Source: Candidatus Tectomicrobia bacterium (lineage in GTDB: Bacteria > UBA8248). From it: DNA of 29,928 nucleotides. This document shows, in pieces, positions 1 to 29,928 of the stretch. The stretch covers positions 1 to 29,928 of the forward strand of contig JACPUR010000028.1 in the NCBI GenBank assembly GCA_016192135.1, in the 5' to 3' direction. Below the pieces are notes generated by a model. The model searched no databases and was not told the origin of the DNA. It worked only from the letters and a program-made list of their open reading frames with translations. Position numbers and translations under genes: made by a program. How positions within the stretch are numbered: position 1 is the stretch's first letter; each line of letters opens with the position of its first letter.

Positions 1-1
1 C

Positions 2-142
2 CACAGCACGGGCTACGTCTTGAAGCCCGACGGCACCATCGCCGTGGGCGTCTACAGCACGGGCCCCATCGGGCGGCTCGTCTGGCAGGACGTGCTGGGC
101 CTCGTCCAGTTCTACAAGAAGATGGCCCCCCAGCCGAAGTAA
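2..142 (+). CDS. C-terminal fragment of an unidentified protein, possibly redoxin-like
   Basis: The window opens inside a gene. The frame starting at base 2 reads 46 residues to a TAA at 140-142. The visible part contains a strand-turn-strand pattern (GYVLKPDGTIAVGVYSTGP) followed by a helix ending FYKKM. This resembles the C-terminal beta-hairpin and helix of thioredoxin-fold proteins (a 'PDG' turn before a beta strand). No catalytic residues are inside the window, so the family is tentative. It converges with the deiodinase-like selenoprotein gene and shares a terminator with it. A redoxin neighbour would make functional sense, but that is inference. Confidence 0.55.
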   Translation, partial: HSTGYVLKPDGTIAVGVYSTGPIGRLVWQDVLGLVQFYKKMAPQPK

Positions 143-179
143 GGACCGGAACGGTGAACGCGGCCAGCCGGGTGAAACA

Positions 180-209
180 TAAAAAGCCCCCCTTTCGGGG
201 GGCTTTTTA
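180..209. terminator. Bidirectional Rho-independent terminator
   Basis: An inverted repeat AAAAAGCCCCCC / GGGGGGCTTTTT with a short TTTC loop is flanked by A-runs on one side and T-runs on the other, so it can terminate transcription in both directions. It sits between two convergent genes that end at 142 (plus) and 222 (minus). Confidence 0.9.
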
Positions 210-221
210 TGTTTCTGTGGG

Positions 222-878
222 CTAGGCCTTTGTGGACATGGCTTCCTTGCCCGCCTGCTCGGCCAGGAGGTCGTCCAGCACCCTGTCCACGCGGGGCTTG
301 TCCGTCCAACTGGCCTTGTAGGCGATTTTTCCTTCCGTGTCGATGACGTAAACCATGTTCGGCATCCAGCCGAAAGCCTTCGCCACCGTCTCCTCCAGGT
401 CGTCCACGAGGACGGGAACCTTCATCCCGAACTCGCGCACGAGTTCCTGGGCGTACTGGAGCTTGTGCGCGTAGGAAGTGTGCTGGGAGTACTTGCGGAA
501 GTACTTCCGCTCGCCCGCGTGCGGCTCCCTGGAGTAAACAACAAAAAACTCGACCCCCTTGTCCTTGTACATCCCATGGAGCTCTTCCATGCCCGGCACC
601 TGCCGGCGGAAGGGCGGTCAGGTGATGGCGCCGAACTCCACGACGATGTTCCGCTTCCCCCGGAATTGGGCGAAATCCACCTCCCGCCCATCCGTGGTCT
701 TGAGCTTCACCTCGGGCGCGGGATCTCCCGCGTGAATCTTCTCCGCGAAGGCCTTGTGCCGCACTTTGCGGAAGCCCTTGATCTCGCGTTTTATTGTGGC
801 GATGGGATCCAGGTACCAGAGGCTCCACAGGCCTCCAAAAGGCCCGGGCGGCCGGTCGATGTATTCCTCTTTTCGCAT
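222..878 (-). CDS. Iodothyronine-deiodinase-like selenoprotein (in-frame TGA = Sec87)
   Basis: The gene reads as one 218-residue thioredoxin-fold protein if the TGA at 618-620 is decoded as selenocysteine. The sequence around it is VEFGAIT-U-PPFRRQVPGM. Vertebrate deiodinases have FGSCTUPPF at this place, with Sec as the catalytic residue. Upstream are GDPAPEVKL and the FRGKRNIVVEFG strand. Downstream are KGVEFFVVYSREPHA and a C-terminal VYVIDTEGKIAYKA strand pair, so homology is continuous across the TGA. The start ATG at 876-878 has the Shine-Dalgarno stretch GAGGAGAGG about 8 bases upstream. No signal peptide is seen. A bacterial SECIS-type hairpin follows the TGA (593-606) and a tRNA-Sec gene lies 5 kb away. 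Bacterial members probably reduce small oxidants or disulfides rather than thyroid hormone, which is inference. A conventional gene caller would split or truncate this gene. The alternative, a nonsense mutation, is unlikely because the TGA falls exactly on the Sec column. Confidence 0.88.
593..606 (-). promoter_or_regulatory. Candidate bacterial SECIS hairpin for Sec87
   Basis: Counting from the base after the TGA, bases 12-25 form a perfect 5-bp hairpin, CCGGC-AGGT-GCCGG. The apical loop begins 17 bases after the stop and has G as its second base. This fits the general bacterial SECIS rule: a loop about 16-37 bases after UGA, small, with a G in its first two positions. The hairpin lies inside the reading frame, as bacterial SECIS elements do. 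Confidence 0.7.
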
Positions 879-1329
879 GGGCAATCCTCTCCTCGCAAAG
901 ATCGATATGGGACAAGAACGATCATTATTCGCCAAACATGCGTTCTCGTTCAACTCCCGATCGGCTGCATCGTCGTCCCCCTTCCGCCGAAGGGATAATC
1001 CGGCCGGGCGCATATCCTCTTCGGGTCTTCGGGGCAACGTTTAGCCAAATACAAACAACGGATGAGGGCGACGCATTCCCTCCTTTCGCAAATATTTCCC
1101 CTTGAAATTTCGATACCGTCATATCATGCATGGTTTTGACGCCAAAAGACTTTCGCCCGCCGCCGATCTGAGCCTCTCGAACGGGAATAAGGAATAAATC
1201 GTATCCCCCTCTGTTCTTTTGAACGTAATACAAAATCGATCCGTGAGAGGCAGCAGAGTACGGCCCTGAGGTAAGGCGGCAGCCTCGGGGCGCCCGCGTT
1301 TTACCCTCCTCATTTCGAGGTGCTGGGTC
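879..1329. other. Divergent intergenic region, no gene recognised
   Basis: This 450-base stretch separates the divergent deiodinase-like gene and the beta-propeller gene. It is lower in GC than its surroundings. Open frames crossing it have no recognisable domain and no codon-usage signal. Apart from the candidate minus-strand promoter at 924-953, I see no conserved RNA motif, repeat or small gene. It presumably carries the promoters for both directions. Confidence 0.5.
924..953 (-). promoter_or_regulatory. Possible sigma-70 promoter of the deiodinase-like gene
   Basis: On the minus strand TTGAAC (953-948) and AATAAT (929-924) are separated by 18 bases, and the -10 element lies about 45 bases before the ATG. 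The flanking DNA is clearly lower in GC than the genes. This is a motif match only. Confidence 0.35.
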
Positions 1330-2349
1330 TTGCAGGCGAGGCGTTTCATCCACGGATGGTCCATGTTCTGGGCAGCCATCGGGTTCGTGTTACTCGCACC
1401 GGTTGCGCAGGCCCATCACATCACCATGCGGCCGGGCTTCTTCGGCCATGTGGTAGTGGACTTGGCCGTCTCGCCGTGGAATGGGTCCTCGCTCTATGTC
1501 GCCGCCTTTGGGCAAGGAATTTTCGTCACGCATGATGGCGGGAGCCGATGGGTTCCCCTCCGTGACGGACTGAGCGAGAAAAGCGTCCGCGGCCTTGCCT
1601 TCGGCCCCCGCGGGAGAGGGGAAGAGGGCCTTCTCTACCTCGCGACCGATCAAGGCGCCTTCCGGAAGGCGCCCGGCCTCCCGTGGGAGCCCCTGCCGGG
1701 GCTTGGGGAGCGAAGCGTCCGCGCCCTCCGGTTTTTGGGGAAACCCTCAGTCCTGTACGCCGCGACAGAAGCGGGCGTGTTCGCCAGCGCCGATGGCGGC
1801 CTCGCCTGGGAGGCGCGGAACCGGGGCCTCGCGCATCTGGACGTGCGGGCCTTGGCCGCCGCGCCGGGCCGGATGTACGCGGGGACCTTCGGCGGGGTGT
1901 TCCGGAGCGGGGACGGCGGGCGGACCTGGCGGGCCGCCAGCCAGGGCCTGACGGACCCCCAGGTGCGCTTCCTGCTCGCGGAGCCGGGTGCATCCGGCCG
2001 CCTCTTCGCCGGGACCGCCCTCGGGGGCGTTTTCGAGAGCCGGGACGGGGGCGGTACCTGGCGGGCCATGAACCGAGGTCTCGTTGACTCCTCCGTCATG
2101 TCGCTGGCCTGGGCGGACGGCGCCCTCCTCGCCGGGACGCGGGGCGGACTCTTCCGCCTGCCGCCGGGTGGGGACGCCTGGCACTTCGTCCTGGTGCAGC
2201 GCGCTCCACTCTCGATGCCCGCCATCGCGGTGGGCGTGTCCGGCCGCATGTACGTGTCGAGCGGCGGCGAGGTATACGAAAGCCGAGACGGAGGGAAGAA
2301 GTGGGCCCTCCTTACTCCAGGCGCTCCTCGCCGCGCCGCCAAGCAGTAA
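1330..2349 (+). CDS. Exported beta-propeller protein with BNR/sortilin-like repeats
   Basis: The 339-residue product has a signal peptide: a basic N-terminus, a hydrophobic FWAAIGFVLLAPVAQA core and an Ala-X-Ala cleavage site before HH. The rest consists of repeated blades carrying the Asp-box signature S-x-D-G-G-x-x-W: HDGGSRW, SADGGLAW, SGDGGRTW, SRDGGGTW and SRDGGKKW. Blades are joined by phrases such as LYAATEAGVF and MYAGTFGGVF. This pattern is typical of photosystem-stability-factor/sortilin/BNR-type propellers, which serve as periplasmic or cell-surface scaffolds. The TTG at 1330 is preceded by GAGGTG; an ATG at 1363 is the alternative start and still leaves a signal peptide. It lies 22 bases ahead of the NPC-repeat gene on the same strand, which suggests an operon with the cytochromes. 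No enzymatic residues can be assigned. Confidence 0.85.
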   Translation: MQARRFIHGWSMFWAAIGFVLLAPVAQAHHITMRPGFFGHVVVDLAVSPWNGSSLYVAAFGQGIFVTHDGGSRWVPLRDGLSEKSVRGLAFGPRGRGEEGLLYLATDQGAFRKAPGLPWEPLPGLGERSVRALRFLGKPSVLYAATEAGVFASADGGLAWEARNRGLAHLDVRALAAAPGRMYAGTFGGVFRSGDGGRTWRAASQGLTDPQVRFLLAEPGASGRLFAGTALGGVFESRDGGGTWRAMNRGLVDSSVMSLAWADGALLAGTRGGLFRLPPGGDAWHFVLVQRAPLSMPAIAVGVSGRMYVSSGGEVYESRDGGKKWALLTPGAPRRAAKQ

Positions 2350-2371
2350 CCCTAAAAGGGAGGTAGCCCCT

Positions 2372-2962
2372 ATGCGCCGTTTCCTCGGAAGGTCAGGAGC
2401 CGCCGCGCTCGGATTCGCGGCGGCCCTCGTGCTCCTCGGCTCGGCCCAGCCGCGCGAAGCCTGGGCCGCCAGCAACCCGTGCGCCCCCAAGAACCCGTGT
2501 GCGGCCAACCCCTGCGCGGCCAAGAACCCGTGCGCCGCCAATCCGTGCGCGGCGAACCCCTGCGCGCCAGGGGCGGCCCGCGGGCCCCAGGCCAAGGCCC
2601 GGATGGTTTCGGCCGAGGTGACCGGGTATGACGCCAAGACCCGGCGTCTCACCCTCAACCACCAGGGGAAAACCCTCGTCACCACCCTCAGCCCGAAGAC
2701 GGTCGTCCGGCTGGGGGCGGATGTGGCCTCCCCCGCCGCCCTCTCGAAGGGCGCGCGGGCGGTGGTCTCCATCCTGGAGAAGGGAAGCGCGCGCGAGGCC
2801 CTCTACGTCTATGTGGCCAAGGGAGGCGCCGGCGGGAACCCCTGCGGGAATCCATGCGGCGCCAACCCGTGTGCCGCGAAGAATCCTTGCGCCGCGAAGA
2901 ATCCCTGTGCGGGAAAAAATCCCTGCGCCGGGAAGAACCCCTGCACGAAGAAGGGCTGGTAG
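2372..2962 (+). CDS. Exported NPC-repeat (Cys-rich) protein
   Basis: The 196-residue product has a signal peptide (ALGFAAALVLLGSAQPREAWA). The mature protein is a central globular segment of about 90 residues between two Cys-rich tails. The N-terminal tail has six and the C-terminal tail seven copies of a short unit NPC followed by one to three small or basic residues (AA, AAK, AP, GK). The central part (MVSAEVTGYDAKTRRLTLNH and onward) looks like a small beta-barrel of the DUF5666/OB type; this is a weak assignment. The AGGGAGG ribosome-binding site lies 9 bases before the ATG. The same NPC units recur in the tail of the following cytochrome gene, so the two proteins probably share a property, perhaps metal binding, surface anchoring or disulfide cross-linking. 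The function is unknown to me. Confidence 0.85.
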   Translation: MRRFLGRSGAAALGFAAALVLLGSAQPREAWAASNPCAPKNPCAANPCAAKNPCAANPCAANPCAPGAARGPQAKARMVSAEVTGYDAKTRRLTLNHQGKTLVTTLSPKTVVRLGADVASPAALSKGARAVVSILEKGSAREALYVYVAKGGAGGNPCGNPCGANPCAAKNPCAAKNPCAGKNPCAGKNPCTKKGW

Positions 2963-3024
2963 CGGAGACACCGCCGCCGGGAAACCCAGCTGCCGGTATT
3001 TTCTGATGAGAAAGGAGGAAACGA

Positions 3025-3654
3025 ATGCGCCGAATGATTCGGATTCTGCCCATGGCCCTGGCGGTGCTGGCCCTCGCAGGGTGGTCTTCCGCCGCTTGGG
3101 CGGCCCCGCAGCAGCGCAAGACCATACCAATGGGGCCCTATTTTCAGACCCTGAAGGCCGATGCGTCCATCGACAAGTCGATCGAACGGGGCAAAACGCT
3201 CTTCAACGAGCTCGGCTGCGGCGGCTGCCATCCCCGGGGCGGCACTATCGGGGGCGTGCAGCGCAACGTGGCGGGGGACGTGGTGCCGATCCCCGTCCCC
3301 GACCTCAGGGGAGCGGCGCTCCACTACCCCCGCCTCTCGATGACGGGCTTCACGGCCAACATCGGGATCATGAACGATCTCTGAAACACCGTTTTCCTCG
3401 GCCGTGAGCCGATGGACCCGAACTCCCAGGAGTACATGGACCTCTACGCCTATGTGGCCTCCCTCACCCCGGAGGTCTATAAGTCCATGAAGAAATTTGA
3501 GGCCGACCGCCAAGCCCTCATGAAGAAGATGGGCAGCCAGGGCGGAAAGGGGAATCCCTGCGCGCCGGGTGGCGGCAATCCCTGCGCTCCGAGGGGCAAT
3601 CCCTGCGCCCCCAAGCGTAACCCGTGCGGCAACCCCTGCGCGCCCAAGCGCTGA
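3025..3654 (+). CDS. SoxA/TsdA-like monoheme cytochrome c with in-frame TGA (candidate Sec120) and NPC-repeat tail
   Basis: The frame from ATG 3025 (GAAAGGAGG upstream) runs 119 codons to a TGA at 3382-3384. It then continues in the same frame, with clear homology, to a TGA at 3652-3654, giving 209 residues. Order: signal peptide (about 1-27), a single heme motif CGGCH at 65-69, GAALHYPRLSMTGF, then MNDL-U-NTVFLGREPMDPNSQEY and MDLYAYVASLTPE, and finally five NPC units. In SoxA and thiosulfate dehydrogenase TsdA the corresponding segment is (R/N)IN-x-C followed by a conserved Gly or Met, Pro, and a helix with xLxAYxA. That Cys is the distal heme-iron ligand. The TGA falls on that Cys. A hairpin of bacterial SECIS type follows (3398-3412), and tRNA-Sec lies 1.8 kb downstream. 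I infer a periplasmic sulfur-active or electron-transfer cytochrome with selenocysteine as heme ligand. A disrupted gene is the alternative. Confidence 0.75.
3398..3412 (+). promoter_or_regulatory. Candidate bacterial SECIS hairpin in the cytochrome gene
   Basis: Bases 14-28 after the in-frame TGA form a perfect 5-bp stem TCGGC / GCCGA with the loop CGTGA. The loop begins 19 bases after the TGA and has G in its second position, which satisfies the usual bacterial SECIS spacing and loop rules. Its size and placement parallel the hairpin in the deiodinase-like gene. The two loops (AGGT and CGTGA) are not identical, so SelB recognition is inferred. Confidence 0.6.
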
Positions 3655-3691
3655 GCATCCGGGAGGCAGCTTCCCCCACCAGGAGAAATAA

Positions 3692-3766
3692 AGCCGGCTG
3701 GGTCGGCCCAGGGGCGCGGGAGAGGAACGGGCGGCATCTCTCTCCCGCGCCCTCCTCCTGCCGGCT
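3692..3766 (+). other. Structured intergenic RNA, potential three-way junction
   Basis: Between the two cytochrome genes an outer helix AGCCGGC (3692-3698) / GCCGGCT (3760-3766) encloses two hairpins. One is a short TGGG-TCGG-CCCA at 3699-3710. The other has a perfect 13-bp stem, GGGCGCGGGAGAG (3712-3724) with CTCTCCCGCGCCC (3740-3752). An unpaired CTCCTCCT follows the second hairpin; it is complementary to a Shine-Dalgarno sequence. There is no T-run, so it is not a canonical terminator. It could stabilise transcript ends or tune translation of the diheme cytochrome. Confidence 0.5.
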
Positions 3767-3796
3767 CAGAGATTTCGTGAATGGGAGAGCAACGGC

Positions 3797-4597
3797 GTGA
3801 TGATGCAAGTCTTGAGTTTTGCCTTCCAGCGCGCCGTCCTGGCGTTGGGCGTTTTTCTCCTGGCGGCGGGAGCGGCCCAGGCGGCCTACAAGGCGCCGCC
3901 CAAGCCGGAGATGCCGGAGAAGGGGGACTACTGGCTGGGCGAGGAGGTCTACAAGGAAATCTGCTTCTCCTGCCACGGCCTCAAGGGCGACGGGAAAGGC
4001 CCCAATTGGAAGGCTTCCTACCCGCGGCCCCAGGTGTTCACCAGCCCCCTCATGAAGCGGATGACAGACGAATATGTATTCGCCGTGGTCAAGTACGGCA
4101 AGATGAACGTCCTCAAGGAAAAGATGAACGGTTTTAAGCTGAAGCTCTCCCGTCCCACCGCCATGCCCTCCTTCGGAGAAGTCCTCGAGGACGCTCAGAT
4201 CCGCAAGCTCATCGCGTGGGAGCGGGGCTTCACCACGGGCAAGCAGCCGAACGACCCCGAGATGAAGGAAATCTTCGAGGCCGCTTGCATCCAATGCCAT
4301 GGCAAAACCGGGCTGGGCAACGGAGAGCGGCCCGTGGGGAGCCAGGATCCCAACAAACCTTTTGTGAGCGAGATCCAGCCGCCTCCCATGAACTATCACC
4401 TGAAGGAGCAGATGGAGCGCTTCGACGACAAGTTCCTCTTCTGGCTCATCAAGGTGGGGCGGATCGATGTCTCCGAGCAGGTGAATTACAACTACATGCA
4501 GGCCTACGGTCACGTCCTGAAAGACGAGGAGATATGGGGCGTGGTCCGCTACGTCCGCGAGGCCTTCATCAACGGAAAACCCCGGACGAAGAAGTAG
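3797..4597 (+). CDS. Exported diheme c-type cytochrome
   Basis: The 266-residue product has a signal peptide (RAVLALGVFLLAAGAAQAA) and two heme-binding motifs, CFSCH at residues 56-60 and CIQCH at 164-168. Each opens a class-I cytochrome-c-like half. The first half has a candidate Met ligand in TAMPSFGEVLEDAQI. The second has candidate Met residues in PPPMNYH or NYMQAYG. The start could be GTG 3797 or the ATGs at 3800 and 3803; GGGAGAG lies upstream. It directly follows the Sec-candidate cytochrome and abuts the next gene by one base, so it probably exchanges electrons with the former in the periplasm. The substrate is unknown; a thiosulfate, sulfite or similar sulfur-oxidation role would be an inference from the SoxA/TsdA-like neighbour. 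Confidence 0.88.
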   Translation: MMMQVLSFAFQRAVLALGVFLLAAGAAQAAYKAPPKPEMPEKGDYWLGEEVYKEICFSCHGLKGDGKGPNWKASYPRPQVFTSPLMKRMTDEYVFAVVKYGKMNVLKEKMNGFKLKLSRPTAMPSFGEVLEDAQIRKLIAWERGFTTGKQPNDPEMKEIFEAACIQCHGKTGLGNGERPVGSQDPNKPFVSEIQPPPMNYHLKEQMERFDDKFLFWLIKVGRIDVSEQVNYNYMQAYGHVLKDEEIWGVVRYVREAFINGKPRTKK

Positions 4598-4598
4598 C

Positions 4599-5366
4599 GT
4601 GGTTCGGATTCTTTCGGCCCTCCTCCTCTTGGCTGCCCTGGTGGAAATCTCCTCCCACGCCGGGGCGGCCGGAGGAGGAGGAAGCCCCTATTTTCCCGGC
4701 GGTCGGCCCATGGTCCTTGTCCCCGCCGGTCCGTTCATCCAGGGCAGCGCGGACGGGCCGCTGGAGGAACAGCCGGCCCGCACGGTCCGGCTGGACGCGT
4801 TCTGGATCGACCGGGAGGAGGTTTCCGTCGCCGATTGGGAGCGTTTCCGCGCCGCGACGGGCCATCCCCCCTCGAAGTACGCCGATGATTCCCTCCTCCA
4901 CCGGCCGGACCTCCCCATTGTGGGTGTGAGCTGGTTCGACGCCCGCGCCTATTGCCGGTGGGCGGGGAAGCGCCTGCCCACCGAGGCGGAGTGGGAGAAA
5001 GCCGCCCGGGGGCCGGCCGGACGGCGCTACCCGTGGGGGAGCGAATTCGACCCGGGCCGGGCCGCATCGGAGGGTTCCGCTCCTGAGCCGGTGGGCGGCC
5101 GCCCCGGCGGAGAGAGCCCTTACGGGGCGCGCTCCATGGCCGGTGGGGTGTGGGAGTGGACGAACGACTTCTGGGGGGAGTTCTACTACCGGGAGGCGCC
5201 GGCCCGGAATCCATTGGGGCCGCCATCCGGCTTCCTGCATACCATCAAGGGAGGCTCATGGCGGGAGCCGCCCGAGTTCCTGCGCAGCGCCACGCGATTC
5301 CGCCTGGACGGCATCATCCGCTGGAAGACGGTAGGCTTCCGCTGCGCAAGGGACGCGCGCGGCTAG
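4599..5366 (+). CDS. Exported SUMF1/FGE-sulfatase-domain protein, catalytic Cys pair absent
   Basis: The 255-residue product begins with a GTG one base after the cytochrome stop, indicating translational coupling. It has an N-terminal signal sequence (ILSALLLLAALVEISSHAGA). It then shows the formylglycine-generating-enzyme fold: MVLVPAGPFIQGS, FWIDREEVSVADWERF, VSWFDARAYCRWAGKRLPTE, AEWEKAARG, GGVWEWTNDFW, IKGGSWREPPEF and VGFRCARD. True FGEs need two Cys in the segment between GGSW and GFRCA. Here that segment (LRSATRFRLDGIIRWKT) has none, so sulfatase activation is unlikely. Related cysteine-less SUMF1 proteins act as binding or accessory domains in respiratory and extracellular clusters. 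It probably assists the upstream cytochromes; this is inference from position. Confidence 0.87.
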   Translation: MVRILSALLLLAALVEISSHAGAAGGGGSPYFPGGRPMVLVPAGPFIQGSADGPLEEQPARTVRLDAFWIDREEVSVADWERFRAATGHPPSKYADDSLLHRPDLPIVGVSWFDARAYCRWAGKRLPTEAEWEKAARGPAGRRYPWGSEFDPGRAASEGSAPEPVGGRPGGESPYGARSMAGGVWEWTNDFWGEFYYREAPARNPLGPPSGFLHTIKGGSWREPPEFLRSATRFRLDGIIRWKTVGFRCARDARG

Positions 5367-5462
5367 ATTTTATGCCATCGCGAAGCCTTGCCGGTTTTCA
5401 CCATGCGAAGAGCGGCACGGGGCAAAGTCCGCTTCCCGTTACGGGATGATCTAAAGGGAGAT

Positions 5463-5559
5463 TGGCGGGAACGCGTGGGAGTCGAACCCACCGACGAAGT
5501 GATTAGCCCCGTCCACTGGATTTGAAGTCCAGGCGGCACACCGGCACCGATGCGCTCCC
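5463..5559 (-). tRNA. selC: tRNA-Sec (anticodon TCA), CCA encoded
   Basis: On the minus strand a 97-base tRNA folds with the features specific to selenocysteine tRNA. It has an 8-bp acceptor stem (GGGAGCGC with GCGTTCCC) and a 6-bp D stem closing a 4-base loop (CGGTGC / GTGCCG). The anticodon arm is CTGGA-CTTCAAA-TCCAG with anticodon TCA at 5525-5523. The extra arm is very long, about 20 bases with GACG/CGTC at its base, and the T arm is GTGGG-TTCGACT-CCCAC. The CCA end is encoded. The 8+5 acceptor/T helix is the bacterial form. The anticodon reads UGA, matching the in-frame TGA codons in two genes within 5 kb. selA, selB and selD are not in the window. Confidence 0.97.
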
Positions 5560-5957
5560 ACCGGGAGGATACACGCCTCCGGCGGCAGGGAAAAGCGCGT
5601 TCCCGTTCTTTCCTTTCCGGTCCCCCTCCTCAAGAAGAGCCGCGGAAAGCGGCCCCTGTCCCAGTACCTCCCTAAAAGTGTAAACACCCTCTGCAAGTCC
5701 AAGTCCCCCGGACGGCGACTTGAGGGAGGCCCGCGAGAGGGCGTATCTGGGTTGCGCCCGCTCGGCTTTCGCTCGGATAATGCGGCCATGCGGTCGGTTT
5801 CATAGGGGTTGGGGGGTCCGCCGTCCATTCGGGACGGGGAACCGGGACCGGAGAGGTTATAAGGGCGCCCGGGGAAGGGGTTCGCGCCCGGGGGAGGGTG
5901 TTTCGGAACGTCGGGGGGTTCATTCAGGCAATCATCTGAGAGAGGAGTGATGGTCCG
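5560..5957. other. Intergenic region between tRNA-Sec and the TTT operon, no gene recognised
   Basis: The stretch of almost 400 bases lies between the divergent tRNA-Sec gene and the TTT transporter operon. Open frames across it give low-complexity Pro/Arg-rich translations with no domain. A TTATAAGG at about 5856 could be a -10 element for the transporter operon, but no good -35 is seen. I see no terminator, repeat or RNA motif here. Confidence 0.45.
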
Positions 5958-6926
5958 ATGAGTCATCTAATCCGGCATGCGTTGGTGGCGGCAGTGGCAT
6001 GCGCGGTCGGCCTGACGGCGTCTTTCGGTCCCGCGGGCGCGGCGGAGAAGTATCCATCCAAGGCGGTCACGGTAGTCATCCCGTTCGGGGGATCGGGGGC
6101 CTCGAACGTCATTTACCGGGCCTTGTTCGAGTACACGAAGAAGTATCTCGGCCAGCCGCTCGTGGTCGTGAACAAGCCGGGGAGCGGCGGCGCGGTCGGC
6201 TGGATGCAGGTGCAGTCCATGAAGCCGGACGGCTACAACCTCGCCTACGGCTCCAACTCGCTCTTCCTCCACACCCACCGGACAGGAGGAAAGCTCGACT
6301 ACAAGAATTTCGATCCCATCGTGCGGCTGAACGAGTCCGCCTGTGCCATCTCCGTCAACGTCGCCTCGGGCTGGAACAGCCTGAAGGACTTCATCCAGCA
6401 CGTGAAGGCGAACCCCGGCAAGGTCCGGATGGGGAACGCCGGGGCGGGTGCGCTCTTCGACCTCTGCACCTATCAATTCGAGAAGTTGACGGGCACCAAG
6501 ATCGTCCACGTCCCCTACCAGGGCGGCCCGCTGGCGGCGACGGCGCTGCTGGGTGGCCACATCGAGTCCGTCATGGTGACCACGGACGATCTGAGCAATG
6601 TCCTCTCCACCGGCAAGATCAAGGTGCTCGCCATGGCCGGCGAGAAGCGGGACGAGTACTTTCCGGACGTGCCCACCATGCGGGAGGCCGGGGTGGACAT
6701 GGTGATGGTGCTGTGGCGTGGCATCATTGCTCCCAAGGGCATGGACAAGGCCCGCGTCGCCATCCTCGAGAAAGCCTTCGAGCAATCCACGAAGGATCGG
6801 GGCTACGTCGAGTTCATGAAGAAGAACCGCTTCACGAACGATTTCATGGGGACGGCCGCTTTCACAAAGGCTTATTTCGAGGAGGGAGAGCTGCTGATCG
6901 GCCTCGCCAAGATGGCGATCAAGTGA
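5958..6926 (+). CDS. tctC: TTT-family periplasmic substrate-binding protein (TctC/Bug type)
   Basis: The 322-residue product has a signal peptide (LVAAVACAVGLTASFGPAGAA) and the signature of the Bug/TctC family: YPSKAVTVVIPFGGSGASN near the mature N-terminus, LGQPLVVVNKPGSGGAVGWMQV, MKPDGYNLAYGSNS, and VPYQGGPLAATALLGGHIE. The length of about 320 residues is usual. It captures an organic acid, typically a di- or tricarboxylate or an aromatic acid, in the periplasm and delivers it to the TctA/TctB membrane pair encoded immediately downstream. GAGGAGTG precedes the ATG. The ligand cannot be read from the sequence. A beta-hydroxyacid dehydrogenase gene at the end of the series hints at a hydroxy or branched carboxylic acid. 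Confidence 0.93.
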   Translation: MSHLIRHALVAAVACAVGLTASFGPAGAAEKYPSKAVTVVIPFGGSGASNVIYRALFEYTKKYLGQPLVVVNKPGSGGAVGWMQVQSMKPDGYNLAYGSNSLFLHTHRTGGKLDYKNFDPIVRLNESACAISVNVASGWNSLKDFIQHVKANPGKVRMGNAGAGALFDLCTYQFEKLTGTKIVHVPYQGGPLAATALLGGHIESVMVTTDDLSNVLSTGKIKVLAMAGEKRDEYFPDVPTMREAGVDMVMVLWRGIIAPKGMDKARVAILEKAFEQSTKDRGYVEFMKKNRFTNDFMGTAAFTKAYFEEGELLIGLAKMAIK

Positions 6927-6978
6927 CCGGTGCGTGCAGGGCCTGCGGTCCTTCCCTCGCCATGAGCGAGGTGCGCCG

Positions 6979-7470
6979 GTGAGGGATCCGCGCGATATCG
7001 CGATCGGCGTGTTCTTTCTCGCCCTCTCGGGGGTGCTCCTGTTCGCCATCCAGGGTTTCCCCTCGGGGACGCTCGCGGAGGGAATGGGGGCGCGCCTCAT
7101 GCCGCTCGTCCTGACTCTCTGCTTGGCCTTTCTCTCCCTGCTGCTCCTCCTCCACGGTTTTCGCAGCGGCCGTTATCAGCCTGGGGAGAGCCTGGCACCC
7201 GCCGGGCGCGCGCTCGATCCCCCGCTGCTCGGCCCCCACCTCAAGACGCCGGGCATCCTCATCGCCCTCCTGACGGCGTACCTTCTGGTGCTGGAGTACG
7301 CCGGGTTCCTTGCCGGCAATGCCGTGTTTCTCCTCCTCGCGACGCGGTCGCTCGGCGCCACGTGGAAGGGCGCCGCGAAAACCAGCCTCTTTCTCACGGT
7401 GCTGACCTATCTGATCTTCGGCGTGGCGCTCGACGTTCCGCTACCCGCCTTTTCCCTGCTCGCGAGGTAG
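6979..7470 (+). CDS. tctB: TTT transporter small membrane subunit (TctB-like)
   Basis: The 163-residue product is predicted from GTG 6979, which has GAGGTG upstream. It has four hydrophobic segments: DIAIGVFFLALSGVLLFAI, LMPLVLTLCLAFLSLLLLL, GILIALLTAYLLVLEYAGFLAG and SLFLTVLTYLIFGVALDV. It shows the TctB pattern of an N-terminal 'D...G..F...G' helix, a G-x-G-x-R/A-MP motif (EGMGARLMPLV) and a final FxxxLxVPLP segment. It sits between the substrate-binding protein and the large permease, as expected for TTT systems, and the gap to tctA is four bases. Confidence 0.9.
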   Translation: MRDPRDIAIGVFFLALSGVLLFAIQGFPSGTLAEGMGARLMPLVLTLCLAFLSLLLLLHGFRSGRYQPGESLAPAGRALDPPLLGPHLKTPGILIALLTAYLLVLEYAGFLAGNAVFLLLATRSLGATWKGAAKTSLFLTVLTYLIFGVALDVPLPAFSLLAR

Positions 7471-7474
7471 GGGC

Positions 7475-8983
7475 ATGCTCGGCGACATGGGAATCTTCTC
7501 GCTCTACACCCTGGGGCTCGGCCGGACGCTCCAGCCGGACGTCCTCCTCTTCCTCTTCTTCGGCACCCTAGTCGGCCTCATCTTCGGGGTGATTCCGGGG
7601 CTCTCCGCCACGATCGGGATCGCCATCTTCACCCCCTTCACCTTCAAGATGAGCCCCGAGGGCTCTTTCGCCCTGCTGCTTGGGATCTACTGCGGGTCGA
7701 CATTCGGGGGCTCGATCAGCGCCATCCTCGCCAGCATCCCCGGCACCATCGCCGCCATCATGACCGTCCACGACGGCCACCCCATGGCCCTCAAGGGAGA
7801 AGCGGGGCGGGCCATCGGACTGGCCACCATCTCCTCTTTCATCGGGGGGCTACTCAGCGTCGTCGCCCTCGTCTTCTTCGCCCCCCTCATCGCCCGCTGG
7901 GCGCTGGAGTTCAGCGCCCAGGAGTACTTCGCCATCACCCTGTTCGGCATCAGCGTCATCGCCTACATCAGCACGGGGTCCATGGTGAAGGGCTTCATCA
8001 GCGCCCTCATCGGCCTGCTCTTGGCGACGGTGGGGGCGGACCCGACCACGGCCTATCCCCGCTTCACCTTCGACTCGGTGGCGCTCCTGGGCGGTCTCCC
8101 GATGGTCCCCCTCATCGTGGGGGTCTTCGGGTTCGCCGAGGTGCTCCGGATGGCGGAGAAAGATGCTTCCGCCTACAGGCGCATCACCGAGGTGGGAAAG
8201 ATCATCCCCTCCATGCGGGAGCTCGGGCGGCTCTTCGGGACCATGGCGCGGGGTTCGTTCATCGGCGTCTTCATCGGGGCGGTGCCCGCGGCGGGCGCCT
8301 CCATCGCCGCCATCATCAGCTACGGGGTCGAGAAGCGCATCTCCAGCCACCCGGAAACCTTTGGCACGGGCGAGCCGCGCGGGATCGTCGGTCCGGAGTC
8401 CGCCAACAACGCCACCACCGGCGGGGCGATGATCCCGATGATGACCCTGGGTGTCCCGGGCGATCTGGTGACGGCCCTCCTGATCGGAGCCATGCTCATC
8501 CACGGCCTGCATCCGGGGCCGCTCCTGTTCAAGGATCATCCGCAGATCGTCTCCTCCATCTTCATCTCGTTGACCCTCTCGAACGTCATCTTCCTCGTCC
8601 TGGGCCTGTGTGGCGCGAGACTCTTCGCCAAGCTGATCACTTTGCGCCGGGAGGTGCTCGTCTCCATGATCCTCTGCCTCTCCATCGTGGGGACGTATTC
8701 CATCGAGAACTCGATCTTCCACGTCTGGGTGTACCTCGTGGGAGGGATCGCGGGCTACGTGATGACGCGGGTGGGAGTGCCCGTTTCCCCCCTCGTGCTC
8801 GGCTTCATCCTGGGCCCCATGGTGGAGTCGTTCTTCCGGCAGGCTCTCATCCTTTCCTATGGGAACCCCATCTATTTTTTCGCCCGGCCCATCGCCGCCA
8901 TCTTCCTTGGCCTCACAATCCTCTTGATGCTCGCCCCCTTCTTGATGAAAAAGCTGTTTGGATATCAATATTCGGGGGGATGA
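7475..8983 (+). CDS. tctA: TTT transporter large permease subunit (TctA-like)
   Basis: The 502-residue product is a typical TctA permease with about 11-12 transmembrane segments. It has the two conserved family motifs: FGVIPGLSATIGIAIFTP near residue 40 followed by LLGIYCGSTFGGSISAIL, and later GAVPAAGASIAAIISYGVEK, GVPGDLVTALLIGAML and the PESANNATTGGAMIPMMTLG segment. The last lies at the internal repeat where substrate or coupling ions are thought to bind. GAGGTAGGGG lies 5-6 bases before the ATG. It forms the membrane channel with TctB and imports the acid bound by TctC using an ion gradient. Confidence 0.95.
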   Translation: MLGDMGIFSLYTLGLGRTLQPDVLLFLFFGTLVGLIFGVIPGLSATIGIAIFTPFTFKMSPEGSFALLLGIYCGSTFGGSISAILASIPGTIAAIMTVHDGHPMALKGEAGRAIGLATISSFIGGLLSVVALVFFAPLIARWALEFSAQEYFAITLFGISVIAYISTGSMVKGFISALIGLLLATVGADPTTAYPRFTFDSVALLGGLPMVPLIVGVFGFAEVLRMAEKDASAYRRITEVGKIIPSMRELGRLFGTMARGSFIGVFIGAVPAAGASIAAIISYGVEKRISSHPETFGTGEPRGIVGPESANNATTGGAMIPMMTLGVPGDLVTALLIGAMLIHGLHPGPLLFKDHPQIVSSIFISLTLSNVIFLVLGLCGARLFAKLITLRREVLVSMILCLSIVGTYSIENSIFHVWVYLVGGIAGYVMTRVGVPVSPLVLGFILGPMVESFFRQALILSYGNPIYFFARPIAAIFLGLTILLMLAPFLMKKLFGYQYSGG

Positions 8984-9073
8984 GATGTCCCTGCCCCGCG
9001 GAGGCCGGTCCTTCGGCGCGCCCGCCCGCGAGGGGAAGAGTCACTTCGCGGCGCAATTACGGAGGAACACCCG

Positions 9074-9964
9074 ATGCCCGGACGCGTGGGGATGGTGGGC
9101 CTGGGCCTGATGGGCCAAGCGTTCTCGGCGAACCTGCTCAAGGCGGGGTTCGAGGTCCAAGGCTTCGACGTCGACAGCCGCCGCATGGACGAATTGAAGC
9201 GGCGCGGCGGGAAGCCGGCGGATTCCCCGGCCGCCGCCGTCCGGGGCGTGCGCTGGATGATCACCTCGCTGCCCACCATCGAGATCGTCCGCCAGGCGGT
9301 GCTGGGGCCGGGGGGCGTGGCGGAGGGGGCGGAGAAAGGCCTCCTGCTCGCCGACACCACCACCGCCCGCCCGGAGGACTCCGCGGCGCTCGCCGCCGAG
9401 CTGACGGCCAGGGGCATCCGGTTCATGGACGCCTCGGTGAGCGGCACGAGCACCATGGCCTGGGAGAAGGATCTCATCGTGGTGGCGGGCGGCAAGGAGG
9501 AGGACTTCGACGCCCTCGAGCCCCTCTTCGCCGGCTTCAGCAAGGGAGCCTACTATCTGGGCGCCCACGGCTCGGGCGCCCGGGCCAAGCTCATCATCAA
9601 CCTCGTCCTCCTGGGCAACCGCCTGGCCCTGGCGGAGGGCCTCACCCTGGGCATGAAGGCCGACATGAAGATGGAAACCCTCCTCACCGTGCTCAAGGAG
9701 GGCGCCGCCGGCTCCAAGGCCATGGATCAGAAAGGCGAGAAGATGCTCAAGGCGGAGTACTCCCCCGAAAGCCGCCTCACCACCTCCTACAAGGACGTTG
9801 GCCTCATGCTCGAGCAGGGCCGACGCCTGAACTCCCCGCTCTTCGTCACGAGCCTCTACGCCCAGCTCGCCCAGATGGGGGTGGCCAAGGGCTACGCCGA
9901 CTCCGACCCCGCCTGCATCATCGAGCTGATGCGTGAGATGGCCGGGCTCCCGAGGAGGAAGTAG
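9074..9964 (+). CDS. Beta-hydroxyacid dehydrogenase, 3-hydroxyisobutyrate dehydrogenase family
   Basis: The 296-residue protein has an N-terminal Rossmann motif GLGLMGQAFS (residues 9-18). An acidic residue at the end of strand 2 (GFDVDSRR) favours NAD over NADP. The substrate-binding signature is MDASVSGTSTMAW (118-130), where the family usually has DAPVSGG. The catalytic Lys lies in GARAKLIINL (about K172), followed by the all-helical C-terminal domain. Such enzymes oxidise 3-hydroxyisobutyrate, tartronate semialdehyde, 2-hydroxymethylglutarate and similar compounds. It lies 90 bases behind the TTT permease on the same strand and may use the imported substrate. SGT in place of SGG suggests a substrate different from the classic ones; this is inference. 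Confidence 0.9.
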   Translation: MPGRVGMVGLGLMGQAFSANLLKAGFEVQGFDVDSRRMDELKRRGGKPADSPAAAVRGVRWMITSLPTIEIVRQAVLGPGGVAEGAEKGLLLADTTTARPEDSAALAAELTARGIRFMDASVSGTSTMAWEKDLIVVAGGKEEDFDALEPLFAGFSKGAYYLGAHGSGARAKLIINLVLLGNRLALAEGLTLGMKADMKMETLLTVLKEGAAGSKAMDQKGEKMLKAEYSPESRLTTSYKDVGLMLEQGRRLNSPLFVTSLYAQLAQMGVAKGYADSDPACIIELMREMAGLPRRK

Positions 9965-10012
9965 GGGAGGCGAGCCCATCGAGGAGGCGGCTGCTGGCGG
10001 GAGGGTGAGGGG

Positions 10013-10130
10013 GCGGCTTCGGACGGAGGGGCGGCTACTGCCTCGGCACGGCCGGTCTGTAGTAGGGGCGGTTCGCGAACCGCCCCTAGGCGGCTTCGGC
10101 CGGGGGGGGCCGCTACCGCCGCGGCACGGA
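10013..10130. repeat. Imperfect direct repeat flanking a palindrome at the motB 3' end
   Basis: Bases 10013-10053 (GGCGGCTTCGG, CTACTGCCTCGGCACGG) and 10090-10130 (GGCGGCTTCGG, CTACCGCCGCGGCACGG) are imperfect copies of the same roughly 40-base segment. The second copy includes the last codons and the TAG of motB. A perfect palindrome sits between the copies. This looks like a duplication associated with insertion or expansion of a palindromic element just downstream of motB. Confidence 0.6.
10063..10088. repeat. GGGGCG-type palindromic intergenic repeat, copy 1
   Basis: A perfect 26-base palindrome runs TAGGGGCGGTTCG / CGAACCGCCCCTA. It shares its TAGGGGCG...CGCCCCTA ends with the element at 13171-13200, which points to a dispersed REP-like family. 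It lies between the dehydrogenase and motB 3' ends and could act as a transcript-end hairpin for both. Confidence 0.8.
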
Positions 10131-10988
10131 CTGCGGCCGGATGAGATCGCGGACGACCGGGCTCACCCCGGGCAGGTCCGGGCGAATGATCTCCTTGGTG
10201 TCCTCGGCCACGACGATGCTGATGCGCCGGTTGCGGGGGTCCTCGGGGTTGGCCGGGTAGCGGAGCCGCTTGTCGGCGTAGCCCCGCACCTGGGCGATCT
10301 TTCCCTCGTCGAGGCCCAGGCTCTCCAGCATGCGGCGGGTGATGTTGGCCCGGTCGGCGGAGAGCTCCCAGTTGGAGTAGCCGGGGCGGGTGAGGGGCTG
10401 GCTGTCGGTGTGGCCCTCGATGATGATGGAGTAGGGCAGGCGCCGGATCTGCTCGACGATGGCCTTCAGCGCCACGTTGGCCTCGGGTCGGATGCGCGCG
10501 CTGCCCGGTTCGAAGAAGGAGGAGCTCTCCTTGTCGAGCAGCTCGATCCGGACGCCCTCGGCGGTGGCCTGGATCGCGATCTGATCCTTCAGCTTCTGCA
10601 GCTCGGGGATGTTCTTGATCGCCCCCTCCAGGGTGGACTGGAGGGCCTTGAAGACCTTCTCCTTCATCTCCCGCTGCTTCTCGGCGGAGGCGTCCTCGCC
10701 CTGGGCGGTGCTCGCCTCCCGGCCGGTGCCCCCCTCCAGAATCCCCGCGCCGCCTCCGCTCGTGGAGGAGAAGATGCCCGGCGGGTCCCGGAAGTAGGCT
10801 CCGACCGCCTGCTTCACCTCCTTCTTGGAGTTGACGAGCCAGAGCACGAGGAAGAGCGCCATCATGGCGCTCATGAAGTCGGCGAAGGCCACCTTCCACG
10901 CCGAGCCGTGGCCGCCGCCGTGGCCCTTCTTGATCTTCTTGACGATGATGGGCCGGTTCTCGAGTTTGAAGTCGCCGCCTTCAGCCAT
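10113..10988 (-). CDS. motB: Flagellar motor stator protein MotB
   Basis: The 291-residue protein has the MotB layout. A basic cytoplasmic N-terminus (RPIIVKKIKKGHGGGHGS) is followed by one transmembrane helix, AWKVAFADFMSAMMALFLVLWLV. Its Asp in ADFM is the proton-coupling residue. A linker/plug segment follows, then a periplasmic OmpA/MotB peptidoglycan-binding domain with IIIEGHTDSQP, NWELSADRA and the end of the domain at RNRRISIVV. It follows motA by three bases on the same strand and forms the MotA/MotB stator with it. No other flagellar gene is in the window. The 3' end lies inside one copy of the imperfect direct repeat. Confidence 0.97.
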   Translation of the reverse strand: MAEGGDFKLENRPIIVKKIKKGHGGGHGSAWKVAFADFMSAMMALFLVLWLVNSKKEVKQAVGAYFRDPPGIFSSTSGGGAGILEGGTGREASTAQGEDASAEKQREMKEKVFKALQSTLEGAIKNIPELQKLKDQIAIQATAEGVRIELLDKESSSFFEPGSARIRPEANVALKAIVEQIRRLPYSIIIEGHTDSQPLTRPGYSNWELSADRANITRRMLESLGLDEGKIAQVRGYADKRLRYPANPEDPRNRRISIVVAEDTKEIIRPDLPGVSPVVRDLIRPQSVPRR

Positions 10989-10991
10989 GGC

Positions 10992-11843
10992 TCATTTCTT
11001 CTTCCGGAGGATTTCCTCGAGTTCCTTCATGCCGGGCCGCTCGGAGCCCATGATCGAGCGCCGGGCGAACTCGATGGCGATCATGGGCGAGAGCCCCTTC
11101 TCGAAGGCCAAAAGACCCGCCTTGATGCACTGGATGTACTGCGCCTCGTCCTGGTTGTTCAGCTCCATGCCGGCCGCCAGGGGCGAGAGGAACCCGTAGG
11201 CCGCGAGAATGCCGAGGAAGGTGCCGACCAGGGCGGCGCCCACCTTGTGCCCGATCTCGGCGGGCGGGCCGTCAATCGCGGCCATGGTGAGGATGATGCC
11301 GAGCACGGCCGCCACGATCCCCAGCCCCGGCATGGAGTCGGACACCTTGCTCAGCACGCCCGGCGCCCGGGCGGTCTCCTCATGGTGGATCTCGATGTCC
11401 GAGTCCATGAGGGCCTCCAGCTCGTGCGAGGCGACGCCGCCCACGATGATGATCTTGGCCGAGTCGGTCAGGAACTCCACCGCGTGGTGGTGGCTCATGA
11501 AGCCGGGGTACTTCTTGAAGAGGGAGCTCGACTCCGGCTTCTCGACGTGGGACTCGAGGACAAGGAGGCCGTCCTTCTTCGCCATCTGGAAAATCTCGCT
11601 GAGCAGGCACAGCAGCTCGATGTAGTTCTGCTTCTTGATGGTCTTGCCCAGCAGGACCTTCAGGACGCCGCCGAACAGCGCCACCTGGACCTTCATCGGG
11701 GTGGAGATGAAGACGGCGCCCAAGGCGGCGCCGAAGATGATGACGACCTCCGCCGGCTGGAACAGGACGGCGAGCTCCCCGTGCTCCATGAGGTAGCCGC
11801 CGATGACGGCGCCGAGCACGACGACGATTCCCGCGATTGCCAT
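10992..11843 (-). CDS. motA: Flagellar motor stator protein MotA
   Basis: The 283-residue product has four hydrophobic segments in the MotA arrangement: AIAGIVVVLGAVIGGYLMEHG, PAEVVIIFGAALGAVFISTP, and near the C-terminus PGLGIVAAVLGIILTMAAIDGPP plus KVGAALVGTFLGILAAYGFLSPL. The large cytoplasmic loop between the two pairs contains the DGLLVLESHVEKPESSSLF region and charged residues that contact FliG. PAEIGHKVGAALVGTF is the family signature, and the protein ends in the usual basic tail (EILRKKK). AGAGGATG is upstream. It is the ion-conducting stator partner of MotB. Confidence 0.97.
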   Translation of the reverse strand: MAIAGIVVVLGAVIGGYLMEHGELAVLFQPAEVVIIFGAALGAVFISTPMKVQVALFGGVLKVLLGKTIKKQNYIELLCLLSEIFQMAKKDGLLVLESHVEKPESSSLFKKYPGFMSHHHAVEFLTDSAKIIIVGGVASHELEALMDSDIEIHHEETARAPGVLSKVSDSMPGLGIVAAVLGIILTMAAIDGPPAEIGHKVGAALVGTFLGILAAYGFLSPLAAGMELNNQDEAQYIQCIKAGLLAFEKGLSPMIAIEFARRSIMGSERPGMKELEEILRKKK

Positions 11844-11946
11844 GCGGCCTACATCCTCTTTAACACCAGCCGAAAGATTACCCTTCGGGGACCTCGATGA
11901 TGCGGCAATTCTAGCGATTTCATGCCTTTTCCGCCACCTGAACCGG

Positions 11947-12996
11947 TCAGCCCCCCGCCCGGAGCACGATTTTCCCGAACTGCTCCCCCGCCTCCAGGAT
12001 CTCGTGCCCCCTCCGGCATTCCTCGAGCGGCAGCACCCGGTCCACCACGGGCCGCAGCCTCCCCTTGGCCAGGAAGCCCAGCACTTTCTTGAACGAGGGC
12101 AGGCTGCCCATGGTGCTCCCCAGCAGGGAGAGCTGCTTGGCGAAGAGGACGGTGAGGTTCGTCTTCCCCTGGAAGCCGGTCGTGGCGCCGCAGATGACGA
12201 TGCGCCCGTGGTAGGCGGCGCTCTTGACGCTCTCCTCCCAGGTGGCCTCCCCGACGTGCTCGAGGACCACGTGGGCGCCCTCCCGGCCCGTCAGCTCGCG
12301 CACCCGGCCGCTGATGGACTCCTCCCGGTAGTTGATGACCTCGTCCGCCCCCAGGGCCCGCGCCCTCGCCGCCTTGTCGGCGGTGCTGGTCGCGGCGATC
12401 ACCCGCGCCCCGAGGAGCTTACCGATCTGGATGGCCGCCGTGCCCACCCCGCTCCCGGCGCCCTGGACGAGGAGGGTCTCCCCGGCCCGTAGGCCCGCCC
12501 GCTCGGTCAGCATCCGCCAGGCGGTGATGAAGACGATGGGCACCGCCGCCCCCTCCTCGAAGGAGAGCGAATCCGGCAGGGAGAGCAGGTTTGAGAAGGG
12601 GATGCAGATGAACTCGCAGCAGGCGCCGTTCGTCTGCTCCCCGATGATGGAGAAGGCGCCCGGCGGGGGATCGTCCGCCAGGAAATGCGGCACCCCGCCG
12701 TAGCCGGCGAGGGGGTAGCCGATCACCCTTTGCCCTTCCTTCGGGGCGGCCGCCCCCGCCAGCCGGGCCACCCCCGGCCCCAGGGCCCGGACCACCCCGG
12801 TGAAGTCGCTCCCCCCGATGTGGGGCATCTCGATCTTGAGGCCCGGCAGCCCCCGGCGCATCCAGAGGTCCAGGTGGTTGAGCCCCACCGCCCTGACCTC
12901 GACGAGCGCCTCGCCCGGGCCGGGCTCAGGCCGGGGGACCTCCTCCACCCGGAGGACCTCGGGCCCCCCGTGCTCGTGGAAACGCACCGCCTTCAT
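11947..12996 (-). CDS. MDR-family NAD(P)H:quinone oxidoreductase / zinc-type alcohol dehydrogenase-like
   Basis: The ATG at 12994-12996 is preceded by GGGAGGAA and gives a 349-residue product starting MKAVRFHEHGGPEVLRVEE, the classic quinone-oxidoreductase start. It continues with the GroES-like domain (VGLNHLDLWMRRGLPG, GSDFTGVV) and the Rossmann fold VQGAGSGVGTAAIQIGKLLGA. The C-terminal part includes a GRIVICGATTG strand and ends in GKIVLRAGG. It probably reduces an alpha,beta-unsaturated carbonyl, quinone or enoyl-type substrate with NAD(P)H. The zinc-ligand pattern of true alcohol dehydrogenases is not obvious. Longer frames upstream of the chosen start run through the palindromic repeats and are not credible. 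It stands alone on the minus strand. Confidence 0.9.
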   Translation of the reverse strand: MKAVRFHEHGGPEVLRVEEVPRPEPGPGEALVEVRAVGLNHLDLWMRRGLPGLKIEMPHIGGSDFTGVVRALGPGVARLAGAAAPKEGQRVIGYPLAGYGGVPHFLADDPPPGAFSIIGEQTNGACCEFICIPFSNLLSLPDSLSFEEGAAVPIVFITAWRMLTERAGLRAGETLLVQGAGSGVGTAAIQIGKLLGARVIAATSTADKAARARALGADEVINYREESISGRVRELTGREGAHVVLEHVGEATWEESVKSAAYHGRIVICGATTGFQGKTNLTVLFAKQLSLLGSTMGSLPSFKKVLGFLAKGRLRPVVDRVLPLEECRRGHEILEAGEQFGKIVLRAGG

Positions 12997-13123
12997 GAAT
13001 TCCTCCCGCGCCATCGCCTGTGAGGGTTGGCCGGCCGGCCCCGAATGCTTTACCACCCCGGCCCCATGCAGGGCAAGGGAGGGGGGCGCCGAAAGGATTA
13101 TCAATTTGAGGGTTGGCTGGTCA

Positions 13124-13151
13124 GTAAGGGCGAGGCATGCCTCGCCCTTAC
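13124..13151. repeat. Palindromic intergenic repeat (GTAAGGGCG type)
   Basis: A perfect 28-base palindrome runs GTAAGGGCGAGGCA / TGCCTCGCCCTTAC. Its ends resemble the GTAGGGGCG palindromes at 10063 and 13171, but the core differs. It lies between the quinone-oxidoreductase gene and the DUF523/DUF1722 gene, 20 bases from another palindrome. Confidence 0.8.
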
Positions 13152-13170
13152 GTATGGGGGCACGCGTCAT

Positions 13171-13200
13171 CGTAGGGGCGTATTGCAATACGCCCCTACG
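13171..13200. repeat. GGGGCG-type palindromic repeat, copy 2, overlapping a stop codon
   Basis: A perfect 30-base palindrome runs CGTAGGGGCGTATTG / CAATACGCCCCTACG. Its outer part equals that of the repeat at 10063-10088. Its edge supplies the TAG stop codon (13196-13198) of the minus-strand DUF523/DUF1722 gene, so insertion of the element may have defined the end of that protein. Confidence 0.8.
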
Positions 13201-14152
13201 CAATGGCGGATTCACCGCCGGTATCTTCCAAATCGGGCGGGAAGGGCGAGAAGAGGGTCTGCCCGGCGAGGGTTTCGTCCCGGCCGATCCAGTCCCGCAG
13301 GGGGCGGAGGGCGGCGCTCAGAGGAGCCCGCCCCTCCCGGTAGCGCTCGATTGCCCGAAGGAAGCGCGCCCGCTCGCTTGGCCGCAGGGGCGAGCCGGCC
13401 GCCCCTACGGATTGGCGGAGCACATCCGCGGCCGAGGCCCGCCGGGCGGGCCGCGCCAGGGCGGCGTGGAGGTGGCGTTCATATTCTTCCATCGCCTCGG
13501 GCAGCGGCCGCCGCTTGCGGTTCGCGGCGATTTTCTCCAGCGCCTTCGCCTCCCTCTTGTGGCGGGCCAGGAGGAGGAGCCGGTTCGCCTCCTGGAAGCG
13601 CGCGAGCGCGGCCGCCGAGGGCCGCTCCTTCACCGCCCGGAAGCGGGCCAGCGCGAAGAGCCGGGTGAGGAAGCGCTCGCGGATGAGGGGATTGCCGAGC
13701 CGCGCTTCGTCTTCCACCGCCAAGCCCGGGAAGCGCGCGAGCGCCTCCTCGGCGAAGAAACCCGCCCCCTTGCCGATGGGTTTAGCCGCCTCCGCCCCGG
13801 CGTAGCGCTTCACGTCCCCAATCCCGCACGAGGGGGAGCGGCTCTTCAGGATGAAGCCGTCCGCGCCCCCGAGCCCGCCCAGGAACTTCTCCGCGAAGCG
13901 GCGCATGGCCCGGGTCAGGTCCCGCCCCGTCGCGGGCTGGAGGAGGGTTCTCTCCCCGCCCCTTTCGATGACGCGGATGGGGTCGCGCGGGACGCCGAGC
14001 CCGATCTCCACCTCCGGGCACACGGGCCGGAGCTCCACGTGGGCCGCGAGCTTTCGAAGGAAGGGGAACGGGATGCGCTCCCCGTCGTACCGGCAGGGCG
14101 CCAGCTCCAGGCACTGGCTTAGGACGACCACGGGGCGGGGGAACTTCCTCAT
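13196..14152 (-). CDS. DUF523-DUF1722 (YbgA-like) two-domain protein
   Basis: The 318-residue protein begins VVVLSQCLELAPCRYDGERI and contains VCPEVEIGLGVPRDPIRV and SRSPSCGIGDVK, the Cys-containing motifs of the DUF523 domain. A helical DUF1722 domain follows (LFALARFRAVKERP, LLLARHKREAKALEKI, EYERHLHAALARPARR, YREGRAPLSAALRPLRDWIG). The fusion is common in gamma- and deltaproteobacterial-type genomes, sometimes near photolyase genes. Its biochemical role is not established, although the conserved Cys suggest redox or metal chemistry. The ATG overlaps the stop of the upstream SUMF1-domain gene (ATGA), so the two are translationally coupled. The C-terminal codons run into a palindromic repeat. 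Confidence 0.88.
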   Translation of the reverse strand: MRKFPRPVVVLSQCLELAPCRYDGERIPFPFLRKLAAHVELRPVCPEVEIGLGVPRDPIRVIERGGERTLLQPATGRDLTRAMRRFAEKFLGGLGGADGFILKSRSPSCGIGDVKRYAGAEAAKPIGKGAGFFAEEALARFPGLAVEDEARLGNPLIRERFLTRLFALARFRAVKERPSAAALARFQEANRLLLLARHKREAKALEKIAANRKRRPLPEAMEEYERHLHAALARPARRASAADVLRQSVGAAGSPLRPSERARFLRAIERYREGRAPLSAALRPLRDWIGRDETLAGQTLFSPFPPDLEDTGGESAIA

Positions 14153-14979
14153 CGGCCGTCCCCCGCGCAGCGGAAGCCCACCATGTCCAGGCCGATGTCG
14201 GCCGGGTTGGCGTGGCGGTAGCTCGCGCGCAGGCACCAGGGGTTGTTGCCCCAGCCGCCCCCGCGCAGGGCGACGAGGCGGGGCTTTCCCGGGAAGGGGC
14301 TCGCCGTCCACTCCCAGACGTTCCCCGCCATGTCGAGGAGGCCGAAGGGGGAGGCGCCCGCCGGGAAGCTTCCGATCGGAGCGGTCCTGAGGTGGCCGTC
14401 GCTCGCGTCGGCCGCGCAGCAAGGAACCGTGCCGAAGTTGGCGCGGCGTCCGCCCTCCTGCCGCGGCGGCGCGTCGCCCCAGGGATAGCGGCGGCCGTCC
14501 GCCCCCCGGGCGGCGAATTCCCACTCCTCCTCGGCCGGCAGGCGCAGGCCCGCCCAGCGGCAGAAGGCGGCCGCGTCGCGCGCGCTCACCTGGACGGCGG
14601 GGTGAGTCTCCCGCCCCTCGGCCGAGTCGCCGGGGCCGTGGGGATGGCGCCAGTCGGCGCCCCGGACCTCGCGCCAGCGGCCGTCCCACACGTGGCCGAA
14701 GCCCGCGCGCTCGGGGTCGGTGAGGTGGCCTGCCGCCTGGACGAAGGCGGCGAATTGGCGGTTCGTCACCTCGTGTTTCATCATGCGGAAGGGCCGGACC
14801 GTCACCCGCCGCGGCGCTTCGTCCGGCTCGCCGCGGGGATCGCCCATCGTGAAGGCGCCGCCCGGGATGTCCACCAGCTCCAGCGCGGCCGAGGCGTGGG
14901 CGCGGTGCGCCGCCGCGGGGAGCAGGAACAGGAGGGCGGGGAGCAGGCACCGGCCGAGCAGGACGATGGGGCGGGGCAT
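14149..14979 (-). CDS. Exported SUMF1/FGE-sulfatase-domain protein
   Basis: The 276-residue protein has a signal peptide (LLGRCLLPALLFLLPAAAHRAHA) and a full SUMF1 domain: LVDIPGGAFTMGDPRGEPDE, FRMMKHEVTNRQFAAFVQAA, VSARDAAAFCRWAGLRLPAE, EEWEFAARG, RRYPWGD, MAGNVWEWTAS and LRGGGWGNNPWCLRASYRHA, ending VGFRCAGDGR. Only one Cys (WCLRAS) lies in the catalytic segment instead of the FGE pair, so conversion of sulfatase Cys to formylglycine is doubtful. It overlaps the following DUF523/DUF1722 gene by four bases. It is a different paralogue from the SUMF1-like gene at 4599-5366. No clear Shine-Dalgarno is seen before the ATG, so the start is less certain. Confidence 0.85.
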   Translation of the reverse strand: MPRPIVLLGRCLLPALLFLLPAAAHRAHASAALELVDIPGGAFTMGDPRGEPDEAPRRVTVRPFRMMKHEVTNRQFAAFVQAAGHLTDPERAGFGHVWDGRWREVRGADWRHPHGPGDSAEGRETHPAVQVSARDAAAFCRWAGLRLPAEEEWEFAARGADGRRYPWGDAPPRQEGGRRANFGTVPCCAADASDGHLRTAPIGSFPAGASPFGLLDMAGNVWEWTASPFPGKPRLVALRGGGWGNNPWCLRASYRHANPADIGLDMVGFRCAGDGR

Positions 14980-15142
14980 GGGGAGGGGTCCGGCGAAAGA
15001 GGAACCAAGAGTCTATCTCCTTACGGTCTTACCATAGCACAGGTGAATTTTGAGCTAGGCGCTCAAGGACTAGGGATCACACTTTTACTCTATGATTTTT
15101 TCACACGAAGGAGATAGAACGAAGGGTCCGGAAACGCCAGCC

Positions 15143-15316
15143 TGTCATTCCGAAGAAGCGAAGCGACTGAGGAATCCGCTTTTGTCTTGCGGTGTCATGC
15201 TGAGCGGAGCGAAGCATCTTCGTCAGCGGCTACCCGCGTAGATTCTTCGCTCCCTCCGGTCGCTCAGAATGACAACTTTTTCGCAGAAGCAGATTCCTCG
15301 CTACGCTCGGAATGAC
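15143..15316. repeat. Nested inverted repeats of the TGTCATNCTGAG type
   Basis: An outer inverted repeat starts TGTCATTCCGA...GAGGAATC (15143 onward) and ends GATTCC...CTCGGAATGAC (to 15316). Inside it, a second inverted repeat runs TGTCATGCTGAGCGGAGCGA...to...TCGCTCAGAATGACA (15193-15274). Both arms belong to the same kind of imperfect, TGTCAT-bounded palindrome that is dispersed in many bacterial genomes. There is no reading frame of interest. One element appears inserted in, or duplicated within, another of its kind. Confidence 0.75.
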
Positions 15317-15381
15317 GACCTCGGAATCCATCCCTTTTCTTTCATACCCGTTAGACTTACTCGGCCCGCCCCCTCAACTCC

Positions 15382-15849
15382 TCACGGTCCGCGCCGCTCC
15401 GCCCGGATCTGGGCGAGGACGCGCTCCTCGTCGCGGGCCGCGTCGAGGGCCATCGAGATGTCCCGCACGTAGTAGCCCATCCCGGCCAGCATGGCGAGGA
15501 AGGCCAGGACGAAGCAGAAGATGGCGGCGCCGTTGGCCGGGGGCCACAGCACGGCGAGCCCGAGGAGCAGGCACGTCGCGAGGGTCAGGATGATGCTGGC
15601 CAGCACCCACAGGAGGGCGTTGCGGACCACGATCACGTGCCGGGTGACGGCTTCAATCTGCCGGTCGAGCACCTGGGCCTCGGCGTGCTCCCCCAGGCGC
15701 TCCTTCTGGTGGCGCTCCCAGTGGAAGCCCCGCAGGCGGGTGATGATGCCCATCATGCGCGTGTTGATGGAGAGGGCCAGCAGCCCCGCCGCCGAGATGA
15801 AGATGGCGGGCGAGAGGAGAGCCGCCACCAGCTGTGCCCCGGTCATCAC
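15382..15849 (-). CDS. DUF2721-family membrane protein
   Basis: The 155-residue product starts at GTG 15849 (or ATG 15846) after a strong AGGAGG. It has a first hydrophobic segment (LVAALLSPAIFISAAGLLALSI). An amphipathic basic loop follows (NTRMMGIITRLRGFHWERHQKE, LDRQIEAVTRHVIVVRNAL). Two further membrane helices follow (LLWVLASIILTLATCLLLGLAVLW and IFCFVLAFLAMLAGMGYYV) and a charged tail. This is the DUF2721 layout. The function is unknown. It is divergent from the acyl-CoA synthetase gene; their shared 110-base spacer carries an inverted repeat and a TTGACA box. Confidence 0.85.
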   Translation of the reverse strand: MMTGAQLVAALLSPAIFISAAGLLALSINTRMMGIITRLRGFHWERHQKERLGEHAEAQVLDRQIEAVTRHVIVVRNALLWVLASIILTLATCLLLGLAVLWPPANGAAIFCFVLAFLAMLAGMGYYVRDISMALDAARDEERVLAQIRAERRGP

Positions 15850-15872
15850 GGCCTCCTAGAAAGGGGCTCCTT

Positions 15873-15900
15873 TTGACATACTATTTGTAGTATATATCGA
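15873..15900 (+). promoter_or_regulatory. Possible promoter with embedded inverted-repeat operator
   Basis: TTGACA (15873-15878) and TATCGA (15895-15900), 16 bases apart, form a candidate promoter for the acyl-CoA synthetase gene. Between them lies a perfect inverted repeat ATACTA-TTTG-TAGTAT (15878-15893), which could be a repressor site also affecting the divergent DUF2721 gene. No regulator gene is adjacent. Confidence 0.4.
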
Positions 15901-15960
15901 TCATCGCGCGTGGGGCTGGCCTGACGCTCCCGGGATTCCATGAAGGGCAGGCGAGGACAG

Positions 15961-17589
15961 ATGAAACGGCATGTCGCCCCCGTCCGGTTCGAGACTTTGG
16001 GGCGGATGGTGCGGGAGAACGCCGCCCGCCGGTCTCACCGGTCCGCCATTCTATGGGAAGCGGGCGGCGCGGGGGCCGCCTCCGGCCTGGGGGCGCCATC
16101 GGGCGGCGGAGGCGAGGACCGCCACCTCACCCACGTGGCGCTGAACGCGGCGGTCAACCGCTTCGCCTCCGCCCTCGCCCGGCGGGGAGCGGGCCGGGGA
16201 GACCGCGTCGCCCTGCTGGTCGGAAACCGCCCGGAATTCGTCGTCGCCTACTACGGCGCGGCCAAGGCGGGCGCCGTGAGCGTTCCCCTGAACACCCGCC
16301 TCTCGGGCCGGGAGCTCGCCTATATCCTGGCTGACTCGGGGGCCTCGCTCCTCGTGGCGCAAGAGGACTTCTGGCCCGCCCTCGCCGGGCGCCGCGCGGA
16401 GCTCTCCGCTCTGCGGGAGGTGGTCTGGGTCGGAGAGGCCGGCCCCCCGGCGGGCGCCCGCCCCTTCGAGGCTTTCCTGGCGGAGGGAGAAGAGGCCGAG
16501 CCCGAAGAAGCCGCCTCGTCCGGCGCCCTGGCCTCGATTTGCTACACCTCGGGCACCACGGGCCTGCCCAAGGGGGCGCTCCTCACCCACCGGAACATCC
16601 TGGTGAACGGGAGGAACTGCGAGGCCGTCTTCCGGTGCACCGAGAGCGACCGCACCCTCGTCGCCGTCCCCCTCTTTCACGTGACGGGCCTGACGAGCCA
16701 GCTCATCGCCATGGGCTACGTCGGCGCCTCCTGCGTCCTGATGTCGCGCTACAAGACCGAAGAAGTGATGCGCCTCATCGAGAAGTTCCGCGTCACCCAC
16801 CTCATCGCCGCCCCCACCATCTTCGTCCTCATGCTCCTGCACGAGCGGTGCGCCGGTTACGACATGGACTGCCTCCGCATCGCCTCCTACGGGGGCGGGC
16901 CCATCGCCCCCGAGACCGTCCGGGGGATCAAGGCCCGCTTCCCCCGCGCCGAGGCCATCCAGCTCTACGGGCTCACCGAGACGAGCGGGATGGTGACCTA
17001 TCACCCCGACGAAATGGCGCTCGCCAAGCCCACCTCGGTCGGCAGGCTCGCCCCCGAGTGCGAGCTTTGCACGGTGGACGAAGATGACAACCCCCTCCCT
17101 CCCGGCGGGGTGGGCGAACTCTGCGCGCGGGCGCCGAACGTGGTCTCGGGCTACTGGAACAAAGAAGAGGCGACGGCGGAGGCCATGCGGGGCGGCTGGT
17201 TCCACACCGGCGACCTCGCCCGCTACGACGCGGACGGCTACTACTACATCCTGGACCGCAAGAAGGACATGATCTGCCGCGGGGCCGAGAACATCTACAG
17301 CAAGGAGGTCGAGGACGTCCTCTACACCCACCCGGCGGTCATGGAAGCGGCCCTGTACGGCGTGCCCGACCGGGTCTTCGGGGAGGTGCCCCGGGCGGCG
17401 GTGGTCCTCAGGCCCGGCAAGTCCGCGGAGGAGGAGGAGATCCGCGCCTTCTGCGCGGGCCGGCTCGCCGACTACAAGATCCCCACCAAGGTGCGCTTCC
17501 TCGCCGAGCTGCCCAAGAACGCAAACGGCAAGATTCTCAAGCGCGCCCTGCGCGAGTCGGACCCCGGCCTCCAGGCGGGCCGAGTCTGA
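15961..17589 (+). CDS. AMP-forming acyl-CoA synthetase (class I adenylate-forming)
   Basis: The 542-residue enzyme, from ATG 15961 with GAGGACAG before it, carries all adenylate-forming motifs. These are ICYTSGTTGLPKGALLTH (A3, ATP-phosphate loop), IQLYGLTETSGMV (A5), GWFHTGDLARYDADGYYYILDRKKDMI (A7/A8 with the hinge Asp and Arg), and the catalytic Lys in PKNANGKILKRAL (A10). GAENIYSKEVEDVL marks the CoA-ligase domain. It activates a carboxylic acid to its CoA thioester through an acyl-AMP. The substrate cannot be deduced. It converges with the 2-hydroxyisobutyryl-CoA mutase operon but is transcribed separately, so participation there is uncertain. An in-frame ATG at 15940 is a less likely start. 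Confidence 0.93.
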   Translation: MKRHVAPVRFETLGRMVRENAARRSHRSAILWEAGGAGAASGLGAPSGGGGEDRHLTHVALNAAVNRFASALARRGAGRGDRVALLVGNRPEFVVAYYGAAKAGAVSVPLNTRLSGRELAYILADSGASLLVAQEDFWPALAGRRAELSALREVVWVGEAGPPAGARPFEAFLAEGEEAEPEEAASSGALASICYTSGTTGLPKGALLTHRNILVNGRNCEAVFRCTESDRTLVAVPLFHVTGLTSQLIAMGYVGASCVLMSRYKTEEVMRLIEKFRVTHLIAAPTIFVLMLLHERCAGYDMDCLRIASYGGGPIAPETVRGIKARFPRAEAIQLYGLTETSGMVTYHPDEMALAKPTSVGRLAPECELCTVDEDDNPLPPGGVGELCARAPNVVSGYWNKEEATAEAMRGGWFHTGDLARYDADGYYYILDRKKDMICRGAENIYSKEVEDVLYTHPAVMEAALYGVPDRVFGEVPRAAVVLRPGKSAEEEEIRAFCAGRLADYKIPTKVRFLAELPKNANGKILKRALRESDPGLQAGRV

Positions 17590-17604
17590 GGCCGGCGCGT
17601 CCGC

Positions 17605-19305
<1,701 letters not shown>

Positions 19306-19309
19306 GGCC

Positions 19310-20284
19310 TCAGTCCTTGTAGAAGGCGGCGAGCAGGTCCATCGCCGCGGCGTAGGGGTCCACGTTACGCGCCATCACTTGCTCGATAAGGCCCGCGAAC
19401 CTGCCATCCCGCCGGCCCACGAAGCGGGTTCGCAAAATCTCCTCGGCCGTCTTGAGGACCCGCATCTCGATGATCCGCCGGCAGCGGCGCTCCATCCCGC
19501 CCGATCCGTCCAGGCGGGCCCGGTGGCCGTCGATCGCCGAAAGCAGATCGCCGGTCCCCTCGTCGCGTTCAGCGCTCGTCGGCACCACGGGAACCACCCA
19601 GGCCGGCTCTCCATCTCCGGAGGGGCCGAGGGCGAGCATGGCCTTCAGGTCGGCGAGTGTCTTGTGCGCGTCGGCGCGGTCGCACTTGCTGACCACGTGG
19701 ATGTCGGCGATCTCTAGGAGGCCAGCCTTGATGGCCTGAATCTCGTCCCCGAGGCCGGGCGCCGAAACCACCACCACCGTATGCGCCGCCCGTGCGATGT
19801 CCACCTCGTCCTGGCCGACGCCCACGGTCTCCACCAGGACGAGGTCGAAGCCGGCCGCGTCCAGAATGTCCACGGCATCCAGGGTGGATCGGGCCAGGCC
19901 ACCCAGCGCCCCGCGCGTGGCCATGCTTCGGATGAAAACGCCGGGGTCGGCCGTGAGCCCGGTCATCCGCACGCGGTCGCCCAGGATGGCCCCTCCCGAA
20001 AAGGGACTGGAGGGATCGACGGCGACGATCCCAATCTTGCGGCCGCTTTCGCGGACGGCCCGGGCCAGCGACCGCACGAGGGTGGACTTGCCGCTCCCCG
20101 GAACTCCGGTGAGGCCGACCACGTGCGCCTTGCCGGTGTGGAAGTAAATCTCGGCCAGGGCGTGGCGGGACCCCTCGTCACCCGCCTCGGCCCGCGACAT
20201 CATCCGCGCGATTCCCCGCACGCGGCCCGCCAGGACCTCGGAAACCAGCTCGCCGGAGGGCGTTCGGGCCATGACGTCAGGCAT
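19310..20284 (-). CDS. meaH: MeaB/ArgK-type G-protein chaperone of the B12 mutase
   Basis: The 324-residue GTPase shows the P-loop GVPGSGKST (residues about 60-68), IGIVAVDPSSPFSGGAILGDRVRM (the MeaB signature with switch I), LVLVETVGVGQDEVDIA (Walker B/switch II) and VVSKCDRAD (the NKxD-type guanine motif, here SKCD). MeaB-family proteins gate cofactor loading and protect or reactivate adenosylcobalamin-dependent mutases. The gene overlaps the end of the CoA ligase by eight bases and precedes the mutase large-subunit gene by four. It therefore serves this mutase, as the MeaH protein does in known 2-hydroxyisobutyryl-CoA mutase operons. The symbol is by context. Confidence 0.92.
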   Translation of the reverse strand: MPDVMARTPSGELVSEVLAGRVRGIARMMSRAEAGDEGSRHALAEIYFHTGKAHVVGLTGVPGSGKSTLVRSLARAVRESGRKIGIVAVDPSSPFSGGAILGDRVRMTGLTADPGVFIRSMATRGALGGLARSTLDAVDILDAAGFDLVLVETVGVGQDEVDIARAAHTVVVVSAPGLGDEIQAIKAGLLEIADIHVVSKCDRADAHKTLADLKAMLALGPSGDGEPAWVVPVVPTSAERDEGTGDLLSAIDGHRARLDGSGGMERRCRRIIEMRVLKTAEEILRTRFVGRRDGRFAGLIEQVMARNVDPYAAAMDLLAAFYKD

Positions 20285-21698
20285 CCATCTTCTGCTGGAG
20301 CGAGCGGAAGAGGTCCCGGTCGTCGACCACCCGCCGCGCCTTGAAGTCCGTACGCGGGAGCACCCCCGCTTCCACCACCTCGACCCGGGCCCGGACGCCC
20401 AACACCCGGTTCAGGCCGGCTTCCGCCCGGCGGCGCAACCCTTCGATGGCCTCCTCGCCCGCTTCGTACACCGCCTCTTTGGCGTCCAAGCGCACCAGCA
20501 GCTCATCCATGGCGCCGTCGCGGGTGATGATGATGCGGTGCTCGCCGCCGTAGTCCGAAAATCCGTTGAGCACCGAGTCGATGGCGCTGGGATAGATGTT
20601 CTCCCCGCGGATGGTGAACATGTCGTCGATGCGGCCGTAGATTCCCTGGGGAAGGCGCGGATAGGTGCGCCCGCATGGGTTGGGCTCCTCCACCCAGTGG
20701 GTGAGGTCGCCCGAGACCAGACGGATCATCGGCTGGGAGGTTCGCTCCAGATGGGTGTATACGGGCGTGCCCCGGCTGCCGTAGGGTACGCGGCAATGGG
20801 TCTGGGGATCGCAGATCTCGGTGTAGACCATGTCTTGCCACAGCAGCATGCCCTCGGTCTCGTAGCTCCCGGCCAGGTTCATCCACGGCGTCATCTCGGC
20901 CATGGAGCCGCAATCGATCGCCCGGGCGCCGTAGGCCTCCTCGATGCGCTGGCGGATGCTCGGGACCGAGGCCCCGGGCTCGCCCGAGAAGAACATCTGC
21001 CTGAGCCCGAAGTCCCTGGGGTTCAGCCCTTCCCCGGCGGCCACCTCGGCCAGATGAAGCGCATAGGAGGGCGTACTGTAGAAGGCGGCGGGCTTGACCA
21101 GGTTCATCCACATGGCCGCCCGCGCCGTCATGCCCGGTGCGCCTGCGCCGAAGGGGAAGCACTTGGCGCGCAGGCGCTCGGCGCCCAGGAGCGTCCCCCA
21201 GGAGCCCATGTAGAGGCTGAAAACGGCGGCGACGAATACGATGTCCCCAGGCCGGATGCCCATGCCCCACATCACCCGGGCCTGGTTGTTGGCGATGGCT
21301 TGCCAGTCGTCTCGGCCGATGGCGAAAATGGTCGGCCGTCCGGTGGTGCCGGAGGTTCCGTGGATGTGATGGACCTCCGTCGGGGGGATGCACAGATAAT
21401 CCCCGAAGGGTTCCGCCCGGGCCTGGGACTCGCGCAACTCCGCCTTGGTGACCACGGGCACCCGCTCGAAGTCCTCCAGTGAATGGATGTGGTCGGGATG
21501 AATTCCGGCTTCGTCCCACTTTCGCCGGTAGAACGGCCCGTGCGCGTAGGCGTAGCGCATCACCTCGCGCAGCCGCCCGAGGATGGCATTTTCGCGGTCG
21601 CCGGCGGGCATGGTCTCGCGCGCCGGAAACCAGTGCCGGCTCGAGGCGGCCGGCATATAGTCGGGGTCGTACCTGGGCGGGAAAGACCAGTACTCCAC
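20277..21698 (-). CDS. hcl: PaaK-like AMP-forming CoA ligase, probable 2-hydroxyisobutyrate-CoA ligase
   Basis: The 473-residue product, from GTG 21698 with GGAGAAGG seven bases upstream, is of the phenylacetate-CoA ligase type. It has an N-terminal AILGRLREVMRYAYAHGPFYRRKWDEAG, the phosphate loop HIHGTSGTTGRPT, GEPGASVPSIRQRIEEAYG, CGSMAEMTPWMN, a GRIDDMFTIRGENIYPSAID hinge and a C-terminal ferredoxin-like lid (VLPRTDFKARRVVDDR). Its place between the B12 subunit and the MeaB-type gene matches the gene content of characterised 2-hydroxyisobutyrate operons, where the ligase makes 2-hydroxyisobutyryl-CoA for the mutase. The substrate is inferred from context. An upstream TTG (21722) is the alternative start but has no ribosome-binding site. 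Confidence 0.88.
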   Translation of the reverse strand: MEYWSFPPRYDPDYMPAASSRHWFPARETMPAGDRENAILGRLREVMRYAYAHGPFYRRKWDEAGIHPDHIHSLEDFERVPVVTKAELRESQARAEPFGDYLCIPPTEVHHIHGTSGTTGRPTIFAIGRDDWQAIANNQARVMWGMGIRPGDIVFVAAVFSLYMGSWGTLLGAERLRAKCFPFGAGAPGMTARAAMWMNLVKPAAFYSTPSYALHLAEVAAGEGLNPRDFGLRQMFFSGEPGASVPSIRQRIEEAYGARAIDCGSMAEMTPWMNLAGSYETEGMLLWQDMVYTEICDPQTHCRVPYGSRGTPVYTHLERTSQPMIRLVSGDLTHWVEEPNPCGRTYPRLPQGIYGRIDDMFTIRGENIYPSAIDSVLNGFSDYGGEHRIIITRDGAMDELLVRLDAKEAVYEAGEEAIEGLRRRAEAGLNRVLGVRARVEVVEAGVLPRTDFKARRVVDDRDLFRSLQQKMDA

Positions 21699-21732
21699 GG
21701 CGACGCCTTCTCCTGGCGACAAGGGTCTCCGC

Positions 21733-22149
21733 CTAACGGCGGCTCCGCGCCGCCACCAGCCGCCTCACTGTGTCGACGATCACGTCCGGTGTGGTGTCCT
21801 GCAGAAGGACCTCGCTTACCCCCCGGTTCTTCAGGTCAGCGGCGTCCTCGTCCGACATCACGCCGCCGGCAAGCACGATGATATCCTCGGCGTCGTTCAT
21901 CTTCAAGAGGTCGATGATGCGGGGAAGGATTGTCATGTGGGCGCCGGACAGCAGACTTACCCCGAGCACGTCCACATCCTCCTGGATGGCGGCGTCGGCC
22001 ACTTCCTCCGGGGTGCGGTGGAGGCCGGTGTATATCACCTCCATGCCCGCGTCGCGCAAGCACCGTGCAACCACCTTGACACCGCGGTCGTGGCCGTCGA
22101 GTCCGACCTTTGCCACCAGCACACGGATGAGATCCCTCTCCTGGCTCAT
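21733..22149 (-). CDS. hcmB: B12-binding small subunit of the acyl-CoA mutase
   Basis: The 138-residue protein is a free-standing cobalamin-binding domain. It has the DxHxxG motif in GLDGHDRGVKVVARCL (the His is the lower axial ligand), followed by the SxL motif in VLGVSLLSGAH and the GG motif in VLAGGVMSDEDAADL. It binds adenosylcobalamin and pairs with the large subunit at 17605-19305, which lacks this domain. AGGCAGAG lies just before the ATG at 22149. It is the first gene of the mutase operon, behind a good promoter at 22263-22291. The ligase gene follows after 34 bases. Confidence 0.94.
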   Translation of the reverse strand: MSQERDLIRVLVAKVGLDGHDRGVKVVARCLRDAGMEVIYTGLHRTPEEVADAAIQEDVDVLGVSLLSGAHMTILPRIIDLLKMNDAEDIIVLAGGVMSDEDAADLKNRGVSEVLLQDTTPDVIVDTVRRLVAARSRR

Positions 22150-22262
22150 CTCTGCCTCACGCAATCGACAGCCCTGCGAGCGCCACCTGTCCCATGAATC
22201 CGGCTCTCGAGCGCCTTCGCCCTCTCTACGCAAACACCGAGGGATCAACCGATATTTTCCCA

Positions 22263-22291
22263 AATTTACCTGGGTTAAAACAGTCTAGCAA
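22263..22291 (-). promoter_or_regulatory. Probable promoter of the 2-hydroxyisobutyryl-CoA mutase operon
   Basis: On the minus strand TTGCTA (22291-22286) and TAAATT (22268-22263) are separated by exactly 17 bases in a local AT-rich patch. The transcript would have a leader of about 105 bases before hcmB. No B12 riboswitch is seen in that leader. The rest of the 22150-22450 gap contains no recognisable gene. Confidence 0.5.
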
Positions 22292-22450
22292 ACTGAGCGC
22301 CAGATTCTCCCCGGAACCCTTTGATAAGCAGTTCCAGTTATTTTTACGGAGCCAAAATCTCAGATGGTCATCATTGATGTCATCGTTCCATTTGTTCTTG
22401 CGGGCTGTGCCATCTATCTCCTTGTCCCGAATTCTTTTTCCTGGCCGGCC

Positions 22451-24106
22451 CTACCTCCCTTCATACCCATAGAACCCCCGCCCGCTCTTCCGCCCCAGCC
22501 AGCCCGCCGCGGTCATGCGGCTAAGGAGGGGCGGGGGGCCGAAGCGGGGCTCGTAGAGCTCGCGCGCCATGGCCTCCGCGACGAAGGTCAGCACATCCAC
22601 GCCCACGAGATCGCTGAGGGTGAGAGGGCCCATCGGGTGGCCCAGGCCCTCGCGCACCGCCTGATCGAGCGTCTCGCGCGGGGCCAAGCCCTCGTCGTAG
22701 AGCTGGGCCGCGTGGTTGAGGAAGGGCACGACGAGGCGGTTCACGAGGAAGCCGGGGCGGTCCTTCACGGGGATGGAGATCTTGCCGAGGCGCCGGCAGA
22801 AGGCCAGGCCGAAGGCGGCGATCTCGGGCTCGGTCTGCTGGGCCTCGATCACCTCGACCAGGCGCATGGCGTAGGGCGGGTTGAAGAAGTGGAGCCCGAG
22901 CACCCGCCCGGGCCGCCTCGTCTGGGCGGCCATGGCGGTGACGGGGAGGCAGGAGGTGTTGGTGGCGAGGATGGCCTCCTCTCCCGCGACGCCGCCGAGC
23001 CTCTTGAAGATATCAAGCTTGAGATCGAGATTCTCCACGGCCGCCTCGATGACGAGGTCGCACCCGGCGAGGCTCTCCAAGTCGGCGCTTCCCCGCAGGC
23101 GCCCGAGAGTGGCCTCCTTCTCCGCCTCCTGCATCTTCCCCCGCTGGACGGCGTCGGCGAGATTCTTCTGGACGCGCCCAAGGCCCGCTTCGAGCGCCTG
23201 GGCGTTCACCTCGACGGCACTGACTTCCAAGCCTGACGTGGCGCACACCTGGGCGATGCCGCTCCCCATGGCGCCCAAGCCGATGACCCCCACCCGGCGG
23301 ATGCCCTCCGCCAGCGCGGTGCCCGCCGAGAGATCCCGCGCCCCCGCCGCCTCCGGCAGGGCCTCGGCGTCGCCTTGGTCCGAGGGCCGCTGATACGTGA
23401 AGAAGCCCCGGCCGGATTTCATGCCCAGGCGCCCCGAGGCGATCATGCGGTCCGCCAGGGGGGGAGGGGCGTAGCGCGGGTCGCCGAGCTGCTCGAAGAG
23501 GGAGAGCGCCGCCTCCCGGTGCCTGTCCAGCCCCTGGATGTCGAGGAGGCGCATGGGTCCCATCTTGTAGCCCAGGCCCAGCTGAACGCCTACGTCAATG
23601 TCCGAAGAAGTGGCGTAGCCGGACTCCACCAGCCGGATGCAGTCGTTGAGGAAAGGGACGAAGAGGCGGTTCAGGATGAAGCCGGGGGTGTCCTTGACCA
23701 CGAGGGGGGCGAGCCCCGCCCCTTTCAGGAAGGCCACGGCGGCCTGGACCGTTCCCTCGCCCGTCAGGGGTCCCGGGGCCACCTCGACGAGCCCGCTGAA
23801 GGGGGCCGGATGGCGGAAGTGGAGGGCCACGACCCGCTCCGGGCAGCCCGAGGCCGCGCCGAGGGCGGCGGCGGAGAGGGTGCCGGTGCTGGTGGCCAGG
23901 ACGGTCCCATCCTCCGTCAGGCCGGCGAGGCGGCGGAGCAGGGCGCCCTTCTCGGCCAGGCCCCCCGGGAGGGCCTCGATGGCCAGGGCGCAGCCGGGGG
24001 GGATAGGATCGCCCGCCCCGGCGAGGGTCACCCGCACGCCCCCCTGGGTGAGGGCGGCGGAGATGGCGGAACCCTCGCCGATGACGGCGGCGTGCGTCTC
24101 GCTCAT
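22451..24106 (-). CDS. Tandem (double) 3-hydroxyacyl-CoA dehydrogenase
   Basis: The 551-residue protein has two copies of the 3-hydroxyacyl-CoA dehydrogenase unit. The C-terminal copy (about 271-551) is complete: Rossmann motif VGVIGLGAMGSGIAQV, the catalytic-type segment VLGLHFFNPP with His, PVKDRPGFLVNRLVVPFLNHA, and MGPLTLSDLVGVD. The N-terminal copy keeps the C-terminal domain (DTPGFILNRLFVPFLND, MGPMRLLDIQGLD) and ALHFRHPAPFSGLVEV. Its nucleotide-binding half is shortened, and AAVIGEGSAISAAL replaces the GxGxxG motif. It probably oxidises (S)-3-hydroxybutyryl-CoA to acetoacetyl-CoA with NAD. It sits directly upstream of, and on the same strand as, the mutase operon that would make this substrate, but a 300-base gap with its own promoter separates them. 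Confidence 0.9.
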   Translation of the reverse strand: MSETHAAVIGEGSAISAALTQGGVRVTLAGAGDPIPPGCALAIEALPGGLAEKGALLRRLAGLTEDGTVLATSTGTLSAAALGAASGCPERVVALHFRHPAPFSGLVEVAPGPLTGEGTVQAAVAFLKGAGLAPLVVKDTPGFILNRLFVPFLNDCIRLVESGYATSSDIDVGVQLGLGYKMGPMRLLDIQGLDRHREAALSLFEQLGDPRYAPPPLADRMIASGRLGMKSGRGFFTYQRPSDQGDAEALPEAAGARDLSAGTALAEGIRRVGVIGLGAMGSGIAQVCATSGLEVSAVEVNAQALEAGLGRVQKNLADAVQRGKMQEAEKEATLGRLRGSADLESLAGCDLVIEAAVENLDLKLDIFKRLGGVAGEEAILATNTSCLPVTAMAAQTRRPGRVLGLHFFNPPYAMRLVEVIEAQQTEPEIAAFGLAFCRRLGKISIPVKDRPGFLVNRLVVPFLNHAAQLYDEGLAPRETLDQAVREGLGHPMGPLTLSDLVGVDVLTFVAEAMARELYEPRFGPPPLLSRMTAAGWLGRKSGRGFYGYEGR

Positions 24107-24247
24107 CGCCGGATCTCCCGATTCAGGGGTGAATGGTCCATGTGGGAAAGGACCGCCGTAGGGTTTTGTAGGTTTTTCCGCCGGTGAGTGTCAAACCGGG
24201 AAGGCGGCTTGCGCCCAGCCGGACTTTCCGGCTATGGGGAATGCGCT

Positions 24248-24610
24248 ATGGCGATGATCCGGGAAGACATCGAGAAGGCGATCGAGGCGGCCTCGCGGGC
24301 GCGGAAGCCGGTTTCCCTCCCGGGGGCGGACCTGCGGTGGTCGGACCTGAGCGGCCTGGACCTCTCCGGGGCGGATTTGAGCGGAGCCGTCTTGGCGGGC
24401 GCCTCGCTCCGGGAGGCGGATCTCTCGGGGGCGGATCTCTCCCAGGCGGATCTTCAGGGGGCCGACCTGGAGGAGGCGGTCCTGGACGACGCCTCCCTGG
24501 CCGAGGCCGACGTGGCCGGGGCGAATTTCCGGGGGGCGAGCCTGGTGGGGGCCGACCTGGAAGGGGTGAACCTGGACGAGGCCCTCCTCGACGGCGCCCG
24601 GTTCCTGTGA
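24248..24610 (+). CDS. Pentapeptide-repeat protein
   Basis: The 120-residue protein starts with a short helix (MAMIREDIEKAIEAASRARK). About 18 consecutive A(D/N/S)LxX pentapeptides follow: ADLRW, SDLSG, LDLSG, ADLSG, AVLAG, ASLRE, ADLSG, ADLSQ, ADLQG, ADLEE and so on to ARFL. These build a right-handed quadrilateral beta-helix. The family includes DNA-mimic gyrase protectors (Qnr, MfpA) and many proteins of unknown role. There is no signal peptide and no membrane segment. ATG 24248 is chosen because it starts the helix; an in-frame upstream start at 24188 would add 20 unsupported residues. It stands between divergent and unrelated genes. Confidence 0.85.
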   Translation: MAMIREDIEKAIEAASRARKPVSLPGADLRWSDLSGLDLSGADLSGAVLAGASLREADLSGADLSQADLQGADLEEAVLDDASLAEADVAGANFRGASLVGADLEGVNLDEALLDGARFL

Positions 24611-24824
24611 GCGGAAGCGGCGAAATCGGATTCGAATAATTTTCAATGAAATCCGGGATAAACGGAGCCCGGATCCTCACGGGCGATTTCTTCTCGCCTT
24701 GTTCAGCCTCCGAAAATGGCCTTTCCGGCTTGCAGGGCCCTAGAAATGGGGATATGAATGCGCCGCTCGCGCGTTTGTGCGGATATCGGGCGAGAGTCAG
24801 TTCCTTTCTGAGAGGGCAGGGAAA

Positions 24825-25439
24825 ATGGGCAGGTCTGCGGTGTTCATCGACGGGGCATATATCGAGTTTCTGATTCGCGAGGAGTTCGCCGAGATGCGGG
24901 TGGATTTCGCCCGCCTCTCCCAGCGCCTGGCCGGCAACAAGGAGCTCCTGCGCACCTACTACTACCACTGCCTCCCCTACCAGGGATCCAACCCGACCGA
25001 GGAAGAGACGAAGCGCTACATGAACAAGCTGCGCTTCTTCCGCACCCTGGATCGCCTGCCGCGCTTCGAGGTGCGCCTGGGGGAGATCGTCTACCGGGGC
25101 GTGCGCGAGGACGGCCGGGAGAACTTCGTCCAGAAGCGCGTGGACATGATGCTCGGCGTGGACCTCGTGCGCCTGGCCACGAGCGGCCAGATCACCGACG
25201 CCATCCTCGTGGCGAGCGACAGCAACCTCGTGCCCGCCGTCTCGGCGGCCAAGGAGTGCGGGGTGCTGGTTTCGCTCTTCCACGGGCGCAAGGCCGGCGC
25301 CAACGAGGACCTCTGGACGCTGTGCGACGAGCGCTACGCCATCACCGAGGACCTGCTGACCGCGGTCCAGCTCGCCCCCCGCAAGGACGGCCACGGGGCG
25401 GTGCACGAGATGCCGGCCCAGACGACGCTCTCGGCCTGA
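24825..25439 (+). CDS. NYN-domain (PIN-like, LabA/DUF88-type) protein
   Basis: The 204-residue protein carries the acidic constellation of the NYN nuclease domain. It has AVFIDGAYIEFLI near the start, a central KRVDMMLGVDLVRLATSGQITDAILVASDSNLVPAV with Asp residues at the usual strand ends, and GVLVSLFHG and EDLWTLCDERYAI towards the C-terminus. NYN proteins are metal-dependent RNases of the PIN superfamily. The target RNA of this one is unknown. ATG 24825 follows AGGGAAA; the frame is open further upstream but without family similarity. A strong terminator directly follows, so the gene is a monocistronic unit or the end of one. Confidence 0.87.
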   Translation: MGRSAVFIDGAYIEFLIREEFAEMRVDFARLSQRLAGNKELLRTYYYHCLPYQGSNPTEEETKRYMNKLRFFRTLDRLPRFEVRLGEIVYRGVREDGRENFVQKRVDMMLGVDLVRLATSGQITDAILVASDSNLVPAVSAAKECGVLVSLFHGRKAGANEDLWTLCDERYAITEDLLTAVQLAPRKDGHGAVHEMPAQTTLSA

Positions 25440-25457
25440 GACCCTCCCCCGGACGGG

Positions 25458-25493
25458 AAAAAGGGGGGCGGCCTGCGCCGCCCCCCTTTCTTG
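25458..25493 (+). terminator. Rho-independent terminator after the NYN gene
   Basis: A 13-bp stem AAAGGGGGGCGGC / GCCGCCCCCCTTT closes a CTGC loop. It is preceded by an A-run and followed by TTTCTTGTTTG. It ends the NYN transcript and may also serve the convergent MFS gene. Confidence 0.88.
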
Positions 25494-25580
25494 TTTGTTA
25501 TCTCTCCTCAGCCATACACCCCGAAAATCGGCGGACCAAGCCACCCCGCCTGGCTCCTGCCCCGCGCCAAAGCCGTGGGT

Positions 25581-26777
25581 CTACCTGAACCGGACCCGCC
25601 CCAAGCTCGCCAGGATCGGCAGGGACATTGCCTGAAGCAGGACCGACGCGGCGACCATCGCCATCACGGACCAATCGTAGAGGAACCCCATCAGGGCGCT
25701 GCCCGCGAACCAGGCCGCCCCAAAGCCCGCGTTGAAGATCCCATAGGCCGTCGCGCGGCGGTGGCTCGGCGCGAGCGCCGCGATGGCCGCCCGCATCACT
25801 GACTCCTGCGCCCCCATCCCCACTCCCCACAGCACCATGGCCGCCACGGCGGCTTCCAGGCCGCCCAGGACGGCCAGGGGGACGGCGGCCAGCGAGAGCC
25901 CCGCCGCCAGGATCATGGCCCGGATCCCGACGCGGTCAAACAGCCGCCCGAGGGCGAGGGCGGCGATGGCGTCCGCAGCCATCGCCACCGCGTAGAGGGT
26001 GGGAATCCAGACGACGGGAACGGTTTTCGCCTTTTCGAAGTGGAAGGCGAGGAGAGGGAAGTCGGCAAACCCGGCGCCGATGAGCATCGCACCGGCCATG
26101 TAAATCCAGAAGGACTTGGGCAGGCCCTCCGCCGTCATGGGAGGGGGCGCCAGCTCGAAGTCCCGGGGGCGTGGATACGAGAACCGCGCCGCGAGGAGCA
26201 CCGCGAGGGCCAGAAGGGCCGGGACGAGGAGAATGCCGAAGCCGGTGCGGTACTCTCCGCCGAAGTAGAGCACGGCGCTGATGATCAGCGGGCCCGCGAT
26301 CGCCCCCGTCTGATCCAGGGCCTCGTGCAGGCCGAAGCCCCAGCCGAGGCCGATCCGGCTGCTGGCGTGGGAGAGCATCGCGTCCCGGGCCGGGGTGCGG
26401 ATCGCCTTTCCCATTCTCTCCGAGACGATGAGGATGGCCGCCAGCTCCCAGTGGTGCACGAGGGCCAGCAGCGGGACGGCGAGGAGGTTGATGGCGTAGC
26501 CCGCGATGGTGACGGCCCAGTAGCGGCCCGTCCGGTCGCTCAGGTAGCCCGACGCCAGGCGGACGGCGTAGCCCACGAGCTCCCCAAGCCCCGCAACGAC
26601 GCCCACCGCCGTGGCGCCCGCGCCCAGGACCGCCAGGAAAGGCCCGGTGATGCTCCGGGCGCCCTCGTAGGTCATGTCGCCGAACAGGCTGACGACCCCG
26701 ATGAAGATGATGAAGCCGACGGCCCTGCGGCGCGGAAGATCCGCTCCGGACTCCTGCGCGGGCGCATCCTTGCCCAT
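25581..26777 (-). CDS. Major facilitator superfamily transporter
   Basis: The 398-residue protein has about 11-12 transmembrane segments in two halves. The loop 2-3 signature is present as GYLSDRTGRYWAV (the G-x-L-x-D-R-x-G-R pattern) and is repeated in the second half as GRLFDRVGIRAM. EARSITGPFL-type and RTPARDAMLSHA segments recall the efflux-type MFS group (similar to YfnC or tetracycline/arabinose exporters). The substrate cannot be deduced. The gene starts 280 bases from the fluoride riboswitch but is transcribed away from it, so it is not under that switch. No ribosome-binding site stands out before ATG 26777. Confidence 0.9.
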   Translation of the reverse strand: MGKDAPAQESGADLPRRRAVGFIIFIGVVSLFGDMTYEGARSITGPFLAVLGAGATAVGVVAGLGELVGYAVRLASGYLSDRTGRYWAVTIAGYAINLLAVPLLALVHHWELAAILIVSERMGKAIRTPARDAMLSHASSRIGLGWGFGLHEALDQTGAIAGPLIISAVLYFGGEYRTGFGILLVPALLALAVLLAARFSYPRPRDFELAPPPMTAEGLPKSFWIYMAGAMLIGAGFADFPLLAFHFEKAKTVPVVWIPTLYAVAMAADAIAALALGRLFDRVGIRAMILAAGLSLAAVPLAVLGGLEAAVAAMVLWGVGMGAQESVMRAAIAALAPSHRRATAYGIFNAGFGAAWFAGSALMGFLYDWSVMAMVAASVLLQAMSLPILASLGRVRFR

Positions 26778-27019
26778 CTCACTGCCCTCCGAGGATGGAG
26801 AGGAAGTCTTGCGGGGAGGGCTTCTGGACCAAGCACCGGGAGCCGGGAAGTGCCGCCCCGCAGACCCCTCTCGGGTCTCGCACGGCAGGAGTCATCAGCC
26901 GCATCGGCGGTTGGGCAGGGGGGACTCCATCCCCCTTGTTGGAAGTGCGGATTCTCCGTCCGTCCGCTCTTTTCGGCAACCTCCGCTGGGGCGCGAGGGA
27001 GGAAGGAACTATGCATGCT

Positions 27020-27048
27020 TTGCAAGTCTTCAGAGGGCATGGTATTAT
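27020..27048 (+). promoter_or_regulatory. Promoter of the fluoride-riboswitch operon
   Basis: TTGCAA (27020-27025) and TATTAT (27043-27048) are spaced by exactly 17 bases. Transcription from here would begin near 27055, just before the riboswitch aptamer. The surrounding base composition drops sharply in GC. Confidence 0.65.
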
Positions 27049-27063
27049 TTATCCTGGAAAATC

Positions 27064-27119
27064 AGGGGCGATGGAGTTCGCCGGGTACCGCCGTCTCTCG
27101 GGCGGCTGATAACTCCTAC
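27064..27119 (+). ncRNA. Fluoride riboswitch (crcB motif) aptamer
   Basis: The segment contains the conserved crcB-motif elements in order. GGCGATGGAGTTCGCC forms the first hairpin (GGCGA / TCGCC) with the invariant GATGG in its loop. A second hairpin, CCGCC-GTCTCTC-GGGCGG, follows, and then CTGAT and AACTCCTAC. GGAGTT in the first loop can pair with AACTCC to form the diagnostic pseudoknot. These are the hallmarks of the fluoride aptamer. The 3' strand of the pseudoknot is also the 5' arm of the following terminator. Fluoride binding should therefore prevent termination and switch on the two downstream genes. Confidence 0.92.
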
Positions 27120-27144
27120 CGGTTCGGTAGGAGTTTTTCTTTTT
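27111..27144 (+). terminator. Riboswitch-controlled intrinsic terminator
   Basis: AACTCCTACC (27111-27120) pairs perfectly with GGTAGGAGTT (27126-27135) around the loop GGTTC and is followed by a T-rich run (TTTTTCTTTTT). The 5' arm overlaps the aptamer's AACTCCTAC, so aptamer and terminator exclude each other. This is the standard 'on' switch of fluoride riboswitches. Confidence 0.92.
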
Positions 27145-27159
27145 GGGCGGGCGGGCAGC

Positions 27160-28296
27160 ATGGACAAGGAATCGAGCATAAGCCGTGAGCGCGCCTCCGG
27201 CCTGGACGGCCGCCCTCCCGGGGAGAGGGAGGAATTCGATCATTTCTGCTACTTCCGCCTGATCGACGCCTTCTCCGAGGAAGGCTGCCCCGTCTGCATC
27301 TGCCTCCGGAGGAGCGCGTGCCGCTACCTCGATGCCCTGTTCTACGAAAGCGTGAACGATGTGGGGGTCCGCGCGGTCCTCCGCCGCGCCGAGGGCTTCT
27401 GCAACTGGCACGCCTGGATGGCGGCGGAGATCCCCAACAGCCAGCTGGGGATCGCCATCATCTCCGAGGACCTCCTGGGGCAGGCCCTCCGGCGGCTCCG
27501 GAGGACGCGCTTCGGGCCTCCCGGGGGCGGGTGGATGGCCCGCCTGTTCTGGCGGCTTCGCCCCAGCGGTTCCCGCTTTTTGATATCGGCCTCCCGGGGG
27601 CGCAAGGCGCCCTGCCCGGCCTGCGCGCTCGGGAGGCAGGCGGAAGCCTCCTACCTTTTTGGGATGCTCCGCTTCATCGAAGACCCCCAGTTCGAGCGCG
27701 CCTTCGACGCCTCGGCGGGCCTTTGCCTCCCCCATTTCCTCCGGCTCGCCGAGGGCTATCCCTCCCATCCCAACCTGGAGATCGTGGCGAGGCGGAGCGA
27801 GCAGAAGTGGAAGGAGCTTCAGGATCGGCTGCGGCGCTTCGCCGCCAAGCACAGCTACACCGCCTCCGAGGGATTCACCGAGGAGGAGTCCCGCTCCTGG
27901 CGCTTGGCGGCCGAGATGCTCGCCGGGGGGCGGGGAGTTTTCGCCAATGAGCTTCATCAGGCGCCTCCCTCCAGCGGACGAAGCGCGGCGGCGCATGTTT
28001 TCCCTTCGAGGCGTCCCGATCCATCCCTTGGCAACTCCGGGCATCCGGTGGACCCCCGGTTCGAGGCGGAGAAGTTGAAGCTCCGGGTGGAGGAGCTGCG
28101 CTCCCAGCTCTTCGAGGCCGCGAGCGAGGCGTCCTCCCTTCACTACCGCTACTGGCAGGCGCTTGAAAAAATCAAGGAGCTGGAGAGGGACCTCACGGCC
28201 GCGCGAGCCGGCGCGCGGATGGGGGAGCTATTGGTGGAGAAGCTGCGGGACGAGGTGGCCTGCCTCAAGCGGCAGGCGGGGATGAATACCCAGTGA
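27160..28296 (+). CDS. Cys-rich CxxC/CxxH-module protein with coiled-coil tail (DUF6062-like)
   Basis: The 378-residue cytosolic protein is the first gene behind the fluoride riboswitch. It has two modules of the pattern C-P-x-C...C-x-x-H. Module 1 has Cys43-Cys46 with Cys81-His84 (GCPVCICLRR, RAEGFCNWHAWM). Module 2 has Cys152-Cys155 with Cys189-His192 (PCPACALGRQ, SAGLCLPHFL). Each module has a helical stretch of about 35 residues between its halves. The pattern resembles the uncharacterised DUF6062 family and would suit a tetrahedral metal site. The last 70 residues form a coiled coil (AEKLKLRVEELRSQLFEAA, ALEKIKELERDLTAARAG). The ATG lies 16 bases after the terminator, with only a G-rich spacer as ribosome-binding site. 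Its stop overlaps the start of the next gene. The function is unknown to me; the regulation suggests a role under fluoride stress. Confidence 0.87.
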   Translation: MDKESSISRERASGLDGRPPGEREEFDHFCYFRLIDAFSEEGCPVCICLRRSACRYLDALFYESVNDVGVRAVLRRAEGFCNWHAWMAAEIPNSQLGIAIISEDLLGQALRRLRRTRFGPPGGGWMARLFWRLRPSGSRFLISASRGRKAPCPACALGRQAEASYLFGMLRFIEDPQFERAFDASAGLCLPHFLRLAEGYPSHPNLEIVARRSEQKWKELQDRLRRFAAKHSYTASEGFTEEESRSWRLAAEMLAGGRGVFANELHQAPPSSGRSAAAHVFPSRRPDPSLGNSGHPVDPRFEAEKLKLRVEELRSQLFEAASEASSLHYRYWQALEKIKELERDLTAARAGARMGELLVEKLRDEVACLKRQAGMNTQ

Positions 28297-29792
28297 AGAA
28301 GCGTGGCAGGCGGACCATCACCGAGCAAAGCTACGCGGCGGCGCGGCTGCTCGACGCCCTCGGCCGGGAGGGCTGTCCGGTCTGCCACGACATCGCCCGG
28401 AGCGACCGGCACTACTTCTTCTGGTTCTTCGTCGAGAGTTACTTCTCCTCTTATACGCTCGATCAGCTATCGGCTTCCTTGGGCTTCTGTCCGGCCCACG
28501 GCGCCCGGCTCGCCCGATCCTCCGGGGATTCCCATCAGTTGACCTATGTTCACGAGGACATGGCCCGGCGGATCATTCGGGCCTTGGGCGCCCTGTCGCG
28601 GGGCGGCGCGGCCGGGCGGAAGCGGAAGGCCGGCCTGCTCCGCCCCGGCCCCTGCCCGCCCTGCCGTGAGCGGGAGCAGGGGGCCGCGAGCGCCGCCTTT
28701 TGGCTGGCGGCCATCCTCGAAGAGCCCTCTCATGCGGGGAAGTATGGCGATCCCGGCCTGCTCTGCTTCCCCCACCTCAGGCTGCTCTGCCCCCGCGTGG
28801 GGGGAAAGACGCTGGAAGGGCTCCTCGCGCTGCACCGGGAGCGCATGTCCACGGAGGCGGATTCCCTCTCCGCGCGGAATCTGTGCCGCATCTCCCCCGG
28901 CGACAAGGAAGGGCTGCTGGAAACCCTCCTGCCCGCCCTGCGCCTCGCCGTGGGCCATGACCGCGGGCTGCGGACCCTTCCCGAGCCGGGAGAGGCGGCG
29001 GAGGCGCCCCGGCTGCGGGACCCCGCGGGGGACTTCCTGGAGAGGCTCCGCTGGAGCGACGCCTGTCCCGTCTGCCTGGAGGTCAGCCGGGCCTGGGGCG
29101 ACTGGCTCCGCTGGCTCGATGAAGCCGCCCAGCGGGGAGTGGAGATTCGGGATCTCCTGCCGGGGTGCCCGGATCATGTCTGGGACACAATCCATATGGG
29201 AGGAAAGGCCCTGGCCGTCGCGGTGGCCCAAAAAGCCCTCGGGGATACCCTCGGCCAGCTCGCCCAGTCCATGAACACCTTGGCGCCCGCCGAAAAGAAG
29301 AAAGAAACCAAATGGCCCTTGGTCGGACGCCTCCGGGAATTTCTGCCGGAGCCGCCTCCCCCCTACGCCGCCGCCCGGAGGGTGCTGACCCGGCCCCCCT
29401 GGTGCCCCGTCTGCAACCACCTGAACGAGGTGAGGGACCGCTCCCTCCATCTCTTGTTCGCGCTCCTCCGGGGCAGGCCAGGGCGGACCGCGATGGAGAA
29501 CGGCTATGGTCTCTGCCTGAAGCACTTCTCCCGCGCCCTCGCTCTCCGGCCTGAAGAGGGGGTGGGCCGCTTCCTCGCCGAGGTGGAGTCCGCCCGTCTA
29601 TCCCTGCTCCTGTGGGAGCTGGAGGAGGCCCGGCGGAAGGCCGCGTGGTCGGTGCGTCCGGAGCCCCGGGGCACCGAGAGCTGGGCCTGGAAGCGGGGGG
29701 TGTGGCGGTTCTCGGGGCGGCTGGGGAACGGCTCGGACGCCCAGCCCGAGAAGCCTTCTATATCTCCGGTGGCGGAAACGGCGAAGGGATGA
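28293..29792 (+). CDS. Cys-rich protein with four CxxC/CxxH modules (DUF6062-like)
   Basis: The 499-residue product begins at a GTG overlapping the previous stop (GTGA), a clear sign of translational coupling. Four modules repeat the CxxC...CxxH pattern with near-constant spacing: C28/C31-C66/H69, C121/C124-C158/H161, C258/C261-C292/H295 and C371/C374-C408/H411. The first (GREGCPVCHDIARSD to GFCPAHGARLA) and the last (WCPVCNHLNEVRD to GLCLKHFSRAL) are most alike. It has no signal peptide or membrane helix. The module spacing is the same as in the preceding protein, so the two are paralogues built from one unit and likely work together. The C-terminal 70 residues are low-complexity. The catalytic activity, if any, is unknown. 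Confidence 0.87.
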   Translation: MKKRGRRTITEQSYAAARLLDALGREGCPVCHDIARSDRHYFFWFFVESYFSSYTLDQLSASLGFCPAHGARLARSSGDSHQLTYVHEDMARRIIRALGALSRGGAAGRKRKAGLLRPGPCPPCREREQGAASAAFWLAAILEEPSHAGKYGDPGLLCFPHLRLLCPRVGGKTLEGLLALHRERMSTEADSLSARNLCRISPGDKEGLLETLLPALRLAVGHDRGLRTLPEPGEAAEAPRLRDPAGDFLERLRWSDACPVCLEVSRAWGDWLRWLDEAAQRGVEIRDLLPGCPDHVWDTIHMGGKALAVAVAQKALGDTLGQLAQSMNTLAPAEKKKETKWPLVGRLREFLPEPPPPYAAARRVLTRPPWCPVCNHLNEVRDRSLHLLFALLRGRPGRTAMENGYGLCLKHFSRALALRPEEGVGRFLAEVESARLSLLLWELEEARRKAAWSVRPEPRGTESWAWKRGVWRFSGRLGNGSDAQPEKPSISPVAETAKG

Positions 29793-29816
29793 GGCCGGGG
29801 GCGCGGTTCCTCTCCC

Positions 29817-29928
29817 TCAGTCGTACACCGTCTCCATGTAGTGGCCGGAATCCACCTGGGCCTCGATGACGGTGGGGCCCGCCGCCCCCAGGGCCTTCCG
29901 GAGCGCCCGCTCCAGCTCCTCCGGCCCG
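29817..29928 (-). CDS. C-terminal fragment of a thiamine-pyrophosphate-dependent enzyme (likely)
   Basis: The minus strand runs into the window edge with 36 residues ending in TGA at 29817-29819. The sequence ELERALRKALGAAGPTVIEAQ followed by VDSGHY resembles the C-terminal end of the TPP-binding domain of acetolactate-synthase-type enzymes, where L..AL..A....GP-x-V-I-E-V is usual. The rest of the gene lies outside the window, so the substrate class is open. It converges with the Cys-rich operon with only 24 bases between the stops and no obvious terminator. Confidence 0.7.
   Translation of the reverse strand, partial: GPEELERALRKALGAAGPTVIEAQVDSGHYMETVYD

Follow-up and report, generated by a model that had tools for sequence, protein, structure and literature searches.

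A predicted selenocysteine-containing cytochrome c of SoxA/TsdA fold in Candidatus Tectomicrobia

We analyzed a stretch of 29,928 nucleotides from a Candidatus Tectomicrobia bacterium (the window) and found a gene that probably encodes an exported monoheme cytochrome of SoxA/TsdA fold. The UGA at codon 120 would be read as selenocysteine (Sec), and the heme would be held by His69 and the selenolate of Sec120 in an enzyme with a TsdA-like mechanism. We put the probability of this reading at roughly three in four. The alternation of UGA and Cys among homologues, the constraint on the codons after the UGA, the equivalence of fold and alignment column to SoxA and TsdA, and the linkage to a diheme cytochrome are computed observations. 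The gene and its parts are as follows.

3025–3654, forward strand: predicted Sec-containing monoheme c-type cytochrome of SoxA/TsdA fold, with a signal peptide (residues ~1–26), a heme domain (~45–155), and an NPC-repeat tail
3217–3231, forward strand: CGGCH heme-c attachment motif, residues 65–69; CxxCH is invariant in the family
3382–3384, forward strand: in-frame UGA, predicted to be read as Sec120, at the column of the SoxA/TsdA distal heme-ligand Cys
3550–3651, forward strand: C-terminal NPC-repeat tail of the cytochrome (NPCAPxxxNPCA...), which homologues have too

Gene product and predicted decoding of the UGA codon

With the TGA translated as Sec, the gene at 3025–3654 gave a product of 209 residues. 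It started with a signal-peptide-like sequence (MRRMIRIL...AWA), and the export signal was recognized by inspection of the translation. Translation of the frame revealed a single internal stop, the TGA at codon 120, in the context MNDL-U-NTVFLGREPMDPNSQEYMDLYAYVASLTP. Pfam Cytochrom_C matched the product with 26.5 bits (cut-off 21.3). The chain contained only one CxxCH and no second heme domain, and His69 of CGGCH is expected to be the proximal heme ligand. The exported cytochrome, its CGGCH, and its one in-frame TGA were all as the first-pass annotation of this DNA had described them.

Homologues of the cytochrome were detected in 14 of the 18 genomes of the window's phylum, its own included. 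The protein of one of these genomes (G002, locus L018; apparently the MAG of public record JACPCT010000130, Candidatus Tectomicrobia) was 89% identical to that of the window and had TGA at the same codon, and the 12 other homologues in the phylum had Cys (TGC or TGT) at this column. Genome contigs were scanned first and one class of Deltaproteobacteria MAGs next, which yielded four further genes of Deltaproteobacteria (L019, L020, L021, and L058) with approximately 60–68% identity; each of them carries the TGA at this position. Five Cys forms came from a more distant third class of bacteria. Over the 23 homologues, the column was TGA in 6, from two bacterial groups, Cys in 17, and another residue in none. 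The Cys/Sec alternation that the first-pass annotation had named as the thing to look for was therefore present, with Sec or Cys at the column in 23 of 23 sequences.

Constraint on the codons after the TGA matched that on the codons preceding it, with dN/dS of 0.02–0.18 in all pairs tested. Over the 50 codons after the TGA, dN/dS was 0.13 between the window and G002, 0.11–0.12 between the window and two Deltaproteobacteria genes, and 0.06 and 0.02 within the Deltaproteobacteria Sec genes. These values bear out the earlier statement that the same frame goes on as protein past the TGA. The segment contains two conserved helices of the predicted fold. Synonymous-site conservation between the two Sec groups was 0.72 in the first 12 codons after the TGA versus 0.21–0.62 in most other stretches, the pairs being non-independent.

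The components of Sec insertion were searched in the window and in the genomes. A tRNA-Sec gene, said earlier to lie 1.8 kb from the cytochrome, was found there by two programs.

5463–5559, reverse strand: tRNA-Sec gene, anticodon TCA (ARAGORN; Rfam RF01852, 74.8 bits)

In the own genome of the window, selA (540 bits) adjoined selB (387 bits). The SelB profile gave matches at low E in all controls because of EF-Tu relatives, and matches that did not exceed the cut-off were disregarded. On this count, 14 of the phylum's 18 genomes had selB. Among the other genomes with the Sec form, selB was over the cut-off in G019 and G020, and tRNA-Sec in G019, G020, and G520; neither was over the cut-off in G002, which is 67% complete. 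In G020, where selD was also seen, the order on one contig (L020 1664–6423) was Sec cytochrome, diheme cytochrome, tRNA-Sec, selD, and selB. A genome of the same genus as the window with the Cys form (G001, contig C154) had no selB over the cut-off, yet a tRNA-Sec gene adjoins its operon; loss of Sec use may be under way in this genome, or contigs may be missing.

A stem-loop of SECIS type had also been reported after the TGA.

3395–3416, forward strand: candidate SECIS hairpin, stem of 5 + 3 bp with a bulged U on the 3' side, loop CGUGA from 18 nt past the UGA

Its core, TCGGC-CGTGA-GCCGA at 3398–3412, was present as described and is extended below by CC/GG across the bulged T. The layout resembles that of bacterial SECIS elements, the distance from the UGA is the customary one, and the loop carries GU. 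All six Sec genes have the hairpin in identical form; the two groups differ by a single compensatory exchange (C-G to U-A), both bases of which lie at third codon positions. However, taken by itself the hairpin is weak evidence of Sec. When the peptide was recoded synonymously at random, the 5-bp stem also formed in approximately 21% of cases, with fold energy equal or better in 34–46%, and all five stem pairs were kept in at least five Cys homologues (L006–L009 and L011). Covariation analysis of five sequences gave one compensatory pair and did not clearly beat the shuffles (54/500). The hairpin was dropped as proof of Sec after the synonymous recoding and the comparison with the Cys homologues; it is compatible with a predicted SECIS function.

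We weighed the reading in which the TGA is a true stop, arisen by a pseudogene mutation or an assembly error. The statistically unremarkable hairpin would agree with it, as would G021, a genome with the UGA form whose assembly had no selB or tRNA-Sec above the threshold. However, the contig of G021 breaks approximately 0.9 kb after the gene, where G020 has tRNA-Sec, selD, and selB. Moreover, the TGA is common to six separate genomes in two groups, the part after it is under the same constraint as the part before it and carries the two conserved helices, and other genes of the window end normally in TGA. A true stop or an error is therefore highly improbable. An altered genetic code was rejected because TGA terminates other genes of the window. 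Insertion of Sec at UGA 120 in the cell is very likely, because the TGA is shared, Cys homologues exist, the downstream codons are constrained, and selA, selB, and tRNA-Sec are present in the genome.

Genomic neighborhood and history of the Sec form

The cytochrome gene lies among genes for other exported proteins and cytochromes that recur in related loci.

1330–2349, forward strand: BNR/beta-propeller-like exported protein, conserved neighbor in Sec loci
2372–2962, forward strand: exported NPC-repeat protein with a central domain, conserved neighbor, no NCBIfam family
3797–4597, forward strand: diheme cytochrome c, the most conserved neighbor in Sec and Cys loci
4599–5366, forward strand: exported protein with an FGE/sulfatase-modifying-factor domain, conserved neighbor in the window's phylum

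Among the Sec and Cys loci examined, nearly all had the diheme cytochrome adjoining the gene; the contig of G520 ends before it, and it was absent in G342. In the phylum of the window, the FGE-domain protein was often added to the locus. Upstream, the NPC-repeat and BNR proteins were found in Sec loci, and the NPC protein also preceded some Cys forms. The NPC repeats (NPCAAKNPC...) of 2372–2962 and 3550–3651 are conserved across bacterial groups with no NCBIfam match, and possibly represent a putative metal-binding or cross-linking repeat. In MAGs of Deltaproteobacteria, an ExtKL-like multiheme cytochrome was observed beside the Sec cluster (NF040886, E down to 2e-18, below the cut-off).

L021 2862–4169, reverse strand: ExtKL-like multiheme cytochrome, NF040886 match
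L019 1635–2921, reverse strand: ExtKL-like multiheme cytochrome, NF040886 match
L073 2217–3524, forward strand: ExtKL-like multiheme cytochrome, NF040886 match

A branch with support of 90/89, present in 91% of bootstrap trees, had the six Sec forms on one side in the cytochrome tree. The diheme cytochrome tree placed the window and G002, with full support, among those genomes of their phylum that have the Cys form and apart from the Deltaproteobacteria. The Cys form of G001 was 47–49% identical to the cytochrome of the window, and its diheme cytochrome and FGE neighbors were 80–87% identical. The simplest reading of these sequence comparisons is that the Sec form had one origin and that the gene was replaced horizontally inside a resident operon; the branch support of 90 is moderate, and the transfer may have run in either direction.

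Two other observations were made in the window. A second selenoprotein candidate, a thioredoxin-fold deiodinase/AhpC-like gene at 222–875 on the reverse strand, has a TGA at 618–620 (FGAIT-U-PPF); Pfam T4_deiodinase matched it with 67.7 bits, and a strong hairpin lies directly after its TGA. Deiodinase-like selenoproteins occur in bacteria (PMC9312934). Two divergent fluoride riboswitches (Rfam RF01734) lie near each other at 26879–26943 (reverse strand) and 27058–27125 (forward strand).

Relationship to SoxA and TsdA, heme ligand, and proposed mechanism

TsdA Cys123 ligates the heme, is conjugated to the substrate, and forms an S-thiosulfonate intermediate (PMC4423706). An AlphaFold2 model of the cytochrome core (pLDDT 76.9, pTM 0.75) was compared with the PDB, a test that is independent of profile alignment. 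The best nine fold matches were all SoxA or TsdA (Z 9.2–9.9), comprising SoxA 1h31 (Z 9.9, rmsd 2.0, 85 residues) and eight entries of TsdA (Z 9.2–9.7). The next match, with Z 7.6, was a peroxidase, and ordinary class I cytochromes were among the weaker matches. In the alignment with 4v2k, the offset at the end (model residue 112 to chain residue 154) puts model residue 81, which is Sec120, at approximately residue 123 of TsdA. Hydrazine synthase had been the top fold match by a small margin with the first, weak model only (pLDDT 62.9); it was rejected when the trimmed core resolved the ranking.

Profile searches were consistent with the fold. The SoxA model NCBIfam TIGR04484 matched 14 of 17 family members (best E 9.5e-6), and Pfam PF21342 matched 15 of 17 (best E 2.8e-4). 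The Sec members were below the curated cut-offs of both models (L019 and L020 scored 13–16 bits on PF21342 versus 27), and a relative from the third class, the G342 protein, passed PF21342 with 34.6 versus 27 bits. The family profile aligned over its full length to residues 18–126 of TsdA 4wq7 (E 1.9e-5) and matched the Sec column to the Cys in QRIGDCFERS; this profile included the third-class relative and the true PF21342 domain of G019, and because of the latter the test was not fully independent. A phmmer search of the Sec protein against the PDB returned generic cytochromes only, and the relation to SoxA and TsdA needed the profiles and the fold model. No relative turned up in a scan of viral contigs. 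The alignment to 4wq7 and the fold matches support the earlier claim that Sec stands at the place of the conserved ligand Cys of SoxA and TsdA. As modeled, the cytochrome very likely has the SoxA/TsdA fold.

Three residues of TsdA hold thiosulfate: Arg109; Arg119, which does not vary in TsdA or SoxA; and Ser127, which does not vary in TsdA (PMC4423706). In the 19 aligned rows of the cytochrome family, the Arg119 column (C-4) was Met, Phe, or Gln in all 19 and the Ser127 column (C+4) was Phe in all 19. The Arg109 column was Met, Ala, or Pro. The active site differs from that of TsdA because the equivalents of Arg119 and Ser127 are absent from every row. A search for SoxY at E 0.001 gave no match in the own genome (G000), which is 97% complete. 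With neither the thiosulfate-binding residues in the protein nor a SoxY match in the genome, the substrate is probably something other than thiosulfate. The first-pass annotation had noted that the ligand Cys carries the sulfur chemistry in SoxA and TsdA. The column of the ligand Cys did match, but the chemistry is not transferable as it stands, because the thiosulfate-binding Arg and Ser are not conserved.

The protein resembles TsdA of Allochromatium vinosum (4wq7/4v2k; PMC4423706) in the fold of the N-terminal catalytic domain (Z 9.7), the CxxCH heme, the Cys ligand at the Sec column, export, and a diheme cytochrome partner encoded after the gene. It differs in having Sec instead of Cys, one heme per chain instead of two, and an NPC-repeat tail, and in lacking Arg109, Arg119, and Ser127. 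The diheme cytochrome partner of TsdA itself is TsdB. The likeness to SoxA of Rhodovulum sulfidophilum (1h31; TIGR04484) lies in the fold, the Cys ligand segment, and the profile matches; unlike SoxA, the protein has Sec at the ligand position and lacks the SoxA-invariant Arg, its genome has no SoxY match, and the TIGR04484 matches tested were below the curated cut-off. The fold and ligand site are shared, the substrate site differs, and there is a single CxxCH; therefore, we did not class the protein as TsdA or SoxA.

By homology, Sec120 is likely to be the distal heme ligand. The iron might instead be bound, as in ordinary class I cytochromes, by a different residue, for which Met130 in the EPMDP loop is the best candidate, with the nearby selenol as a redox switch or nucleophile. 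Such cytochromes are among the weaker fold matches, and Met130 (C+10) was kept in 18 of 19 aligned rows; however, the position was Leu in the five third-class homologues, whereas the Cys/Sec column was without exception in 23. Met130 also aligns with a Leu in the NGRALAL stretch of TsdA, while the Cys ligand of TsdA aligns with the Sec column, and the top fold matches were families with Cys ligation. These results suggest that a Met ligand is unlikely. It is quite unlikely that Sec and the NPC repeats form a trap for soft metals or metalloids (e.g. Hg, Cu, Ag, or Te) in which the heme only recycles oxidized selenium. The NPC-repeat tails of the cytochrome and the NPC-repeat partner protein are conserved, ExtKL-like multiheme cytochromes lie beside related clusters, and metal binding has been suggested for several other selenoproteins in the available part of the 2026 prokaryotic inventory (PMC13188914). 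However, no metal resistance or transport gene was recognized in the conserved part of the cluster, and Sec occupies the ligand position within the heme domain, outside the Cys-rich tail. The fold and profile matches, together with the diheme cytochrome gene that comes after, might also indicate a thiosulfate dehydrogenase or SoxA proper that acts on thiosulfate or SoxYZ. The missing Arg and Ser (residues per PMC4423706), the absence of a SoxY match, and a chain without a second heme domain make this very unlikely.

For a cytochrome ligated by His69 and Sec120, the following mechanism is proposed. The SelA, SelB, and tRNA-Sec of the bacterium would decode UGA 120 as Sec. In the resting protein, His69 would bind the heme iron together, most likely, with the selenolate of Sec120 in place of the Cys thiolate of SoxA and TsdA. 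As in TsdA, the selenolate may leave the iron and attack, or be conjugated to, a small substrate containing sulfur, selenium, or a metalloid. The two-electron product would then be released, and the heme would pass the electrons singly to the diheme cytochrome encoded next, whose position suggests that it is likely the natural electron acceptor. Selenolates surpass thiolates both as nucleophiles and as leaving groups, and Sec therefore fits the role of the TsdA-type Cys well. According to the available part of one account, this Cys leaves the iron on substrate attack and is where conjugation takes place; the potential of the heme rises, and the heme then relays electrons (PMC9562282). The chemical nature of the substrate given here is a guess to which the Cys-rich NPC tail may be a clue, and the assignment of any particular compound would be doubtful.

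Novelty and meaning of the finding

The first-pass annotation knew of no described Sec-ligated c-type cytochrome. In agreement with this, full-text searches of the literature gave nothing pertinent on a Sec-ligated heme, on natural ligation of heme iron by selenium, or on a Sec thiosulfate dehydrogenase, an earlier listing of the family as an unnamed candidate being possible. However, Sec-containing c-type cytochromes as such are known: the available part of the 2026 inventory includes ExtKL (NF040886) and the octaheme tetrathionate-reductase family, OTR (TIGR04315) (PMC13188914). These are likewise c-type cytochromes with Sec, but they are multiheme and belong to other families, and their table, in the part available, gives no Sec motif and states no heme-ligand role (PMC13188914). 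A selenoprotein of SoxA/TsdA type and the words SoxA, Sox, and heme were absent from the same part of the inventory (PMC13188914). None of the NCBIfam selenoprotein models matched the cytochrome significantly. ExtS (NF040971), a c-type cytochrome lipoprotein of selenite/tellurite operons, gave a non-significant match to the heme domain (E 0.07–0.08) in 3 of 17 members. Because Sec-containing c-type cytochromes were already known, the novelty lies in the SoxA/TsdA type and in the ligand position.

We consider it reasonably likely that the protein represents a periplasmic enzyme family with a Sec-ligated c-type heme, in which the selenolate would serve as both axial ligand and nucleophile, and whose Sec form would have arisen once, spread horizontally, and come to lie beside Sec-insertion genes in at least two lineages. 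The known natural ligands of heme iron are nitrogen, sulfur, and oxygen. If confirmed at the bench, this cytochrome would be a natural example of a heme with selenium bound to its iron. Over the heme domain, the Sec and Cys forms are 46–53% identical, and because both are forms of the same protein, they would provide a matched natural pair for gauging the effect of selenium on a thiolate-type heme. Such a pair bears on potential, ligand release, and nucleophilicity, which are points discussed for TsdA in the available part of PMC9562282. A family of SoxA/TsdA fold, whose genes are otherwise liable to be annotated as truncated, would be added to the prokaryotic selenoproteome.
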